Shown piece after piece: positions 1 to 64,000 of a stretch of DNA of 64,000 nucleotides; the stretch's first letter is position 1, and every line of letters starts with the position of its first letter. The translations under genes and the position numbers were made by a program. The notes under the pieces are model-generated. The model ran no database searches, was not told the origin of the DNA, and worked only from the letters and a program-made list of their open reading frames with translations. The DNA lies in the IMG/VR virus record IMGVR_UViG_3300021401_000004, positions 1-64,000 of that record; one strand, 5' to 3'. The stretch comes from a virus.

Positions 1-270
1 ACTGCAAGTTCGCCGACTGCAAGTCCGCCGACTGCAAGTTCGCCGACTGCAAGTCCGCCGACCGCAAGTTCGCCGACTGCAAGTTCGCCGACTGCAAGTT
101 CGCCGACTGCAAGTTCGCCGACTGCAAGTCCGCCGACCGCAAGTCCGCCGACCGCAAGTTCGCCGACCGCAAGTTCGCCGACTGCAAGTCCGCCGACCGC
201 AAGTTCGCCGACTGCAAGTTCGCCGACTGCAAGTCCGCCGACCGCAAGTCCGCCGACTGCAAGTTCGCCC
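1..270. repeat. 15-bp tandem repeat array, 18 units
   Basis: Eighteen 15-bp units of the form ACTGCAAGTTCGCCG, differing by C/T changes at two positions, run without interruption. It is the coding sequence of the pentapeptide repeats on the minus strand. The low divergence between units suggests recent expansion, and copy number may vary or be collapsed in assembly. Confidence 0.95.
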
Positions 271-367
271 CAGTTTTGACTGCCGCAGTTACGGACGCCC
301 GCAAATCTACGGAATCCGAACTGAAAATAACCTCGGCGGTCCAACGATTTTTTATTTCAAACTTCAT
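1..367 (-). CDS. Pentapeptide-repeat protein, C-terminus beyond window edge
   Basis: Reading leftward from an ATG at 367, preceded by a good Shine-Dalgarno (AGGAGA), the protein starts MKFEIKNRWTAEVIF and, after about 33 residues, becomes an uninterrupted run of A(N/D)L(Q/R)S pentapeptides to the edge of the window (122 codons visible). A(D/N)LXX is the consensus of pentapeptide-repeat proteins, which fold as a right-handed quadrilateral beta-helix; the MKFEIK-type start is common in phage and prophage members. Some family members (Qnr, MfpA) mimic DNA and bind gyrase, but nothing here shows that activity. It is the last visible gene of the leftward operon, just after the 49-residue gene at 369-518. 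Confidence 0.85.
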   Translation of the reverse strand, partial: MKFEIKNRWTAEVIFSSDSVDLRASVTAAVKTGANLQSADLRSADLQSANLQSANLRSADLQSANLRSANLRSADLRSADLQSANLQSANLQSANLQSANLRSADLQSANLQSADLQSANLQ

Positions 368-368
368 G

Positions 369-518
369 TTATCTCCTCTGATGTCTACGGGCAGGTTTAT
401 GAATCGTGTACGTTTTCCGAACCGATTTTCGGGCAACCGAATGACGACGGATGCCCGAAGCAAACCCAAGGTTAACCAGCATGACTAGCGTGAGAAGGAG
501 CAGGATCGTTTTACGCAT
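369..518 (-). CDS. Small secreted or membrane-anchored basic peptide, 49 aa
   Basis: Starts MRKTILLLLTLVMLVNLG: two positive residues and a long hydrophobic stretch, so a signal peptide or membrane anchor, followed by a short Arg/Lys/His-rich tail. The ATG at 518 follows a GAGG ribosome site; an in-frame start upstream (position 566) would place charged sequence before the signal and is less likely. The stop lies 1 nt before the start of the pentapeptide-repeat gene, consistent with co-translation. Function unknown. Confidence 0.7.
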   Translation of the reverse strand: MRKTILLLLTLVMLVNLGFASGIRRHSVARKSVRKTYTIHKPARRHQRR

Positions 519-519
519 G

Positions 520-843
520 TTATCCTCGTGCAGGAATATAGAATTCCCTATTGTCCATCCGAACACTGACGGTTAATGCACCGTAAACGATAGGCGCAAT
601 TGCTTCCATCTTGGCGTCAATCCGATTACGCTTGGCAATAGCCTTTTGTGTTCGGGCGAAGTCCCAATTGCCCGCATGATCCTTGTAGCCGTTGGTTAGC
701 TCGGCCTCAATCCGAACGTGAGTGGCAGCGTATCGCATGAGTTTTAGAGCGGCATTCCGAAGACTGCCGTACTTCTCTTCCAACGATAACGGTGCATACT
801 TCATGAAAAAGTGTACGAATTCGTTTCGGTCTCTCTGTGACAT
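520..843 (-). CDS. Hypothetical protein, 107 aa
   Basis: Soluble, mixed-charge protein of 107 residues beginning MSQRDRNEFVHFF. GGAGG lies 6-7 nt before the ATG at 843. No motif recognised. It sits in the leftward small-gene operon, separated by 1 nt from the downstream gene. Good start and operon position make it a likely real gene, but no function can be proposed. Confidence 0.75.
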   Translation of the reverse strand: MSQRDRNEFVHFFMKYAPLSLEEKYGSLRNAALKLMRYAATHVRIEAELTNGYKDHAGNWDFARTQKAIAKRNRIDAKMEAIAPIVYGALTVSVRMDNREFYIPARG

Positions 844-1004
844 ATTTTCCTCCGTTTAAAGGTCTGGTCCGATCGTTTCGGGCTATCGCCCGTAATCCGT
901 TTTCTGTACTGGTAGTTGCAAACCGAGTTCCAAACCCTCGGGCAAGTAAAATCAATAACTTACGGGCGACCTATTGTACATTTTCCGTACAATGACAGAA
1001 ATTG

Positions 1005-1124
1005 TTATCGCTTTCTGACAGGCCCGAATAACCAATCCAAGCCCGCAAGCAAAGCCCAGCCCGCAAAGCAGATTAAACTCCAGTCTTCGAGCCAATACCA
1101 GAAGCTTAGGATTTTCTCCGTCAT
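1005..1124 (-). CDS. Small membrane protein, 39 aa
   Basis: Encodes a 39-residue Trp-rich peptide with one hydrophobic segment (about residues 14-34) and a basic end, GPVRKR. Its ATG overlaps the TGA of the upstream gene as ATGA, a typical translational-coupling junction, which supports it despite its length. Position in a lipoprotein/TM-rich phage region is compatible with a lysis or envelope-interacting role, but that is conjecture. About 160 nt of apparently gene-free sequence follows (844-1004), holding two near-copies of the 13-bp element. Confidence 0.6.
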   Translation of the reverse strand: MTEKILSFWYWLEDWSLICFAGWALLAGLDWLFGPVRKR

Positions 1125-1297
1125 CGGCTCGCCTCGGTCTTAAGTTCGGCTGCCCGCATTAAAACCCAGGATTGATTCTCGGGCGACAGTTGCCCGAAAT
1201 TCTCTGCTGGTTTCGTATACGCGGGCTGCCTGAAATTGAATTCGCGGAGCGCATCTTGCACGTAAACCGCGTCATTTGTAACCCAAGACATTGACAT
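1121..1297 (-). CDS. Hypothetical protein, 58 aa
   Basis: Starts MSMSWVTNDAVYVQ at 1297, with GGAGG upstream; a longer reading upstream lacks a ribosome site. Ends in an ATGA overlap with the 39-residue membrane protein gene. Soluble, no recognised motif; part of the leftward operon. Confidence 0.65.
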   Translation of the reverse strand: MSMSWVTNDAVYVQDALREFNFRQPAYTKPAENFGQLSPENQSWVLMRAAELKTEASR

Positions 1298-1346
1298 AAA
1301 GCCTCCGAGTCTCAGCGGACAAGTAACACGAGTAACATTCTGGCGA

Positions 1347-1757
1347 TTACTTGCCACAGCTAACGATAATCTGCCCGAATTCATCCACGGGCCTAATCGT
1401 AGCATCTCCGCCGTTCAAACATGTTACACGGGCTTCGCCGATATCCGTTTTCCGTATCTGATAGACAGTCGGATCGGGCATCCCGTTTCGCTCTGCTTCT
1501 ATTTGGTCAAAAGCGTCCGGCTTAGTTAATACTGGTGTATCTTCGGCCAGCGGCATGCCGATGGTTTCGTGTCCTTGGGCGTCTCTTGTAATCGGGCGAG
1601 CGCCCGCTGGGATGATACGTATCGCCCGAATAATCGAGTTTGACCATTCCAAATACGCCTCGGTTCGCCCGAGTTCATATTGGAGTTTTCGGTATTGCCC
1701 GAACCATATCAAATTTGATATAGCCAATGCCGCTAGAAGCGCCAATTTTGTCTTCAT
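1347..1757 (-). CDS. Membrane-anchored hypothetical protein, 136 aa
   Basis: N-terminal hydrophobic segment (about residues 5-20, KLALLAALAISNLIWF) followed by a soluble region, so a signal-anchor topology. Ribosome site GGAGGA precedes the ATG at 1757. The C-terminal part contains QIRKTDIG, where an exact copy of the dispersed 13-bp element (1444-1456) is translated in frame. Length and topology resemble spanin-like (Rz) phage proteins, but there is no convincing coiled coil, so this is only a possibility. Confidence 0.75.
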   Translation of the reverse strand: MKTKLALLAALAISNLIWFGQYRKLQYELGRTEAYLEWSNSIIRAIRIIPAGARPITRDAQGHETIGMPLAEDTPVLTKPDAFDQIEAERNGMPDPTVYQIRKTDIGEARVTCLNGGDATIRPVDEFGQIIVSCGK

Positions 1758-1769
1758 ATTCTCCTCCGT

Positions 1770-1976
1770 TTACCGACTAGATTCTATCATGCACTCGAAG
1801 CCCGCGAGCCAAATATTTTCAGCCCATGCGGGCGTTTCTGCCTGAAACTTGTCCAATCGCCCGAACCAAAATGCTAAGTCTTCGGGCTTGCTGTGGATCG
1901 TCCGTATTTTCGGGCGTAACAGAATCGCCCGTAATCCGAATGACCGAGTTAGTAAGTCTCTGGTTGGTTGATTCAT
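1770..1976 (-). CDS. Hypothetical protein, 68 aa
   Basis: I place the start at MNQPTRDLL (ATG at 1976) because it overlaps the TGA of the upstream 38-aa gene as ATGA. An upstream GTG at 2003 would overlap more and lacks a ribosome site. A near-copy of the 13-bp element ends exactly at the start codon. No motif recognised. Confidence 0.6.
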   Translation of the reverse strand: MNQPTRDLLTRSFGLRAILLRPKIRTIHSKPEDLAFWFGRLDKFQAETPAWAENIWLAGFECMIESSR

Positions 1977-2089
1977 TTTCCGTACTTGGTTTTCCCTTGC
2001 CACTTGTCAAAAGCGTAGTCAATTAGCTGATCAATGCGCCTATTGACCGCAAGCAAGATCACAACAAGAATCAGTAGCCAACAGCACAT
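1973..2089 (-). CDS. Small membrane protein, 38 aa
   Basis: Begins MCCWLLILVVILLAVN, a single hydrophobic helix, then a short charged tail ending KTKYGK, where the last codons are part of the 13-bp element. Its ATG overlaps the upstream stop (TAAATG), and a GAGGAG ribosome site lies inside the upstream gene. The tight overlaps at both ends support a real gene. Function unknown. Confidence 0.6.
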   Translation of the reverse strand: MCCWLLILVVILLAVNRRIDQLIDYAFDKWQGKTKYGK

Positions 2090-2224
2090 TTAGCGCATCT
2101 CCTCTGGGATATCGCCCGTAAAGTATGGAATCGCATATCCTTCGGGCAACATCGACTTGCCCGAATCCAAGATTATCACAAATGTCTCATTCTCCGCAAT
2201 TTCATTCTGCTCAATTGATCTCAT
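2090..2224 (-). CDS. Hypothetical acidic protein, 44 aa
   Basis: Acidic 44-residue protein starting MRSIEQNEIAENE; AGAGG upstream. Its stop TAA abuts the ATG of the next gene. Short, but it belongs to a chain of overlapping genes. Confidence 0.55.
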   Translation of the reverse strand: MRSIEQNEIAENETFVIILDSGKSMLPEGYAIPYFTGDIPEEMR

Positions 2225-2256
2225 GTTCGGCCTCTTTTCTGCCCTTGCGGGCTTAC

Positions 2257-2373
2257 TCAGATTGTTGCAACCTGCTTGCCAAACTCAAAGCCTTTAGAAT
2301 CATACGGGCGATTGTCCATTTTCCGTATTCTGCCCGAAAATGGCATCTGAACGACAATTTCTGTCATTTCCAT
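2257..2373 (-). CDS. Possible first gene of leftward operon, 38 aa
   Basis: MEMTEIVVQMPFSG... with the 13-bp element translated as RIRKMDN. No clear ribosome site; an ATG six nucleotides inside is equally possible. It lies between the leftward promoter and the better-supported operon genes. Confidence 0.4.
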   Translation of the reverse strand: MEMTEIVVQMPFSGRIRKMDNRPYDSKGFEFGKQVATI

Positions 2374-2473
2374 ACGTATCGGGCGAGCACGGCATAGACT
2401 CGAATCACGATACAAGCCAAGCTCGCAGCAACGTATTCGAGCGTGGATTCGTAACGTTTTCCCATACTTACGG

Positions 2474-2502
2474 ACTATAAGTCGTTTTCCGTACTGAGTC
2501 AA
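2474..2502 (-). promoter_or_regulatory. Leftward promoter of the small-gene operon
   Basis: On the minus strand TTGACT, a 17-nt spacer and TATAGT. The spacer contains GTACGGAAAACGA, a near-copy of the dispersed 13-bp element. It is divergent from the rightward promoter that starts 12 nt away. Confidence 0.75.
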
Positions 2503-2513
2503 GAAAATAATTG

Positions 2514-2543
2514 TTGACTTTGGTCGCCCGCATGCAATATGAT
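2514..2543 (+). promoter_or_regulatory. Rightward promoter before the lipoprotein genes
   Basis: TTGACT, an 18-nt spacer and TATGAT; a start point near 2550 would give a short leader before the ATG at 2567. Forms a back-to-back pair with the leftward promoter, so 2474-2543 is the transcription switch between the two small-gene clusters. Confidence 0.7.
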
Positions 2544-2566
2544 TAGCGAGTACGGAGAACAAACAA

Positions 2567-2728
2567 ATGCATCTCAGTTACGGAATGTTCCTGATTCTAT
2601 GCTTCCTGATCGTTGCTTGCGGGCATCGGACGCCCGAAAAGAAGGGCATCCTGGACGGAATCGACACGTCCGAGCCCACGATCAAAGACTTTGGGGAATG
2701 GCTGAGGAATTACGGAGGAACGAAATGA
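2567..2728 (+). CDS. Small lipoprotein, 53 aa
   Basis: MHLSYGMFLILCFLIVACGH: signal peptide with a lipobox-type IVAC-G, giving a predicted mature lipoprotein of about 36 residues. GGAG lies upstream. Its TGA overlaps the ATG of a second lipoprotein gene (ATGA). Two tandem lipoproteins recall o-spanin/superinfection-exclusion cassettes, but the sequence does not identify either. Confidence 0.7.
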   Translation: MHLSYGMFLILCFLIVACGHRTPEKKGILDGIDTSEPTIKDFGEWLRNYGGTK

Positions 2729-2961
2729 GAACAGTCAGCTTGCTTCTGTTGTGTGGATTGTTAGCGGGCTGCGAACGCCCGCACCAATACCAGATTGAGC
2801 GAGTGAAAGACGTGAACGACAACGAGGTTTTCTTGCGGATTGACAAGACTACGGGTGATGAGTGTGCGATAGGCAAAGGGTTTGCAATCGTGCGACACGG
2901 AGAGTTTGGCCCGTACACCGTGCCATTTTGCAATGAGCAACCCGCAACCAAAACCGAATAG
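2725..2961 (+). CDS. Lipoprotein, 78 aa
   Basis: MRTVSLLLLCGLLAGCERP has a canonical lipobox LLAGC at residues 12-16, so it is processed and lipid-anchored in the envelope. The mature part is a short beta-type domain with one later Cys pair. GGAGG before the start lies inside the preceding gene, with which it is coupled. A terminator hairpin follows at 3000. Confidence 0.75.
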   Translation: MRTVSLLLLCGLLAGCERPHQYQIERVKDVNDNEVFLRIDKTTGDECAIGKGFAIVRHGEFGPYTVPFCNEQPATKTE

Positions 2962-2999
2962 ATTGCCCGTAAGTAATTGATTTTGTTTTGTTTCCGCAA

Positions 3000-3032
3000 G
3001 CCCGCAGATTCACTAGGTCTGCGGGCATTTTT
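3000..3032 (+). terminator. Intrinsic terminator after the lipoproteins
   Basis: Perfect 9-bp stem GCCCGCAGA / TCTGCGGGC with a 9-nt loop, followed by ATTTTT. The same stem reappears at 36612-36654 with a larger loop. Confidence 0.75.
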
Positions 3033-3054
3033 CCCGTTGTACGGAAAGAGGATT

Positions 3055-3216
3055 ATGCCCGAACCAAACCCGAAAGACTATCCAATACTTACGCCCGCAG
3101 ACTGGTATCTGCTGGTAAACCGAGTCCGAGACCTGTGCGAGCAATCGGGATGGAAGAACGTGTCCGAGGCTTTGCAATACGTGGTTAGACAGAAGCAACT
3201 TGCCCGTAATCAATAG
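3055..3216 (+). CDS. Hypothetical protein, 53 aa
   Basis: MPEPNPKDYPILTPADWYLLVNRV... The ATG at 3055 follows GGAAAGAGG, a hybrid of the 13-bp element and a ribosome site. Small helical protein, no recognised motif. Confidence 0.6.
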   Translation: MPEPNPKDYPILTPADWYLLVNRVRDLCEQSGWKNVSEALQYVVRQKQLARNQ

Positions 3217-3255
3217 GTTAGACAGTTCATTTTCCGTATAAGATTGGACGCCCGA

Positions 3256-3417
3256 ATGCAACATGAGCGATGTGAAGAATACACGATGTCAGGCTTTATG
3301 GTAATCGAGCGGGAAGCATACTGCGAGCGATGCCAGCGAACCACGGATCACCAAGGCGAGTTTGGGCCTTGCATTCGCTGCCTGCGCCGGAGGAATACGG
3401 TAAATGGGATAGATTGA
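3256..3417 (+). CDS. Small zinc-ribbon-like protein, 53 aa
   Basis: Contains CERC and CIRC separated by about 15 residues, a treble-clef/zinc-ribbon spacing. Start chosen at MQHERC (3256); MSGFMV (3286) is an alternative. The end of the gene lies in a 30-bp sequence repeated exactly at 21975-22004. Confidence 0.5.
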   Translation: MQHERCEEYTMSGFMVIEREAYCERCQRTTDHQGEFGPCIRCLRRRNTVNGID

Positions 3418-3455
3418 CGCCCGTAAACAACACAGAGGCAGAAGAAAGATTATCT

Positions 3456-3638
3456 ATGTTCGTGCAGTGTGGATCATACGCAGACAGAGAGCACAGACGA
3501 ATGCGGCTAGCGGGCTTGCAGTTCGAGCAGGTTAAGGGCATGATCCTGGTTTGGCATCCGTATGCCCGCTGGGATGCGCGAGGCGTGCTCGGAAGGCGCA
3601 TAAACCGAAACGAACCCTTCTGTGAGCGATTGTACTAA
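3456..3638 (+). CDS. Hypothetical protein, 60 aa
   Basis: Begins MFVQCGSYADREHRR; a weak purine-rich ribosome site (AGAAGAAAG) precedes it. Basic and aromatic, no motif recognised. Extension upstream in the same frame would overlap the preceding Cys-rich gene. Confidence 0.5.
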   Translation: MFVQCGSYADREHRRMRLAGLQFEQVKGMILVWHPYARWDARGVLGRRINRNEPFCERLY

Positions 3639-3681
3639 AACTTGCCCGCGATATCAGGAAAAGCCAGAAGAAATACGGAAA

Positions 3682-3858
3682 ATGGACAACAGGTCACCCG
3701 TAAATGAGTACATGACAGCGAAAGATAAGGAGATAATAACCAAATGGCTAGACGCGCAAGATGATCCCTTTGGATGCTTGCAGCGAGCTAGAGGCGTTTG
3801 CAATATCGAATACCTAGTTTGGTTCGTTCTGAGGCAAGGCCCAACACTTGCCCGCTAA
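3682..3858 (+). CDS. Hypothetical protein, 58 aa
   Basis: The ATG at 3682 lies inside a near-copy of the 13-bp element (TACGGAAAATGGA), as at several other gene starts here. A GTG at 3622 is an alternative start overlapping the previous gene. Helical, with a Cys pair; no motif recognised. Confidence 0.5.
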   Translation: MDNRSPVNEYMTAKDKEIITKWLDAQDDPFGCLQRARGVCNIEYLVWFVLRQGPTLAR

Positions 3859-4303
3859 AGACTGATTACCAAAGTAATACTGTATGGCACACAGTAACCA
3901 CGCTCGATTTCAATTTCCCACTTGACCCCATTAGCAGCCACGATCTCCCACCAGAAATTTCTGTTGAGTTTTCTACTCAACAACAAATTCCAACGAATCC
4001 GCTAACCCAATTAGAATGAAGCGAATGCAAGCCCGATGCGTCAGAGTACACCCCGAGATGCGCCTGGATCGGGGAGACAGTTCGGTTGTGTACCACTTTA
4101 GGGTCCCTTGGGTAAAAGGATTGTTATCTTGGAGATGCCACCGGGCGCTCTACCCCACCACCCCGGTCTGCGGCGAGCCTAGGCTTGGGTAGCAAGACAT
4201 TGATTCCGTTAGTCTAAGTCCCGTTTTCCCGTGGTTTCTTAAATGCGCTTATCTGGCGCTTAACGGTCAAAAAGGGTGTCTTAGCGGCGCAAGGGGGCGG
4301 GGC
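3859..4303. other. Gene-poor interval with one possible small ORF
   Basis: About 445 nt. It holds two small hairpins (TACTGT/ACAGTA near 3890; GTTGAG/CTCAAC near 3964) and one reading frame, 4016-4192 on the plus strand (58 aa, MKRMQARCVRVHP...), without a ribosome site, which I rate at about 0.25 as a gene. The stretch near 4090-4190 has faint reverse-strand tRNA D-loop resemblance, but no cloverleaf closes. Confidence 0.4.
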
Positions 4304-4332
4304 TTGACAAATTACTAAGGTTCCTGCATAAT
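4304..4332 (+). promoter_or_regulatory. Sigma-70-type promoter
   Basis: TTGACA, a 17-nt spacer and CATAAT. Its -10 overlaps the first possible ATG of the next gene (4331), so that ATG would not be transcribed; a start point near 4340 falls on an in-frame GTG, suggesting a leaderless message. Confidence 0.75.
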
Positions 4333-4339
4333 GATTCTC

Positions 4340-4717
4340 GTGGGCAGGAAAAAGTCCCTATCGGAGCGTCAGGCGGAGATGCGCCTTCGACCGCCTGGAA
4401 GGAACAAGCAGCATAGGCAGACTAAGACCCCGACCTACGTGTCGTGGTGGCATATGATTGCTAGGTGCCGCTCAAATACTTCGGACGGGTATAAGCATTA
4501 CGGGGCAAAGGGTGTCAAAATAGTTCCGAGATGGGGTGACTTTCGTAACTTCCTTGCCGACATGGGGGAGCGCCCGAGCGGTACAACCTTGGGGCGAATT
4601 CTAGACAGAGGGAACTACGGACCTCGGAACTGTTTCTGGATGACAAAGCCTGAACAGGGGCTTCATCAGAGGAACAACAATTCTTTACGAAGATGGAAAG
4701 CTGGGAGCAAGAACTAA
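4340..4717 (+). CDS. Phage W-M-RC/HNH-like domain protein, 125 aa
   Basis: The central part reads WWHMIARC...YGAKGVKI...WGDFRNFLADMG.RP.G..L.RI..RGNYGPRNCFWMTKPEQ. This conserved pattern (W..M..RC, Y..YG.+G, W..F..F..DMG, NY.P.NC.W) is common in phages and usually annotated as hypothetical or HNH-like, and may be a degenerate nuclease or DNA-binding domain. I start at the leaderless GTG (4340) because the upstream ATG (4331) lies in the promoter -10; ATG 4379 preceded by GGAG is another candidate. Followed by an exact 13-bp element. Confidence 0.75.
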   Translation: MGRKKSLSERQAEMRLRPPGRNKQHRQTKTPTYVSWWHMIARCRSNTSDGYKHYGAKGVKIVPRWGDFRNFLADMGERPSGTTLGRILDRGNYGPRNCFWMTKPEQGLHQRNNNSLRRWKAGSKN

Positions 4718-4736
4718 TACGGAAAACGGACAAACG

Positions 4737-5483
4737 ATGACAGACAAGAAGCTGTACACGCCGCGACAGAGATTCGAGATTGCTTTGCGCTCTGCGAAGT
4801 TCACGCGCGGGGAGTTCCCGATTCCAATTGGATTGCCGACTGAAATCTACCCTCAGATCATGGCTATATTTGACTTAAATGTCCCTGAGCGAGTGTTGGC
4901 GGAGGCGCGGGAGGGCTCACTGCCCCAACGTTACGACTTGCACTATGGCGAGGCTTGCGACCAGACAGACGAAAACGGATGCTCTGCCGAGATGGAAGAG
5001 TCCGCAACGGGAGAGTGGGTAAAATTCTCTGACGTTGTAGCGGAGGGCTCACTACCGCCAGAAATGTCGCGCTGTCCTCACTGCAACAGCCCTGCCCGTC
5101 GAATCGAATGGTGCGAAGGCTACCGTTCGCCCCACGTCTGCCCGACCGACCATATCAGCCATCAGCGACCAGATTTATTCTGCAATCTGTGCGGTGGATT
5201 GTTGGTTGAGGTCGATGGCAGCGACGATACAGTTTGCGCTAATGCCAGAGCACATGGGGAGGGCTCACTGCGGCCACCCCTCCAGGCCGATACGCTATTC
5301 GGAATATTCTGCAATGGCCAGCCTGAGACAATTCCTTCGCAACCGGGACTCTGGTGGGGCGGTTGGCAGAGACTTGCGGACTGGCTGAATCAGGGCTCAC
5401 TGCGGACGCCCGAAAGTAGAGAATCGCTGCGAAAACGATTTGAGGATACAGCGGCTTCGCCCAGCGCGGAGCCAAAGGACTAA
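4737..5483 (+). CDS. Zinc-ribbon-containing hypothetical protein, 248 aa
   Basis: Preceded by the exact element TACGGAAAACGGA (4718-4730) and no normal Shine-Dalgarno. Contains CPHC...WC and CNLC...C pairs (residues about 112-160), likely zinc-binding. A short peptide, (E/Q)GSL(P/R), recurs four times, encoded by GGGCTCACTGC or a one-base variant near 4913, 5045, 5260 and 5394; the spacing is irregular and the flanks unrelated. No enzymatic motif found. Confidence 0.65.
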   Translation: MTDKKLYTPRQRFEIALRSAKFTRGEFPIPIGLPTEIYPQIMAIFDLNVPERVLAEAREGSLPQRYDLHYGEACDQTDENGCSAEMEESATGEWVKFSDVVAEGSLPPEMSRCPHCNSPARRIEWCEGYRSPHVCPTDHISHQRPDLFCNLCGGLLVEVDGSDDTVCANARAHGEGSLRPPLQADTLFGIFCNGQPETIPSQPGLWWGGWQRLADWLNQGSLRTPESRESLRKRFEDTAASPSAEPKD

Positions 5484-5491
5484 TACGGATA

Positions 5492-5712
<221 letters not shown>

Positions 5713-5713
<1 letters not shown>

Positions 5714-6015
5714 TGGGCGGGTATAATCCGAGCGGACCAATTCCAGTAGACGAGCCTAGAAACCCGTACAAGAAATGGTATGTAATATTTACGCCCTTTT
5801 TTGATCTGACGCGGGGAAAGTCATCTCTGGTCGCCATGCTAGATTCGGATAAGGAACGCTGCACGTGGCTAAATTCTGAAGATGCAGATACATACGTCCG
5901 ATACTTCCGCAAGAAGGTGCCTGATGGAGTGGGCGACACAATCTTCGATAAAGTACAGATTGCGAATCGTCCGGGCAGATACTTTATCTGTGCCCGACAA
6001 CCCAAGGAGGGGTAA
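5713..6015 (+). CDS. Hypothetical protein, 100 aa
   Basis: MGGYNPSGPIPVDEPRNPYKK...; strong GGAGGGG ribosome site; the start overlaps the previous stop (TAATG). Small alpha/beta protein, no motif recognised. It ends in TAATG with the next gene. Confidence 0.7.
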
Positions 6016-6227
6016 TGCCAAACGCTTTTGACGGGGATATCTACACGTCGCCCGTGGAAAAACCTATGACCGTTGACGAACTGTTGGCAAAGCTGGACGC
6101 CGAATACGACAGGTGGAGCGATCCCGAATACAAAGGATTCACGTTCATATGGATGCAGGATATTCGGGTTTTGCAGGCGGGCATCCGGAGTTACGTCAAA
6201 AAGTTCGAAGAAAGGGTAACTCCATGA
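6015..6227 (+). CDS. Hypothetical protein, 70 aa
   Basis: Starts MPNAFDGDIYTSP after AGGAGGGG, overlapping the upstream stop. Helical C-terminus ending FEERVTP. It overlaps the next start by 4 nt. The junction sequence around its end is repeated at the next junction. Confidence 0.65.
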   Translation: MPNAFDGDIYTSPVEKPMTVDELLAKLDAEYDRWSDPEYKGFTFIWMQDIRVLQAGIRSYVKKFEERVTP

Positions 6228-6409
6228 AACTTTGGGCAGTTAGTTACGGGCCCGCGTGGGAGGGGAACGAGATCGATTCCATCTGGACGGATAAAGAGAC
6301 CGCCGAGGCCCGCCAGAGATTCCTGAAGGAAGAATATCCTCCCGAACACTACTGTCATTATCTTGAAGAATATGATATTAACAAACCACAAGGGAAGGTA
6401 ACTCCATGA
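6224..6409 (+). CDS. Hypothetical protein, 61 aa
   Basis: MKLWAVSYGPAWEGNEIDSIWTDKETAEA...: the pattern resembles small phage proteins with a beta-hairpin and a helix. It ends KVTP, like its neighbour, because the junction GGTAACTCCATGAAA is duplicated (6215 and 6398). Overlap ATGA on both sides. Confidence 0.65.
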   Translation: MKLWAVSYGPAWEGNEIDSIWTDKETAEARQRFLKEEYPPEHYCHYLEEYDINKPQGKVTP

Positions 6410-6579
6410 AAATACTAGATTTTATCGGCAATGAACTCACTACGGGCGATGCTATATCCCTGAAGCCCGACCACATCATCGGTGTAATCCAGAAAATAGA
6501 CGACGGATCAATTGCCCGTGGAATCACTCTCGACGGCAAGCCTTCGGGCGAAGTCCTCCCGCCGCACATCGTAATCTGA
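6406..6579 (+). CDS. Hypothetical protein, 57 aa
   Basis: MKILDFIGNELTTGDAISLK...: compact beta-rich protein; overlaps the previous stop by 4 nt and is followed by TGAGGA, which serves as ribosome site for the next GTG. No motif recognised. Confidence 0.6.
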   Translation: MKILDFIGNELTTGDAISLKPDHIIGVIQKIDDGSIARGITLDGKPSGEVLPPHIVI

Positions 6580-6589
6580 GGAACGAACA

Positions 6590-6829
6590 GTGAAGTTCCG
6601 GCCACAACGCGGCGGCTTAGCGGAGTCAATGGCCGAAGTTGTAGACCTTCCAAACCGTCAAGCGCTATTAAACCATCTGGCGGGCGTAGGACTGTTGGAG
6701 GGCGGGAACCACTCGGTCAATATTCGCCCGTACTGCTACGACGACCGTACTGGCTGGAAGACTTACATTGTGGCAGTTGACGGGCAAGCTGTAGGATTTA
6801 CAGACGGACCTTGTACGGAAAACGGATAG
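6590..6829 (+). CDS. Hypothetical protein, 79 aa
   Basis: GTG start at 6590 with GAGGA 6 nt upstream. The last four residues, TENG, and part of the stop are encoded by an exact 13-bp element (6814-6826). No recognised domain. Confidence 0.6.
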   Translation: MKFRPQRGGLAESMAEVVDLPNRQALLNHLAGVGLLEGGNHSVNIRPYCYDDRTGWKTYIVAVDGQAVGFTDGPCTENG

Positions 6830-6866
6830 TCAGAACCTATAATCAACAACTTACAGACAAAGAATC

Positions 6867-7043
6867 ATGTATGTACGAGGTAGTGTGCCCGATCAACCAT
6901 CTAAGGAAGAGAAAGAGTTCTGGGATAACGTCCTGCACGACCACGGTTTGGGTATGAATCGCGGACGGCGAAAGTGGCTCATCTACGGGCACGAAGATCG
7001 GGAGAAAGACACTTCTGGAGATTTGCCCGAGGAATCCGAATAA
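6867..7043 (+). CDS. Hypothetical protein, 58 aa
   Basis: MYVRGSVPDQPSKEEKEFWDNV..., charged and helical; its stop overlaps the next ATG as TAATG. No clear ribosome site. Function unknown. Confidence 0.5.
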   Translation: MYVRGSVPDQPSKEEKEFWDNVLHDHGLGMNRGRRKWLIYGHEDREKDTSGDLPEESE

Positions 7044-7204
7044 TGGTAACGTACGAAGAGACGTACCTGAGTTTCGTTAAGTATCGGGCGATGATCGGAC
7101 TACCGCCGATTACCTTCGAAGACTGGATGCACAAGCGGGAAGAACCCGTCCAGTCGCCCGGAAGGAAAACGAAAGAGTTCTTGGAACAAGTTCACGCAGG
7201 GTGA
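7043..7204 (+). CDS. Hypothetical protein, 53 aa
   Basis: MVTYEETYLSFVKYRAMIGLPPITFEDWMHK..., overlaps the preceding stop as TAATG, with GAGGA inside the upstream gene. Similar to many small phage proteins of unknown role. Confidence 0.6.
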   Translation: MVTYEETYLSFVKYRAMIGLPPITFEDWMHKREEPVQSPGRKTKEFLEQVHAG

Positions 7205-7516
7205 GAGCGGTTTGACTCCTGAAAATAAGTAAGGTCTCAAGTATTAGTTGAATGCTCACCAATCGCCCGAATCACGGGCCAGTAGGGGGTCTTGTGGGCT
7301 AACAGCCCCGGCCTGAAAAGGTGCAGACCCCCGAAAGTTTAGAGTTTTGTACCAAGGTCTTGCAAGCGTCTCCGGCCTAGATGTTAGCGATGGCATGGCT
7401 GGTGTGGCCCGCACCTATTGAGGCTGCTTTGGCAGCCAGGGCAAATTTTAATCAGTCGAACAGCGGGCCGGATATCCGGGCGACTTTAATGATGCGCTGG
7501 ACAATGAAGGACGCCC
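7205..7516. other. Intergenic region with structured RNA and doubtful ORF
   Basis: About 310 nt. It contains a three-way-junction RNA (7285-7332, separate entry), a strong hairpin GGCTGC/GCAGCC near 7422-7437 and a reading frame from 7381 (MLAMAWLVWP...) that runs into the protease gene in another frame. That ORF lacks a ribosome site and I do not accept it as a gene. Confidence 0.5.
7285..7332 (+). ncRNA. Compact three-way-junction RNA structure
   Basis: An outer 8-bp perfect stem, GGGGGTCT/AGACCCCC, encloses two hairpins: GGGC/GCCC (about 7296-7308) and CCT-GAAA-AGG with a GNRA tetraloop (7312-7321). It lies about 185 nt before the protease gene. It could be a cis-regulatory leader element or part of a small RNA. 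I do not recognise a known riboswitch. Confidence 0.45.
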
Positions 7517-8182
7517 GTGAAGAAGTTTGTTCTGCTGCTCGTAGTTCTCGGTTTATCATTGCCCGCGTTCGCGATCTCGCCCGCAATCATTAAGGCGCAT
7601 AAGGCAAGTTATCAGATCGGGCAAATGACGGTTTCGGACGGTGCCCGATGCTCCGCCACGGCAATTGGACCGCACGCGCTGCTCACGGCTACGCACTGCG
7701 AGCTTCCCAGCGATGATTTGTACATTAGGGGCGAAGAGAACCCCGTTGCTATCGTCGCCCGCATAAGGGACGGCCAGGATCATTCGATCCTGCTCCTGAA
7801 GGGTGTGACGTTCGCGGACTACGTTGAAGTAGACCAGAAGTCTTTGCAGGTTACGGACGATGTTTTTACCATCGGGAATCCGGGTGACTGGACGGATATT
7901 TACCAGAAGGGATACGTTGCGGGACTCAAGGTTGATCGATCAATGGCCGCCGCGATGGGAGAAGGCGAGCCCGATAAAATCCTGATTGATATCCAAGCGT
8001 TTCCGGGCGAGTCCGGCGCGGGTATCTTCAATACTTCTGGGGTTCTTGTCGCGGTCCTTTCGGGCGATCAGATGCAAACCCGAGAGGGCGTGAGCATGGA
8101 TTTAGGATTCGCGTACTTTCTGAACTTCAAGCCCGAAGACATTGCCCGAGCTAAAGCGTTCTCAGCCGAGGTAAAGAAATGA
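7517..8182 (+). CDS. Secreted trypsin-like serine protease, 221 aa
   Basis: GTG start with GAAGGA upstream; signal peptide MKKFVLLLVVLGLSLPAFA. Chymotrypsin-fold motifs: TATHC (His, about residue 60), D in DHSILLLK (about 89) and FPGESGAGIF (Ser nucleophile in GESG, about 170). The triad is intact, so an active exported peptidase is likely. Its natural substrate is unknown; envelope proteins or competing effectors are possible. The ATGA overlap with the next small membrane gene suggests a two-gene unit. Confidence 0.85.
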   Translation: MKKFVLLLVVLGLSLPAFAISPAIIKAHKASYQIGQMTVSDGARCSATAIGPHALLTATHCELPSDDLYIRGEENPVAIVARIRDGQDHSILLLKGVTFADYVEVDQKSLQVTDDVFTIGNPGDWTDIYQKGYVAGLKVDRSMAAAMGEGEPDKILIDIQAFPGESGAGIFNTSGVLVAVLSGDQMQTREGVSMDLGFAYFLNFKPEDIARAKAFSAEVKK

Positions 8183-8310
8183 CCAAGCTTGCGGGATGGA
8201 TTCTGGCAGTCTATGTTTTAGCGGTTACGGGCGTCGCAGCTTACGAATACGCGGTTATCGAACGTCTGCAATGGGTGATTCATATTTTGCTGGCGGGCTC
8301 GCAGAACTAA
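8179..8310 (+). CDS. Small membrane protein, 43 aa
   Basis: MTKLAGWILAVYVLAVTGVAAYEYAV...: one or two hydrophobic helices. Overlaps the protease stop (ATGA). May assist the protease or be holin-like; the sequence gives no proof. Confidence 0.6.
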   Translation: MTKLAGWILAVYVLAVTGVAAYEYAVIERLQWVIHILLAGSQN

Positions 8311-8317
8311 AAAATTT

Positions 8318-8719
8318 ATGAACGAAAAAGATACTATTCTGAAAGACGGGCAAGAAGCGCCTACTCCCTACCGAGGACCTCGGGCTTCGAACACCCTTGA
8401 AACACTTCGCCCGCGAGAAGTTAATACCGACTGGGCAGCGTCATGGAAGCCTGCGGACGCGATTTATCAAAGCCCTGTACAGGAAACGGACAGCCTCCCG
8501 TTGCAAGGTCGCGGTCTTCCGCCCGAGCAATACAACCTCTTGCCCGTAGATTGGCCGACAGTCCAAGAAACTCTCGGGCTTCCGAAAGAGTTCGTCGAGC
8601 TTTCTCTGACCCAGCGGGTAGAATATTTGGAAGGCGAAGTCCTGCGTCTGCAAGAACAGATGGACGGGTTGCTCGATAGGATTGCTATCCACAACACGAA
8701 AAGCAGCCATAAAATCTAG
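8318..8719 (+). CDS. Hypothetical protein with C-terminal coiled coil, 133 aa
   Basis: Polar N-terminal half; residues about 100-128 (RVEYLEGEVLRLQEQMDGLLDRI) form a short coiled coil. Two nucleotides separate it from the fucosyltransferase-like gene, so it may be the first gene of the glycan operon. Confidence 0.65.
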   Translation: MNEKDTILKDGQEAPTPYRGPRASNTLETLRPREVNTDWAASWKPADAIYQSPVQETDSLPLQGRGLPPEQYNLLPVDWPTVQETLGLPKEFVELSLTQRVEYLEGEVLRLQEQMDGLLDRIAIHNTKSSHKI

Positions 8720-8721
8720 TC

Positions 8722-9564
8722 ATGGCCGTTACGATCCGGACAATGGGTGGTTTCGGAAATCAGGCTTTCATGTACGCCTTTTCGCTCGCCCTAAAAGCCC
8801 TCGGGAACGATGTATTTATCGAGCGGTCGTGGTTCGAGCATCAGCCCCAACGGGCTTGGGCGCTCGACAGGTTTAATACCGATTGCCAGTTCGGGCCGAT
8901 TCGCGGGCAATGTGTCCAAGAAGGCAATCTGCGGTTTCACCCGGAATTCCTTAAAAAGTACGAGCAGGATACGACGCTTATCGGCTACTGGCAGAACGAG
9001 AAGTACCTCGCGGGCGTCGAGGAACAAGTTAGAAAAGACCTAACGCTTCGGTACTACCCAAGCAACAAGTCTCTGGCAGTGGCGAATCAGATTCATAACA
9101 CGAATTCTGTGTTCCTGCACGTTCGGAGAACCGACAGCTTGTCCGCGAGCGGTCTGAAGAACCACGGAGTTTGCCCGCAGAGTTATTACCAGCGGGCAGC
9201 GAGTTACATTTCGACCCGAGTTAAAGACCCGCACTTCTTTATCTTCTCGGACGATATCGAGTGGTGCAAGCAGAATATTCAAGTCTTCGGGTATCCGGCG
9301 ACTTTTGTGGATCACAATTCTACGGGCGTAACCGAGTCGCTCGAACACGAAGTACGGAAAACGGATTCGGGCACCGAGCACGAGGACTTGTTTTTAATGT
9401 CCCGCTGCAAACACGCGATCACCGCGAACAGCTCGTTTAGCTGGTGGGGCGCGTGGCTTCAACAGAATCCCGAAAAAATTATTGTGTCCCCGAAACAGTG
9501 GTTTGTTCCCGGCAGTCCGCACGACGGATCGGAAATTGTGCCCGAAAGCTGGATGCGCCTGTGA
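8722..9564 (+). CDS. GT11 family alpha-1,2-fucosyltransferase-like enzyme, 280 aa
   Basis: Family GT11 hallmarks: N-terminal GGFGNQAFMYAFSLAL, central HVRRTD (the HxRRxD nucleotide-sugar site, about residues 133-138) and C-terminal ANSSFSWWGAWL. Family members transfer L-fucose, or a related GDP-sugar, to galactose. The fold appears complete. An exact 13-bp element (9353-9365) is translated as VRKTDSG inside the enzyme, between conserved motifs. With the GDP-mannose epimerase-like gene downstream, GDP-L-galactose is an alternative donor; that is inference. Confidence 0.85.
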   Translation: MAVTIRTMGGFGNQAFMYAFSLALKALGNDVFIERSWFEHQPQRAWALDRFNTDCQFGPIRGQCVQEGNLRFHPEFLKKYEQDTTLIGYWQNEKYLAGVEEQVRKDLTLRYYPSNKSLAVANQIHNTNSVFLHVRRTDSLSASGLKNHGVCPQSYYQRAASYISTRVKDPHFFIFSDDIEWCKQNIQVFGYPATFVDHNSTGVTESLEHEVRKTDSGTEHEDLFLMSRCKHAITANSSFSWWGAWLQQNPEKIIVSPKQWFVPGSPHDGSEIVPESWMRL

Positions 9565-10415
9565 GTTACCTAAGTTTTGTATACGCCTGCAACAATCGTG
9601 GATACGGCGGAGATTTCATAGGCCGGACGCAGGCGTGCATCGACAACCTATTTCAGCTGTCGGCTAAGATCGGGCTTGACGCGGACATTACGTTCGTAGA
9701 ATGGAATCCGCCCGCAGATACCCCGCGAGTTGCACATGTTTTGAATTGGCAGCGAAAGACACTGCCCGTAAAATTTATTGAGGTTCCAGAGACCGTCCAC
9801 AATCTGGTTCCTAACCCGAGACGCGAAGTCTTCTGGGAGATGTGGGCGAAGAACGTTGGGATCAGACGGGCTACGGGCGAGTACGTGTTGTCCGCGAATC
9901 CCGACAATATTTACAGCGAAGCTTTGCTCCTCCGGCTAAAGAATTTGGAGCCCGACGCTTTCTACCGTACAGACAGTTATGATGTCCGCGACGGGAAAGT
10001 ATTTCAGGTTCACCGGGCGTGCGAATCGCTCGTTAACGGAAAGCCTAACGGGCATCCTGGATTCGTAAAGCCCGACGCCAACGGGAAGTTTACGTACCCT
10101 CCGCCAATCGGTAGGAGTGAGCCCCTGCACTTCAACAAGTCGGGCGACTTCTTTCTGATGTCCCGAAAGAACTGGTTTGAGATGCGCGGGCACCCGGAAA
10201 CGGATTACACCGTTACTTCGGATGGCGAGACAGTATATTTGGCCGCCGCTCGCGGGTGGAAGCAGATTTACTTGCCCGAACCGACCTATCATTTGACGCA
10301 TTCGCATAACGAACGGTACTGCCCGTACTGGGATGATTCCAAACCACACGGAAAAGAGAACGGGGCGCGGTGGGGTTTTGCCGGGCACGAATTTTTCACG
10401 TACCAAATAAACTAA
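9561..10415 (+). CDS. Glycosyltransferase-like protein (GT-A fold), 284 aa
   Basis: GTG start overlapping the previous stop (GTGA). Begins SYLSFVYACNNRGYGGDF, and has a nucleotide-sugar-binding-like segment RRATGEYVLSANPDNIY, in which NPD takes the place of the usual DxD, typical of family-2-like enzymes. No membrane segment. Part of the glycan island; acceptor unknown. Confidence 0.7.
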   Translation: MSYLSFVYACNNRGYGGDFIGRTQACIDNLFQLSAKIGLDADITFVEWNPPADTPRVAHVLNWQRKTLPVKFIEVPETVHNLVPNPRREVFWEMWAKNVGIRRATGEYVLSANPDNIYSEALLLRLKNLEPDAFYRTDSYDVRDGKVFQVHRACESLVNGKPNGHPGFVKPDANGKFTYPPPIGRSEPLHFNKSGDFFLMSRKNWFEMRGHPETDYTVTSDGETVYLAAARGWKQIYLPEPTYHLTHSHNERYCPYWDDSKPHGKENGARWGFAGHEFFTYQIN

Positions 10416-10426
10416 TAGGAGATAGA

Positions 10427-10747
10427 TTGGCAAACCAACTAACAACCGGAATTGCGGTCGTAGTTCTCACAGACGGGGTTTCCTCAACTTTTAGTTTTGA
10501 TCTTTTAAAAGATCAGTATTTTTTGTTCAGCAACGTTGATACGCCCGCTGAAGCAAAAGCTATAAATTGGTTCGCGAGCGATCCAAAGTGCAACGCCCCC
10601 ACTAGCGTCAACTCGTCGGCCATGTCCGTTCCCGGAGGCGGCGGTCTCACCTATACCGCTTCTCTGTCTGGAACCGTAGTTACCATTACGTTTAGCGCGG
10701 CCCCGCCTGTCAATGGGTACGGGCTGAACGTGTATCCGATCTACTAA
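10427..10747 (+). CDS. Small beta-rich protein, 106 aa
   Basis: TTG start after AGGAGA; an upstream ATG would overlap the preceding gene and lack a ribosome site. Ser/Thr/Val-rich beta sequence with a Gly run, similar in flavour to the small virion proteins at 17769 and 45159. Probably structural; uncertain. Confidence 0.6.
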   Translation: MANQLTTGIAVVVLTDGVSSTFSFDLLKDQYFLFSNVDTPAEAKAINWFASDPKCNAPTSVNSSAMSVPGGGGLTYTASLSGTVVTITFSAAPPVNGYGLNVYPIY

Positions 10748-10751
10748 AGAA

Positions 10752-11513
10752 ATGGATCGGGCGGAGTTCGATCAGAGTCTCGAAAAGTTCAAGAAGCTAG
10801 ATAGCGGGCGCTTTCCCCGTGTGGAACTTCATCCCGTTCTGGATGAATCGGAAATCGATGTTACATACAACACAATATACCTCCTGCATACGGGTTGGGC
10901 GGCCAGAGTCTTGGCCCAAACATTGCCCGAGCATCATGTGGATATTGGAAGTTGTTCGTACTTCGTAACCCTAGTATCCGCGTTCTTGAATCTTACAGCC
11001 TACGATCTCCGCCCGATGAAAATTCCTTTGCCGGGGTTTAAGACGGGCATTGCGGATTTAACCAATATCCGTTTTCCGGATAATTCGGTAAAGTCTCTAT
11101 CGTGTATGCACGCAATGGAGCACGTCGGTCTCGGTCGTTATTACGACAAGATCGATCCAGACGGCGATCTCAAGGCGGCTCGTGAATTACAGCGGGTTTT
11201 GGCTCCGGGCGGCGACCTCCTGATTGTCTTGCCGATGGGGGTTCCGAAGCTGGTATTTAATGCTCACCGGATTTACTCCTACGAACAAGTTTTGTATATG
11301 TTCTCCGGCTTGCACCTAAAGGAGTTTTCGTTCGTTCCATCAGAGCAACCACAGAAATTTATTCAGGGCGCTGATCCCCGCATCGCTGAGGACGTAGACG
11401 AAGGCGCAGGTTGTTTTTGGTTCACTAAGCATGCTCGTTCAGATATCAGGAATCCCGCAGCCCAGCAAGGGCAAGATTTGTTTGGTGACCCCGCCTTCTG
11501 GATTCCTGCTTGA
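10752..11513 (+). CDS. DUF268-family methyltransferase-like protein, 253 aa
   Basis: Shows the DUF268 signature: VDIGSCSYFVTLVSAF, SLSCMHAMEHVGLGRYYDKIDPDGDLKA, ELQRVLAPGGDLLIVLPMG and FNAHRIYSYEQV. The family is Rossmann-like, related to SAM methyltransferases, and often found in polysaccharide loci. The 3' end overlaps the radical SAM gene by 83 nt in another frame, so translation is probably coupled. Confidence 0.8.
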   Translation: MDRAEFDQSLEKFKKLDSGRFPRVELHPVLDESEIDVTYNTIYLLHTGWAARVLAQTLPEHHVDIGSCSYFVTLVSAFLNLTAYDLRPMKIPLPGFKTGIADLTNIRFPDNSVKSLSCMHAMEHVGLGRYYDKIDPDGDLKAARELQRVLAPGGDLLIVLPMGVPKLVFNAHRIYSYEQVLYMFSGLHLKEFSFVPSEQPQKFIQGADPRIAEDVDEGAGCFWFTKHARSDIRNPAAQQGQDLFGDPAFWIPA

Positions 11514-12879
11514 CCAGAGAGTTTTCGTCAGTCTCGGAATTTTGAAGATCGGCGCGGTTCTTGAGCAAGCGGGCTGGGAAGTCGATCACCTGGATTTAAC
11601 GGGCGTCGCGAACTACGAAGAAGCGGCAGCGGATTATAAAGGCTGCGAGCTATTCGCGATAACGGCAACTACCCCGCAGATTCCCGCAGCAGTAAGAATA
11701 CGGAAAGTCTTGAAAGGCAAGACGATCCTTGGTGGCCCGCACCCGACCTTGGTACACGCGGCGGTAAAAAGAGGAAATCAACGGGCGCTCGCCGCCTTGG
11801 ATTTCCTGATGCAGAACTTTGATACGGTTGTCGCGGGCGACGGCGAGAAGTCAATCTTTCGGGCAATTCGGGAATACGGGCTGATTGACGCCGACGATCC
11901 GAAGTCAGATTTGTGGGTATCTTCGAAAGAATTTTCTGAGTCACCGTTGCCCGCAAGACATTTAGTGGACATGGCAAGCTACCACTATACGGTAGACGGC
12001 GAGAAAGCAACGAGCGCGGTGTTTCAACTTGGCTGCCCTTTCGAATGCGGTTTCTGTGGCGGGCGATTCTCCCCGATGCTTCGCAGGATCAGAAGCCGGA
12101 CGGCGGACAGCGTAGTCGCCGAGATGCTCGCGATCAACGAGAAGTACGGGCTTCGCGGGCTTATGGCCTACGATGACGAACTGAACGTCAACAAAGGTTT
12201 GGTTGATCTTTGCCAGAAGATTAAAGCCACAAGCATTGACTGGCGGCTTCGCGGGTTTGTGAAAGCCGAGTTGTTCAACGAAGAACAAGCGAAGGCAATG
12301 TACGACGCGGGTTTCCGTTGGCTGCTATGCGGCTTTGAATCCGCTCACCCGAGAATCCTGAAGAACATTAACAAGAAGGCGTCGCTCGAAGATAACACCC
12401 GAATGCTTCGAACAGCCCATAAGTACGGGCTGAAAGTAAAGGCCCTGATGAGTTTCGGGCATCCGGGGGAGAGTGAAGAAACAATCCTCGCAACCCGAGA
12501 TTGGCTGCTCGCGGAAAAGCCCGATGACTTCGATTGCACGGTAATCACGACGTATCCCGGAACCCCATATTGGGATAACGCGGTATTGGTAAAAGAACCT
12601 GTTTACCGATACGAGTTTAACGGCGATGCTTTGTACATGGAAAACACCGACCCGAACGCCGAGGTCGGGTATTACAAAGGGAAGCCTGGAGAATACAAAG
12701 CCTTCGTGTGGACGGATTATCTTTCGGCTCCCGAGCTTGTACGGTTAAGGGACGAAGTGGAATCTGAAGTTCGCGGGAAGTTGAATATTCCTTATCCAAC
12801 GGGCGCGGCGGCTTTGCAGTACGAACATTCGGTCGGACAACGGTTGCCCGCTAATATTCTGAAAACAGCACGACTATGA
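11431..12879 (+). CDS. B12-binding radical SAM protein, 482 aa
   Basis: N-terminal cobalamin-binding-like Rossmann domain (CLVTPPSGFLLDQRVFVSLGILKIGAVLEQ..., GGPHPTL), then a radical SAM core with CPFECGFCGG (C-x3-C-x2-C, about residues 204-211), which binds the [4Fe-4S] cluster. Family members act as methyltransferases or ring-modifying enzymes. In a sugar cluster it may methylate or rearrange a glycan or nucleotide sugar; the substrate cannot be read from sequence. It overlaps neighbours on both sides. Confidence 0.8.
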   Translation: MLVQISGIPQPSKGKICLVTPPSGFLLDQRVFVSLGILKIGAVLEQAGWEVDHLDLTGVANYEEAAADYKGCELFAITATTPQIPAAVRIRKVLKGKTILGGPHPTLVHAAVKRGNQRALAALDFLMQNFDTVVAGDGEKSIFRAIREYGLIDADDPKSDLWVSSKEFSESPLPARHLVDMASYHYTVDGEKATSAVFQLGCPFECGFCGGRFSPMLRRIRSRTADSVVAEMLAINEKYGLRGLMAYDDELNVNKGLVDLCQKIKATSIDWRLRGFVKAELFNEEQAKAMYDAGFRWLLCGFESAHPRILKNINKKASLEDNTRMLRTAHKYGLKVKALMSFGHPGESEETILATRDWLLAEKPDDFDCTVITTYPGTPYWDNAVLVKEPVYRYEFNGDALYMENTDPNAEVGYYKGKPGEYKAFVWTDYLSAPELVRLRDEVESEVRGKLNIPYPTGAAALQYEHSVGQRLPANILKTARL

Positions 12880-13700
12880 CTCTACAGACAATTGACGCGG
12901 TTCGTGATTACTGGAACGCCCGCCCGTGTAATATTCGACATTCCCAGTTTCCGACCGATACGCTTGAATATCACTTCGAAGTTCAGGATCGAAAATACTT
13001 TGTCGAGCCTCATATTCCGGGCTTCGCCGAGTTCGGAAAGTGGACACGGAAGAAAGTACTAGAGATCGGTTGCGGAATTGGGACCGATGCAATCAACTTC
13101 GCGCAAGCGGGGGCTGAAGTAACCGCAATTGATCTGTCAGAAGAATCTTTAAAGGTTGCCCGTAAACGCGCCGAGCTAGTAGAAGTTGATATTGATTTTT
13201 GGCGAGTCAACGGCGAGGATTTTATCGGCACTCCTGCGGCCCACACGGGTCCTTACGATTTGATATACGCCTTCGGAAGCATCCACCACAGCCCGTCACC
13301 CGAAAAAATTCTGGATCAAATACGCCCGTACATTCGGAAAAGCGGCACGCTCAAGATCATGGTGTACAACAAGTATTCGTGGAAATCGCTCTGGATTCTG
13401 TTGAAATACGGGCACGGGCAGTTCTGGAAATTCAAAGAATTGGTCGCCCGATATTCAGAAGCACAGACGGGCTGTCCCGTCACTCACGTATATTCCAGAC
13501 GGGAATTGCGGGCGATGCTTGAACGAAACGGGTTCCACGTCAAGAAGATTTCCGTGGACCATATTTTCCCGTACGATATCGATGCTTATAAGCGGCACGA
13601 GTACAAGCTCGCCGCCCCGTGGAAATACTTTCCCGATAAGTTCCGTTTTTGGCTAGAGAAGAAAATCGGTTGGCATCTCTTGGCAGAGGCTACGGTATGA
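12876..13700 (+). CDS. Class I SAM-dependent methyltransferase, 274 aa
   Basis: Motif I VLEIGCGIGTDAINFAQAGAEVTAIDLS (about residues 54-81), an acidic post-I residue and LIYAFGSIHHSPSPEKIL, as in Methyltransf_11/UbiE-like enzymes. The long C-terminal region is typical of small-molecule or sugar methyltransferases. ATGA overlaps at both ends show tight coupling with the radical SAM and epimerase genes. Confidence 0.8.
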   Translation: MTLQTIDAVRDYWNARPCNIRHSQFPTDTLEYHFEVQDRKYFVEPHIPGFAEFGKWTRKKVLEIGCGIGTDAINFAQAGAEVTAIDLSEESLKVARKRAELVEVDIDFWRVNGEDFIGTPAAHTGPYDLIYAFGSIHHSPSPEKILDQIRPYIRKSGTLKIMVYNKYSWKSLWILLKYGHGQFWKFKELVARYSEAQTGCPVTHVYSRRELRAMLERNGFHVKKISVDHIFPYDIDAYKRHEYKLAAPWKYFPDKFRFWLEKKIGWHLLAEATV

Positions 13701-14659
13701 AAAGGATTCTTGTTACGGGCGCGGGCGGGTTCATTGGCTCTTGGTTGGTTAAACGGCTGAAGGCTGACGGGCACTGGGTCCGGGGCGTGGATTTGAAATA
13801 TCCCGAGTATGACGAATCGCCCGCAGATGACTTTCGGATCGCGGACTTACGAGTTTTCGACAATTGTTTGCGAGCAACCGAGGGAGTCCAAGAAGTCTTC
13901 AACCTCGCGGCTTGGATGGGTGGAATTGGTTTTATCACCGAGTACCTTGCAGACATAGCGGGAAACAACATTCGTATCAATATCAACATGCTTGATGCGG
14001 CGCGGATGTGGAAAGTAAAAAAGTTTTTGTTTTCGAGTTCCGCCTGCGTCTATGCCGCTGGCAAACAGCACGACGCGAATGTAACTCCGCTAAAAGAAGA
14101 AGATGCCTATCCCGCCGATCCCGAACCTGGGTATGGCTGGGAAAAGTTGTTCACCGAGGAACTTGCCCGCTACTACGCCAAAGATTACGGGCTAGATACT
14201 CGAATCGTTCGGTTCCATAATGTTTACGGGCCGCTTGGAACTTATGACGGCGGAAAAGAAAAAGCACCTGCCGCAATCTCGCGGAAGATAGCGGAAGCCG
14301 AAGACGGCGACACGATTGATGTTTGGGGCGACGGCGAACAGACCCGTTCCTTTATGCACGTCGATGATTGCTGCGAGGGCCTTGTACGGTTAATGGATTC
14401 GGACTACCGAAGCCCGTTGAATCTCGGGACCGAAGAACTTGTGACCGTCAATCAGTTGGTTGACAAGATCGCTAAGATTTCGGGCAAGACAATAAACGTC
14501 CGACACGACCTTTCAAAACCTCAAGGTGTACGCGGGCGGAATTCGGATAACACGCGACTCCGCGAAGTTCTTGGCTGGGAACCTAAGATCACGCTGGACG
14601 AAGGATTGATTCCGACGTACAAGTGGATCGAACAACAGGTGATCGCCCGCAATGGTTGA
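13697..14659 (+). CDS. NAD-dependent sugar epimerase, GDP-mannose 3,5-epimerase-like, 320 aa
   Basis: Extended SDR: GAGGFIGSWLVKRL (NAD site), catalytic Y/K in GYGWEKLFTEEL (here YGWEK), and the strings MGGIGFI, NVYGPLGTYDGGKEKAPAA, GDGEQTRSFMHVDDC and GVRGRNSDN. These closely match plant and bacterial GDP-D-mannose 3,5-epimerase, which makes GDP-L-galactose. Start ATG 13697 overlaps the upstream stop. It would supply donor sugar for the GT11-like enzyme; that link is inference. Confidence 0.8.
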   Translation: MKRILVTGAGGFIGSWLVKRLKADGHWVRGVDLKYPEYDESPADDFRIADLRVFDNCLRATEGVQEVFNLAAWMGGIGFITEYLADIAGNNIRININMLDAARMWKVKKFLFSSSACVYAAGKQHDANVTPLKEEDAYPADPEPGYGWEKLFTEELARYYAKDYGLDTRIVRFHNVYGPLGTYDGGKEKAPAAISRKIAEAEDGDTIDVWGDGEQTRSFMHVDDCCEGLVRLMDSDYRSPLNLGTEELVTVNQLVDKIAKISGKTINVRHDLSKPQGVRGRNSDNTRLREVLGWEPKITLDEGLIPTYKWIEQQVIARNG

Positions 14660-15848
14660 GAATGTGGCAGTCATCGGTCTTGGGAAGCTTGGAGCGCCCC
14701 TCGCGTGTTGCTTAGCCAGCAAGGGCTTTCATGTCGTCGGTGTTGACGTAGACAAGAAAAAAGTTGACGCGATCAACGACCGACGAGCGCCCGTTGAAGA
14801 AACAAGTTTGGATTTGATGATAAGTCAACTGCCCGTAGGGATTCTTCGGGCGACTAGCAGCATCGCCGAAGCAGTCCGTTTTGCGGACGTAACTTTCGTA
14901 GTCACCGCGACGCCGAGCAATCCTGACGGGCGATTTTCGCTCGAATATATTTTGCCCGTATGTGAAGAAATCGGGCGAACGCTGGCGAAGTCGAAGCTCG
15001 CATTTCATCCCGTAGTCATAACGAGCACCGTTATGCCCGGCGATACCTGGGGGCCGATTCGCGAGACTCTTGAGAAATATAGCGGGCGAAAATGCGGCGA
15101 ATCTTTCGGATTAGCTTACAACCCAGAATTTATCGCACTCGGAAGCGTGATCCACGACTTCCTGAATCCGGATTTTGTTTTGCTCGGGGCGAGCGATCCG
15201 TTAACCGAAGCCCGAGTCAGTTCGGTGTACGAGAAGATTTCGGACGCCCCCGTTTACAGAACGTCCATCGTTAACGCCGAGTTGACGAAGCTCGCAATTA
15301 ACAGCTACATCACGACAAAGATTTCGTTCGCGAACATGCTGTCCCGAATCTGTAACGATATTCCCGGTGCAGATGTGGACGCCGTGACCCAAGGAATGGG
15401 CATGGACTCCCGCATCGGTAATAAGTACCTGAAGGGCGGTGTTTCGTTCGGGGGCCCGTGCTTTCCTCGCGACAACCGGGCGCTTGCGACCCTCGGGCAA
15501 AGTTTCCCGCTCGTTATTGATAGTTTCAATCGGGCACAGATTACTTGGCTGGCGGGCGTCGTCAAACAGCACACCAAGAAGTGCGTTAATATTCTTGGAT
15601 ACCCCTATAAGGTAGGGACCAAGATTGATACGGAGTCTGCGGGCGTTGCTTTATATGAAGCACTCGATACTCCGGGATACAGTTCGTTTTCCGTATCGGA
15701 CACGGTAGTGGTAATGCTGCCCGACCCAGAGTTCAAAAATTTAGATTTTACGGGCAAGACGGTGATTGACCCGTGGCGTTTTCTTAAACACTTGGCTGAC
15801 GATCCTTCCGTCAATTACGTCCCGTTGGGCATAGGACCCAGTGAATAA
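14652..15848 (+). CDS. UDP-glucose/GDP-mannose dehydrogenase family protein, 398 aa
   Basis: NAD-binding IGLGKLGAPLACCLA, the TSTVMPGDT segment, catalytic Lys in TKLAINSY and the Cys nucleophile in GGPCFPRDN. Members oxidise NDP-sugars twice to uronic acids. The C-terminal domain is somewhat short and divergent; specificity is not assignable. TTTTCCGTAT, part of a near-copy of the 13-bp element, occurs in frame near 15685. The next gene, a GIY-YIG endonuclease, starts on its stop codon. Confidence 0.8.
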   Translation: MVENVAVIGLGKLGAPLACCLASKGFHVVGVDVDKKKVDAINDRRAPVEETSLDLMISQLPVGILRATSSIAEAVRFADVTFVVTATPSNPDGRFSLEYILPVCEEIGRTLAKSKLAFHPVVITSTVMPGDTWGPIRETLEKYSGRKCGESFGLAYNPEFIALGSVIHDFLNPDFVLLGASDPLTEARVSSVYEKISDAPVYRTSIVNAELTKLAINSYITTKISFANMLSRICNDIPGADVDAVTQGMGMDSRIGNKYLKGGVSFGGPCFPRDNRALATLGQSFPLVIDSFNRAQITWLAGVVKQHTKKCVNILGYPYKVGTKIDTESAGVALYEALDTPGYSSFSVSDTVVVMLPDPEFKNLDFTGKTVIDPWRFLKHLADDPSVNYVPLGIGPSE

Positions 15849-16474
15849 TGCTTATATACATAATTCATTGTCTCGCAAACGGGAAATACTATGTTGGGCA
15901 GACGACTAAAAGCGATCTGCAAAAATATTTGCGTCAAAAATATAGCAGCGCCCATCACGCCAAGAAAAATCGGGATAATCACTTGTATAAGGCTTTGCGG
16001 AAATATCCGATTGAGTCTTTTTTCATAGAGCCTCTGGTTTGTAATGTGCTGACACAAGATGATTTGAACAATTTGGAACAGTTGTGGATAGCCTGCTTAG
16101 ATGCCCGCAACCCCAAAATAGGAATGAACACTGCTATTGGTGGATATTCAGGAAGCACGGGCATGAAGGCTTCCGAGGATACAAAGAAAAAGCTTAGGGA
16201 ATCTCATCTGGGACAACCGGGGTTTTGGACAGGGAAAAATCTTTCCGAAAGCCACCGAGAGAAACTTAGAATTTCTCATTTGAAGTTTGTTCCACCAAGC
16301 GGGGATGTCAAGTGGTGCTCCCGATGCCAACGATTTGTTGATAAAAACCTGAGCAGTAAAACTGTTCGAGGCTACTGCCGTCCGTGCCAAAGTGCGTATG
16401 CTAAAGAGAGATATGCAAAAAACAAGGCAGCTAATAGCGATAGTAACTTGCAGGAACCATTTATATCCAACTAG
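15848..16474 (+). CDS. GIY-YIG homing endonuclease 1, 208 aa
   Basis: N-terminal YIIHCLANGKYYVGQTT (GIY-YIG module), then a NUMOD3-like repeat (GMKASEDTKKKLRESHLGQPG) used for DNA contact, and a C-terminal Cys4 zinc ribbon (CSRC...CRPC). Free-standing: no intron is seen. It begins on the stop of the dehydrogenase and overlaps the start of the next glycosyltransferase by 62 nt, so it provides part of that gene's 5' coding sequence. Lower G+C and codon use unlike its neighbours suggest recent arrival. Confidence 0.85.
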   Translation: MLIYIIHCLANGKYYVGQTTKSDLQKYLRQKYSSAHHAKKNRDNHLYKALRKYPIESFFIEPLVCNVLTQDDLNNLEQLWIACLDARNPKIGMNTAIGGYSGSTGMKASEDTKKKLRESHLGQPGFWTGKNLSESHREKLRISHLKFVPPSGDVKWCSRCQRFVDKNLSSKTVRGYCRPCQSAYAKERYAKNKAANSDSNLQEPFISN

Positions 16475-17108
16475 CGACCGAATAAAAACTATTCTTGAGA
16501 CGTGGTATGCAACTTGGCTCCAAGGGTATTCGAGCGTAATTGATATTCGGTTTTTTGTCGGTCAAGGGCCAACTTGCCTTTCTGTTCCAGGACTAATTGA
16601 ACTCGACGCCCCAGACGACTATGCAGGGCTTCCGTGCAAAGTTCGTAAAATATGCGAATTTGCTTTGAAAGAGAATTATGATTTTGTCCAGAAAACGGAT
16701 GACGATTGCGTTATAAATTGGCCCAAATTTAAGGTCATCGAATCCGATTATGCTGGTATTCCGAAACCTGGAAATTATTGCGGGGGCGGGGCTTATTGGC
16801 TGTCTCGCCGATCAATGGGGCTTATTGCAGAACACGGGATTGACGATTGGGCGGAAGACAGAGGCGTAGGCACTCTTCTAGCAAAGCACGGCATTCAACT
16901 CAAGGATGCTTTGTACATCCAACCGGGAATAGGCATCGCTTCCGCTTACGGCTGCCAATGCGGTCTTCCCGCGTGTGTAGAGAAAAGCAGGAGGCCCGTG
17001 TGGGAGTATTTTCCAGACGCGGCGGTAATTACACAACTCTCGCCCGAACAAGTTAGAGCTTGCCACAGATTCTATGAAAATTCTAGTCGGCCTGACCACC
17101 GCCCGTAA
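16413..17108 (+). CDS. Galactosyltransferase-like protein A, 231 aa
   Basis: Begins MQKTRQLIAIVTCRNHLYPTSDRIKTILETW; nucleotide-sugar-binding motif KTDDDC (DxD type), then YCGGGAYWLSRRSM and a Cys-rich acceptor region. Pattern as in GT31/galactosyltransferase-family proteins. The first 20 residues lie within the GIY-YIG gene, and AT-rich sequence extends into this gene, so its 5' end may have travelled with the endonuclease. Paralogue of the next gene, which it overlaps by 35 nt. Confidence 0.75.
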   Translation: MQKTRQLIAIVTCRNHLYPTSDRIKTILETWYATWLQGYSSVIDIRFFVGQGPTCLSVPGLIELDAPDDYAGLPCKVRKICEFALKENYDFVQKTDDDCVINWPKFKVIESDYAGIPKPGNYCGGGAYWLSRRSMGLIAEHGIDDWAEDRGVGTLLAKHGIQLKDALYIQPGIGIASAYGCQCGLPACVEKSRRPVWEYFPDAAVITQLSPEQVRACHRFYENSSRPDHRP

Positions 17109-17742
17109 GTTTAAATATGCTGCGGGCGACCAAGCAGGGCACCGCGATAGCCCGACAAATCCCCGGATTCAGGCAGTCCTTGATACTTGGTTCAAAGCGT
17201 GGTCTGAGAAATATTCGGACAAGTTTGATGTTCGTCTTTTCGTAGGCACGGGCGTCCAAGAAGTCCGTTTTCCGAACTTGGTGGAACTCGACGCCCCAGA
17301 CGGGTACTACGACTTGCCCGCCAAAGTCAAAGCGATGTTTGCGTGGGCCTTGGACGCGGGCTACGACTACGTAGTGAAAATAGACGATGACTGCTATTTT
17401 CGCCCGTCAAACTTCCTGAAATTCTTCCAGCCCGTAGATTACTGCGGGTACGAACTAGAAAGCAATACATCGAAGTGGGCGAGCGGCGCGGCTTACGTAG
17501 TCAGTCGTCGGGCGATGCAACTCGTCGTTGATACGCCGTGGGACCCGACGTGGAACAGTGCAGAGGACCAGATGGCGGGCAGGATTCTTGCCGCTAACGG
17601 AATTCCGTTGGTTCACGATTATCGGTATCTCTGCTGTCACTGCGACACTTGCATAAAACGGTTCGGGCTTAATGATTTGATTACGATCCATACCCGAAGC
17701 CCGCAACAGATGTACGAGATTCATACGAAATTGGCTGGTTAA
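17074..17742 (+). CDS. Galactosyltransferase-like protein B, 222 aa
   Basis: Begins MKILVGLTTARKFKYAAGDQ; KIDDDCYF (DxD motif), ASGAAYVVSRRAM and CCHCDTC near the end. Shares architecture and several strings (VELDAPD.YYDLPAKV / IELDAPDDYAGLPCKV) with protein A, so the two arose by duplication. The lack of AT-rich sequence here supports the idea that copy A was changed by the endonuclease. Confidence 0.8.
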   Translation: MKILVGLTTARKFKYAAGDQAGHRDSPTNPRIQAVLDTWFKAWSEKYSDKFDVRLFVGTGVQEVRFPNLVELDAPDGYYDLPAKVKAMFAWALDAGYDYVVKIDDDCYFRPSNFLKFFQPVDYCGYELESNTSKWASGAAYVVSRRAMQLVVDTPWDPTWNSAEDQMAGRILAANGIPLVHDYRYLCCHCDTCIKRFGLNDLITIHTRSPQQMYEIHTKLAG

Positions 17743-17768
17743 GACTCTACAATTTTCTGGAGGCAATC

Positions 17769-18062
17769 ATGCCGAACATAAGCTCGGTTACACCTGCTGC
17801 TCTGATCCCGACTGCGAGAACCGCAGCGCCCGCAGCGGCGTCAAGCACCGCGAATCCGAATTTTCCCGCGACGATTATTACGTGGTCGTTGCCAAACACG
17901 CCCGTGACTCCGCAGGTCCAATCAAGTCAGTCGTTTTCAACGACGCAAGGGCAAGTATTCGCAGATTTTTGTTCGGGCCAGATCGTGACTCCTGCGGGCG
18001 ACATCACGGGTTCGCCTCTAGGGTACGCCCTCGTCGAGGGAACCCCGCACAACAACGATTAA
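17769..18062 (+). CDS. Small Ser/Thr/Pro/Ala-rich protein, 97 aa
   Basis: GGAGG ribosome site. Low-complexity N-terminus then a beta-rich C-terminus. Resembles small virion decoration or tail-associated proteins, without a recognisable family. Its stop overlaps the RNase H start (TAATG). Confidence 0.6.
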   Translation: MPNISSVTPAALIPTARTAAPAAASSTANPNFPATIITWSLPNTPVTPQVQSSQSFSTTQGQVFADFCSGQIVTPAGDITGSPLGYALVEGTPHNND

Positions 18063-18466
18063 TGTATTCGCTATTCTGTGACGGATCGTCCAAGCACGGT
18101 ACGGGCTATTTCGGGTACGTCCTGTTTAAGGACAAGATTGAAATAGATCGCGGCTGGGGGATGATCGGGCAAGGTATTAAGCCTAAAGTCGCGGAGAAGT
18201 ACGCGATCTGCTACGGTCTGGATTCCTTCGTACGGAAAATGGATTGTACTTGCCCGCTAAAAGTTTTCGGTGACGCTAAACAAGTCATCGAATCGGTTGA
18301 TAAAGATTCTGATATACGTCTTCGAACTGAAACTATTCGGGGGCTCGGAGTGCCCGTGGAATTCAAATGGATTTCCCGGAACTCTAACACATTGGCGAAC
18401 GATCTAGCCAGAAAAATGATCGAATATTTTCGGATCGCTGATAAGGGCCCGAAAATCGAAAGGTAG
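18062..18466 (+). CDS. RNase H-fold protein, 134 aa
   Basis: RNase HI pattern: D in FCDGSSKHGTGYFGYVL, E in AEKYAICYGLDSF, D in VFGDAKQVIE and D in NTLANDLARKM, in correct order, so probably catalytic. It would degrade RNA in RNA-DNA hybrids, for example primers. The 13-bp element variant is translated as VRKMDC in the middle, between acidic motifs. Start ATG 18062 in TAATG; earlier in-frame starts overlap the upstream gene. Confidence 0.75.
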   Translation: MYSLFCDGSSKHGTGYFGYVLFKDKIEIDRGWGMIGQGIKPKVAEKYAICYGLDSFVRKMDCTCPLKVFGDAKQVIESVDKDSDIRLRTETIRGLGVPVEFKWISRNSNTLANDLARKMIEYFRIADKGPKIER

Positions 18467-18469
18467 CTT

Positions 18470-19087
18470 ATGTCTTTTGTACAGAATCAGGCTCCAGTTC
18501 TTTTTAGCGCGATGACCTCCGCTTCGGGCACTTCTGCCCAGTTGTGGCAGGTTAGCGCCAACGGCGTAACGCAGGGTTTGACTGCGGGCAACTTCAACCT
18601 CGTGTCGGGCCCTTCCAACAACCTGAACGGTCGTAGGTTTAATATTACCTACGGCGGCTGGGTTAAGGCACATGGCGCGACGCAGGAAATCGCTTTTGGC
18701 TTGCAGATTTTCCCGTACAATACTTCGGTTTCGGGCGGCCCGACCGTAAGCGGCACCAACACTTTCACCGCCGTGAACTCCGGAGTTTTGGCTGCCGGAA
18801 CTTTCTACGATTACATTGTCAGCCAGGATTTCTTCGGCGAAGCTAACGCCAATACTCTGACTTGCTTTGCTCCCTCGGTGTACGTGGGCGGATCGCAGGT
18901 TGTGATTGCCAGCGTTGCGTCGGCGATTACCGTGGCGTTTAACGTTGCGTCGCAGACTGAGCCGATTACGGGCGAGAACAACACCACGGATTATCCGCTG
19001 GCGAATTTCACCCCGACGTTTGCTAACACTGTTTCGGACACTACCGAGACTTTGCAGTTGACCACGTTCAGCTTGACATTGGTGTAA
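18470..19087 (+). CDS. Predicted virion protein, 205 aa
   Basis: Beta-rich, Ser/Thr/Asn/Gly-rich sequence with no charged clusters, typical of head-decoration or tail proteins. No motif recognised. Followed by a strong hairpin at 19094. Confidence 0.65.
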   Translation: MSFVQNQAPVLFSAMTSASGTSAQLWQVSANGVTQGLTAGNFNLVSGPSNNLNGRRFNITYGGWVKAHGATQEIAFGLQIFPYNTSVSGGPTVSGTNTFTAVNSGVLAAGTFYDYIVSQDFFGEANANTLTCFAPSVYVGGSQVVIASVASAITVAFNVASQTEPITGENNTTDYPLANFTPTFANTVSDTTETLQLTTFSLTLV

Positions 19088-19093
19088 TCGGGA

Positions 19094-19119
19094 AGCGGGC
19101 GGCTTCGGTCGCCCGCACT
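19094..19119 (+). terminator. GC-rich hairpin, possible terminator
   Basis: AGCGGGCG / CGCCCGCA stem closing around GCTTCGGT, followed by a short pyrimidine stretch CTTCTT. Stable, but without a T tract; it could be a processing or attenuating hairpin before the gene at 19139. Confidence 0.5.
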
Positions 19120-19138
19120 TCTTAAAGGAGATTAGAAA

Positions 19139-19354
19139 ATGGCTCGAAAGAAGGGCGACTACAGTATCGGCGCGAAACGAAAAGGTCATACTCATATCGA
19201 AAGCTATGAGAAAAAGACTAATTTCGGCGGAGTAGGAATGAAACGTGCTGGAAACCCGATGTATCAGGATGGTCGCGGGCAACAACAGAGTGGAATGAAT
19301 CCTGATTACGCTGGCGGAACCGATTCAGGCGCGACGGGGAATATTCCCGAGTAG
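19139..19354 (+). CDS. Small basic Gly-rich protein, 71 aa
   Basis: MARKKGDYSIGAKRKGHTHIESYEKK..., with AAAGGAG ribosome site. Basic and disordered. Its TAG is immediately followed by an exact 13-bp element (19355-19367). Confidence 0.6.
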   Translation: MARKKGDYSIGAKRKGHTHIESYEKKTNFGGVGMKRAGNPMYQDGRGQQQSGMNPDYAGGTDSGATGNIPE

Positions 19355-19373
19355 TACGGAAAACGGATTGACA

Positions 19374-19697
19374 ATGAATCTTGTGGAATCCCAACAGGAA
19401 ATGTTGGAACGGGAGAAAGTTGCCCGAAAGAAACGCAGGCAGAGAGCGGGTTCGAAACGAAAACGGACCCGCAAGTCTGTAAAAACTTTGCTCGTAAATC
19501 TGGCGGAACACGCCAAAGCTTCGGGTAAAGTTCGGGCGTGGGCAATTCAGCAACTACTACTACTTGGCGGAAAGCCCGTACAGCCCTTCGAGGAATCTTA
19601 TGACGAACCAGAATCAAAGCCCGAATCCGTTCCCGCCTTCCGAGGAGCCGATTTGGGACGCCCTGAAAGTGGGCTATCCGTGGGTACTGGAAACTGA
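19374..19697 (+). CDS. Basic helical protein, 107 aa
   Basis: Very Lys/Arg-rich segment KKRRQRAGSKRKRTRKS, then a hydrophobic helix. Likely nucleic-acid binding; a small-terminase or head-completion role is possible from position upstream of terminase, but no motif supports it. The start follows the exact 13-bp element. Confidence 0.55.
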   Translation: MNLVESQQEMLEREKVARKKRRQRAGSKRKRTRKSVKTLLVNLAEHAKASGKVRAWAIQQLLLLGGKPVQPFEESYDEPESKPESVPAFRGADLGRPESGLSVGTGN

Positions 19698-19746
19698 AGG
19701 TTTGGACCCAAACGATACCCACATTAACGGGTCTTGCGTAGAGTGA
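19600..19746 (+). CDS. Small acidic protein, 48 aa
   Basis: ATG at 19600 preceded by GAGGA; overlaps the end of the upstream gene by 98 nt in another frame. Pro-rich N-terminus, acidic C-terminus. Function unknown. Confidence 0.5.
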   Translation: MTNQNQSPNPFPPSEEPIWDALKVGYPWVLETEGLDPNDTHINGSCVE

Positions 19747-19755
19747 AAAGACACT

Positions 19756-20169
19756 ATGAAAGTTCAAGTCTCGCGTAGCGTACTCAGTGGTTATCGTAAG
19801 CGGGCATTGAAAAAGTACCCCGACGAGTACATGGAATCGATCTTCGGGCGAGTTGACGGGCAGACGGTTTTGATATTGGCGTTCTACCCTATTGAGCACA
19901 AAGGCACGCCCGAAAAATGTGAGTACGATGCCGCGAGTGTTGACGAACAGAAAGACGGCGAGGATTGCCCGCCTAAAATGAAGTGGCTCGGAACGATCCA
20001 CTCTCATCCAGATGCGAGTGCCCAGCCGAGCGAAGCTGATTGGGAAACGGGCCGCATCGACGGCGAACTTATCAGCGGGATTTATCAAATTCTGCCGACC
20101 AGAGGAAAGCGGAAGACGGGCAAAGTTCGGTTCTATTCGGAACCCCTGCAAGAACTCGAAACGGTTTAG
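19756..20169 (+). CDS. JAB/MPN (JAMM) metallopeptidase, 137 aa
   Basis: JAMM motif complete: upstream Glu in MESIFGRV and TIHSHPDASAQPSEADWE (H-x-H-P-x7-S-x2-D). Members cleave isopeptide or peptide bonds near ubiquitin-like tags or process phage tail proteins (NlpC/JAB combinations). Alone and without an NlpC domain, a tag-removal or assembly-protease role is open. Followed by TAG and a near-copy of the 13-bp element. Confidence 0.8.
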   Translation: MKVQVSRSVLSGYRKRALKKYPDEYMESIFGRVDGQTVLILAFYPIEHKGTPEKCEYDAASVDEQKDGEDCPPKMKWLGTIHSHPDASAQPSEADWETGRIDGELISGIYQILPTRGKRKTGKVRFYSEPLQELETV

Positions 20170-20184
20170 TACGGAAAATGGACA

Positions 20185-20253
20185 ATGTACGAATTGATAT
20201 TCATTATACGACTCTGCTTCAAACTCGTTAAGTTTATTCGGGCCATCCTTTGA
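20185..20253 (+). CDS. Possible 22-residue hydrophobic peptide
   Basis: MYELIFIIRLCFKLVKFIRAIL: an amphipathic or membrane peptide whose TGA overlaps the next start (TTGA). It sits directly after the 13-bp element variant. Could be a leader for the phosphatase gene. Confidence 0.35.
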   Translation: MYELIFIIRLCFKLVKFIRAIL

Positions 20254-20738
20254 AGGAGATATACAAGGGATTGTATATCGGGAACGAAGACGACGTGCCC
20301 AAGGCCCGCGAACGAGGATTCGCAATCGTCTCCGCGTGCAAGGACGGAAAAACGTCCCATAGGCAGTTACTAGGATATGAAACTATGGGGGCACCGAGGG
20401 GCGACGAATATTTGGTTGCCCGCAGACCCCGGCATCTGTACCTGAATCTCATTGATACAGACCGCGCAGACTTCGTGCCAGACAAAATCCTCGACACGGC
20501 GTCAAGTTTTATTACAGAAAAACTTGACAAAGGTGAGTCGGTTCTTGTTCACTGCGTCGAAGGAAAAAGCCGATCCGCGAGCCTCGGCTTCCTGTGGATG
20601 TATGCAAACGGAAAGTTGCCCGCAGAATACCACAAGGCCGAGAAAAAATTCAGAAGCATTTATCCCGACTACGACCCTGCGCCCGGAATTAGACAGGCAG
20701 TCAAAACCAGAATTTCTAAGGTGAAACATGGCAAGTAA
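20250..20738 (+). CDS. Dual-specificity protein phosphatase-like, 162 aa
   Basis: Cys-based phosphatase loop VHCVEGKSRSAS (HC-x5-R-S) at about residues 98-109, with an upstream general-acid Asp in LNLIDTDRADF. Length suits a single-domain DSP. TTG start. Substrates could be phosphoproteins or glycans; unknown. Confidence 0.8.
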   Translation: MKEIYKGLYIGNEDDVPKARERGFAIVSACKDGKTSHRQLLGYETMGAPRGDEYLVARRPRHLYLNLIDTDRADFVPDKILDTASSFITEKLDKGESVLVHCVEGKSRSASLGFLWMYANGKLPAEYHKAEKKFRSIYPDYDPAPGIRQAVKTRISKVKHGK

Positions 20739-21381
20739 CCCGATTCAGTCCCTACTTCCGAAAGACCCGACTAGCACGCCTATCGGCACCGAACTTAATG
20801 AACGGGCGAAGATGCAGCAGTCGGCGGTCGATGCCTTGAAGCCTACGGGCGCTCCAGCCCCTAAAGGCACGGCGATGAAGCCCGTAAACAGCCCGATGGA
20901 CAAAACCAAGTCTCAAGGTCCGTATGGCTCGGGCAAGGGCGAGAAGCGGATCGATGTCAAGGATATGGTAAAGCCCTTGGGACAGATGCACGACGGGGGC
21001 ACCGTACCCAAGACTGGCCCGTACATTATGAAGAAGGGCGAGCGGGTGCTGACTTCGGACGATCATGCCAAGCTGAAGAACGCGATGGGATTAGCCCACA
21101 GTGTTTTGGCCCACGCCCCCGATGCGGAAGTACAAGCGCCCCCGATGCCACAGCACTTGCGGGAGATGCACATTAAAGAACTTCACACGGGCGGGTTCCA
21201 CGTTACGAAACACGACGGCAAGGGCGGGATGACCGAGCACGGCGCTCCGCATAACGACGCAGTTGTCGGACATTTCATGGATCACATGGCTCACCCGGAC
21301 GAAGACGAAGAAGCTGTTGAAGCGGGCGACCACGATATGCACGCCGCTGATGCCGAGTCGCAAGCTTTGGGAGGCAAGTAG
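20728..21381 (+). CDS. Phage virion-type protein with MHDGG motif, 217 aa
   Basis: Central MHDGGTVPKTGPYIMKKGERVLT is a motif repeatedly seen in phage proteins encoded near terminase and portal genes. N-terminus disordered and Pro-rich; C-terminus His/Asp/Glu-rich. Probably virion-associated; precise role unknown. Overlaps the phosphatase end by 11 nt. Confidence 0.7.
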   Translation: MASNPIQSLLPKDPTSTPIGTELNERAKMQQSAVDALKPTGAPAPKGTAMKPVNSPMDKTKSQGPYGSGKGEKRIDVKDMVKPLGQMHDGGTVPKTGPYIMKKGERVLTSDDHAKLKNAMGLAHSVLAHAPDAEVQAPPMPQHLREMHIKELHTGGFHVTKHDGKGGMTEHGAPHNDAVVGHFMDHMAHPDEDEEAVEAGDHDMHAADAESQALGGK

Positions 21382-21575
21382 TGGCGAAAGCTCACAACCC
21401 CTCACTGTACCGGGCCCTTCACAAAATGAACAAGGGTGGACTTCATCGGGCGCTAGGCGTGCCCGAGGGAGAGAAGATTCCCTCCGAGAAACTCGAAGCT
21501 GCCCGAAATTCTAAGTCAGGCCATATTCGCAGAATGGCCGCTTTCGCTCACACGATGGCGGGCTGGAAACACTAA
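21381..21575 (+). CDS. Small basic phage protein, 64 aa
   Basis: GTG start at the previous stop. MAKAHNPSLYRALHKMNKGGLHRALGVPEGEKIP..KLEAARNS is a common phage small-protein pattern, predicted all-helical and basic. Likely DNA- or capsid-associated. Confidence 0.7.
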   Translation: MAKAHNPSLYRALHKMNKGGLHRALGVPEGEKIPSEKLEAARNSKSGHIRRMAAFAHTMAGWKH

Positions 21576-21589
21576 TTCAAGGAGAAGTC

Positions 21590-21763
21590 ATGCATTACGT
21601 TATTGGAGCAGTTGTTGGATTCATCGTCGGCGTATTTACGCCCGGCGTAACCAAGTCGATCGAGGCCGCTTTCAGCGCGGACGCCAAGAAGGGCGTTTCG
21701 CTGGTTGAGGGCGAGGTAAAAGCTGCTGCCAAAGACATTCAAGCCGAAGCGAAGAAGCTGTAA
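21590..21763 (+). CDS. Small membrane-associated protein, 57 aa
   Basis: GGAGAAG ribosome site. One hydrophobic segment (HYVIGAVVGFIVGVF), then Ala/Lys/Glu-rich helical tail, a layout seen in phage tail or lysis accessory proteins. Unknown. Confidence 0.6.
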   Translation: MHYVIGAVVGFIVGVFTPGVTKSIEAAFSADAKKGVSLVEGEVKAAAKDIQAEAKKL

Positions 21764-21822
21764 TTAGGCTTTCGTGCTGCACGGAAATTAGTCTATTGTA
21801 TGGAAAACGAACTGGAGAACGC

Positions 21823-22029
21823 ATGAAAATTCAGACGGGCGATATGCTGATTCAAGACATGGGGCTGAAACTCGGCGAGATATTTCAAATCGGCGACGGC
21901 CCGAACGCCTTTCTGATGCGTTATGAAGGCCATGACGGGCCGCGCGGCCCGTGCGACTGTGATTCACTGACTCACGGTAAATGGGATAGATTGACGCCCG
22001 TAAAGACTCATGCAAGCTCTGACCGATAA
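21823..22029 (+). CDS. Hypothetical protein, 68 aa
   Basis: MKIQTGDMLIQDMGLKLGEIF... with a 13-bp-element variant upstream. The C-terminal GKWDRLTPV is encoded by a 30-bp sequence identical to 3398-3427. It overlaps the terminase start by 20 nt. Confidence 0.6.
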   Translation: MKIQTGDMLIQDMGLKLGEIFQIGDGPNAFLMRYEGHDGPRGPCDCDSLTHGKWDRLTPVKTHASSDR

Positions 22030-23866
22030 GCAGAAAGACGATCTAGCCCTTTACTGGACTAAATATCGGTATCAGGTTCAGGCAGAGTACGGGCACGACC
22101 TGATTAAGGACGGTCTTGCGCTGCGGCATCGGTGCCAGACGGACGGGTACTGGCTTGCCCGAGAAATCCTCGGGTATCGGCAGTTTGCAGACTGCCACCG
22201 GGAACTGTTTTCCACGCCCGAAAAAGAAGGCTTCTTCGTACTCAAAGACCCTTCGGCCAAGAGTTTCAAGGCCTTCGCTGAATCCGACAAAGGTCTTCAC
22301 GACCGTTTGTTGTTCCTTCCCCGAGGCGGATTCAAATCTACCGCCGACATTGTTGATTGCATTCAGTGGGTGCTGTGCTGGCCCTCGATACGTATTAACA
22401 TTATGACGGGAACGGTTTCGCTCGCTGAAGAATTTACGGGCGTGATTAAAGGGCACTTCACACTGGAGTCCATCGAAGACAAAGACCAGAAGAAGGCGTG
22501 GGAAGGCCCGTACGAGATTGGTAATCCGAAAGTATTCGATGCGGACCACGAATTTGCGGGCAAGCTACGGCTGATCCAAATCCTTTTTCCAGAGCATTGC
22601 GAGTCGAAGCCTGGAGAACAGCCTGAATGGATAACGCCCGCACGGAAGTCCAAGGATATTGCTGGACCCACGATTCGCGCTACGTCGCTCGGAAAGAACA
22701 CTACTGGTACTCACACCGATCTGCTCAAGATCGATGACGGCACGACCGCCGAGAACACGCAGAACAAAGATCGAATCGCGAGCATCAACCGTGAAATTGC
22801 GATGGCCCGTAAACTTTGCGAGCCGTACGGATACAAGGACAGAATCGGCACTCCGTATCACCAAGACGATAACTTAACGGCTACGGTCAAGGACGAAGAA
22901 AAACGGGCTAGGAATGGGCAGCCCGCAATGGTCAAGGTCTTGGCGCATCCGGCGGGCATCATCAAGCCGGAGTTCGAAGATAGAACGCCCGACTTGCTCG
23001 AAGACCACATGATTACTCTGTGGTTCCCCGAGCGGTTAACATTGTCCGTCCTGAAAACGGAATACGCGGAAGCCAACAAAACAGGCGATACCGCAACGTA
23101 CTACAGTCAGTTCTTTCTTGACCTGAACAAATCGTTCGAGACTAAGTTCAGGCGCGAATTGATGGTCGCCCGAACAGTTGATACGCTCCCCCAGCAAGGA
23201 ATAACCTTCGAAGCCTGGGACTTGGCGTACAGCGAGCAAAAAGGTGCGAAGTATACTGTGGGAATCGCGGGGCTATTCACGTCGTCCGGGATTTACATCA
23301 TCGACATGGTTCGCGGGCGATTCGGGGAATACGAACTCCCCGGAGTTATGGCGAGCTTCGCGCACAAGTGGAAACCACGCCGCGTGGCTGTCGAAGATTC
23401 GATGGGTGCCCGATGGTTAAGCTCGGAAATCCGCCGCGAGATGGAGCGTTTCAGAATCATCGTTCCGTTTGAATTCGTATCGCTCGGAAAAGGATCGAAG
23501 GCCAACAGCAAGGAAGTCAAGGCGAAGCCCGCGTGCCGCTTGCTTGGTGACGGGCGATTGTACTTCTGGAAAGCAATGGCGGGCCTCGAAGAACTATACA
23601 ACGAGCTTGAGGCGTTTCCCAAGGGGACGTTTACGGACATTGTTTGCAGTCTGAGTTTGCTCGTCAATCACTTTCAGAACTTTGCGGAGACGCAGCCGAT
23701 GTTGCCCGTAAATGTTACGGACAGAGTTGAAAGACTTCGCCGGGATTTAATTTACGGGCTAGGCCCGTTCGCAAAGCAAGTTGAAGATGGCGGGCAGTTG
23801 GCGTTGCAGGGCGGGATTCCGCAAGTTCCAGATCGGGACCCTATCGCCGAAGCAGGACTTTATTAA
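22010..23866 (+). CDS. terL: Terminase large subunit, 618 aa
   Basis: ATPase domain: Walker A-like LLFLPRGGFKST (about residue 101-112) and an acidic DD in LLKIDDGTTAENT (about 240). C-terminal nuclease domain: AWDLAYSEQKGAKYTVGIAG (first Asp) and VAVEDSMGARW (second acidic residue). The protein packages DNA into proheads, acting at the portal, which is encoded next. The gene is followed by an exact 13-bp element and a GIY-YIG endonuclease. No intron seen. Confidence 0.9.
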   Translation: MQALTDKQKDDLALYWTKYRYQVQAEYGHDLIKDGLALRHRCQTDGYWLAREILGYRQFADCHRELFSTPEKEGFFVLKDPSAKSFKAFAESDKGLHDRLLFLPRGGFKSTADIVDCIQWVLCWPSIRINIMTGTVSLAEEFTGVIKGHFTLESIEDKDQKKAWEGPYEIGNPKVFDADHEFAGKLRLIQILFPEHCESKPGEQPEWITPARKSKDIAGPTIRATSLGKNTTGTHTDLLKIDDGTTAENTQNKDRIASINREIAMARKLCEPYGYKDRIGTPYHQDDNLTATVKDEEKRARNGQPAMVKVLAHPAGIIKPEFEDRTPDLLEDHMITLWFPERLTLSVLKTEYAEANKTGDTATYYSQFFLDLNKSFETKFRRELMVARTVDTLPQQGITFEAWDLAYSEQKGAKYTVGIAGLFTSSGIYIIDMVRGRFGEYELPGVMASFAHKWKPRRVAVEDSMGARWLSSEIRREMERFRIIVPFEFVSLGKGSKANSKEVKAKPACRLLGDGRLYFWKAMAGLEELYNELEAFPKGTFTDIVCSLSLLVNHFQNFAETQPMLPVNVTDRVERLRRDLIYGLGPFAKQVEDGGQLALQGGIPQVPDRDPIAEAGLY

Positions 23867-23982
23867 TACGGAAAACGGATTTGTGGTATACTGAAGTGTT
23901 ATACCTTGCGGACTAATTACCCGCAAGCGGGGCGGTGCCAAGATCGCCGCCCCACATTCTATCTTGGAGAGTAGAGAGTAAT
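23867..23982 (+). promoter_or_regulatory. Leader region of GIY-YIG 2 with hairpin
   Basis: Contains the exact 13-bp element (23867-23879), an extended -10-like TGGTATACT just after it, and a GC-rich hairpin GGGGCGG/CCGCCCC near 23929-23954. May give separate expression of the endonuclease. Confidence 0.4.
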
Positions 23983-24639
23983 ATGCTCGGAACTGTATAC
24001 GTTCACGTCTGTAGGATCAACGGTAAATGCTACGTTGGTCAAACCACAAATGTTCAAGCCCGCTGGAAACCCGGTTCGTACGGGTTTTGCCGACGATTCA
24101 AACGAGCAATCGCGAAATACGGTTGGGATAATTTCGACCACATAATCCTTCTTCAGAAAGACGTGGATAAAGAAGAAATGGATTATTGCGAGCAGGTTTG
24201 GATATCTGTTCTGAAAACAACCGATCCCAAGTACGGGTACAACATCACAGCGGGCGGCGGAGGATGTTTAGGTTTTCCGTGCCCCAAATCTGAAGAGACA
24301 AAGAAAAAGATTGGTGACGCAAATCGCGGCAAACCAAAACCTCCTAGAACTGAGGAGCATCTTCGGAACGCAAGCATAGCCAAAAAGAAGTGGTGGGCAA
24401 ATGTTTCGGCAGAACGTAAGAATAAAATTGTAGCCGCCCTGCTCGCCGGAAACGACAATAATCCCCGCGAGATGCGAAAGATGCCTCCGCGATCTGAAGA
24501 GTGGAAAAAGCAGCGTCGAATAACTTCAACGGAACTGATGCGTCGGGTAATACGAAATTCCGACGGAACTATAAAAGGATACATAAGTGAGCTTAATCCC
24601 GGCGCAGGGCAACCCGAACAAGGTATTAGTAGCGAATGA
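23983..24639 (+). CDS. GIY-YIG homing endonuclease 2, 218 aa
   Basis: GTVYVHVCRINGKCYVGQTTNVQARW (GIY-YIG), Glu/Arg active-site region, ITAGGGGC..., then NUMOD3-like KSEETKKKIGDANRGKPKPPRTEEH. Free-standing between terminase and portal; the last 53 nt overlap the portal start, so its insertion point is the terminase/portal junction, a usual target region for such enzymes. Confidence 0.85.
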   Translation: MLGTVYVHVCRINGKCYVGQTTNVQARWKPGSYGFCRRFKRAIAKYGWDNFDHIILLQKDVDKEEMDYCEQVWISVLKTTDPKYGYNITAGGGGCLGFPCPKSEETKKKIGDANRGKPKPPRTEEHLRNASIAKKKWWANVSAERKNKIVAALLAGNDNNPREMRKMPPRSEEWKKQRRITSTELMRRVIRNSDGTIKGYISELNPGAGQPEQGISSE

Positions 24640-26683
24640 CTTCACTTCGCAGGGGGAACTGCGAACCGCCGAGGATACTACCGCGTTAGTTGTTGGCTGT
24701 GCAGTAATTGACGAAGCGTTTATACAAAGCAAACAATGGGCGCTCATGTGGAGGGATTCTGACCTTCTCTTTCAAGCTCCGCGTCCTCTGCAAGTCTTTG
24801 AAAACACGTACGTTATGGAGCCGAACGTACAAAGATTCACTGTTGCAAAAGTAGTTAATAGCGTAGTTCCCCAGCTTTTTAAGGGGTTATTTTTTGAAGA
24901 TCCCCCTATGGTGCTGCGCCCCCGTCCCGGAACTTCGCAGAAAACGACGGACGAAAAGACCACAGTGATGTCCGTGCTCCTCGATGCCTGCCAGTTCAAG
25001 CGCGAGATTAAATGGGGGCTTGAACAACTTTCTTTTCTAGGCACGGGCATTTGGAAATGGGGCATCAAGCGCGTCGAAAAGAAAATTCCTCGGCGTATTG
25101 TTAACACCGCTAAGACTGCGGATTCCGCAGGCGGCTCGGAAACTATTCACTCCGACGCCCCTCCGCAAATTGAATACGATACCAAGGTCTGTTACGAGCC
25201 GTTCTTTGAGTCTCGCCCGCTGGCGAGCGTGTTGATCGATGCGACCCTAGAAGTAGGCGACATCCGCGAGGCAAAGCACGTTATTGACCGCCGCTTCATG
25301 GATTTCTATGCCCTGAAAGACTTGAAAGACACGAACGTCGATCAGAACGGGAAACCGCTGAAGGGATGGACTTGGGGCGCATATTGGTCCGACGAAAAAC
25401 TGAAAGAACTCTGGGCCCCGCCGATGGAAGCGTCGATGACTCCGAGCACGCTCCGGACGGATCAGACAAACACCACAGTTGGTGTTGTTCACCACGCGCA
25501 AGAGAAGACGATTATTTCGAGCAACGACCCGCTGGCGCAAGAGCTTGAAGTTCTGGAGTACGTTGACAAGAAGCGGAAAATCATCGTCGTCAACCGCAAG
25601 ATCACAATTTACAGTGCGGAAAACGAATTCAAGAAGATCAATTACTTGTCTGCCAACTGGTGGAACCGTCCTCGGGCGTTCTACGGAATGGGTATCGGGC
25701 TAACTGTCGGGCAGAACCAGCGCGTTGACCAGGGCACGATCAACTCGATTCTCAAGATTCTGAGTTTCGGCGTTAACCCGGTGTATCTGCGAGCGAGGGA
25801 TTCTAATAGCCCGACGCAGATGATCCGCACGAGTATCGGGAAAATTATCTCGGTGGACGGTGAAGTTGAGAAAGCCTACAAGCTCCTCGAACAGCCGAAG
25901 GTGCCCGCAGAAACGTGGGCCGCATTACAAAATTCTGAGGCCAATACCGAAAGCACGACGGGCGCTGACCAAGCTCTGGTGCAGGGTTCTTCTGCTGGCC
26001 CTCGTAACGGGATGGGGCGCTCGGCTACGGGCGCTAATAATCTCGCTCAGGCGTCGGCCACGAGATTAGACGGGCCTCTGGACGGGCTGATTGATCAGGT
26101 ATTCGAGCCTTGGTTGTACATCCTCGACGAACTGATCTACACGTACTTGTCCGACAAGGAAATCGTTGACATTCTCGGAGATGAACTCGGGCAGGATTAC
26201 AAGCAGCAAGTTAACATGAAAGAGTACCACGAAGGTAAGGTAACCTTCGAGGTCCTCGCGGGCGCTAGCTTGTCAGCAAAAAAGACTATGGCGCAGAGCC
26301 TAGTCCTGCTCGAACAGTTCTTGGCGAATCCGCAGTTCCTGGAATTCTTGGCTGACCAAGGTTACTACGTTGACCAGTTGACGCTGCTCGATATGGTTAT
26401 GATGGCGAGCGACTGGAAAGATCGCCGCGACTTGATTAAGCCCTTGACTCCTAAGATGGAAGCCCGTAGACAACAGAAACTTCAGCAGCAACAGCAAGGC
26501 CCGATGCAATCACAAATGGCTTTGAATCAACAGAAAGCCGAACTGAAATCTCAGCAGGCCGATGAAGATACTCAGGGGCGTATCAAACGCGACCTTGTAA
26601 GATACGCTGTGGAAGCCAGCGCCCGAAACGAAGAGACTGAGGGCAGTCCATCGAATCAAGGTTTCGGTGATACAATAGGGTAA
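24587..26683 (+). CDS. Portal protein, 698 aa
   Basis: GTG start. Position directly after terminase, size, and features such as ENTYVMEPNVQRFTVAKVVNSVVPQLFKGLFFEDPP, W.GLEQLSFLGTGIWKWGIKR, and a Gln/Lys-rich C-terminus (barrel/crown) fit podovirus-type portals (about 700 residues). It would form the dodecameric DNA gate. A near-copy of the 13-bp element (GCGGAAAACGAATT) is translated near the middle. Confidence 0.8.
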   Translation: MSLIPAQGNPNKVLVANDFTSQGELRTAEDTTALVVGCAVIDEAFIQSKQWALMWRDSDLLFQAPRPLQVFENTYVMEPNVQRFTVAKVVNSVVPQLFKGLFFEDPPMVLRPRPGTSQKTTDEKTTVMSVLLDACQFKREIKWGLEQLSFLGTGIWKWGIKRVEKKIPRRIVNTAKTADSAGGSETIHSDAPPQIEYDTKVCYEPFFESRPLASVLIDATLEVGDIREAKHVIDRRFMDFYALKDLKDTNVDQNGKPLKGWTWGAYWSDEKLKELWAPPMEASMTPSTLRTDQTNTTVGVVHHAQEKTIISSNDPLAQELEVLEYVDKKRKIIVVNRKITIYSAENEFKKINYLSANWWNRPRAFYGMGIGLTVGQNQRVDQGTINSILKILSFGVNPVYLRARDSNSPTQMIRTSIGKIISVDGEVEKAYKLLEQPKVPAETWAALQNSEANTESTTGADQALVQGSSAGPRNGMGRSATGANNLAQASATRLDGPLDGLIDQVFEPWLYILDELIYTYLSDKEIVDILGDELGQDYKQQVNMKEYHEGKVTFEVLAGASLSAKKTMAQSLVLLEQFLANPQFLEFLADQGYYVDQLTLLDMVMMASDWKDRRDLIKPLTPKMEARRQQKLQQQQQGPMQSQMALNQQKAELKSQQADEDTQGRIKRDLVRYAVEASARNEETEGSPSNQGFGDTIG

Positions 26684-26685
26684 GA

Positions 26686-27465
26686 ATGTATTCCATATAC
26701 TTAATAACCAACTCGATTAACGAGAAGAAGTATGTGGGAAAGACTTCCCTATCCGCTCCAGATCGCTGGAAACAGCATCTAAATGATACTCAAAAAGGAC
26801 GCAACGGGCGGATCGGGCGGGCTATCCGTAAATACGGAAAGGATTCGTTTCAGATTATCACTATCGACAATGCGTCCAACAACGAGCGGGCCTGTGAATT
26901 CGAAAAATATTACATCGCCTTGTACGAGACGCACAAGAAAAGCATAGGGTATAACCTGACGATGGGCGGGGATGGCGGGACTTTCACGGAAGAGGGCAGA
27001 AAGAAATTAAGTGAAAAGTCTAAGAAGATGTGGGCGGAAAATTACGATTACATGCGGTCTGTAATGCCTTCTTTTGCGGGGCATAAACATAGCCCGGAAA
27101 CCATAGAAAAACTTCGTCAACTTTCCCTCGGAAAGTTCGAGGGCGACAGAAATCCTTTTTATGGACAAACGCACGCCGAAGCGACCCGCGTTTTGATGTC
27201 CGAACTCAAGAAAGAATCCTACATCGGCGAAGGCAATCCGTTTTTCGGAAAAACCCATACAGAAGAAGCTAAGGATAAATCTCGGGCATGGCATAAAGCT
27301 GTGGGTTGGCGCGGGGAAAGAAGTCCCGTTTTCAGAACCGATTTACCGAACGAAAAGATTAAGGAATTGTACCTCGTCTGCCGCAATAGCTCTGAAGTCG
27401 CTCGTCAACTAGGGGTATCACAGGGTACAATCTACAACCGCCTTCGGCGAATGGAGCTAGTTTAA
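26686..27465 (+). CDS. GIY-YIG homing endonuclease 3, 259 aa
   Basis: MYSIYLITNSINEKKYVGKTS (GIY-YIG), YNLTMGGDGG, several NUMOD3 repeats (KHSPETIEKLRQLSLGK, FYGQTHAEAT, FFGKTHTEEAKDKS) and a C-terminal helix-turn-helix (SSEVARQLGVSQGTIYNRLRRM). Starts 2 nt after portal and ends exactly at the next ATG. More complete DNA-binding region than the other copies. Confidence 0.85.
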   Translation: MYSIYLITNSINEKKYVGKTSLSAPDRWKQHLNDTQKGRNGRIGRAIRKYGKDSFQIITIDNASNNERACEFEKYYIALYETHKKSIGYNLTMGGDGGTFTEEGRKKLSEKSKKMWAENYDYMRSVMPSFAGHKHSPETIEKLRQLSLGKFEGDRNPFYGQTHAEATRVLMSELKKESYIGEGNPFFGKTHTEEAKDKSRAWHKAVGWRGERSPVFRTDLPNEKIKELYLVCRNSSEVARQLGVSQGTIYNRLRRMELV

Positions 27466-28305
27466 ATGGCCGGAGAAATGAAAGGACAAGATGGTACGCG
27501 GGCCTCGGGATTTGTCCGCGCCTCGGAAAATCCCCAGCCTAGAAATTGCGGAAACTGCGTGTGGTATAAGGATGACGAATCGTGCGGCAACCAATTGGTC
27601 GTGCTTGACCCGGAAGTTCCAAAGAATGCCGACGGGCGGGCTAAAGTAGACGCAGATGACTGCTCCAACGGATACCAAAGCCGAAAGTCAGCGATCATCT
27701 ACGCGGTTCGCCACGGTGAGACGAACGGGAACAAAGACAAGCTATTTCGAGGGTGGATCGAAGTTCCCCTGAATGCTACGGGCAAGAAAGAGGCGCAACT
27801 CGCCCGCGAATACTTGTCCGATAAAGGTATCAAACGGGTATTCTGTTCTGATCTCGGGCGAGCACAAGAAACGGCGAAACTTGTACTACCGAGTGTCAAA
27901 GCTGAGAAAGACCCGACGCTTCGCCCGTGGGACGTAGGAATGTTTTCGGGCAAGTCGCGAGAGGATACGCAGGAAGCTTTCAATCACTACATCGACAACC
28001 CTGACGAACCGATTCCAGATGGCGAAAGCCTGTGGGAATTCGCGAAGCGTCAGACGAAAGCAATCAAACGATATATCAAGGAAGGTCAGGAAGACGGCCC
28101 GATCTTGCTCGTATTTCACAGTTCGAATTGCATCCAGCTAGAAAAGCAAGTCGAGGGCAAGGATGAACTCGGGCGACCAGAAGACACCGACCGCGTATTG
28201 CCCGGAGGAATTATGTGCATCCTTGATGAAGGCGAGCACGGCGGCCTAAAAGCAGAAGTTGTGTTTGGAGAAGCCAAAGAGCAGCCCGCCAACTACGGTT
28301 CGTAA
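27466..28305 (+). CDS. Histidine phosphatase superfamily protein with Cys-rich N-terminus, 279 aa
   Basis: IIYAVRHGETNGNKDKLFRGWIEVPLNATGKKEAQLAREYL: the RHGE phosphohistidine motif at about residues 79-82, plus SDLGRAQETA and late VFHSSN. The N-terminal 65 residues carry CGNC...C...C, a probable zinc or cluster-binding add-on. Phosphoglycerate-mutase-like phosphatases are found in several phages near portal; role unknown. Ends with an intrinsic terminator. Confidence 0.8.
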   Translation: MAGEMKGQDGTRASGFVRASENPQPRNCGNCVWYKDDESCGNQLVVLDPEVPKNADGRAKVDADDCSNGYQSRKSAIIYAVRHGETNGNKDKLFRGWIEVPLNATGKKEAQLAREYLSDKGIKRVFCSDLGRAQETAKLVLPSVKAEKDPTLRPWDVGMFSGKSREDTQEAFNHYIDNPDEPIPDGESLWEFAKRQTKAIKRYIKEGQEDGPILLVFHSSNCIQLEKQVEGKDELGRPEDTDRVLPGGIMCILDEGEHGGLKAEVVFGEAKEQPANYGS

Positions 28306-28307
28306 CG

Positions 28308-28331
28308 AAACCCCCTAAATAAAGGGGTTTT
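28308..28331 (+). terminator. Intrinsic terminator
   Basis: AAACCCC / GGGGTTTT stem with an A/T-rich loop, ending in four T. Lies right after the phosphatase stop and separates it from the scaffold/capsid block. Confidence 0.8.
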
Positions 28332-28365
28332 GTGCAAGAAAATACGGAAAACGGATAAGACACTA

Positions 28366-28683
28366 ATGAACGCAGCTAGCTATCGCCCGTCAGATACCGA
28401 AGTCCAGCAATTGATGTCCGCAGTTCAGATGCCCGGATTCGAAGTCCTGAAACGAATCCAACTCGGGGAGATCGACCAGTTCCAATTGGACTTGATGCAA
28501 GTGGACCCGACAGACAAGGATTACGAATCCCAGGTTCGGGCGAAGCACAACTTGGCCTTGGCCGCGGGCATGTTCTATCAGCGGGTGACCAACAAGGTAG
28601 CGGGCTACATTCAAGACTTCACGACTAAACGGGACCAGCCCAATGTATTGCCCGATCCGACCCAGGAACTTCTGAATTATTAA
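28366..28683 (+). CDS. Hypothetical virion-region protein, 105 aa
   Basis: MNAASYRPSDTEVQQLMSAVQMPGFEVLKRIQ...; helical. An exact 13-bp element (28343-28355) lies 10 nt upstream, replacing a Shine-Dalgarno. An upstream GTG would fall in the terminator. Probably a head-completion or scaffold-associated protein by position. Confidence 0.65.
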   Translation: MNAASYRPSDTEVQQLMSAVQMPGFEVLKRIQLGEIDQFQLDLMQVDPTDKDYESQVRAKHNLALAAGMFYQRVTNKVAGYIQDFTTKRDQPNVLPDPTQELLNY

Positions 28684-28684
28684 C

Positions 28685-28888
28685 ATGAGCTACGAACCTG
28701 GAATTCAACAAAGCCCGTGTGGTTGCGATCATAAGTCTCACAACGGAATTTGCGGGCGACTTACGGATACAACATGTGCCAACCCGATGCCTTTCTGCAA
28801 GCCGTGCATGACTAAACACCCGAAACAAGCCCGATACAAATCTAAGATCACAACGACCCTAAAAGATAACTCTAAAGAGGAATTATGA
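28685..28888 (+). CDS. Cys-rich zinc-binding small protein, 67 aa
   Basis: Pattern C.C..........C.......C......CKPC, a plausible zinc site; no known family. It overlaps the scaffold-like gene by 4 nt. Confidence 0.65.
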   Translation: MSYEPGIQQSPCGCDHKSHNGICGRLTDTTCANPMPFCKPCMTKHPKQARYKSKITTTLKDNSKEEL

Positions 28889-29751
28889 CCGAAACGATTG
28901 CCCCCCAAGAACCTGTAGTCCCTAAAGAACATCGTTATGAATACCAACCCCAGGAAAACGGGGTCGCACTCGGTGGAAAGCAAGTAATTATTTATGACGG
29001 CACGCCCGAAGATTTAGGGGCGAAGATGGCCGCACAGAATTCCGAGCTTATTAAGCTCAACCGCCGCCTCAATAAAGACCTTCGGCTATCGAGTTCCACG
29101 GTTGACCGGATTCCGGACAATATCTCGCGCTTTGATGAATCGAAGTACGATCTGAAGCCCGAACCTTTGACCGCTGAAGAACGGATTCAGTTGGCGAGCG
29201 ATATCAACGATCCCGAGAAGTTTGATAAGGCCGCCCAGCGGATTGTGCGGGCGCAGATCGGCGATCCAGAGGTCCTGCGGACAAGATTGTCCCGCGTTGA
29301 ACAGCGCCTTGACCGAGCAACCGTCCAAGAAGAAGCGATTGCGTTTAAGAACGCGACGCCCGAATATTACCCGTGTGCGGGAAATCTCCAGACACTCGCC
29401 GCATGGATGCAGAAGAATAACCTTGATCCGGTTAAGGAAAACTTCCAGTTTGCTTTCGAGCAACTGAAAGAATACATGACTCCGAAGCCCGAGCCCGTTG
29501 TACAGAAAACGGAGCCGGAACCGACCCCTCAGCCCGCGCCACAGCCTGCACCGAGGCCCGTGAGTTCGGGATTGACTCGCTCGAATGGTTCCGATAGTGG
29601 GCCCGCGCCGAACATCGGGATCACCCGCGCCGAGATTGACAAGATGTCGGGTGACGAATACAAAAAGAAGCTGCTCCATGAGCCCGGATTTCGGGCGAAG
29701 GTCGAAGCTCTTGACCAAGCGGAAGTACAGCGTCGGCAGGCGAGGGCGTAG
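28885..29751 (+). CDS. Scaffold-like protein, 288 aa
   Basis: Acidic N-terminus, long helical middle with heptads (QIGDPEVLRTRLSRVEQRLDRATVQEEAIAF), Pro/Glu/Gln linker (PEPTPQPAPQPAPRP) and a basic helical end. Composition and position between portal and capsid fit a capsid scaffolding protein. The 13-bp element variant is translated as VQKTEPEP, at the linker. Confidence 0.65.
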   Translation: MTETIAPQEPVVPKEHRYEYQPQENGVALGGKQVIIYDGTPEDLGAKMAAQNSELIKLNRRLNKDLRLSSSTVDRIPDNISRFDESKYDLKPEPLTAEERIQLASDINDPEKFDKAAQRIVRAQIGDPEVLRTRLSRVEQRLDRATVQEEAIAFKNATPEYYPCAGNLQTLAAWMQKNNLDPVKENFQFAFEQLKEYMTPKPEPVVQKTEPEPTPQPAPQPAPRPVSSGLTRSNGSDSGPAPNIGITRAEIDKMSGDEYKKKLLHEPGFRAKVEALDQAEVQRRQARA

Positions 29752-30165
29752 TTGATCCGGAGATACGAGGATCGCGATTTCGCAGATGTCGCTTGGTTAA
29801 ACCAAGTCTCTTATGCGAAGCCTTGCTCGGATGAAGAACTCCGAGAACGCCTGATGTTGAATCGGGCATGGGTCTACGAAGATAGCCCGATAGTTGTTGG
29901 AGCTTTGATAACTGACGAATATTTCGAGCGAGATTACATCTGGAGCGTCACCGTTGCCCGCAACTGGCAGAAGCGAGGAATCGCAACAGCTTTGATTGCA
30001 CAAGCAGAGAAGAACTTCGGAGAACTTCATTTACACACTGAGCCTTTCTCCGAGGGTGCCCGATTGTACACGAAGCTCGGCTGGAAGCCCGTAAAAACAG
30101 AGTTTGACTACTACGGGCCCGGAGCCGATGCTGTTCTGATGGTGAAAAGAAATGTGGACGTTTAA
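29752..30165 (+). CDS. GNAT family acetyltransferase, 137 aa
   Basis: Acetyl-CoA loop RNWQKRGIATALIAQAEKNF (R-x-x-G-I/V-A) at about residues 66-85 and typical C-terminal GARLYTKLGWKPV. TTG start at the scaffold stop. Target unknown; it may modify a virion or host protein or small molecule. Confidence 0.75.
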   Translation: MIRRYEDRDFADVAWLNQVSYAKPCSDEELRERLMLNRAWVYEDSPIVVGALITDEYFERDYIWSVTVARNWQKRGIATALIAQAEKNFGELHLHTEPFSEGARLYTKLGWKPVKTEFDYYGPGADAVLMVKRNVDV

Positions 30166-30550
30166 CATCAAAGCCGGGAAAGTATTCCATAACGGAGAAT
30201 TCTTTTCTACGGGTTGGTCCGGGCATAATGTTCGGGGCGGAGTTCAAGGGCGCAACAATCCCGCGACTCAGGCTATTAAGGATATTGGATCATTGCCCGT
30301 GGGTAAGTATACAGCGGGCACGGCATACGATAGCCCGAAAACAGGGCCCGTGACGATCCCGTTGTCGCCCAAACCGGGAACAGAAATGTACGGGCGCGAC
30401 GGCATGAAGATTCACGGTTGGCAAATCGGAACGGACCCGAATGATCCGTATAATCCGTCGTCTGACGGGTGCATTCAGCAGGGACGCCCGTATCGGGAAG
30501 CGATCAATTCGTCGCCCGATAAAGATTGGGAAGTAGTTTCGGGCGAGTAG
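30152..30550 (+). CDS. DUF2778-like L,D-transpeptidase-fold protein, 132 aa
   Basis: GWSGHNVRGGVQGRNNPATQAIKDIGSLPVGKYTAG, GPVTIPLSPKPGTEMYGRDGMKIHGWQ and SSDGCIQQGRPYREAI match DUF2778/Tlde1-like proteins, where the His and SxGC Cys are the YkuD-type catalytic residues acting on peptidoglycan. No signal peptide. Its place beside capsid genes is unusual; a virion-borne cell-wall enzyme or endolysin-like role is possible. Confidence 0.75.
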   Translation: MWTFNIKAGKVFHNGEFFSTGWSGHNVRGGVQGRNNPATQAIKDIGSLPVGKYTAGTAYDSPKTGPVTIPLSPKPGTEMYGRDGMKIHGWQIGTDPNDPYNPSSDGCIQQGRPYREAINSSPDKDWEVVSGE

Positions 30551-30590
30551 AGATCACGATTTGTGATCTCAAGTTCATTTTCCGTATAAA
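30550..30590 (+). promoter_or_regulatory. Hairpin and promoter before the capsid operon
   Basis: An 8-bp stem GAGATCAC/GTGATCTC (30550-30570) is followed by TTGTGA, an 18-nt spacer and TATAAA (30561-30590), in which a near-copy of the 13-bp element (TTCATTTTCCGTATAAA) makes up the second half. Probably ends the transpeptidase message and restarts transcription for the capsid. A five-codon reading frame (MTTFK) with a strong AAAGGAGG follows at 30607. Confidence 0.5.
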
Positions 30591-30633
30591 ACAAAGGAGG
30601 CGCACAATGACAACCTTTAAATAGGAGGTCAAA

Positions 30634-30819
30634 ATGCGTACAGAAGAACAGAAGTTCGCGACCAAGCTCCGTAAGGCGGGGGAGCGGGCAAAACATCGCG
30701 AGAGAGTTTTCAAGAAACATCCGCCATCGGTTCGCTATGCGAAGTCGAAGTTCAAAAAAGGAACTAAGCGTCCTCGCAAGAATCGGAAGCCCGTAACTGT
30801 AAAGTTGGGCGTGCAATAA
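30634..30819 (+). CDS. Small, strongly basic protein, 61 aa
   Basis: TAGGAGG ribosome site. Sequence dominated by Lys/Arg (RKAGERAKHRERVFKKHPPS, KFKKGTKRPRKNRKP). Likely binds nucleic acid or acidic capsid parts. Confidence 0.65.
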   Translation: MRTEEQKFATKLRKAGERAKHRERVFKKHPPSVRYAKSKFKKGTKRPRKNRKPVTVKLGVQ

Positions 30820-31056
30820 GAACGCAGTCCTCAAGCCTACTAACAGTGCTGAAATCGAGGTCTATTAAGTCGGGCGGTAGGGCAACTTATCGCCCGCAAA
30901 TTTTGAGTCGAAGGCCGGATTGCCCGAGACTCCCCAATTACGTGAGGGATTCACCTGGAGTTCTCTGACTCCAAGCCCGCAAGCCTATCGGATTATAGGT
31001 TGCCCGCGAGCGTAGTAGAGCAGCTTCGGCTGAACTTGACCTAAACAGGTGAAACT
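30820..31056. other. Structured untranslated region before the capsid start
   Basis: No gene seen. Contains several hairpins: CGGGCG/CGCCCG followed by CAAATTTT (30875-30902), GGAGT/ACTCC near 30958-30973 and AACCTAT/ATAGGCTT-type pairing near 30983-31003. It may control capsid expression. AGGTGA precedes the capsid ATG. Confidence 0.45.
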
Positions 31057-33686
31057 ATGGGCTATAGCCCGAGTTCTAATAACCAGTCAAACCTGCCTCA
31101 GTCCACGGTTCGGTACTACGACAAAAAGTTCCGTTAAATGGTTCTTGCGGAATAGGGTCGAAGCTCGTGTGCCAAGAAACAGGAGAACCTGAAGGCACAG
31201 ACGCCGTTCGTCGCGTGTTCCGAACGTTTGGACCTCCCGATGAAATCTGGTAACCAGTACAACTTGTATCAAACAGGTACCCTCATCGCGTAAGCGATGT
31301 TGAATAACGTGGCTATATCGGGGGATAACTCATTGAGTCAATCCCGAGGGAAGTCTAAGTGACCCCGTAGAGACTACACGCCGCGCCCCGGAAACGGGTG
31401 ATGATATAGTCCGCACTTACGGGCGACCGTAAGAGGTTGGCAGTTATACTTGCCCGCCGCAACAAAATGGATGTATGTTCCCCTCGCGGCCAACACCAGT
31501 CAGACGACTGAAGGAACTGTTGGCGCGGGCGTGAGCGTATCTGTACTGAATACCTCGGCGACAATCGGTGAGTTGATTTGCGGCTCACCATAAACTTGAC
31601 TATATCGGTGGACATCTGCTATAATGGCAGACAATACCGAGCCAAGACTAACCGTTTTACAAGCCTATTAAATAATCCAAAAGGATGGCTAGAATGTCAG
31701 ACAAATCAAAATATTCGTACCTCGCTGGAATTATTGATGGCGAGGGCTGTTTTTGCATCGGAGCTGGACGACGCCAGAAGTGGGGCGTCATCAACTACAA
31801 TCCGCAGATATTGGTTGGCAATACGGACCATAGATTGACTGCGTGGCTGAAGGAAAACTTCGGGGGCGTAACTTTTACGCAACGCCCGAATAACCCGAGA
31901 TGCAAAATTCCGTCTATTTGGCGGTTGTCGAAAAAGAAGGACATGGAACTTCTTATTTTGGCAATCATGCCTTATCTGATAATCAAAAAAGAGCGTGCAA
32001 TTGTCTTCCTAGAATTTCTACGGCTTCCGCCGACAATGAATCCCGAACGTCGGGAAGAGTTGTGGAAACAGTTGTCGATCTTGAATAAACGGGGAGTAGA
32101 CGTAGAGACTAATACGTCAAGCAGTTCGGAAAACGAACTGAAGATAGAGTCCGAACTTACTGGTGACAGTAAGAGTGGCCCTGTGGTGACACAGGAGACG
32201 GCGACGCCCGTAATGACTGCCTAAAAACAGCATTCCCAAAACACAGTTGACGCTGATTACGCTAACTTCTCCAGCCTCAGTCTGGCGACCGCAATCGACA
32301 ACACTGTCGAAAACGTCGCCCGAGAGATGGCCTACCGTCTCGGCGAGTCCCTGTCCGCTTTGGTTCGTGCAACTGCGGACGGCGCGAACTCCGTGGATTC
32401 TTCGGTCCTGACCAAACTGGCCGCGACCTCGACCACGAGCTTCACGACTCTCTCCTTGACCTACATCCGAAACGCCGTGCAGTCACTTGCTGGGCGTTCG
32501 GTTCGCCCGTTTGACGAAGCTTCCAAAAACTTTGCTGGTGTGATCCATTAGGTTGCGGGCAACCGCATAAGGGTGGATATAAAATTCTCTCTGATTGACT
32601 CGAACGCTGAGATGCCAACGAGGGGCAAGTCAATATAGTTCCATAATGGAAACATATTGACAGCCTGAACGACTAAGCGAGAGAACGTTCATGTCGCATG
32701 AACGATGCAATAGTCTGAACAGTACGGAAAATGAACGTACTGAAGTAAGCAGAAATGACTTGCTCGGGCAAATCGCCCGTAACAACTTGCCTTTTGCACT
32801 CGGCGATGTTTTGGCGGACAACTCGAACGATTCGCCAATCGATATCCTGAAGCGTACTCCGCAGGGTTACAGCCGCCTGGATGAAATCATCTCGACGGAC
32901 TTGACCGAAGTCATTGAAATCCCGACTTCCGGCGTAAGCTTCTTCCAGTCAAACTTGGTGACCACCAGCCCGAACTACAATCCGGGAACTGGCGCGGTTA
33001 CGGGCTTGACTGCTCTGCGTACGTATATCTTCGGGCGCGATGGCATTTTCTCCATCAACCTCGGAGCGCAGGGTGACACCGGATACGGTGACGGTGAGTG
33101 GCGGAATATCCGTTTTTCATAATGTTTAGCGGATACAAAATTTCTTCTAATTGACTCGAACCCTGGAATGGCAACGAGGCGCAAGTCCAGAAAACGGACA
33201 GCGTGAGAGACTAAACGAAGAAACGCCTTCGGGCGATGCAATAGTCCGGTCTTCACAGAACAACAAATGTGAAGAGGCAAGCAGAAATGACTTGCCCGTC
33301 GAAAGACGTAACACAGACGTGCAACATCGTGCAAAACGCCGAGCCTTCGGTTGCGGACCCCAGCGGTCTAATTCCGGGGTGGACCAGCTATCGTGTTCAC
33401 TTCACGACCAGCTTGGGTCCGGATACTACAATCCGTATGTCATGGTAAAGTCCTAATGCGGATTCAAAACTCAATCTTATTGACTTGAAACCTGAAATGG
33501 CAACAAGGCGGAACCCTTCGGGGACCGTGAGAGACTAAGCGATTGAGCGCCTTCGGGCGATGCGATAGTCCGAACATACGGAAAACGAACCGTATGAGGT
33601 TGGCAGAAATGACCAATCTCAACAGCTTGTAAGTTGTTGATAACAAGGCGATTAGGGAAATTGACGCGGCCAGCGCAATCAGCTAA
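31057..33686 (+). CDS. Major capsid protein, N4-gp56-like, split into seven exons (349 aa spliced)
   Basis: Exons: 31057-31134, 31183-31269, 31471-31573, 32247-32548, 32790-33113, 33320-33436 and 33648-33686, all joined in frame. The spliced protein reads YYDKKFR|ENLKAQTPF, NQYNLY|MYVPLAANT, SATIGE|FDADYANF, NFAGVIH|PFALGDVL, EWRNIR|CNIVQNAE, PDTTIR|AIREIDAA, matching the spacing of N4-gp56 family capsid proteins (YYD...LP...G...TTEG...). Five gaps are group I introns; the first is a 48-nt gap with in-frame TAA and TAG. The start has AGGTGA upstream. In the unspliced reading no exon is longer than 108 codons. Confidence 0.85.
31135..31182 (+). other. 48-nt stop-containing gap in capsid gene (intron remnant or bypass element)
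   Basis: Interrupts the capsid gene between Arg26 and Glu27. It begins TAA, contains an in-frame TAG and ends in G. The last six exon bases TTCCGT pair with GCGGAA inside the gap (31147-31152) with a terminal U.G, exactly like a group I P1. TTCTTG/CAAGAA could form a stem. A full group I core cannot fit into 48 nt. Its length is divisible by three. Confidence 0.8.
31270..31470 (+). mobile_element. Group I intron 2 of capsid gene, 201 nt
   Basis: Core strings GAGACTACACG and GATATAGTCCG (P7 strands), hairpin CATCGC-GTAA-GCGATG with a GNRA loop, CTTACGG/CCGTAAG and GAGGTTGGCAG near the 3' end; ends in G before exon ATG. P1 is short (GTAT with GTAC), so the 5' site is the least certain of the five, but the joined protein has the right spacing. 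Confidence 0.8.
31596..31625 (+). promoter_or_regulatory. Promoter inside intron 3
   Basis: TTGACT, an 18-nt spacer and a perfect TATAAT, about 70 nt upstream of the LAGLIDADG gene. It would give endonuclease transcripts separate from the capsid message. Confidence 0.65.
31694..32224 (+). CDS. LAGLIDADG homing endonuclease, intron-encoded, 176 aa
   Basis: YLAGIIDGEGCFCIG is a LAGLIDADG helix with the acidic catalytic residue. Only one clear copy is seen, so it probably works as a dimer. Start chosen at MSDKSKYSY (31694), where AAGGATGG gives ribosome-site spacing; ATG 31685 is the alternative. The Ser/Glu/Thr-rich C-terminus overlaps the intron's catalytic core, so it is constrained by RNA structure. 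Its likely target is the intron-less capsid junction GEF. Confidence 0.85.
   Translation: MSDKSKYSYLAGIIDGEGCFCIGAGRRQKWGVINYNPQILVGNTDHRLTAWLKENFGGVTFTQRPNNPRCKIPSIWRLSKKKDMELLILAIMPYLIIKKERAIVFLEFLRLPPTMNPERREELWKQLSILNKRGVDVETNTSSSSENELKIESELTGDSKSGPVVTQETATPVMTA
32549..32789 (+). mobile_element. Group I intron 4 of capsid gene, 241 nt
   Basis: P1: exon ATCCAT with GTGGAT (U.G at the splice site). A GGTTGC/GCAACC hairpin lies in the P1 loop. Core GACTAAGCG and GCAATAGTCTG; ends in G before CCTTTTGCA. A near-copy of the 13-bp element, TACGGAAAATGAAC, forms the loop of a hairpin after P7. Confidence 0.85.
33114..33319 (+). mobile_element. Group I intron 5 of capsid gene, 206 nt
   Basis: P1: exon ATCCGT with GCGGAT. 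Core GAGACTAAACG and GCAATAGTCCG, then GAGGCAAGCAGAAATGAC as in introns 4 and 6; ends in G before TGCAACATC. Close relative of intron 6. Confidence 0.85.
33437..33647 (+). mobile_element. Group I intron 6 of capsid gene, 211 nt
   Basis: P1: exon ATCCGT with GCGGAT, the same target hexamer as intron 5. Core GAGACTAAGCG and GCGATAGTCCG; the hairpin after P7 has the loop ACGGAAAACGAAC, a near-exact copy of the 13-bp element. Ends in G before the last 39-nt exon. Confidence 0.85.
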
Positions 33687-33694
33687 CAAGCTGC

Positions 33695-33723
33695 TTGACA
33701 AACCGCTTCGGTTTTGCTATACT
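33695..33723 (+). promoter_or_regulatory. Promoter before the endonuclease VII-like gene
   Basis: TTGACA, a 17-nt spacer and TATACT, with a CTCCG/CGGAG hairpin in the leader. Directly follows the capsid stop. Confidence 0.75.
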
Positions 33724-33811
33724 GATACTAGCTCCGTGAAATTCGGAGCGACAATTGGAAGGGTCGGGTGCCCAATCACTCGGCCCAACCAGTTCCCTAT
33801 TGGGAGGGAAT

Positions 33812-34525
33812 GTGGACAAAGGAAATATAGTAGGTCAGAGGTACGAGCGGCTCGAAGTCCTGATGCCCGCTTGGATAAACGAAAAACAAAATCAAGTTTG
33901 GTTGTGCGTCTGCGATTGCGGGCAAATTCGGTTTATCACCACTGCCGTTTGGAATGCCCAAAGTCGCAAAAGTTGCGGGTGTTTGCGTCGGGAAGTTTCT
34001 CGCGGGCAAACAACGGCCATGAATCTGGCACGGGCGGGCCAACCGCGATCCGCCAAAGGCAAGATAGCGTCTCAAGCAGCTTGCAAGAAAATGAACGCGG
34101 TGCGGCACTCTCACGCCCGCCACGTTCTGATTAAAGTAGACCCCGAGCGTTTGGTGGGCGAATGTGATGTCTGCGGGGCCGTTCCACTCAAGATAATGAA
34201 GCACCGCGTCGGCAATCAACGCGACCAATATCTATGTTGGGTGGGTTCTTTGCGGGTTCACAACGAATACGCGAATGCGAGAGTCCGTTATCCGAACCAC
34301 GCCTTGGAAATGTTTAACAAACAGGCCAACGCCTGCGCGGTTTGCGACGGGCAGATGATTAGGGGCGATGGTTTGGCAAATGACGGTATGGTTCTAGATC
34401 ACTGCCACACGACGGGCTATATACGCGGGTTTACGCATCAACGATGCAACAAAGGGCTTGCAATGTTTCTTGATCGTCCGGAAGTATTCCGCAAAGCCGC
34501 CGATTACTTGGAAAGAAATCGCTAG
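33812..34525 (+). CDS. Recombination endonuclease VII-like HNH protein, 237 aa
   Basis: GTG start with GGGAGGG. Two-part protein: N-terminal Cys cluster (CVCDCG...KSCGCLRRE), common in phage HNH homing proteins, and C-terminal CAVCDGQ..LANDGMVLDHCHTTGYIRGFTHQRCNKGLAMFLDRPEVFRKAADYL, the endonuclease VII/HNH motif. May be a free-standing homing enzyme beside the capsid gene or a resolvase. I favour homing because of its zinc-finger N-terminus and own promoter. Confidence 0.8.
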   Translation: MDKGNIVGQRYERLEVLMPAWINEKQNQVWLCVCDCGQIRFITTAVWNAQSRKSCGCLRREVSRGQTTAMNLARAGQPRSAKGKIASQAACKKMNAVRHSHARHVLIKVDPERLVGECDVCGAVPLKIMKHRVGNQRDQYLCWVGSLRVHNEYANARVRYPNHALEMFNKQANACAVCDGQMIRGDGLANDGMVLDHCHTTGYIRGFTHQRCNKGLAMFLDRPEVFRKAADYLERNR

Positions 34526-34538
34526 CCCGAGTAATTTT

Positions 34539-34700
34539 ATGAAACGCCTCCTAATCATCGCCCTGATTTTGCTCGCCTTGTTTTGTATCGGGCAACGGGC
34601 GATCATCATCGAATACGAGCACGACATCGATAAACTGCACCAGGAACTCAAGCCATCTGCGGGCGTCGAGAAACCTCCGGCCTGCTTCGACGAAGATTGA
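34539..34700 (+). CDS. Small membrane-anchored protein, 53 aa
   Basis: MKRLLIIALILLALFCIGQRAIIIEYEHDIDKLHQEL: signal-anchor then charged helix. Possibly lysis-related; no clear ribosome site. Followed immediately by the promoter of the RNA locus. Confidence 0.6.
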   Translation: MKRLLIIALILLALFCIGQRAIIIEYEHDIDKLHQELKPSAGVEKPPACFDED

Positions 34701-34701
34701 C

Positions 34702-34730
34702 TTGACAAGGTTTCGGAAGTTTGGTAATCT
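34702..34730 (+). promoter_or_regulatory. Promoter of RNA locus
   Basis: TTGACA, a 17-nt spacer and TAATCT. Begins the 720-nt gene-free stretch that includes the tRNA-like element and the permuted tmRNA. Confidence 0.65.
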
Positions 34731-34913
34731 GTCTTTGGTCGATTATAGGAACGACAAATTACGGGCTAGCTGACACTACCCGCGACAAATCGTTCGTCCT
34801 GTCAGGGAAAACCGGAAGTAATCATAGGAACCTTTCGGGCGACCAATTTGTTTTGTCCGTTTTCTGGACTGGTGGAGGCGGCGAACCTGCTGCCCTAAGC
34901 TTGTGCGGTGGCT
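34731..34913 (+). other. Leader of RNA locus, unassigned
   Basis: No protein gene seen. Contains TGACA/TGTCA pairing (34770-34805) and a variant of the 13-bp element in the orientation TCCGTTTTCTGGA (34857-34869). Could be processed leader of the RNA transcript. Confidence 0.35.
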
Positions 34914-34982
34914 ACGTACGTAGCTCAGACAGAGAGCACTGAGACCATAAATCTCAGGGTCGCAGGGTTAATGCCGTACGAG
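34914..34982 (+). tRNA. tRNA-like element with CAU in the anticodon loop, degenerate T arm
   Basis: D arm is perfect (TAGCTC-AGACAGA-GAGC), the anticodon arm has a six-pair stem CTGAGA/TCTCAG with loop CCATAAA, and CGTACG at both ends can form most of an acceptor stem. But the T arm region (GCAGGGTTAATGC) is several nucleotides short and lacks TTCRA, and the base before CAU is C, not U. Either a decayed tRNA-Met or part of the RNA processing for the neighbouring tmRNA. Confidence 0.4.
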
Positions 34983-34984
34983 GC

Positions 34985-35400
34985 CCGCACAATTAAGTTT
35001 GCTCAGTTGAAGTGCTGTTAAGACGTGCAAGACCGGGCTTCGAAGCCCGCAGGTCCACCAGATCGCCCGTTAAGTCGGTCGGAAAACTTGACTTCGGGTT
35101 TGGCTGCCAATATTTGCAAACTGGTAATGGGCGACGTGACGGGCCTGAAATGGATTCGATTGCGCGGACGAGATAGCATGGATGGGCACGGATGCTGTGG
35201 CCACGTTACGGACACAGAAACAACAACCGCTACGACTAAACCTCGGGCGTTTGCGGCAGCCGCTTAATAAACGGCCCGCACGGAGTCAGCCGGGAACTCT
35301 GGAAAATAATCCCGGCAACTTTTGAATTTGCGGGTAACCCCGACCTGTTGGGTATTAGGCGGCGTACGAGGATGCAACAGGGAACTCCTCACGCAGAAGT
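34985..35400 (+). ncRNA. ssrA: Circularly permuted tmRNA (two-piece type)
   Basis: The acceptor piece comes first: P2 3' strand CGTGCAA (35024-35030), a TTCGAA T arm (CGGGC/GCCCG), acceptor strand CAGGTCC and encoded ACCA ending at 35060. After about 80 nt the coding piece begins with GGGCCTG (35141-35147), which pairs with CAGGTCC over seven positions including the G3.U70 alanine determinant, then AAATGGATTCGAT, the tmRNA D-loop signature, and TTGCGCG, pairing with CGTGCAA as P2. A tag frame ends at TAATAA (35265-35270), giving about DTETTTATTKPRAFAAAA after the charged alanine. Hairpins downstream fit pseudoknots. Outer ends are approximate. Confidence 0.8.
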
Positions 35401-35457
35401 CCTGCCCGTAATAAAAACCGAGGCTCGGAGGCTAAACCTTCGGGCTTCGGGTCCAAT

Positions 35458-35670
35458 ATGAACTTTCCCAAGACAGTTCGAGTCTACGATGCTATTGCGG
35501 GTGATTTTGTGGACAAGAAAGTGCGCTACAGGGAAGAAAAACTAGCTGACGGGCTAGTCTATCGCTCTTGGGTAGTTCCGAGCGACCAATCCGTCGAATA
35601 CATACACAAGAACGGCGGAGTTTACAAACGTATTACGGCGGGCTTCAGTCTTTATACGGAAAACGTATGA
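35458..35670 (+). CDS. Hypothetical protein, 70 aa
   Basis: MNFPKTVRVYDAIAGDFVDKKVRYREE..., beta-rich. The last residues, LYTENV, and the next start are made by the 13-bp element variant TACGGAAAACGTATGA. Function unknown. Confidence 0.55.
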   Translation: MNFPKTVRVYDAIAGDFVDKKVRYREEKLADGLVYRSWVVPSDQSVEYIHKNGGVYKRITAGFSLYTENV

Positions 35671-35810
35671 CCTACCACTCGAAATATCCGCAAACCGAAG
35701 ATACCCAACAGAAGCTTATCAAATGGGGTTGGTGCGACACTCTTGTCCGCCCGCTGTATTGGAAAACCATTTACGAAGATAGGCGAGAGCGCCGTATTCT
35801 TACCACCTAG
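35667..35810 (+). CDS. Hypothetical protein, 47 aa
   Basis: MTYHSKYPQTEDTQQKLIKWGWCD...; overlaps the upstream stop by 4 nt and is followed by TAG plus TACGGAAAACGTATG, which is the start of the next gene. Unknown. Confidence 0.5.
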   Translation: MTYHSKYPQTEDTQQKLIKWGWCDTLVRPLYWKTIYEDRRERRILTT

Positions 35811-35822
35811 TACGGAAAACGT

Positions 35823-36005
35823 ATGGAAGTTTTGATATGGTATAACTCGCCGTACGTTCCAAACGAGCCTGACGTTGTTTTTCTCTTCTCAAGCCCGCAG
35901 CTTGCCCGAAGATTCGTTAGTGATTTAGGCGATGTTCACGCGAGTTCTGTAAACAAATTTAGAGACCCGTTTAAAGCGGGAGTCGTTACGGTTGAAAACG
36001 TATGA
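35823..36005 (+). CDS. Hypothetical protein, 60 aa
   Basis: Starts on the element variant (AACGTATGG). Ends TVENV, again with AACGTATGA overlapping the next start; three consecutive junctions thus share the same short linker. Confidence 0.55.
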   Translation: MEVLIWYNSPYVPNEPDVVFLFSSPQLARRFVSDLGDVHASSVNKFRDPFKAGVVTVENV

Positions 36006-36331
36006 CCTTCGAAGAATGGGCAGATCGGCTTGATCTTAGGGCGGGAGCCTTCGAGCAATTTCCGCCCGCAGGAATCAAAGACCCGTGGCGCTGTGACGGC
36101 CCTTGCAATCAGTTGATGTACGGGCAAGCTCGCGATAATAACTGGAACTACCCATCGCCCGAAGGCGTTCCGACAGGATATTTCTTGTCCGAAGAATACC
36201 CGCGAGTCTGCGACATCTGCTGGACATTATACAGCGTCCTGAAAGACCGAAGTTACTGGACGACCCTGCTCGCAGAACGCAGCAAAGCTTACAAGAAATT
36301 AACCAACGGTGGCAATTATCTCTCAACGTAA
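36002..36331 (+). CDS. Zinc-binding-like hypothetical protein, 109 aa
   Basis: MTFEEWADRLDL...CDGPC...CDIC: two Cys pairs about 45 residues apart. Helical ends. Overlaps the previous stop (ATGA) and the next start (TAATG). Confidence 0.65.
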   Translation: MTFEEWADRLDLRAGAFEQFPPAGIKDPWRCDGPCNQLMYGQARDNNWNYPSPEGVPTGYFLSEEYPRVCDICWTLYSVLKDRSYWTTLLAERSKAYKKLTNGGNYLST

Positions 36332-36546
36332 TGGAAATCAAGACGAATTTCTTCACGAAAGCCACCACAGCGCCCGCGCCGACAATGGCGCAGGTAATGT
36401 TCACGAATGACCCGAAGTATAGGGCGACGTATGGCGGTTGGCTGTACGAGAACTTTGACGAACTTGCCCGAGAATACAAGACTCACGGGCGATTCCTTTC
36501 CTTAGCTGAAATCCAAGACACTGATTCCCCTTTAGACCTTACATAA
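36331..36546 (+). CDS. Hypothetical protein, 71 aa
   Basis: MEIKTNFFTKATTAPAPTMAQVMF..., with a TYGGWLYENFDELAREYKTHGRFLS helical segment. No family recognised. Confidence 0.6.
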   Translation: MEIKTNFFTKATTAPAPTMAQVMFTNDPKYRATYGGWLYENFDELAREYKTHGRFLSLAEIQDTDSPLDLT

Positions 36547-36820
36547 GTTCAAGCTACGGGCAAAAGATGGTCCGGACGATTGGATTATCGCCATCTTAGT
36601 TCGTACGCTTGCCCGCAGAGTCATCCTCTGCACCCCGCGCTTTGTCTGCGGGCAATGAGACAGAAAGAGTCGTCTTAGCGGGCGATTCTACGCCAATTGC
36701 GAGTTGAGGCGGCAGCCAACATACTTGCGACCTCCGAGAACTTGCCCGAGTTCATTTTCCGCACTGCGTCTATAGCGCCGTCCGGACGGAGGTAATTTTC
36801 TAGGACACTAAGGATAAATC
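36547..36820. other. Gene-free region with long inverted repeat
   Basis: No gene seen in 274 nt. A perfect 11-bp inverted repeat TTGCCCGCAGA / TCTGCGGGCAA (36610-36620 and 36646-36656) encloses 25 nt and shares its stem with the terminator at 3000. A near-copy of the 13-bp element (36746-36757) and a palindrome CCGTCCGGACGG lie near the end, before the gene at 36821. Confidence 0.55.
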
Positions 36821-37423
36821 ATGGGAACAGCAGGACGCGCCAAAGCTCCGTGGGAGGATTACGGAGAGAATCTGATGGGCCACGACTCGAAAGAGATGGA
36901 CGCCCTCATACGAAAGTATGCCGAGAATCGCTATGTAACCTCTAGCGCCCAGAATCAAGAAGAGTTGGCTCGGCAGAAGGAAATCAACTACGCGCTCGCG
37001 GCCCAATACCGCTTCCTTGATCCCGCCGACTACGAAGATATCCATGCCCGTATCGGGCAAGTTATGACTTACGAGCAGTTCATCGGAAAGCTCAGGGATG
37101 GCTGCAAGCTGAAATGCTTCTATCGCGAGATGGGGCATCCGCAGATGATCGCTCTTTGGGGCGTAAGAAAAGAAGGCCAGCAGGCGGACGTGATCTCGTG
37201 GTGCCAAAGGCCCGCCATGATTGAGCTAGAAGTACCCCGCTTCGATGACAAGGGCGTTCCTTCGGGATTCCGATATCGGGGTTGGAGAACTTGTCTGATG
37301 GACGCCCGCAGAAAAGGATTCCTTACCGAGGCGCAGATCAAGAAAGTTTTCGGGGAACCAATAGGTCCCGCCGCCCGCACATATTTGAAATTCATGCAAT
37401 CGCTTAGACAAAACTATGAGTAG
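36821..37423 (+). CDS. Conserved-looking phage protein, 200 aa
   Basis: Starts MGTAGRAKAPWEDYGENLMGHDS. Predicted mixed alpha/beta; Trp- and Tyr-rich with VISWCQRPAMIELEVPRFDDKGVPSGFRYRGWRT. Resembles head-completion or tail-assembly proteins by position only. Confidence 0.65.
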   Translation: MGTAGRAKAPWEDYGENLMGHDSKEMDALIRKYAENRYVTSSAQNQEELARQKEINYALAAQYRFLDPADYEDIHARIGQVMTYEQFIGKLRDGCKLKCFYREMGHPQMIALWGVRKEGQQADVISWCQRPAMIELEVPRFDDKGVPSGFRYRGWRTCLMDARRKGFLTEAQIKKVFGEPIGPAARTYLKFMQSLRQNYE

Positions 37424-37429
37424 GTTCTC

Positions 37430-37693
37430 ATGATTTACAGCACGTCAGATTCCCGCCTTGCGAGCTTCCTCCAGATTCGGGGCGTAGCCTTGCAGGGTAC
37501 GGACACTCGATACCAAGGCGACGAAGATCGCGTCCATCTTTTGTTCGAAGTAGACGAAGATAGAATTACGGGCCTCAAACGCGAGTTCTTTGAAGGCGGG
37601 CAAGTTCCTGCTCTGGAATTCGCAAATGTAATGAAATCCACGATGCACGCGATCCGCGAAGCCCGCGAACTATCCCGAGAATCCCTGCGTTAA
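37430..37693 (+). CDS. DUF5659-like small protein, 87 aa
   Basis: Pattern STSDSRLASFLQIRGV...RVHLLFEVDEDRITGLKREFFEGG...ALEFANVMKSTMHAI resembles small phage/bacterial DUF5659-type proteins of unknown function. Followed by an element copy in reverse orientation. Confidence 0.65.
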   Translation: MIYSTSDSRLASFLQIRGVALQGTDTRYQGDEDRVHLLFEVDEDRITGLKREFFEGGQVPALEFANVMKSTMHAIREARELSRESLR

Positions 37694-37753
37694 TCCATTT
37701 TCCGTACAAGACTCTGCCCGTCACGATCCTAACACCCAACCTAAAGAGGAACT

Positions 37754-38371
37754 ATGTCTAACGATCCGAAGCTCGTAAATGAATCTGGATTAATCAAAGC
37801 CGATGATGTGATATTGGCGTCCCCGTTGAGCGAACTAAATATCACGGAGTTAACTCGTCGGAAGTTGCTGACCGATATTTTGTCTCAAGAAGCCGAGCGA
37901 GAGGATGTTATTGAGCGTCTCGCCGATAGACGTAACAAGCGCAACACCAAGTCCCAAGAGTACGAATCTCGCGGGCGCGAGCTAGTCAAAACTGGCCGGG
38001 ATCAGGCAGCGGTTCAGAACGCTTGCCAGCATAAAAAGGGCGGCAGAGGGAACATTCCGGGCGGCTTCTTGCGCGGGAACGATGTAAATTATTCGGTCAT
38101 CAAGCACACCTTGCCGACTAATCAGATGTATATTCGCTGCACCCGGTGCGGCAAGACCTGGAAGCCCGTAAGTCAATTTGATTACGACATGAAATCCGCC
38201 GAAGGCAAAGCTGCATATGAAGCCGCGAAGGTTGAGTATCAGCGGGCAATTGATTTCAATACCGACAACATCGAATCGTCGAGCATAACTTTCCAGCACA
38301 CGAGCGACGATAACAACGTAACTGCTCAGAAGTTCGTCCACGACGTAATGAAGGACGTTACCCTTCGGTAA
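37754..38371 (+). CDS. Hypothetical protein with zinc ribbon, 205 aa
   Basis: AAAGAGGAA ribosome site. Long charged helical N-terminus (residues 25-80), then C..H (CQHKKGGRG) and CTRCGKTW, likely a zinc site. The pattern is typical of phage proteins lying near fibre genes; role unknown. Confidence 0.65.
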   Translation: MSNDPKLVNESGLIKADDVILASPLSELNITELTRRKLLTDILSQEAEREDVIERLADRRNKRNTKSQEYESRGRELVKTGRDQAAVQNACQHKKGGRGNIPGGFLRGNDVNYSVIKHTLPTNQMYIRCTRCGKTWKPVSQFDYDMKSAEGKAAYEAAKVEYQRAIDFNTDNIESSSITFQHTSDDNNVTAQKFVHDVMKDVTLR

Positions 38372-38422
38372 CAAAAGATGCGAAACTCATCGCGGGCTCC
38401 GTTATAGCCGGAGCAACTTTAT

Positions 38423-38947
38423 ATGTCTAACAGCCAAATCTATCCAAGTTCGTCGTATCCAGGGTTTGGCGATCTCTTGACTACCCCAGGTTCGCCCGCG
38501 ACCACGGTAACCGGGCTCCAAACGTATCCTGTTGCTAATTTCGCGCCGCAAGCGGGTGAGATTCTGTACTTCTCGCAAGGCGAGTGGCAGCCTACTTTGT
38601 TTTCGGGCGTCCAAGGCCCGCAAGGCTCGCAAGGCCCGTTCTCAACTTTGTTTGATACTGCGGGCGATTCCGTAGTTCTCGGGCAGGGCGGGAATCAGTT
38701 CGCGATCAGCAACGCCGCTGGAAGTGCGTCGGTTAGTAATTCTTCGGGCAACGCGTACGTCACGATTAAAACTGGATTAACTATTTTAGGGGCGACCCCG
38801 ACCGCGCCCGCTTCTCAGTTAGGAGTCGGGGCGACAACGGCCACAACCGCGACAAGCGGCAGCGAAACATTGCCCGCGCAGCCCGCAGGATTCTTGGTAA
38901 TGAATCTCGGCGGAACCGTAATCAAGATACCGTACTACAATGCTTAA
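38423..38947 (+). CDS. Collagen-like tail-fibre associated protein, 174 aa
   Basis: N-terminal APQAGEILYFSQGEWQPTLF (fibre adaptor type), a short collagen-like GVQGPQGSQGP, then Ser/Thr/Ala-rich beta sequence. First of several GPQ-repeat proteins in the window. Confidence 0.75.
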   Translation: MSNSQIYPSSSYPGFGDLLTTPGSPATTVTGLQTYPVANFAPQAGEILYFSQGEWQPTLFSGVQGPQGSQGPFSTLFDTAGDSVVLGQGGNQFAISNAAGSASVSNSSGNAYVTIKTGLTILGATPTAPASQLGVGATTATTATSGSETLPAQPAGFLVMNLGGTVIKIPYYNA

Positions 38948-39068
38948 AAGACTTCTAAAACGGCTGATTCTCTGGGCGCTTGACGGCGGGCTTCCGCAGA
39001 TCGTGATTGTACAGAAAACGGATAGCCCGCAAATGATCGACATTCGAGTCCCGAAAGTAAAGCGTTAG
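38940..39068 (+). CDS. Small basic protein, 42 aa
   Basis: MLKRLLKRLILWALDGG... with the element variant translated as VQKTDS. Overlaps the preceding stop by 8 nt. Its stop overlaps the convergent HNH gene. Confidence 0.5.
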   Translation: MLKRLLKRLILWALDGGLPQIVIVQKTDSPQMIDIRVPKVKR

Positions 39069-39556
39069 ATTTGGTTTAGCAAAGCGAAAGGGCCGTGCAG
39101 TTCCGAGGCAGCATCATTATAAGATTTGGCAGCCTCGATTTCCGTTTTGAATCTCCCAAGTTTTCTATTGCGCTTTCCCACCCATATTTGTGCCAGCCAT
39201 CTACCGGACTCCGCATCAAAAGACACGCCTTTAAATCTTGAAGTTGTTTTGCGGGTGGTTTTTCTTCTGTTTCGACAATTTTCCGACCGCGTGCATTTGC
39301 GCAGGTTACTTTTACGACAATCCAATCCGTTATGGTTTATATGGTCTACGTGGGTGTTCGAGTCTGAAACTTTAAGAATGAACCGATGCAGCCCAATCGT
39401 AGCCCGAGTTCCCTTGTTTCGCGGCCCGTGCCTCTGGGCGTAAATAACTCTGCTGTGGGGTTTGATGCACACAAACCAGTTGAATTCCACAACCCGTTCG
39501 TAGTCCTCGTCATCCACTAAAGCTTCGTAGCCACGATTTAGAGGAACTATTTTCAT
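39065..39556 (-). CDS. HNH endonuclease with AP2 DNA-binding domain, 163 aa
   Basis: HNH: IGLHRFIL...HVDHINHNGLDCRKSNLRKCTRSENCRNR, then an AP2 domain SRFKGVSFDAESGRWLAQIWVGKRNRKLGRFKTEIEAAKSYNDAASELHG. A classical homing-endonuclease architecture, encoded leftward among rightward virion genes. It splits what should be adjacent fibre genes: the gene downstream (39612) has lost an ATG start. Leaderless: the -10 ends 7 nt before ATG. Confidence 0.85.
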   Translation of the reverse strand: MKIVPLNRGYEALVDDEDYERVVEFNWFVCIKPHSRVIYAQRHGPRNKGTRATIGLHRFILKVSDSNTHVDHINHNGLDCRKSNLRKCTRSENCRNRRKTTRKTTSRFKGVSFDAESGRWLAQIWVGKRNRKLGRFKTEIEAAKSYNDAASELHGPFALLNQI

Positions 39557-39563
39557 GTGGGAA

Positions 39564-39592
39564 ATTCTATCACATAACTTTTCAACTGTCAA
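39564..39592 (-). promoter_or_regulatory. Leftward promoter of the HNH/AP2 gene
   Basis: On the minus strand TTGACA, 17 nt, TAGAAT. The one leftward singleton promoter without a 13-bp element. Confidence 0.8.
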
Positions 39593-39611
39593 GACGGAGA
39601 GGTAACTCCAA

Positions 39612-39881
39612 CTGTTCCAAAATTTCCCATTTTCGACAGGCCAAGCCACGGTCACGGGCGTTGCCAGCCTGATTGTTGGCGCGAATGCTGCCCGCTCGGG
39701 TATCGTCATCAGCAATACCGACGCCACGAATACCGTGTACTTGATCGAGAATACCTCGGGCACGACTTCCACGGGACATTACTTGCCCGCAGGAGCTAGC
39801 ATTGGATTCTCGACCACGCTCGCTATTTACGGAATTACGAGCGGCCCATCAGTAGTTGTGACTTGGTTGTCCACACAATAA
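39612..39881 (+). CDS. Small tail/fibre protein, CTG start, 89 aa
   Basis: Starting with CTG at 39612, the frame reads LFQNFPFSTGQATVTGVASLIV..., closely parallel to the complete protein at 45597 (MFQNYPFNTSQVSVTAS...). GAGAGG lies about 10 nt upstream. The missing ATG next to the HNH/AP2 gene suggests either a CTG start or damage at insertion. Confidence 0.65.
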   Translation: MFQNFPFSTGQATVTGVASLIVGANAARSGIVISNTDATNTVYLIENTSGTTSTGHYLPAGASIGFSTTLAIYGITSGPSVVVTWLSTQ

Positions 39882-39884
39882 GAC

Positions 39885-40514
39885 ATGTTCTGCGCCTATC
39901 TAGAGCAAAATACGGTCAATGGGAAGTTTTACTCAGGCAAAGGCCCGTGGAAAAAGCGCCGTGCTTCCCGAATCTGGCATGCCCATAATCCACAAGGCCA
40001 TTGGCACAATTCCTTAATCTGTCGGGCATATAGAAAACACGGGTCGGATGCTTTTGCTCTACACACAATCTGTCTATTCGATACGGAAGAAGCGGCTTTT
40101 GAACAAGAGAAGGCTTGGATTCGCGAGCTAGACCTAATGAATCCGGAAAAAGGATACAACCTGACTCTAGGCGGGGAAGGAACTTCTGGGTATGTATACA
40201 CGCCTGAGCATAGGCAAAAACTTTCGACAGCCCACAAAGGCAAGCCCGCCAAAAATCTGTATGCTTTACATTCCCCTGAAAGCAGACGCAAGGCGGGGCT
40301 AGCAATTCGCGGAAGAAAGCAATCTCTCGAAACTGTTGCTAAAAGACGTGCCACCTTTCTAGCTAATGGCGGGAATAAGGGCCGTCCGTCCCATCTTCGA
40401 AAGACTCATTGTTTTAGGGGACATTTGTTGCCCGAAATAATTGCCGTAGGCATTCCTCGACATTGTTTAGAATGCCGTCGTATTTATTACGCAACCAATA
40501 AGGCCTCCCGTTGA
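39885..40514 (+). CDS. GIY-YIG homing endonuclease 4, 209 aa
   Basis: FCAYLEQNTVNGKFYSGKG (variant GIY-YIG), YNLTLGGEGTSG, NUMOD3-like EHRQKLSTAHKGKPAK and ESRRKAGLAIRGRK, then a C-terminal CFRGH...CLECRR zinc knuckle. Stops overlapping the next TTG start; free-standing between fibre genes. Confidence 0.85.
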   Translation: MFCAYLEQNTVNGKFYSGKGPWKKRRASRIWHAHNPQGHWHNSLICRAYRKHGSDAFALHTICLFDTEEAAFEQEKAWIRELDLMNPEKGYNLTLGGEGTSGYVYTPEHRQKLSTAHKGKPAKNLYALHSPESRRKAGLAIRGRKQSLETVAKRRATFLANGGNKGRPSHLRKTHCFRGHLLPEIIAVGIPRHCLECRRIYYATNKASR

Positions 40515-42007
40515 GTAACAAACAATATCCCGTTCCATTTGAGTTCTCTTCTAAGAGTGGCGGAGGCTCGCCCGGACCTCAAGGTCCCCAAGGGCCTGCG
40601 GGCACTCAAGGGTTTCAGGGTCCACAGGGCTCCGCTGGAAGCCAAGGTGCAACTGGAAGTCAGGGGCCGCAGGGAACGTCGGGATCGCAAGGTTTTCAAG
40701 GACCTCAAGGTAGCGCGGGTGCTCAAGGGCCACAAGGCAATCAAGGCACCCAAGGAGTGCAAGGTCCGCAAGGCTTCCAAGGTTTTCAAGGACCAGCATC
40801 AAGCTCTGTTCCGTGGTCGTCGCTCACGAACGCTGTTGCGAACTTAACGCTCGCAAACGGGGCCAATGCCACGACGTTCAATCAAACTGCCGCAGTAGGC
40901 TGGATTTGGGCCAATACTACCGTAGCGACCGCCGTGTCTACTAATCTTAGCCCATTGCTTGAAGTGGCTGCGAATTACTGGACTGGATCGGCTTCGGCTC
41001 AGGATTCCTGGAATCTACAATCTCAGATCGCCACGGGAACTAATGGAACTAGTGCGCTATCTTTTAATCACCTAGGGTCAATAGGAAATAACTATGTTGC
41101 ATTCCCAGTTACTGGAATTCAGTTTCCAAATACCCCGTTTGCGGTAGATTTCGGAAGCAACGCGGCTTGGACCTTGAATTTTACCAACGCGAGCGGCGTA
41201 ACCACGAACGGTGCGCTAACCTTCGCCAGCAGCACCCTGACGCTTAAAACTTCTGTTGCGAATAACTTTCTGGCGTTTAACGGAAACGTAACATCAAGCG
41301 CCACTGCTTGCGTCTCGCTCGGTAACACGACTTCTTTCGCGGCGACAGCGGCCATAACCCAAGTCGATATCCAGTTAGCCCACGACACGTTCAATCCGGG
41401 CAGCGGATCAGCTTCGTTCCAAGCAGTTCAGATTTCCCCGGCGATAAAGGGAACTTCTAACGGGAATACGACGGCATTGGTTGTCAACCCTACGTTGACC
41501 GCCACGAATCTTACGGGCACGAATCGGATTGCGTCTTTCCAGAGCGCGGGAACTACCGCTCTTGATATCGGATACGTTGGCACGATTACAACTTACGGCG
41601 GACTGACCACGGTTCGGCGCGGAGTCCCGTCGAGTATTGCTTCCACGGACTTGACGGCTCAGACTGCCGCTATCGCCGCAACCACTTTGTTGTCCGCGCC
41701 CGCTACTGGAGCGTACCGAGTCGCGTGGTCCGCCACAATTACTACTGCTTCAGATACCTCCTCCGTGCTCGGGGGCTCGGGCGGTTTTCAAGTTATATAC
41801 ACGTCCCCGACAGACAGTGTTGTCAAGACCACGGTTTCGGGCAATAGCGTTACTAGCGCGGCTAACACCACGGGAACTGCTGTCGGCGACGATATCGTGA
41901 TATACGCCAAAACTGGAACGAATATTCAGTTCCAATACGGGTACACGAGCGTACAAACAACGACCGCTATGGTTTTCGAACTTCACGTTTCGCTTGAAGC
42001 CCTCTAA
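40511..42007 (+). CDS. Collagen-like tail fibre protein, 498 aa
   Basis: TTG start (MSNKQYPVPFEF). A collagen-like region (G-x-Q/P-G triplets, about residues 18-95) is followed by a long beta-rich domain with a C-terminal part shared with the 777-aa fibre (GNTTALVVNPTLTATNLTGTNRIASFQS...). Likely trimeric fibre with a collagen shaft. Confidence 0.8.
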   Translation: MSNKQYPVPFEFSSKSGGGSPGPQGPQGPAGTQGFQGPQGSAGSQGATGSQGPQGTSGSQGFQGPQGSAGAQGPQGNQGTQGVQGPQGFQGFQGPASSSVPWSSLTNAVANLTLANGANATTFNQTAAVGWIWANTTVATAVSTNLSPLLEVAANYWTGSASAQDSWNLQSQIATGTNGTSALSFNHLGSIGNNYVAFPVTGIQFPNTPFAVDFGSNAAWTLNFTNASGVTTNGALTFASSTLTLKTSVANNFLAFNGNVTSSATACVSLGNTTSFAATAAITQVDIQLAHDTFNPGSGSASFQAVQISPAIKGTSNGNTTALVVNPTLTATNLTGTNRIASFQSAGTTALDIGYVGTITTYGGLTTVRRGVPSSIASTDLTAQTAAIAATTLLSAPATGAYRVAWSATITTASDTSSVLGGSGGFQVIYTSPTDSVVKTTVSGNSVTSAANTTGTAVGDDIVIYAKTGTNIQFQYGYTSVQTTTAMVFELHVSLEAL

Positions 42008-42015
42008 AATAACGA

Positions 42016-42831
42016 ATGACAAAAACGTATCAACTTGGCGATTATTGTTCGATGACGGTTCCTACGATGCCGTCCGATCTCGGGCCTCCTACTTCGGGCG
42101 TTCAAGATAGTCACGGAAATCTGGGAACTCCCGGCCAAGTTTTGAGTTCGATTGCGGGCGGAACGCAGTGGGTTTCCACAGCCTCCGGTTCGCAGGGCCC
42201 GCAAGGGCCGACGGGTAGTAACGGATCAACGGGCGTGCAAGGTCCGCAGGGCGCGACCGGAACCACGGGAAATTCTGGTAATACGGGAAGCCAAGGCCCA
42301 CAAGGTAGTAATGGCAGTCAAGGTCCCCAAGGAACTCAAGGTTCCAGTCCGTTTTCCGGAGTTCAAGGGCCGCCCGTATACGCAATTCAAGGAACACAGT
42401 TTAGCTGCACGGCTCAAACTCCGACTTCAGTTCAAGGTTGCCAAGTTACGGGCTTGGCTGCCAACGCTACGTATAAATTCGAGATTCTTCTCGGAGTTCA
42501 GGGCGTAGGAATTCAAGGCTATCAGTTCGGGCTTCAGTGTACGCAAAGCGGAGCGTCGCAAGGCGCGGCGATTCTCGCCAAGGTCGCGGGCGGCCCGCAA
42601 GGAACTGTTGCCACAGGAACGGGCCATCAGAGTTATATGGCTACGGGCTTCGGTATCCAAGGCCCGCAAATGTGCGGCGCAGTCGGTAGCTCGTGGATGA
42701 CCGCCGAGGGAATCTTCACCACCAACGCCGTTGCGGGCAGCGTGTTCGGCGTTCAGGTAAAAGGCACGCAGGCAACGATAACGCCCGCCGTGCTCGCGAA
42801 TTCGTATCTCAGGCTAGAGCGGTTGGCTTAA
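42016..42831 (+). CDS. Collagen-like tail fibre protein, 271 aa
   Basis: N-terminus MTKTYQLGDYCSMTVPTMPSD, then TPGQVLSSIAGGTQWV (adaptor-type), collagen-like (GPQGPTGSNG...), and a C-terminal beta domain with Gln-Gly repeats. It overlaps the convergent methylase gene by 4 nt. Confidence 0.75.
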   Translation: MTKTYQLGDYCSMTVPTMPSDLGPPTSGVQDSHGNLGTPGQVLSSIAGGTQWVSTASGSQGPQGPTGSNGSTGVQGPQGATGTTGNSGNTGSQGPQGSNGSQGPQGTQGSSPFSGVQGPPVYAIQGTQFSCTAQTPTSVQGCQVTGLAANATYKFEILLGVQGVGIQGYQFGLQCTQSGASQGAAILAKVAGGPQGTVATGTGHQSYMATGFGIQGPQMCGAVGSSWMTAEGIFTTNAVAGSVFGVQVKGTQATITPAVLANSYLRLERLA

Positions 42832-43409
42832 AGGTCTTGTAAAAAGTCTGCGGGCACCGGGCTGTGCGTTTTCCGCACAAGTTTTAGACTTTCTCTGATG
42901 TCTTTTCCGTCATCCGGAGCTTCGTTGCCGAGAACCGTCCAATTAGGTCGGGACCGACGTCCGAATATTTCAAGATAAGGGCCGGGGAAGTTTTGTTCGA
43001 TTATCTCGTGAATTGTGTCGGGCTTCTGGCTGTGCTTCAAGCGGGGAGACGCAAAGATAGACCGTTGTTTAGGGCAACGGACGGAAGGAACGTTTGGTTT
43101 TCGCCCGACCATGACAAGTTCGTGGTCCCCACGAAACCAATATCCCACTCCTAGGCCAGTATTCTTATGCCACACGAGTTGGGACTTGTACTCGAACCCC
43201 CACGCTTTCATAAGCTCCACGGATTCCCAGACGAAAGGCCCGGTCGTCCAGCAAAATAGGTAGCCCGAAACAACGTCCCCAACGGGCAGAGTTTTGAGTT
43301 CATCAATGGGCATGAGTTTGTATTGGTCACAAACATAGCCCTGACTTTTGCCTGCCCGAACCTCTCGGTAGGGCCAAGGCGGGTCGATAATTGCGGTTTG
43401 AAAAATCAT
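42828..43409 (-). CDS. MT-A70 family DNA adenine methyltransferase, 193 aa
   Basis: DPPW motif in AIIDPPWPYREV (residues about 8-13), plus YLFCWTTGPF and LVWHKN.GLGVGYWFRGDHELVMVGRK, and SQKPDTIHEIIEQ.FPGPYLEIFGRR, the usual MT-A70 pattern. Methylates N6 of adenine, in phages often to protect DNA from host restriction. Leaderless message: six nt separate the -10 from ATG. Convergent with the fibre gene. Confidence 0.85.
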   Translation of the reverse strand: MIFQTAIIDPPWPYREVRAGKSQGYVCDQYKLMPIDELKTLPVGDVVSGYLFCWTTGPFVWESVELMKAWGFEYKSQLVWHKNTGLGVGYWFRGDHELVMVGRKPNVPSVRCPKQRSIFASPRLKHSQKPDTIHEIIEQNFPGPYLEIFGRRSRPNWTVLGNEAPDDGKDIRESLKLVRKTHSPVPADFLQDL

Positions 43410-43415
43410 CAAGTA

Positions 43416-43444
43416 ATTGTACAGAAAACGAACTAGTTTGTCAA
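43416..43444 (-). promoter_or_regulatory. Leftward promoter of the MT-A70 gene
   Basis: TTGACA, 17 nt, TACAAT on the minus strand. The spacer ends TTCGTTTTCTG and the -10 follows directly, so a near-copy of the 13-bp element covers spacer and -10. Confidence 0.8.
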
Positions 43445-43455
43445 GACCCTAAAAC

Positions 43456-45162
43456 ATGCGATACACGATTATTACGCCCACGATCCTTCGCCCGAGTTTA
43501 TTGCGGGCGTGCGCCTCGGTTGACAGCCAAACCTATAAAGACTACGAGCACATCGTCGTTGTAGACTCTGAGATTTCAGACGACACAATCTCGAAGATCG
43601 CTCATCCGCAGAGAACGGTTGTCCGATGTGAAAAGCCCCATAATAATTGGGGGCATACTTGCACCCATCAGGCTTGGGCACTCGCCAAGGGCGACTACGT
43701 TCTCAGGTTGGACGACGATAATTTCCTAGCCGATCCAAACGTTCTCGAAGACCTGAAGGTAGTTGACAAGCCTTGGGCGATTTTCCCGATGACGCGTTTT
43801 GGCGGGCGATTCTTTAACGATCCGCCTGGAATACGGAAAACGGATTCGGGTAGCATCTTGGTCCGCCGCGATCTCGGCCCGTGGCCCGATCTGAATCAGT
43901 ACGACGCGGACGGGGTGTTCGTTGAGCAACTTCTAAAGCAGCATCCGTACCAAGCGTTGGCTGACAGTCGCCCGTTAGTTATCGCACCACATTCGGCAGA
44001 AAATGTCGAAGTTACGACGGGCAATCGAGTGTCGATCTACACGCCCGTACATGACGCTTCGTACTTACCGCAGGTTTACGAATCGATTAAGCACCAGGAT
44101 TTTTGGGAATGGATAATTGTATGGAACAACGGGGCGGTTCCGTTGGAGTTCAACGATCCTCGGGTAAAATCCCGCGTCTTATACAAAGCACCCGAAAAGG
44201 TAGGTACGCTAAAAGCCTACGCCTGCGAGCAAGCCGCGGGCGATATCCTTCTAGAGCTTGACTGCGACGACCTTTTGTTGCCCGGCGCGATCTCAGAAGT
44301 TCAGAAAGCGTTCGCCGATCCAGAAATTGGATTTGTCTATTCGAACGCGATTCATACTACGGGCGACCTTGAGAAGTTCCCGCGCTACGACGAAATCTAC
44401 GGGTGGAAATTCCGCGAAGTAGAATACGCGGGCAAGATTTTAGACGAGTGCGTGAGTTTTCCGCCGACGCCCGAAGCCGTATCAAGAATCTGGTACGCGC
44501 CTGATCACCTTCGGGCATTTCGTAGAAGCGTGTATCACCAGATCGGCGGCTATGACAAGTCCATGAAGATTCTGGACGACTCGGATATTATTTGTCGGGC
44601 GTATTTGGCTACAAAGTTCAAGCACATCGACAAGCCGCTGTACGTCTACCGCGTCCACGGGAACAATTCTTGGCTGCGGTTTAACAAGGATATTCAGGAA
44701 GGCGTTTATAAAGTCTACGATCAGTACATCGAGAGACTGGCGGGCCGCTGGGCAAACCTTAACGGGCTGGCGGTAGTTGACGATCTAAATATCTTACCAA
44801 TGTTGCCCGAAAGTTCTGCGGGCGTTATTCGTTCAACTTCGCTTTGTATGGCGGCTGACCCAATTCGGGTGATGAAAGAAATATCCCGAGTTCTGGCCCC
44901 CGGAGGAATGGCGTTCCTTACCGTGCCTTCGACTGATGGGCGAGGCGCTTTCCAAGACCCGAGGCATAGGTCATTCTGGAACGAAAATTCGTTTCTTTAT
45001 TATACGAACAAGGGCTGGAGTAAATTTATTGAGACGCCCGTAAAATTTCAGGCGACAAGATTGTACACGACCGAAAAAGACGAACGGCAAATCTGCTGGA
45101 CAATCGCTCATCTTGTTTCGCTTAAATCGGGCTACCGCCCGCCGGGATTAATTGAAATATGA
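43456..45162 (+). CDS. Bifunctional glycosyltransferase with partial methyltransferase domain, 568 aa
   Basis: Two family-2 domains: RYTIITPTILRPSLLRACASV...RLDDDNF (1) and RVSIYTPVHDASYLPQVYESI...LELDCDDLLLPGAI (2), each with a DxD-like motif. The C-terminal 100 residues (IRVMKEISRVLAPGGMAFLTVPST) look like the end of a class I methyltransferase lacking motif I. The 13-bp element is translated as IRKTDSG in domain 1. A sugar-transfer role on virion or host glycan is likely. Confidence 0.8.
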   Translation: MRYTIITPTILRPSLLRACASVDSQTYKDYEHIVVVDSEISDDTISKIAHPQRTVVRCEKPHNNWGHTCTHQAWALAKGDYVLRLDDDNFLADPNVLEDLKVVDKPWAIFPMTRFGGRFFNDPPGIRKTDSGSILVRRDLGPWPDLNQYDADGVFVEQLLKQHPYQALADSRPLVIAPHSAENVEVTTGNRVSIYTPVHDASYLPQVYESIKHQDFWEWIIVWNNGAVPLEFNDPRVKSRVLYKAPEKVGTLKAYACEQAAGDILLELDCDDLLLPGAISEVQKAFADPEIGFVYSNAIHTTGDLEKFPRYDEIYGWKFREVEYAGKILDECVSFPPTPEAVSRIWYAPDHLRAFRRSVYHQIGGYDKSMKILDDSDIICRAYLATKFKHIDKPLYVYRVHGNNSWLRFNKDIQEGVYKVYDQYIERLAGRWANLNGLAVVDDLNILPMLPESSAGVIRSTSLCMAADPIRVMKEISRVLAPGGMAFLTVPSTDGRGAFQDPRHRSFWNENSFLYYTNKGWSKFIETPVKFQATRLYTTEKDERQICWTIAHLVSLKSGYRPPGLIEI

Positions 45163-45572
45163 GCATTACCTTGACAACGCCGTACGTAGTAAATGTAAAC
45201 GGGTCGGTCGTGGAAGACGATACTATCGGGGCGTGTACAAGTTCTTCAATGGACTACCTCGCCCGCATGCTTACGTATACTTTCAAAATAGGTTCCCTTA
45301 CGGGCAGCCCGTCAAACCTAAACGTCGGCCCGTACTCCCAGAATCCGCCTAGTCAAAACATTGTTGTCAGCGTCTACGTAGGCCCGACTATTGGCACACA
45401 GACTTTCGGGCAATGGTTTTTGAATGGCGTTCTTCAGGCGACGATCATTCCTTCGGGCACTCTGGCCCCATTCGTTACAAGTCTTTTGGCCGACAGGAAC
45501 TCGGCAGAAGGTTTTGTCGCGGTGAGCGGCGGCCTTCTCCCCGGTTCGGTCGTGCCTTGGACCCAGCTTTAA
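45159..45572 (+). CDS. Predicted virion protein, 137 aa
   Basis: MSITLTTPYVVNVNGSVVEDD...; beta-rich, Pro/Ser/Val-rich, typical tail-associated protein. Overlaps the glycosyltransferase end by 4 nt; followed by an exact reverse copy of the 13-bp element (45573-45585). Confidence 0.65.
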   Translation: MSITLTTPYVVNVNGSVVEDDTIGACTSSSMDYLARMLTYTFKIGSLTGSPSNLNVGPYSQNPPSQNIVVSVYVGPTIGTQTFGQWFLNGVLQATIIPSGTLAPFVTSLLADRNSAEGFVAVSGGLLPGSVVPWTQL

Positions 45573-45596
45573 TCCGTTTTCCGTACAGGAGATTTC

Positions 45597-45863
45597 ATGT
45601 TTCAAAATTATCCGTTTAATACATCGCAAGTCTCGGTCACGGCGTCGGCTACACCGATCTTGCCCGCCAACTCCAGTCGCTCTGGAGTATCAATAGTCAA
45701 TACGGGCAGCACCACGGTCTATATTGGAAACAGTGCGTCCGTCACGACTTCCACGGGCTACCCTGTTTTAGCAAGTTCGGCGGTTGGGTTCGCTACCACA
45801 CTCGCTATCTTCGGAGTTACGGCATCATCTTCGTCCACCGTCGGCGTTTTGGAAACCCAATAA
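45597..45863 (+). CDS. Small tail/fibre protein, 88 aa
   Basis: AGGAGA ribosome site, MFQNYPFNTSQVSVTASATPILPANSSRSGVSIVN... Full-length paralogue of the protein at 39612, both with VGFATTLAIFGVT/IGFSTTLAIYGIT ends. Likely beta-sandwich tail adaptor. Confidence 0.7.
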   Translation: MFQNYPFNTSQVSVTASATPILPANSSRSGVSIVNTGSTTVYIGNSASVTTSTGYPVLASSAVGFATTLAIFGVTASSSSTVGVLETQ

Positions 45864-45864
45864 C

Positions 45865-46560
45865 ATGGCGAATAAGCAATATTACGTTCCAACAAACTCT
45901 TCCTCTGGAACTGGCGGGGGCGGCGGAGTTTCGTCCATCACGGGCGACGGCTCACTCATTACTAACAGCGGGTCAACGGGCGCGGTAACCTTGACGCTCG
46001 GAACGCTGCCCGCAACTTCCCTTCCCATTCCTACCGGGGCCGAAACAGCGGGTATAGGATATTTCTTTGGCGGAATATCTTCGCCTGATATATTGTCTAA
46101 GGGCGGACTGGCACTATCTACCACGGGCTGGACAGCGAACCAAGCCTACGCCTTCCTGTTCTACCAACCTTCCGTTATTTCGGTCGGCCATGTCTCGATC
46201 CTTTGCGCGACGGCCAGCGCAGCGACAGCGGCGAGCGCCGGGATTTACAGCGTTACGGGGACCAAACTTGTTGATAGCGGAGTTTTCGCAACCACAAGCC
46301 CCGGCGTGCTTACGAACGCGATTACGCCCGTTACACTTCAAGCCGCGTTTTATTACTACGTTTTTACGACCAACTCGGCAGCGAACGGCTTTGAATACTT
46401 TGGCGGGAACAGCACCAATCTCGGTCTGATCGTTAACGCCCTTGGAAATCGGGCGGCTAAAGGCACGGCGACTACGGGCGGGGCTTTGAATACCGCTCTT
46501 GGTTCATTAACCGCATTGGCCGCTATTACTTCTTGCCCGATGGCACTGTTCGAGCCGTAA
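45865..46560 (+). CDS. Predicted fibre/virion protein, 231 aa
   Basis: ATG 45865 two bases after the previous stop. Gly run (GTGGGGGVSSITG) then Ala/Thr/Gly-rich beta sequence, as in phage tail-tip or receptor-binding accessory proteins. Convergent evidence is by context only. Confidence 0.7.
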   Translation: MANKQYYVPTNSSSGTGGGGGVSSITGDGSLITNSGSTGAVTLTLGTLPATSLPIPTGAETAGIGYFFGGISSPDILSKGGLALSTTGWTANQAYAFLFYQPSVISVGHVSILCATASAATAASAGIYSVTGTKLVDSGVFATTSPGVLTNAITPVTLQAAFYYYVFTTNSAANGFEYFGGNSTNLGLIVNALGNRAAKGTATTGGALNTALGSLTALAAITSCPMALFEP

Positions 46561-46575
46561 CAAGGAAAATATCTT

Positions 46576-48909
46576 ATGGGTTTTGATTACACGGTTGTTG
46601 GACCGCCGACGCTACCCGCGCCATCGACGCCCGCGACTTGTTACGACAAGCAGAACGACGTTCTTTATTGCTCGACACCCGCGAATCCCACGATTCCTAC
46701 TACGTGGTCGCCTATTAACGGGTACGCGGGCACGAACCCGCAAACTGGTAGTTATTCGGCGCAGATATCGGATAACGCGCATTTGCTGGTGTTCAATATT
46801 GGCGGAACGCCCGCAACTCTTAAGCTTTTGAATCCTCCGCCTAGTTCGACTTGGGCGACGTACGTACAAAATATAGGAACAGCAAGTCTTACGGTTTCTG
46901 GCAACGGTCTAGACATCAACGGCATTCCCGCATCTTTGTCGGTTTCCGGGGGATCGGGCGTTCTAATATATACGGACGGAAAGAATTACTTCGCTCTGCT
47001 TGGGGGCGGGGGAAGTGGGTCTCAAGGACCGCAGGGCCCGCAAGGTCCTCAAGGGTTCCAAGGAGCACAAGGTTCTGGTGTTCAAGGGCCTCAAGGGACT
47101 CCCGGACCACAAGGCAATCAGGGATTCCAAGGCCCGCAGGGATCGGGCGCTCAAGGGGCGCAGGGCGTCCAAGGCCCGCAAGGATTGCAAGGGTTTCAAG
47201 GCCCCGCTGGCGGCGGGAACAGCAACCTGATTCTAGCCAATACTACGCCCGCAACCTCTTCGACGCCGCAGTCGTCCCCGGTTTTGGGATTAGACGGTAC
47301 ATGGTTCGGGCCGTTCTTAGCCTCCGCAACGGATGGCTGGACTATTCAGGATGTTCCCACGGTATCGACAACCATGCCCGCTGGCAAAGTTGCTACGGCG
47401 TCTGAGACGGGCGGCGTTGTTACTCTTTCGGGCACGGGTATGACCGTGTTTCCTGTATTGAGTACAGCAGGGTTTACGGGCACCAATCAGGGAAGCACGC
47501 CCGTAATTTTCGAAGGCTTTACTACGCTAACTTGGCTCAACGGTCAAGTCGTGAAGTTGATTACTAATACGTCTTCGTCGATAACCTTTCTTGATCCTAC
47601 TAGCCACGCCAATCAGGGAAGTGTCGCGGAAACTGGTGTCACGGCTTCGTCCGCACAGAGCACGCTAACATTTCAGCAACTTTCGGGCTCAGCCCCATTA
47701 GGCGTATTTCAATTATCGAACCCCACTCCGGCGACTGCGGATTCGATGATGACTTCTCCAACCTTGCAATTCCAGACGAATCGCTGGAACGGGTCCTCGT
47801 CCGTGCCCGAAGACTGGAGTATTTATTCTAACGGCATCACTACGGGAAACGCCGCCGCGAGCCTGGTTTTCTCTTACACGGGGCAAACCACGAACACGGG
47901 CGCAGTCCTATTAGTCGGGCAGGGCAATTCGAACCAGAACACACCCAACCTTGGCTGGTATAACAACAACAACGGAGTCCTCCAAACCGTAGGATTCATT
48001 GGCATGACGCCCGCAGACGGAACGACGTACAACACGGCGTTCAGCATGCAAACCACTTCAAACGGAAGTGCGATGGCGCTAGGCGGCGCGGCGGGTTCTA
48101 CGGCAGGCGCGGATGTAGACATCGGCAGCCAGAACAATAACGTCAGAAACAATACAACTGGCCCGAACTACGGCATTGTTTTGGGTGGGGTGTATTTGGG
48201 CGGAAATCCCGGATTCGGCGGGGAAACCTTTCAGCCCGCTTCCGGCGCGTCCAAGAATTTCTGCGTCTGGGTGGGGGGGAAGTTTAATCCGACCACCGGG
48301 ACTAGCACTTTCTCGGGATTGTACGTAACCCCGATTATCGCGGGCACGAGCAGCGGAAACACGACGGCACTAACGGTCGCCCCGCAACAAACTCTCACTA
48401 ATCTTACGGGCACCAATCTAATTCAGGATTGGCAGTCGGGGGCGTCGGGAACTACGCCCGGAACCTCCGTAGCCAGCATCGACTACAACGGAAAATTCCA
48501 TACATATTCTGGAATAACGACGGCGGGCAACGGTGTTCCGGCGGAAGCTAACCAGATCATCGCCACAGGCTTGACCGCAAATTACAATGCGGGCACTGCG
48601 AAGACGATTTTTACGCCTACTGCGGCGAGTCAACTACGGATTTCGTTCACTCAGGCTATCACGACGGCGGATGCGGTTAGTTCGACATTCCCGAGCCTCA
48701 CACTTGGCTGGACGGATGCGGGCGGAATCGCCCGAACCAAAATTCTCGTTGCGACTTCGGCTACAAATACGACGGCGGTAGAAAGCGACGGAGTAACGGT
48801 TATCACCACGAACACTAGCACGGCGGTTACGGTTACTAGCGCGAGTTATGCTTCAAACACGCCCGCGACTATGACATACGCCCTGACGATAACGACCGAG
48901 GTACTTTAA
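46576..48909 (+). CDS. Long collagen-like tail fibre protein, 777 aa
   Basis: N-terminal adaptor-like region (about 1-150), collagen-like Gly-x-Gln run ([10 protein letters not shown]..., about residues 150-215), then a long beta-structured shaft/receptor region with the C-terminal repeat of the 498-aa fibre ([23 protein letters not shown]...). Probably the main receptor-binding fibre. Confidence 0.8.
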
Positions 48910-48910
48910 A

Positions 48911-49099
48911 ATGATGGATAAAATTCTCAGCAATATGAAGGATTATCATCTTCCGATCTGCCTACTCGTGTTTCTTATAGGAAGCGTGATTCATTGGTTC
49001 CATCATTTGGATGCAAGTTACGTGGGGTTTACCGCTACGGTTCTTGGGGCAATTACGGGGCACGCCTTCTCGCCAGCACAAAACAACAACGGCCAATAA
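48911..49099 (+). CDS. Holin-like small membrane protein, 62 aa
   Basis: Two hydrophobic segments (HLPICLLVFLIGSVIHWF and YVGFTATVLGAITGHAF) separated by HHLDAS, polar tail. Class II-like holin layout; activity not proven. Followed by an exact 13-bp element (49100-49112). Confidence 0.65.
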   Translation: MMDKILSNMKDYHLPICLLVFLIGSVIHWFHHLDASYVGFTATVLGAITGHAFSPAQNNNGQ

Positions 49100-49117
49100 T
49101 ACGGAAAACGGACAAAT

Positions 49118-49438
49118 ATGATCTTCATCGTAATCCTAATCTCGGTTGCCTTCTGCGAAGCCTGCGGAATCTACGACGCTACAATGACCGAAAAGGGCCT
49201 GAAGGCGGGCGTTGCCGTTGAGGGTTTTGATTGGCTCGTAGGCGAAAAGCCGAGTGCGGTCGCCTTGTATCTACGGGACAATCTTCTACTCGGGTTCTGC
49301 TCATTGCCCGCAATCTTGTGCGCAACCGTTTTCCATAACGTGCCTCTGGCTTACGGGGCGTGCATTTCGCCCGTACTCTATGGGATTAAACACATTCAGG
49401 GCGGTAGGCAATGGAAGAAACTTGTGGGTGGGAAATAG
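49118..49438 (+). CDS. Membrane protein, 106 aa
   Basis: N-terminal hydrophobic segment (MIFIVILISVAFCEACG) and two more later, basic end GRQWKKLVGGK. Adjacent to the holin-like gene; possible lysis partner. Unknown. Confidence 0.6.
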   Translation: MIFIVILISVAFCEACGIYDATMTEKGLKAGVAVEGFDWLVGEKPSAVALYLRDNLLLGFCSLPAILCATVFHNVPLAYGACISPVLYGIKHIQGGRQWKKLVGGK

Positions 49439-50743
49439 ATGGCCGTTAACAACTCCAGCTACACGCTCCAGGATGTCGCGGACATAATCTCGGCGAATGG
49501 AGATACCGCGCCCGCGTTGGCTACGGGCGGGTTCTCGCAGCAGCCCATGATCCAGATGGCCAATAAAGTTTTGGCGGCCATGCTAAACGGAGGAGCACAG
49601 GGGCAGCCGATGGGATGGAAATGGAATCGACTGCTCGTTACCCCCTTCCCCACGATTTCTTGGCAGCAGGATTATTTTATTGCTGGACTGGTAAATCTTT
49701 CGTGGCTTGAGAGCGCGTGGGGGATTTGTTTCACAAACACTTCCCAGCCGAAACCGAAGATACCCCTCGAAGTTCATAAGGACTTGTTAGTTACGTATCA
49801 GCAGTGCGGATACCCTGGGAAAGTGTGCTGGGTCCAGGCTAGTCAAGCGCAAACCGGAACGTGGGGTGACACGGAACTTCAAACTCCGACCGGACAAAAC
49901 AACCCCGGCCCTGGAGTTTTGTATGTAAATCCGTTAACCGTACTGACCCAACCTTCGAACGCTTCGACCGCAATCGAAGACCCGAACGGCGGGCTTTGGG
50001 CGCTTACGACTTACGGAACCTGCGGAACGTTCAACCCATTCGCGTTGAATATCACAGCGACTTCGATTACCGGAAATGTTCTGACTGTTACTTGCCCGAA
50101 TTCAGTTCAAATTGGGCAGAGCGTGTTGCTTCAGGGAACTGCTGAACCGTTCCTAAACGGGCAGTCTGTAACCGTGGCGTCCGTTATCGGAGCTAGCCCG
50201 AATCAAACAGGATTTACCGCCGCATTTGTAAATGCAAATTACAGCAACCCCGCCGACACTGGAACCGTATTCATCAATCAGACTTACCCGACTCTGACTA
50301 GCCCTAACATCGTGGCTACGACCGTCATCGACGGAACCGTTGTCTGGACCGCGATCAACCCCAACGGGCAAGCGATTCGCCTGAATCCGATTCCGCCGCA
50401 GCAAGGCCAAGTCTGGACGATCAACTGCGTGGGACAATTGCGAATTACTCAGTTCACGACGTTGACGCAAAGCCTGGGAGTACTGCCCGACGATTACTAT
50501 CAGACTTTCGTAGACGGCTGCATGTCCGAAGCATACCGAAGAAATCCAGACGCAAAAATACGCGCCCGTTTCAAAGACGAGTGGACTATTTGGTTGAAGT
50601 CTCTGAAAGAGTCTTTCGACTTTGCGAATAAAGAAATGGACGATTTTGGTTTTTATCCTTCCGAACCGATCATGGAGACGGGCGCGGGCAGCATTTGGCT
50701 GGGGCCTGCTGCGCCGTATCCAGGATGGCCGTGGTACTACTAA
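49439..50743 (+). CDS. Virion protein, tail/connector type, 434 aa
   Basis: Begins MAVNNSSYTLQDVADIISANGD and contains repeated beta domains (TLTSPNIVATTVIDGTVVWTAINP). C-terminus FGFYPSEPIMETGAGSIWLGPAAPYPGWPWYY. Position after fibres and pairing with the similar 299-aa gene suggest a head-tail adaptor/tail component. Confidence 0.7.
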   Translation: MAVNNSSYTLQDVADIISANGDTAPALATGGFSQQPMIQMANKVLAAMLNGGAQGQPMGWKWNRLLVTPFPTISWQQDYFIAGLVNLSWLESAWGICFTNTSQPKPKIPLEVHKDLLVTYQQCGYPGKVCWVQASQAQTGTWGDTELQTPTGQNNPGPGVLYVNPLTVLTQPSNASTAIEDPNGGLWALTTYGTCGTFNPFALNITATSITGNVLTVTCPNSVQIGQSVLLQGTAEPFLNGQSVTVASVIGASPNQTGFTAAFVNANYSNPADTGTVFINQTYPTLTSPNIVATTVIDGTVVWTAINPNGQAIRLNPIPPQQGQVWTINCVGQLRITQFTTLTQSLGVLPDDYYQTFVDGCMSEAYRRNPDAKIRARFKDEWTIWLKSLKESFDFANKEMDDFGFYPSEPIMETGAGSIWLGPAAPYPGWPWYY

Positions 50744-50746
50744 AAT

Positions 50747-51646
50747 ATGGCGTCTACGAAAACAATTCTCGCGAGCATGGAGTGGGCGAAGCGTTTCTGC
50801 TTCAACCGCCATCTTTCCATCGGCGGTTTCAAGGAACCCACGATTACTTCGGCCAACACCGTCTTGCAGACAATCTTGGGAAAGCCCTTCCGCTGGCAAT
50901 TTAATCGGGCGATTACGGGCTTTTTCGCCACACCCGGAACCCAAGATTATCTTCTTCTCTACTCGTGGCCCGCGAGTCAAACATTGTCTGCGGGCGTCCA
51001 ACTTATCGACAGCAACGGAAACTCGCAAGTCGTCACAGTTGCGGGCACTACGAACGCCACGATCCCCGGATGGAATATCACCAAGGGCGGAACAACTACG
51101 GATAACGGAGTGACTTGGACGAACCAAGGCCCGATTCCGAATGCGGTTTCGAGCTTCAGTTTTGGCTGGATTGAGAATGCGAGCGTCCAAGACCCGGTGT
51201 CCAGTAAATGGGTTCAGATTTCAAACAAAGTCGATCTCGCGCTGGATGCCGCTACGAGCCGCCCGCAGAATATTGCCGCTGAACTTCCGGGCAGCCTCGG
51301 CGTTTTGTTCAGGCTTATGCCCGTGCCTGACAAGGCGTATCCCGTAGCAATTACGCTGCAACAGGAAGCGCCAACAGTTTCTAGTTTGGCCCAGACGTGG
51401 GCACCGTTGCCCGATAGTTTTGGATACGTCTATCAACTCGGGTTTCTGAGCTTCGCTTACGAGTTTAGCGACGATTCAAGATGGGCCCCAACCCGCCAGA
51501 AATTTATTGCGGGCTTGCTAGGCGCGGCGGAAGGTTTGACCGCCACCGAAATTGACATCTTTTTGACTAACTTCAACGCGATTTCGCTCGATCCTATCGG
51601 GCGTCAGATGGCGTTGAATCAGGGGATGCAGCATCGGCAGATTTAA
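50747..51646 (+). CDS. Virion protein, tail/connector type, 299 aa
   Basis: MASTKTILASMEWAKRFCFNRHLSIGGFKEPTIT..., beta-rich, Trp-rich domain, helical C-terminus with FIAGLLGAAEGLTATEIDIF. Probably interacts with the preceding protein. Convergent overlap of 4 nt with the leftward gene. Confidence 0.65.
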   Translation: MASTKTILASMEWAKRFCFNRHLSIGGFKEPTITSANTVLQTILGKPFRWQFNRAITGFFATPGTQDYLLLYSWPASQTLSAGVQLIDSNGNSQVVTVAGTTNATIPGWNITKGGTTTDNGVTWTNQGPIPNAVSSFSFGWIENASVQDPVSSKWVQISNKVDLALDAATSRPQNIAAELPGSLGVLFRLMPVPDKAYPVAITLQQEAPTVSSLAQTWAPLPDSFGYVYQLGFLSFAYEFSDDSRWAPTRQKFIAGLLGAAEGLTATEIDIFLTNFNAISLDPIGRQMALNQGMQHRQI

Positions 51647-51867
51647 TAATAATCGAGGGGGTCTTCCTCGCGAATTATTCCGCGTATTTCTAGACTTTGC
51701 ATTTCGTTGAATTCTAGGCGGTGCCCGAAGTGCTTCCACAGAAATTCTTTCAGCAGAGTTTCGGGCTCTCCCGAATAGAAGCAAAACGACGAACTGCTGC
51801 GCGAACTTTGCCCGATCCAAACTGAACTTTTACATTTGTGGCAGGCTAATTCGTAGGTATCGCTCAT
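51643..51867 (-). CDS. Leftward Cys-containing small protein, 74 aa
   Basis: MSDTYELACHKCKSSVWIGQ...: one CxxC pair near the N-terminus, then helical. Singleton unit with own promoter, ATG six nt downstream of the -10, hence leaderless. Function unknown; possibly a regulator. Confidence 0.65.
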   Translation of the reverse strand: MSDTYELACHKCKSSVWIGQSSRSSSSFCFYSGEPETLLKEFLWKHFGHRLEFNEMQSLEIRGIIREEDPLDYY

Positions 51868-51873
51868 TCCCAA

Positions 51874-51902
51874 ATTATACGGAAAACGGACAGGATTGTC
51901 AA
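51874..51902 (-). promoter_or_regulatory. Leftward promoter, TTGACA-17-TATAAT
   Basis: Perfect consensus in both hexamers. An exact 13-bp element (51878-51890 on plus) covers part of the spacer and the first two bases of the -10. Confidence 0.9.
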
Positions 51903-51905
51903 TAG

Positions 51906-54900
51906 ATGGCAGGAAGCCTACAATTATCGGGCGGGTCCCCTAGCAACAAGCAGCCACGCTACGCCCCGCTGTTTCAAGGCCGCTGGGTAGTGGGCTTGGT
52001 TTCTCAGCGGTCGCCTCTGCGAAGCTCGGCCAGCGCCTACGTAGAGCGATATATTGGCGGGCAATCCGACGCTCTGATCGACGGTTCGAATTGCGAGATT
52101 ACCCCCAAACTCACGCTTGCCCGAAGGCCCGGAAACTCAGTTTACAACTCGAATATTTTTACCGCGATTGACGCTTTCTACGCCTTCCGGATGTTCGGGC
52201 CTACGAATGAAGATATCCAGGTTCTCGCGGACACGGCTACAAATGTCTACGATGTCTCGAACAACCAGAAGATTTCAATTTTCACGAAATCTCCGGGCAG
52301 CGGGCAAACTTTCTTTCAGTCGGTCGGCAACACGCTGTTTTTCGGCGACGGAATAGACCAGAAGAAGTACGTTCAAAGTCTGTTTACCCGCACTAATAGT
52401 TCTGCGGGCCTACCGAATATCGGGGATAACGTAACGTTGTCCGCCGCATCGACTCCGTTTATCTCGACGTACCTGATCGACACGAACGGGAATATCGAGG
52501 AATTACTGGCGACCGCCGTTACCACGGTTTCAAACGTTGCGTACGTGGAATCCACGAACACGTTGACTTTGACCGTTGGATCGACTGCGGGCATTACAGT
52601 TGGAGACAATTACGTTGTTTGGAACTTCACGAACGCGACTTGGTTGAACGGCGTTACTTGGGAAGTTTTAACTGCGGGCGGATCGACCGTAACCGCGAAG
52701 CTCTTGAATACCCTGCACGTAGATTACGCTTCTGCGTCGGATACGGGCAACGTTACGGATGCCCAAGGCGGGGTTCCAGTTACGGGCGGCAGCGTCCCTT
52801 CGTGGAATACTCAAGTCCCGAGTTCAGCAAATGACTTCCAAGGCGGGATTACAATTGACGGTACGGCGGTTTGGATTAATCGCGGACTCCCGATTGAAAA
52901 TTGGGGGATTGCGGCGGGCACGACTTCCCCGAATGTCGTCGTCGGAACCTCGACTTCCGCGTGGAAAGCCACGACTTTCTTCTCATTGTCGGGCGCGGTT
53001 GTTGATACGCAGTTTGCTGGGCAGACAAATATCTGGCAAGTTACGGTTGCGGGGAAATCAGGATTCTCCAATCCGTTTACGAGCAACCCGGTTTCAGGCA
53101 CGACTACGGTTATTGACGGTGGGGCGACTTGGAAATGTGTTGCCAGCACTTTTTCGGGCGACTCTTCCTGGTCCGCGAGCACGACCTTCGCCGCCGACCA
53201 TCTTATCGTAGCCAACGCTTCGGGCACCCCGAGTTTATTTCAACTTCAGCCCAATCCTTTTCCGGTTTATAAACTGGTTGCGGGCGTGTACGTAACCGCA
53301 AATTTCTACCCGCATAACGGTGCGTTTTCCGGGCAATGTGAACTCCGGAACCCCGTAGACGGGACGAACAATCCCGGCGTTGCTCCATACACTCTCCAAG
53401 CGACCGCTAACGGGAGCAGCGTTTTATTCAACCCCCCGCAACAGAATAACGCCGGACATACTTCGCCGTTGCAGTGGGCGACTTTGGACGCTGCCGGGGA
53501 TATCACGGGCTTTACGACACCGTATGCCGGGGCTACGCCCGGAAATTACACGCTTTCGACGTTCGGGACTTTAACGATCCCAACTGCCGGACAGTATTCG
53601 TTTACGATATTTCACGATGATGGAATGTTCTGGGGCATTGGGCCCTCGGGTACGAACCAGCCAACAAGAATCTCGGGGCCGACAAACTGCCCGGCACCTA
53701 ACGCGACATTGACCGCGCTCCAAAGCTACCCAGTTATGGGCGCGAATAACGTCTCTGGGCAATTTCAGGATGTTTTCGTTATTAATTTCCCGGCAGCCGG
53801 AGATTACCCGTTCGAAATTGATTTCGCGAAATCGTCGAGCACGGGTCAGTTTCTTGATCTGTATTGTAACGGGCAGACTCCGATTCCGGGCACGCCCGAA
53901 ACGGGGACTACGCAACCGATTTGGCCCGCTTTTTCAACCGCTTTCGCCCCTAATTACGCAACCGTTTCGGAGATGAACAGCGCCGGAATCGGCGTCCTCG
54001 GGCCCGGATCGTTTTCGGGCGGCAGTGGACCCGGACCTCTGAGTTGGGCGAACCTCGGCCCGATCACGGATTCCGTGTGGACGGCTTCGGTGAACTACAC
54101 GTTGCCAGACACGACAATTACCGACCCGAATAACAACACTGAAGGCCCGTTCCGGGCGGGTGTATCGGGAACCACGACTCCGACTTTCGCCACGGGCATC
54201 AATCAGCTTACGCTCGACAACCCGAATCTGATCTGGATCAATCTTGGTCCGGCTTCGGCCCCCGCGCCTGGAACTATTTCAGCATTCAACGGCGGATTTA
54301 TATACTACGTTGCTTTGGTGAATTCCGCAACTGATACGGTTTCAAACGCATCCCCGGCAAGCGCGGTTACGGGAAACTTTATTGGGGCTGCGGGCGTTCA
54401 AGTAACTGGCGGGCTTCCGCCTATAGCAAGTATTGACCCGCAATCGGATTACGTAGCCATTTTCCGTACAACGGACGGTCTTGCCGTTCCGTTCCTGATT
54501 CCGGGCACTACGAACGCTATCTGGACGGTTCCGCTGCCCGATTACCTCGTCAACGGGTATTTTGACGACACTCCCGATACGGGCTTGAATAACCTGATTG
54601 AAGGCCCGATTGAAGGCGAAAACACTCCGCCAGCTTTGGGAGCCGTCAACCTCACGCTGTATCTCCAGCGAATATTCTACAGTATCGGGAACACCGTGTT
54701 TTACACGTCGGGACCAGATGCGCCCGTGGGCAATGGATTTGAGGGAACCGCGCCCGATAATTTCCAAGAACTTCAGTCCAGAGTAACCCGGCTAGTCCCG
54801 ACAATTGTTGGGCTATTTATATTCACGGTCTCGGATATTTATCTGATCGCGAATACGGGCGGAACAATTCCTCAGGCGGTTACTTACGCCCAAGGTCTGG

Positions 54901-55676
54901 GGCTTCTGAATTACAACGCCTTGGATGTTTTCGGGTCGAGCGTCGGGTTCTTTGCTTCCGACTCGACGTTTAATACTTTGGACATTTCCTCGGGGCCCTC
55001 GGAAACCGGATTCAATATCGGGAATCTATTGCAGGTTGCCCCGTGGGACCCGAATACCGCGTACGTTACGTGGCATTCTTCGGGCGAAGACAAAGCATGG
55101 TTCTTGTCTGACGGGACTACGGGTTGGTACAGAATCGGAGTTACCCCGTCGCCCGAGCAGGGCGTGACAGTTTCTCCGTTCGCAACTATCGTCAACGGGG
55201 CGCAAGCCGTCCAGTCAATTGAGACTTCTCCGGGCGTCCATCAGTTGCTCGTAGGCCCCGCAACTTCCGGCCCAATTCTTGCCCGAAATTTAACAGAGTT
55301 TCAGGACGGCGGAAACAACTACCCGTGGTACGCGACGGTTGGAAGCATAGTCTTGGTAAATCCCGGACAACTCGCTGAAGTCGCGTTCATCACCACGGAA
55401 GCAAACGCTATCGGGTCTCGCCCGAGCGTAAGCGTAATCTTGGATGAAGCGTTTCCGACCTACACAGGCCCGTTTGAAAATATTCCAGAATGGGTTGAAG
55501 ACCCTCCGACGCTGCCACAGTCTACCTCGATTTACGCGCAGCGTTGGTATCTGTCTCTAATGCAGGACCCCGCTGTTTGCAGGCATATGCAGATTCGGGT
55601 TGATCTGCCTGCTGAAAATGAGAAAAATGAATTATGGAATTTCACGGTTTTCGGGGCCATTTTACAAGAAAATTAA
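51906..55676 (+). CDS. Large multi-domain tail protein with PA14-like domain, 1256 aa
   Basis: N-terminal conserved-looking region (YVERYIGGQSDALIDGSNCEITPKLTLARRPGN), repeated beta domains, a PA14/GLEYA-like segment (GQYSFTIFHDDGMFWGIGPSG...NFPAAGDYPFEIDFAKSSSTGQFLDLYCNG, about residues 560-660), and a C-terminal domain with WYLSLMQDPAVCRHMQIRVD. Probably the main tail hub or stabilisation protein, with a carbohydrate-binding module. Confidence 0.8.
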   Translation: MAGSLQLSGGSPSNKQPRYAPLFQGRWVVGLVSQRSPLRSSASAYVERYIGGQSDALIDGSNCEITPKLTLARRPGNSVYNSNIFTAIDAFYAFRMFGPTNEDIQVLADTATNVYDVSNNQKISIFTKSPGSGQTFFQSVGNTLFFGDGIDQKKYVQSLFTRTNSSAGLPNIGDNVTLSAASTPFISTYLIDTNGNIEELLATAVTTVSNVAYVESTNTLTLTVGSTAGITVGDNYVVWNFTNATWLNGVTWEVLTAGGSTVTAKLLNTLHVDYASASDTGNVTDAQGGVPVTGGSVPSWNTQVPSSANDFQGGITIDGTAVWINRGLPIENWGIAAGTTSPNVVVGTSTSAWKATTFFSLSGAVVDTQFAGQTNIWQVTVAGKSGFSNPFTSNPVSGTTTVIDGGATWKCVASTFSGDSSWSASTTFAADHLIVANASGTPSLFQLQPNPFPVYKLVAGVYVTANFYPHNGAFSGQCELRNPVDGTNNPGVAPYTLQATANGSSVLFNPPQQNNAGHTSPLQWATLDAAGDITGFTTPYAGATPGNYTLSTFGTLTIPTAGQYSFTIFHDDGMFWGIGPSGTNQPTRISGPTNCPAPNATLTALQSYPVMGANNVSGQFQDVFVINFPAAGDYPFEIDFAKSSSTGQFLDLYCNGQTPIPGTPETGTTQPIWPAFSTAFAPNYATVSEMNSAGIGVLGPGSFSGGSGPGPLSWANLGPITDSVWTASVNYTLPDTTITDPNNNTEGPFRAGVSGTTTPTFATGINQLTLDNPNLIWINLGPASAPAPGTISAFNGGFIYYVALVNSATDTVSNASPASAVTGNFIGAAGVQVTGGLPPIASIDPQSDYVAIFRTTDGLAVPFLIPGTTNAIWTVPLPDYLVNGYFDDTPDTGLNNLIEGPIEGENTPPALGAVNLTLYLQRIFYSIGNTVFYTSGPDAPVGNGFEGTAPDNFQELQSRVTRLVPTIVGLFIFTVSDIYLIANTGGTIPQAVTYAQGLGLLNYNALDVFGSSVGFFASDSTFNTLDISSGPSETGFNIGNLLQVAPWDPNTAYVTWHSSGEDKAWFLSDGTTGWYRIGVTPSPEQGVTVSPFATIVNGAQAVQSIETSPGVHQLLVGPATSGPILARNLTEFQDGGNNYPWYATVGSIVLVNPGQLAEVAFITTEANAIGSRPSVSVILDEAFPTYTGPFENIPEWVEDPPTLPQSTSIYAQRWYLSLMQDPAVCRHMQIRVDLPAENEKNELWNFTVFGAILQEN

Positions 55677-55688
55677 TACGGAAAACGG

Positions 55689-56378
55689 ATGCCCGATAAT
55701 ATCGCAAGTCATCTCAATATAAACACGCGCGGTTACGCGCCCGTAGCTTCGCCGCCCGCGACTCAGTTGCAAGAGCAACCGTTGATCCCGACCCGAAGTC
55801 CGTTACTTAGATTCTCGGCTCCGAATATTCCAGGATCGTTTCCTTCGTTTGATACCCTTACGGGCTACCATATGGGCGGGAAAATCCCGCAGTGGCGGAT
55901 TCCCACGGTTCCGACACAGACGGGAACGACTAGTAGCTCGACAGCGGCGGCAACGACCGTTATTTCTTCAAGCAGCACGAGCACGAATAACCCGCCGAAG
56001 GCCCAGACCGCCTCGGTTACAACTTCGGTACTGTCTCCTGCGGGACAGTTTACGGGCGTAATCTCGATGGCGAAAGCATTTATCGTCCTGTCGATTTCGG
56101 TCAATTCCGCCGCCCGAGCCCGGTTGTATTCGACGGCAGCCGCCCAGAATGTGGACAAAAGTCGTCCACAAACTCAAGGTCCGGGATTCGGCACCGAGCA
56201 AGGAATTATCGGCGACGTTGTTCTTACGAGCGCCCCGACAGTTTGGTACACGGAAAACATGACGGGCACGAACGGGGATAGCCCGCAATCAACAGCCGCG
56301 TATTTGACCGTGGATAATCTTACGGCTTCGAGCATGGCGGTTAACGTTTCTATCGTGTACGTGCCGCTACAGAGCTAG
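55689..56378 (+). CDS. Predicted virion protein, 229 aa
   Basis: The ATG is part of an exact 13-bp element (TACGGAAAACGGATG). Disordered Pro/Ser/Thr-rich N-terminus, then a beta domain with FTGVISMAKAFIVLSISVNSAARARLYST, as in small structural proteins. Overlaps the convergent leftward gene by 29 nt. Confidence 0.65.
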   Translation: MPDNIASHLNINTRGYAPVASPPATQLQEQPLIPTRSPLLRFSAPNIPGSFPSFDTLTGYHMGGKIPQWRIPTVPTQTGTTSSSTAAATTVISSSSTSTNNPPKAQTASVTTSVLSPAGQFTGVISMAKAFIVLSISVNSAARARLYSTAAAQNVDKSRPQTQGPGFGTEQGIIGDVVLTSAPTVWYTENMTGTNGDSPQSTAAYLTVDNLTASSMAVNVSIVYVPLQS

Positions 56379-56640
56379 ACAGCAAGTATTTTGCGGGCAC
56401 GTTGAGTACAAAGGAAAACGGATAGACTTCCGCTTTGCTCTCAAAATCAGAAACAAATCGCTCCGCCTTGGCTGGTAGTTTTCGGGTCTCTGTGCCCAGA
56501 TAAAAATACGATCCGATAACTCCTTCCATCGCTCCACGACGAACCACTCTTTTGATGGCTCGGGCGATTGGGCAATTCCACGGATCGCCGTGTTTTCCGA
56601 GTCGGATATCTCGCTGGGTTACCTGAACTGTTATTCTCAT
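56350..56640 (-). CDS. Leftward hypothetical protein, 96 aa
   Basis: MRITVQVTQRDIRLGKHGDPWNCPIARAIKR...VGSYFYLG.. resembles small phage proteins of unknown role (start MxxTVxxxDIxxGxxxxxxxCPIAxAI). SD GGAGGG. Singleton unit with own promoter. Confidence 0.75.
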   Translation of the reverse strand: MRITVQVTQRDIRLGKHGDPWNCPIARAIKRVVRRGAMEGVIGSYFYLGTETRKLPAKAERFVSDFESKAEVYPFSFVLNVPAKYLLSSSVAARTR

Positions 56641-56657
56641 ATTTCCCTCCAAACCAG

Positions 56658-56686
56658 ATAGTACAGAAAACGAACAGGAATGTCAA
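56658..56686 (-). promoter_or_regulatory. Leftward promoter, TTGACA-17-TACTAT
   Basis: Minus strand; spacer ends TTCGTTTTCTG, the 13-bp element variant also seen at the MT-A70 promoter. Confidence 0.8.
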
Positions 56687-56687
56687 G

Positions 56688-57059
56688 ATGATTCGCACGT
56701 TAAACGAAAATGATCGCCCGCAAATCGAGGCGTGGATCGCCGCCGAGCCAACCCACGCAAGTAATACATTCGATTGGTATTCCGAGGCGGGGGCAAAATC
56801 CGTTATTTTTGAAGACGCCGAAGGCGCGGTTTTAGTGGCGAAATTTACGCCGTGTTTGAAAATCGATATTGATTTCTTGCCCGAAGCGGAACCCAGACGG
56901 GTAGCCCGCGCACTATCGGAAGGACTTAGCGAGATGGAAAAACAAGCCAAGCAGCAAGGGTTCAAACAGTTTTCGTTCGATTCTGTCTCGGGCAAGTTAC
57001 GGGCGTTCTGCGAAAGGCTCGGGTTTATACCGTCGCCCGAACTTCGAAAGGTCCTATAG
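56688..57059 (+). CDS. GNAT-like acyltransferase, 123 aa
   Basis: MIRTLNENDRPQIEAWIAAEPTHASNTFDW... small N-acetyltransferase-like protein; the usual Q/RxxGxG/A loop is weak, so the call is tentative. Starts 2 nt inside the leftward promoter's -35 side, so its own transcription comes from upstream. Confidence 0.6.
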   Translation: MIRTLNENDRPQIEAWIAAEPTHASNTFDWYSEAGAKSVIFEDAEGAVLVAKFTPCLKIDIDFLPEAEPRRVARALSEGLSEMEKQAKQQGFKQFSFDSVSGKLRAFCERLGFIPSPELRKVL

Positions 57060-57062
57060 ATT

Positions 57063-57674
57063 ATGTGTGGTGCGTCGAGTAGCGAGAAAAATTTAGCGAG
57101 CGAGCAGACTCAGAACTTCCAGACCTTACAAAACGAGGCTGGACAAGTTTTCGGGCAAAGCTCGCAGATTTTCAATCAGTTGAATTCGGCTTTTTCCCCG
57201 ATTTTAGCCGCAGGTCCGGGGCAACCGGGTTACACGCCCGCAGAACTTTCTAATCTCCAGTCGCAGGCGGTCACGCAAGGCGGAATCGCAACTCGAAACG
57301 CTGAACAAGCCGCGGGCGAGCGGTCTGCTGCGGCGGGCGGGGGCACGGCAGTTCTTCCGAGCGGTGCTACAATGGGTATGGACGCCAATATCGCAGCAGC
57401 CGGGGCGTCAAATACCGCAAATAATCTGGCGCAGATTAATCTTAACAACGCGGCTTTAGGCAGGCAGAATTGGACTCAGGCTGCTGGCGTGCTTGCGGGC
57501 GCTCCGAGCGTATTCGGTGAAGCCAACTCGTTTAACTCTGGTGCCACAGGTTCAGGGCAAGCGGCTTTCGGTAGCGCGAACGCTATTAACCAGCAAAATC
57601 AGGCGTGGCAAGGGCAATTGATGGGAATACTCGGAGATGCAAGCCAGCTCGGGGCGGCGGCGATAAAAGCATAA
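57063..57674 (+). CDS. Internal virion protein-like, 203 aa
   Basis: Ala/Gln/Asn/Gly-rich helical protein (NFQTLQNEAGQVFGQSSQIFNQLNSAF..., ARNAEQAAGERSAAAGGG) typical of podovirus ejection/core proteins. First of three consecutive genes of this type. Confidence 0.7.
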   Translation: MCGASSSEKNLASEQTQNFQTLQNEAGQVFGQSSQIFNQLNSAFSPILAAGPGQPGYTPAELSNLQSQAVTQGGIATRNAEQAAGERSAAAGGGTAVLPSGATMGMDANIAAAGASNTANNLAQINLNNAALGRQNWTQAAGVLAGAPSVFGEANSFNSGATGSGQAAFGSANAINQQNQAWQGQLMGILGDASQLGAAAIKA

Positions 57675-57677
57675 TCT

Positions 57678-59870
57678 ATGGCAGACGATCAAGTTCAACC
57701 GACAACTTCGGATAGCACGGAAACTCAGGTTACTCCTGCGGAAGTTCAGTCTTCTACGGGCGACCAGCCCAGTCCGCAAAACGGGCAAGCACCGCCCGAT
57801 ACTAGCAACTTACCTGTTAGCGGGCAAACCCCTATTCAGCCTCCGCAACCCGCCGATCCTCGGGATTCTCATCCCGCCGTTCAGCAGGCGGGGATCATGC
57901 GTCGCATAGGAGAAACGATTGCGGGCGGCCCGAGAATCAAAACGACGATTGACCCAAACACGGGCGTAGTCACCCGTGAAAAACAGCCGCTCGACACAAA
58001 GGACATTCTTGTCGGCGCTTTGGCTAACATCCTCGGTGGCTTCGGGCAAGTTGCGAGCAACGCCTCCGCCCGCCAAGCCGGACGGTCGCCCGCGCCCATT
58101 CAGCCTTTACCGACTCAAGTCGCGCAGCAGAAACAGGCCCAGCAGTCGCAAGCTGATTTCGAGCAAGAGCAGCAGACCAAAATCCAGAAGGCAAAAGTCC
58201 TTCAGGCGAACATGGAAGCCATGCGCTCGGCCTACGCTGCGGGCAAAGAAGATGACGAAGCCAAAGACTCGATTGTCTCGAATCACTCGGATGATCTGGA
58301 GAATTGGAAGAACTCGGGCGCAGTTGAAGCCTCGAATATTCCGTCAAACGAATTGATGCAGAAGGGGTTTGACAAGACTAAGTACGTCGCTATCCCCGAC
58401 GGAAAAGTTCCAGTATTCGGGCCTAACGGTCAACGGGCGACCGACAATAACGGCGTTCCGCTGTCTCAGCTTACGTATTCGGTTGTGGACGGCACGACTC
58501 AAACGCCCCTAACGCAAGCAAAGTACAACCAGTTGGCGAAATACGGACTGATGTCGGCGAAGCAGGGGTTTAATTTGCCCGAAGGCGCGACGATTACCTC
58601 GGCATCGCTCGCCTTGATGAACCACAAACTGGACCTGATCCAACAGACGCAGCGGGAACTTGACGATGTTCACGATCAAGTAGGTGGGGATAAAGTCGAT
58701 CTCGCGGAGCAGATCAAGAAGAACCCGCAAGTATTGTCCGCGATTGAGAAGTTCCATAATGATGCTGCGAGCGCCGATCCGAACGATCAGATAAAGTCGA
58801 TCCAGAAGAATCACCCACAGGCTGCGGGCATCATGTCGGAGTTGTTCGGGCAAGAGAATCTTGAGAAATTGTCGAATCAAAAAGCTGCTGATCTCGCGAA
58901 AGCGAAGGAAAAAGGGGTAACGGAAGGCCGCCTTGAAGCTGAAGGTGACAAGATGGATGACAACAAAGCCGCCAGCATCTTGTCCGATCCCAAGTCTACG
59001 CCCCAAGATAAGCAGCGGGCGCAGGATTTCCTGAAAATAAAGGCCAATACCAAGTTTACGGATAAAGAACAGGAAATCAACGCTCAACGGGCGATTGAGG
59101 ACAAAGATTTATCCACGGCGGCTAAAAACATTGTTTCGGGCAATCTCGCGCAAATCCGCGATTTAGTCTCCTTCCGGGGGGATCAGAAAACCCGTGTCTA
59201 TAACATGATCGCGGACGAGGCGAAGGCTCAAGGGAAAGACCCGAAGGATTATTCGCCCGCGAAACTCGAAGCTAAAACTAAAGTTCTTAACGACTTCAGC
59301 GACGGGAAAGCCGCTGACAGTATCGTGTCGTTCAACACGTTCCTCGGGCACGCGAATGACGCTTTGTCTGCTACGGGCGCGATGCGCGGGCAGACGGGCA
59401 GCCCGCTTATCAACCGTCCTCTGAATTGGATCAGAAAGAACGCCGCCAACGACACGAACTTCCAAGCGTTCCAAACCGCTCTCGTTCCTGTACGGAAAGA
59501 GTACATGAGTTTCCTGAACAACAATCGGGCGGAGCACGAAGGCGATATCAAGGTAATGGAAACCGTGCTAAACGACGATTCTACGCCCGCCCAGATCGAA
59601 TCAGCCTTAAAGAAACTCGGAGAAAGCGGCGATATCCGCCTTGCCGAGCTTGGCCGGAAATACTCGAACACGATGGGCGACGAATATCCAAGTCTTCTGG
59701 CTCCCGAAAGCAAACAAGCTTTGCAGAGGATGGGCGTTCAGAGCAGAACTGTTACGAGCACGAAGGACAAGCCCGTTACGCCCCCGAAGCCCGCACAAAA
59801 CTTCGCGGCAACTAGCTCGGATGGAAAATGGGGTTACGACGGCAAGCAATGGGTAGCGACGGGCAAATAA
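57678..59870 (+). CDS. Internal virion protein-like, 730 aa
   Basis: Disordered Gln/Pro/Thr-rich start, long helical body rich in Lys/Glu/Ala/Gln, then a small C-terminal SSDGKWGYDGKQWVATGK. Size and composition match internal core/ejection proteins that enter the host with DNA. No catalytic motif found by eye. Confidence 0.7.
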   Translation: MADDQVQPTTSDSTETQVTPAEVQSSTGDQPSPQNGQAPPDTSNLPVSGQTPIQPPQPADPRDSHPAVQQAGIMRRIGETIAGGPRIKTTIDPNTGVVTREKQPLDTKDILVGALANILGGFGQVASNASARQAGRSPAPIQPLPTQVAQQKQAQQSQADFEQEQQTKIQKAKVLQANMEAMRSAYAAGKEDDEAKDSIVSNHSDDLENWKNSGAVEASNIPSNELMQKGFDKTKYVAIPDGKVPVFGPNGQRATDNNGVPLSQLTYSVVDGTTQTPLTQAKYNQLAKYGLMSAKQGFNLPEGATITSASLALMNHKLDLIQQTQRELDDVHDQVGGDKVDLAEQIKKNPQVLSAIEKFHNDAASADPNDQIKSIQKNHPQAAGIMSELFGQENLEKLSNQKAADLAKAKEKGVTEGRLEAEGDKMDDNKAASILSDPKSTPQDKQRAQDFLKIKANTKFTDKEQEINAQRAIEDKDLSTAAKNIVSGNLAQIRDLVSFRGDQKTRVYNMIADEAKAQGKDPKDYSPAKLEAKTKVLNDFSDGKAADSIVSFNTFLGHANDALSATGAMRGQTGSPLINRPLNWIRKNAANDTNFQAFQTALVPVRKEYMSFLNNNRAEHEGDIKVMETVLNDDSTPAQIESALKKLGESGDIRLAELGRKYSNTMGDEYPSLLAPESKQALQRMGVQSRTVTSTKDKPVTPPKPAQNFAATSSDGKWGYDGKQWVATGK

Positions 59871-59873
59871 AAT

Positions 59874-61934
59874 ATGGCTGACGATAACAATCAGATTCCA
59901 GCACCGCCTAGTGGAACTACAGTCCAAGCGCAGCCACAGGCTCAACCTGCGGGCGGGCAAATTCCTCCGCCCCCCTCGGGCGATATCGTTATGGTGCAGC
60001 CCGCTAGTACGGAAAGCGGACAGCCCGAAGAGTCTACGCTCGGCAAGATCGGCGATGTTGCGGGCGATGTTTCGTCGGGCTTCGGAAACGCCCTGATGGA
60101 TACGGTTCACGGAATCGGAACCCTGCTCAATAAGGTTCCGGGCGTTGGGGAAACGCTCGCCCCTACTGAAGGATTGGCCGCCGAGAAAAAAGGCATACAA
60201 AGCCCGGAAGGAACCGCCCAATGGGTAGGATACGGCGGGGAGAATCTCGCGGAATTCATGCTCGGCGACGAGGCCCTGAAAGGCTTGTCGATGGCCGACA
60301 AGTTCAAACAGATTTCGGGCGCGATGGGTCTTCTTGAGAAAAGCCCGAGATTGATGCGGGCGATTCAGATGGGTGCTGACGTAGGAAAAGCTACGGGCGA
60401 ACTTGGCGAGGAAGCCAAAGCTCTGATCCAAAAGAATCCGTTACTTGCCCGATTAGTCGGGGCGGGAATGGACGCGCTCCGCCAAGGCGCGGTTGCGGGC
60501 GCTCAGGAGACAGCGAAAACTGGTAGTCCGGAAAAAGGATTGAAGGCGGGCGTTGAGCAGGGCGCGACTTCGGGCGTGCTTGGAGCGGCCTTTGGGACGC
60601 TCGGAAGAGTAGCGGAAAAAGCAGGCGAGGCGGGGAAAGCGGTTCAGGAAGCGTCGGAAGCGGGGAAGAATGCTCCAAGTGCTTTGGATATCGGGCAGAA
60701 GGTTGCCGATCAGATTAACGACGCCGAAACCAAGATGCACGGCGACTTTGAGTCCGGAATCCAGAAGCTCAAGGGAGATTTGGGTGACCAAAAAGTCCCG
60801 TATCAAGGTAGCCCGTTACAGAAAGCCGCGAAAGCGACCCTCGAAGGAATTACCGACAAGCAAATTGTTCCAGGGAAAACGGAAGCTACTGGCGTCTTAG
60901 ATGAATTCGGGCAACCGATCACGAAACAAGGCGCAGATACAACCGTTCGAACTACCAAGGGCGCGTTGCCCGAATTCGGAAGTCTTGCGGGCGGATCGCC
61001 CGAAAGCAAGAATATTCTAACAGCTTTGGCTGATCCCAAGAAAACGGGCGACCTTACAATTGACGAGCTTATCCAGCGACGCCAGCAACTCGGGGAAAAG
61101 ATTGGAGTGCTGACGAAAGGCGGAACTAGCTCGGCGGATCGGGCCGACGTTCAAGTTTACCAGAAACTACGCGACGGAATCGACGACACAATCGCGAATC
61201 TTGCGAAGAAGTCTGGGAAGCCCGAGGCCGCGCAGGATTATGATGCTTTGCGCTCGGCGTACAAAGACAAAGTAAAGTTATTCCAGAGTCCAGCGATGCA
61301 GGCTATGTCTGCGCCAGGAGTTGCGAGCGACGTGAAACTTGATAACGCCGCAAAGTATTTACTCCAAGGCGGGAACAAGCTTGACAAGATCAACACGTTG
61401 ACCGAGACAATCGGGGAGCCCGCCGTAAAGGACTTGGGAAAAGGAATCCTCCAGAGCAAGTTAGCCGAAGCTAGCGCGGGCGGGCAAATTAACCCCGCGA
61501 AGTTCGTCAAGAACTTTAAGCAGATTGACCAGCTCCCGCCGGAAGTGAAGGAGAAATTGTTTGATTCGGGCGACGCTCAGAAGGGTTTGGATAAGCTTTC
61601 GGGCGACTTGAAAACAGCAGCAAACTATCAGAAGCTTATTCGAGCGGGAATCGTACTCAATCCGGTTAGCGGAATGGGGCTATTGCTAGGGTCGCTTGCA
61701 AGCGGGGATGCGGAAGGTGCCCGCGAACTTCTCGATAAAATCGCCAACCGCCCCGGAATGTGGTCCGCTTTCCGTACAGCGGGAAAGATTGGGGCGACTC
61801 TAGAAGCATCGTCCGCAGCCCGCAGAGTTGGAACGGCGGCCAAAGGCGCTCTTGGAAACGTCCTTCAGGGGGCAACCGAACCACTGTCGCAGCCCGAAGA
61901 TCAGGATCAACAAGTCGTTTACACGAACCAATAA
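59874..61934 (+). CDS. Internal virion protein-like, 686 aa
   Basis: Starts MADDNNQIPAPPSGTTVQAQP, like its neighbour; one hydrophobic patch (LGAAFGTLGRVAEKAGEAG) and long helices with Ala/Lys/Glu. Late region has VLNPVSGMGLLLGSLASGDAEGARELLDKI. Third of the ejection-type genes. Confidence 0.7.
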   Translation: MADDNNQIPAPPSGTTVQAQPQAQPAGGQIPPPPSGDIVMVQPASTESGQPEESTLGKIGDVAGDVSSGFGNALMDTVHGIGTLLNKVPGVGETLAPTEGLAAEKKGIQSPEGTAQWVGYGGENLAEFMLGDEALKGLSMADKFKQISGAMGLLEKSPRLMRAIQMGADVGKATGELGEEAKALIQKNPLLARLVGAGMDALRQGAVAGAQETAKTGSPEKGLKAGVEQGATSGVLGAAFGTLGRVAEKAGEAGKAVQEASEAGKNAPSALDIGQKVADQINDAETKMHGDFESGIQKLKGDLGDQKVPYQGSPLQKAAKATLEGITDKQIVPGKTEATGVLDEFGQPITKQGADTTVRTTKGALPEFGSLAGGSPESKNILTALADPKKTGDLTIDELIQRRQQLGEKIGVLTKGGTSSADRADVQVYQKLRDGIDDTIANLAKKSGKPEAAQDYDALRSAYKDKVKLFQSPAMQAMSAPGVASDVKLDNAAKYLLQGGNKLDKINTLTETIGEPAVKDLGKGILQSKLAEASAGGQINPAKFVKNFKQIDQLPPEVKEKLFDSGDAQKGLDKLSGDLKTAANYQKLIRAGIVLNPVSGMGLLLGSLASGDAEGARELLDKIANRPGMWSAFRTAGKIGATLEASSAARRVGTAAKGALGNVLQGATEPLSQPEDQDQQVVYTNQ

Positions 61935-61955
61935 TTGCTAACTGTAGGTATACAA

Positions 61956-62102
61956 ATGCCCTTCAAATCAGTCGCGCAGCAGAAATATCTTTACTCACAC
62001 CCGACAATTCTCGGGCGAAAAGCACTGAAAGAGTGGAGCGAAAAGACCAACTTCAAAGCTCTGCCCGAAAAGAAATCCCCAAAGAAATCAGGTAAAAAGT
62101 AA
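61956..62102 (+). CDS. Small conserved phage protein, 48 aa
   Basis: MPFKSVAQQKYLYSHPTILGRKALKEWSEKT... is a widespread phage mini-protein pattern (MPFKSxAQxRYLY...P..A.EW). Basic C-terminus. TAATG overlap with next gene. Role unknown. Confidence 0.75.
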   Translation: MPFKSVAQQKYLYSHPTILGRKALKEWSEKTNFKALPEKKSPKKSGKK

Positions 62103-62338
62103 TGTCGATGAATCCCCAAACTATTCCTACTCCCCTTCAATGCAAGAACTGCGGTGGATCGTTCTCGGACGGCAAATGCCAGTCCTGCGGAAGCCGTGTA
62201 GCCATCGCCCGAAGTCAATTTGAAACTGACCAGCATCTTCGGTCAAGATTAGACGGCGGGGCTTACTTCGTGCATTTCGGGAAGCTCGAAGAACCAGGAC
62301 GCCCGGAACCAGAGCTTCATACGGATGAGGAAGAGTAG
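62102..62338 (+). CDS. Zinc-ribbon protein, 78 aa
   Basis: CKNCGGSFSDGKCQSCGS: two CxxC pairs close together near residue 14-29. Acidic tail. Convergent with the Dcm gene, overlapping by 22 nt. Confidence 0.65.
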   Translation: MSMNPQTIPTPLQCKNCGGSFSDGKCQSCGSRVAIARSQFETDQHLRSRLDGGAYFVHFGKLEEPGRPEPELHTDEEE

Positions 62339-63100
62339 GCTAAAGGCCCGCTAGATAGTCTGCGGGCGATTCGTTCGGACAGGATATTCCATGCAGTTGC
62401 AGCCACGAGTGGAATTTGTCCGTTTCCAATGGCGTGGATGCGGTCCATGTAGTTGGCCACCCCATTGCCGCCTCTGCAAAGTTGGGGTCGGTATATATCG
62501 GGTCGGTCTCTGAAGTCCTCAATCCCTCGGACATTTTGGCACCACGGTATTGCGGGCTTCCACGGAATCGAACTTTTGAGGAGCCCTTGTATTCGCTGGC
62601 TCCGAGGGTTGGCAGCGAGAATCCATATTCGTTCTCTTTTTATGCCAAGCTCCGCAGGCTTTGCCTGAAAGCACTCCCCATTCCGCATCATACCCCATTT
62701 GGGCAATATCCCGCAAAACTCTGGATAACCCGCGTTTGGTAAGCAGTGGGCTATTTTCAATCCATACAAGGGGAGCTTCACATTCTCGGGCGATTCTAGG
62801 GAAATGCGACCATAGGCCGCTTCGTTCTCCATCCAGACCGAGACCCGTTCCTGCGGCGGCAACGTCTTGGCAAGGAAAGCCGCCCGAAACCACGTCAACA
62901 ATTCCTCGCCACGGGTGTCCGTTGAAGGTACAAACATCGTCCCAAATGGGAAACGGAAGAAGGATGCCGTCATTCTGCCGTTGCATGAGGATTCGGGCGC
63001 AGTAGGGGTTGATTTCCACGGCACACACGGCTCTCCATCCGAGCAGTTTGCTCGCGAGAATTCCTCCACCAGCGCCCGCGAAAAGTGCCAACTCATTCAT
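62317..63100 (-). pseudogene. C5 DNA cytosine methyltransferase (Dcm-like), frameshifted
   Basis: N-terminal part, ATG 63100: ALFAGAGGGILASKLLGWRAVCAVE (motif I), GGFPCQDVAAAG (motif IV Cys), WIENSPLL (motif VI). At about 62640 the reading ...GAWHKKR leaves the conserved frame; the rest (ERIWILAAN, motif VIII-like QRRERVWIVA, then HAIGNGQIPLVAATAW, motif X) continues in another frame to 62317. A single-base indel in AAAAAGAGA would join them. Real frameshift or sequencing error cannot be told apart. SD TGAGGA. Confidence 0.85.
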
Positions 63101-63116
63101 AGTTCCTCAGATTGAA

Positions 63117-63145
63117 ATTATACGGAAAACGGAGTAGAAAGTCAA
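63117..63145 (-). promoter_or_regulatory. Leftward promoter of the Dcm gene
   Basis: TTGACT, 17 nt, TATAAT on the minus strand, with an exact 13-bp element (63121-63133) covering part of the spacer and the first two bases of the -10. Confidence 0.85.
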
Positions 63146-63409
63146 ATGGCTGACGAAGGACAAGGTGCTCCCGCAGATTTTGGCGGGCGAGTTCTACCTA
63201 ACCCAACGGGGATAAAGCCGACTTCGAGCGAAGACGATGCCCGTAAATCCGACACGCCCGTGGGGGCAAAGTTCAGCGTCCAAAACGCTCCCGCAGATCA
63301 GGACAAGGCGAACGGGATTAGCCCGCACCCTCTGCATTTATACGCGGCTAAGCGCGGCGCTCCCGTCCGAAAACTCGGGGCGTCGCCCGTAGACCCTAAA
63401 CAACACTAG
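63146..63409 (+). CDS. Disordered phage protein, 87 aa
   Basis: MADEGQGAPADFGGRVLPNPTGIKPT..., Pro/Gly/Asp-rich, with ISPHPLHLYAAKRGAPVRKLG. Similar composition to the other MAD-start virion genes. Followed by TAG and a near-exact 13-bp element. Confidence 0.6.
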   Translation: MADEGQGAPADFGGRVLPNPTGIKPTSSEDDARKSDTPVGAKFSVQNAPADQDKANGISPHPLHLYAAKRGAPVRKLGASPVDPKQH

Positions 63410-63426
63410 TACGGAAAAAGGATTCT

Positions 63427-63837
63427 ATGGCAAGCACGAACTCCGAACTCTATATCAAAGCCCAACTTATAGAATGCGCTTGGAAATACGGGCAACATTA
63501 TGGCGGGACACCCGCTATGTTGAACATTCTCCACACGTTGAAGAACAGAGAGAAAGCGGGCTTCGGAACCTATCTTCACGTTCTTGACACGGTTGACAAA
63601 TGGCACGCCGCGCCTCCGAAGACAACGCAGCACCCCGACGCCTGGGATCGACGGTTTCTTTCGCTGTACAACGATATTGACGGGATTTGCGACGACACCC
63701 GAAAAGATTCAAGCAACGGTGCTTTGTATTGGGGCGACCTAGCTGACGTTCAATCCGAGTGGTGGTTAACCCACGTCGCCCGAAATCCCGAACGGGTAAG
63801 ATGCGCCGACATGGGAAGTTTAACATTTTTTAAATAA
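63427..63837 (+). CDS. Hypothetical protein, 136 aa
   Basis: LIECAWKYGQHYGGTPAMLNILHTLKNREKAGFGTYLHVLDTVDKWH..., then a C-terminal region YWGDLADVQSEWWLTHVARNP. Slight resemblance to phage cell-wall hydrolase-type helical domains; not assignable. Starts 5 nt after a 13-bp element variant. Confidence 0.6.
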   Translation: MASTNSELYIKAQLIECAWKYGQHYGGTPAMLNILHTLKNREKAGFGTYLHVLDTVDKWHAAPPKTTQHPDAWDRRFLSLYNDIDGICDDTRKDSSNGALYWGDLADVQSEWWLTHVARNPERVRCADMGSLTFFK

Positions 63838-63847
63838 GGATAAACCG

Positions 63848-64000
63848 ATGAGCGTTTCAACAGTTCCTATTTCCACGCCCGCTAGCTCGTATATCTTTAC
63901 CGATACGGCGATGGGCAACACCGCCGACGACATCAAGGCATCCAGCGCCCTTGTTTATTGGGTTCAGGTGACTAATTCCACGGTTTCCGCTATATATGTG
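63848..64000 (+). CDS. Partial virion-type protein, C-terminus beyond window
   Basis: ATG 63848, 51 codons visible: Ser/Thr/Val/Ala-rich beta sequence (SVSTVPISTPASSYIFTDTAMGN...), like the small tail proteins at 39612 and 45597. Start preceded by AAGGA. Confidence 0.6.
   Translation, partial: MSVSTVPISTPASSYIFTDTAMGNTADDIKASSALVYWVQVTNSTVSAIYV

Follow-up and report, generated by a model that had tools for sequence, protein, structure and literature searches.

The window, comprising the first 64,000 nucleotides of a viral contig 92,960 bases long (IMG/VR record IMGVR_UViG_3300021401_000004), contains a genuine phage-encoded, circularly permuted (two-piece) tmRNA gene. Positions 35000-35267 on the plus strand matched the Rfam model tmRNA_permuted (RF04321) with 65.8 bits, where the gathering threshold is 47, and the E-values of 1.9e-10 within the window and 6.5e-14 on the whole record indicate that the match is not due to chance. 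The copy in a second genome, G001 (IMGVR_UViG_3300050821_004371), scored 68.5 bits. The preliminary description, made from the letters of the window, had claimed a permuted tmRNA on a phage and had named covariance models and ARAGORN as checks; the claim was borne out by the permuted model, and ARAGORN called neither this gene nor any tRNA in the 92,960-base record. The beta-type model RF01850 reached 39.7 bits of the required 84, with the tRNA-like part alone, and the alpha-type model RF01849 (cut-off 50 bits) gave no match up to E = 1 in positions 30500-37000 after overlap resolution. With these two results, and a nearest cultured relative that infects Acidobacteriota, the hint at host lineage has to be revised.

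Genomic context and parts of the gene

In G001 the sequences from the two ends of the record adjoin each other, indicating that the phage record is near-complete. A 15-base tandem repeat runs across the circular join (window 1-270 and record end 92799-92959) and is common to G001. The tmRNA gene sits among late structural genes, directly downstream of an intron-interrupted capsid gene, and no match to a sigma70-like promoter or a terminator was obtained near it.

The major capsid gene, a homologue of gp6 of Tunturiibacter phage Tunturi_3, is split into exons within 31057-33683 (31057-31134, 31183 to about 31275, about 31468 to 31572, 32252-32548, 32790-33113, 33320-33453, and 33651-33683), with some five group I introns between them. 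One intron matched RF00028 at 31260-31433 with 51.4 bits, weaker matches to the same model were located at 31963-32173 and 32527-32736, and a LAGLIDADG open reading frame (31685-32224) lies in one of the capsid introns. In addition, capsid residues R26 and E27 are separated by 48 nt of inserted sequence that includes two in-frame stops (31135-31182 in the window, about 1587-1634 in L002, the G001 locus); at the same point L008 carries a frame-breaking insert of 46 nt (about 8892-8937), and L012 has no insert. Each of the two inserts (48 and 46 nt) follows a U, has G as its last nucleotide and includes GCGGAA, a complement of the UUCCGU that ends the upstream exon. This pairing resembles P1 of group I introns, but neither insert is nearly long enough to contain a catalytic core. 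Homing-type endonucleases of the AP2/HNH_3, NUMOD3 and endonuclease VII-like types are encoded around the structural genes, at 39065-39772 (minus strand), 39885-40514 (plus strand) and 33755-34525 (plus strand).

The tmRNA gene itself lies on the plus strand and has the arrangement that the preliminary description had read from it, which placed an acceptor piece ending in CCA at 35060 upstream of a coding piece starting at 35141, with a 7-bp acceptor pairing containing G3.U70, P2 between TTGCGCG and CGTGCAA, and a tag frame ending AFAAAA before TAATAA; each of these elements was found. The acceptor piece (34991-35060) holds the P2 3' strand, the T arm, the acceptor 3' strand and the encoded CCA, as indicated by the RF04321 alignment, the block conserved with L002 and the co-fold with the coding piece, and its probable 5' end (34991) was placed where the block conserved with L002 starts. 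Direct sequence and folds pair the P2 3' strand CGTGCAA (35024-35030) with 35160-35166, and in the folds P2 extends upstream of 35024, with internal loops, to about 35000. The T arm (35034-35049) reads CGGGC-UUCGAA-GCCCG, with a 6-nt loop at 35039-35044 and C53-G61 in place of G53-C61, an assignment drawn from the sequence, RF04321 and double changes relative to Tunturi_3 and the clade. It is followed by the acceptor 3' strand CAGGTCC (35050-35056) with ACCA (35057-35060), also aligned by RF04321, which forms 7/7 pairs, G3.U70 included, with the acceptor 5' strand GGGCCTG (35141-35147).

Between the two pieces lies an intervening segment of 80 nt (35061-35140), predicted to be removed, whose outer stem is formed by UCGCCCGUUA (35063-35072) and UAAUGGGCGA (35125-35134). 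In the coding piece, the RF04321 alignment places the D-analogue loop AAAUGGAUUCGA and the first part of the P2 5' strand, TTGCGCG (35160-35166), within 35148-35166; the remaining P2 5' strand, the PK1 region and an A-rich stretch before the resume codon occupy 35167-35228 and match L002 to about 35220. The tag frame (35229-35267), GCT ACG ACT AAA CCT CGG GCG TTT GCG GCA GCC GCT TAA, encodes ATTKPRAFAAAA and closes with tandem stops (TAA TAA, 35265-35270). Its putative resume codon was set by the RF04321 alignment and agrees with the ARAGORN call ATTEKPKAFAAAA in the relative L415. After the tag, a hairpin GCCGGG/CCCGGC (35289-35316), recognized by folds and by comparison with L002 and Tunturi_3, occupies the place of the hairpin with a CCUxGxAACAGAA loop of L002, Tunturi_3 and other permuted tmRNAs, its loop having diverged in the window. 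The co-fold of the acceptor and coding pieces was modestly better than shuffles, 22 of 300 of which were equally good.

Two further structures flank the gene. The sequence 34905-34990 is similar to a Met/Ile tRNA but has neither a proper T loop nor the GG of the D loop. Its fold is strong (z -4.3), yet it gave no match to RF00005 and is absent from L002; it is probably a tRNA relic. A 14-bp hairpin CCGAGGCUCGGAGG/CCUUCGGGCUUCGG at 35417-35450 (z -4.0), just upstream of the ATG at 35458, is present once in the window, and its 5' half is conserved in L002.

Covariation, T loop and tags

Comparison with related phages confirmed the acceptor and T-stem pairing through compensatory changes. Sixteen distinct clade copies, all of shared ancestry, allowed both acceptor strands to be located. 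Among them, all four kinds of Watson-Crick pair are represented at each of acceptor pairs 4, 5 and 6, G1-C72, G2-C71, G3.U70 and G7-C66 are invariant (16/16), T-stem pairs 1 and 2 show three pair types each, and pairing is maintained throughout. These copies had been pre-filtered for at least 6/7 acceptor and 5/5 T-stem pairs, so that constant pairing is partly built in, but the diversity of pair types is not. Between the window and Tunturi_3, double compensatory changes occur at acceptor pair 5 and at T-stem pairs 4 and 5. The window and L002 are identical from about 34991 to 35220 save for two changes, both within the intervening segment, one of which converts a G.U to a G-C pair in its outer stem (35128). 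After about 35220 the tag parts diverge abruptly, and both keep an open frame ending AxAAAA before the stop, the L002 tag being AKPLAMAAAA and that of the window ATTKPRAFAAAA.

The T loop had been described as seemingly one nucleotide short, and the 6-nt UUCGAA at 35039-35044 is repeated in an identical T arm in G001. Sequencing error was rejected as the simplest reading of the short loop on this ground, though a single metagenome is the source of both G001 and L025, which is nearly identical to it. Against the usual 5-bp stem and 7-nt UUCRANN loop, the window has a complete stem (5/5) and a loop of 6 nt. A pattern survey of viral permuted tmRNAs, which is a sample rather than a census, gave at least 268 matches, at least 186 of them distinct. 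Among the matches listed, all 186 distinct copies had 7/7 acceptor and 5/5 T-stem pairs, the T stem not being required by the pattern; 179 had a 7-nt T loop, with G53-C61 in 178 of them, and only seven had a 6-nt loop, each with C53-G61 or U53-A61. The flipped 53-61 pair in 7/7 short-loop copies among the matches listed indicates that loop shortening and the flip of the closing pair are coupled, in several unrelated lineages, and five viral lineages other than that of the window have the short loop among these matches. Outside viruses, a permuted tmRNA of the 6-nt form was found in a single genome (L327) out of 385 from a bacterial class that has permuted tmRNA. Two standard tmRNAs of the Candidate Phyla Radiation, from Candidatus Ryanbacteria and Kaiserbacteria, have UUCGAA with G53-C61 kept, which shows that the coupling is not absolute. 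The idea that a 6-nt T loop is unique was rejected in view of these recurrences, and membership of the window copy in RF04321 was kept since a 7-nt T loop is common yet not strictly required.

The tags of the clade differ at their ends. The window tag ends in -AAAA and lacks the usual -LAA; among the matches listed, ARAGORN gave tags for 169 viral permuted tmRNAs, and 135 of these tags had the -LAA end. The -AAAA end is shared by L002 and L415, -AAAGR occurs in L416, L420, L424 and L425, and -LVMA in L412, L417 and L418; further ends are -PVLA, -LATA, -ASA and -LLAA/-MLAA. Some clade members thus retain -LAA, including Tunturi_3, whose tag ends in -MLAA (...SRKVRVAQFATMLAA). Clade tags range from 10 to about 36 amino acids, and the other viral permuted tags called by ARAGORN among the matches listed mostly have 10, 13 or 14; long tags also occur in other phages, and length alone is therefore not special to the clade. 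The terminal G-R is encoded by GGT CGG TAG in three genomes and by GGA CGC TAA in L420, and its maintenance through different codons indicates selection on the tag peptide. The -AAAGR tags should be poor ClpXP substrates, because the ClpX determinant is a free C-terminal Ala-Ala after Leu.

The phage clade and known two-piece tmRNAs

According to the large terminase, the portal and a 1256-aa structural protein, the closest annotated phage is Tunturi_3 (PP885686), a phage of 97.6 kb from Finland with an Acidobacteriota host. The portal is 52% identical and the capsid exons are 74-92% identical between the two phages, and no close DNA relatives of the window phage were found among annotated phages. 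Tunturi_3 has its own permuted tmRNA at 88172-88396 on the complement strand (RF04321, 63.3 bits), for which there is no annotation in PP885686 and no mention of tmRNA in the phage's paper. The kinship with Tunturi_3 suggests that the host of the window phage is probably, though not certainly, an acidobacterium. Acidobacteriota lie outside the three classical lineages with permuted tmRNA, namely Alphaproteobacteria, Betaproteobacteria and Cyanobacteria, and a literature search for the form of the acidobacterial host tmRNA returned nothing.

Relatives were then picked by capsid protein alone, and all records with a length of at least about 58 kb were searched. A permuted tmRNA over the cut-off was present in 17 of 21 new long clade records (20 of 24 counting the three known ones). 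Four long records gave no match, nor did shorter records more closely related to the window phage, the 68-kb G006 among them, and thus the tmRNA is not strictly essential in the clade. ARAGORN called 10 of the 20 clade copies and missed both the window and Tunturi_3 copies, which implies that standard annotation misses such genes and that counts of phage tmRNAs are too low. A tmRNA-like sequence in L194 (the second half of G010; 61 bits) was left out of the counts, having an intervening segment of only about 10 nt and an odd D region. In L412 (about 1550-1780, minus strand), the intervening segment is 219 nt long and contains several T-arm-like GGTTCGANNCC motifs, which are possibly tRNA remnants. 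Tunturi_3 gp125 (L047 32469-32807, PP885686) is annotated as a short release factor with an RF-1 domain and, judged by its size, could be an ArfB-like rescue factor, in which case the clade may carry two ribosome-rescue devices.

The window gene shares with the bacterial two-piece tmRNAs of RF04321 the permuted order, the G3.U70 acceptor stem, the encoded CCA, the D-loop, P2, the tag frame and the intervening segment, but differs from them in its 6-nt T loop with C53-G61 and its -AAAA end, and it scores below the alpha and beta subtype cut-offs. The family is derived from the 2025 tmRNA database, which holds 79 bacteriophage sequences (PMC11915505). Complete two-piece tmRNA genes have been reported on Methylophilales phage Melnitz, Pelagibacter phage Mosig and other mostly marine or aquatic phages, with 53 two-piece genes suggested by ARAGORN among phage genomes (PMC9004378). 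The window gene is likewise a complete two-piece gene on a phage, whereas its clade consists of soil-type phages related to an Acidobacteriota phage, and ARAGORN misses half of the clade's copies; in contrast to Melnitz/Mosig-type phages, no match to a glutamine riboswitch was obtained at the window locus. The Tunturi_3 gene is similar in its permuted form, its G3.U70 and its intervening hairpin, but has a canonical 7-nt T loop, the -MLAA end and another genome position, adjoining tRNA genes. Mycobacteriophage DS6A also produces an RNA with the tRNA-like domain of tmRNA, which has no tag frame and is not permuted, whereas the window copy keeps its tag. Phage two-piece tmRNAs were therefore already published; new here are the soil/Acidobacteriota clade, most of whose long records contain the gene, its tag ends, and the repeated occurrence of a compact T loop.

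Proposed function and alternatives

The locus is probably a functional ssrA gene of the phage, circularly permuted, which most likely performs trans-translation with host SmpB and AlaRS. The shortened T loop with its flipped pair 53-61, the modest co-fold, the lack of a promoter or terminator match nearby and the relatives that gave no tmRNA match weigh against this reading. The form of the gene, its pairing, its conservation in the clade, its open tag frame and the absence of a phage SmpB are features of the sequence itself. No SmpB was found in the genome of the window phage (G000) or in G001, and host SmpB must be assumed as the partner. The course from transcription through processing and charging to activity, and the consequence of the tag, can be predicted as follows. 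A single precursor would be transcribed from 34990 to beyond 35316, and host tRNA-processing enzymes would cut it at the CCA (35060) and before the G at 35141. The 80-nt intervening hairpin would be discarded, and pairing in the acceptor stem and in the long P2 would keep the acceptor and coding pieces together. The RNA would be charged by host AlaRS via G3.U70 and, with host SmpB and EF-Tu, would enter ribosomes that stall during infection on messages that are broken or have no stop codon, where ATTKPRAFAAAA would be added, ending at UAA, so that ribosome recycling would be maintained for the phage. That unspliced or broken capsid messages are the reason for a rescue RNA is only a thought.

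Clade tags without the usual -LAA, some of them ending in -GR, suggest that the main benefit is probably ribosome rescue, the tagged protein being disposed of more slowly or differently. A role in which the tmRNA mainly directs tagged proteins of the host or the phage to a particular end, such as stabilisation or another protease, rather than serving general rescue, is quite improbable. The non-canonical ends -AAAA, -AAAGR, -LVMA and -PVLA would fit it, given that most other viral permuted tmRNAs have -LAA (135/169 among the matches listed); against this, -LAA is kept in some clade members, including Tunturi_3. The tRNA-like part could instead titrate host SmpB or AlaRS as a decoy and so inhibit host trans-translation, for which the tag-less tRNA-like-domain RNA of DS6A offers a precedent (PMC4131195, PMC11915505). 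The tRNA-like part is indeed much better conserved than the tag part, and the T-loop variant could alter handling, but relatives retain an open tag frame and stop despite divergence, with the tag C-terminus kept through synonymous codons, and DS6A lost its tag while the clade of the window has tags of 10 to about 36 amino acids; such a decoy is considered unlikely.

It is very improbable that the gene is a relic without function, whether acquired from a host or remaining from integration into ssrA. The window phage and G001 do encode a tyrosine recombinase, and the degenerate tRNA-like relic (34905-34990) lies immediately upstream, but the gene is complete, is far from the recombinase (35 kb versus 89 kb), preserves its pairing through compensatory changes and is present in most long relatives. 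An attachment-site remnant was rejected on the completeness of the gene and its distance from the recombinase.

In a more far-reaching and tentative extension of the preferred reading, ribosome rescue by a functional tmRNA, this clade of Acidobacteriota phages may have adopted a permuted tmRNA near-universally and re-engineered its tag (ends -AAAA, -AAAGR, -LVMA and -PVLA, up to about 36 amino acids) to escape -LAA-dependent proteolysis in the host. This would constitute a virus-specific branch of trans-translation that frees ribosomes or diverts truncated proteins to a different fate, and that is marked by a recurrent compact T loop (6 nt and a flipped pair 53-61). A phage group with a cultured member thus keeps a tmRNA while altering the part that marks proteins for destruction. 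With the gene kept, the tag changed and a cultured member available, a laboratory phage-host pair, Tunturi_3 with Tunturiibacter psychrotolerans, can be used to ask whether the phage tmRNA serves ribosomes, proteolysis or neither.
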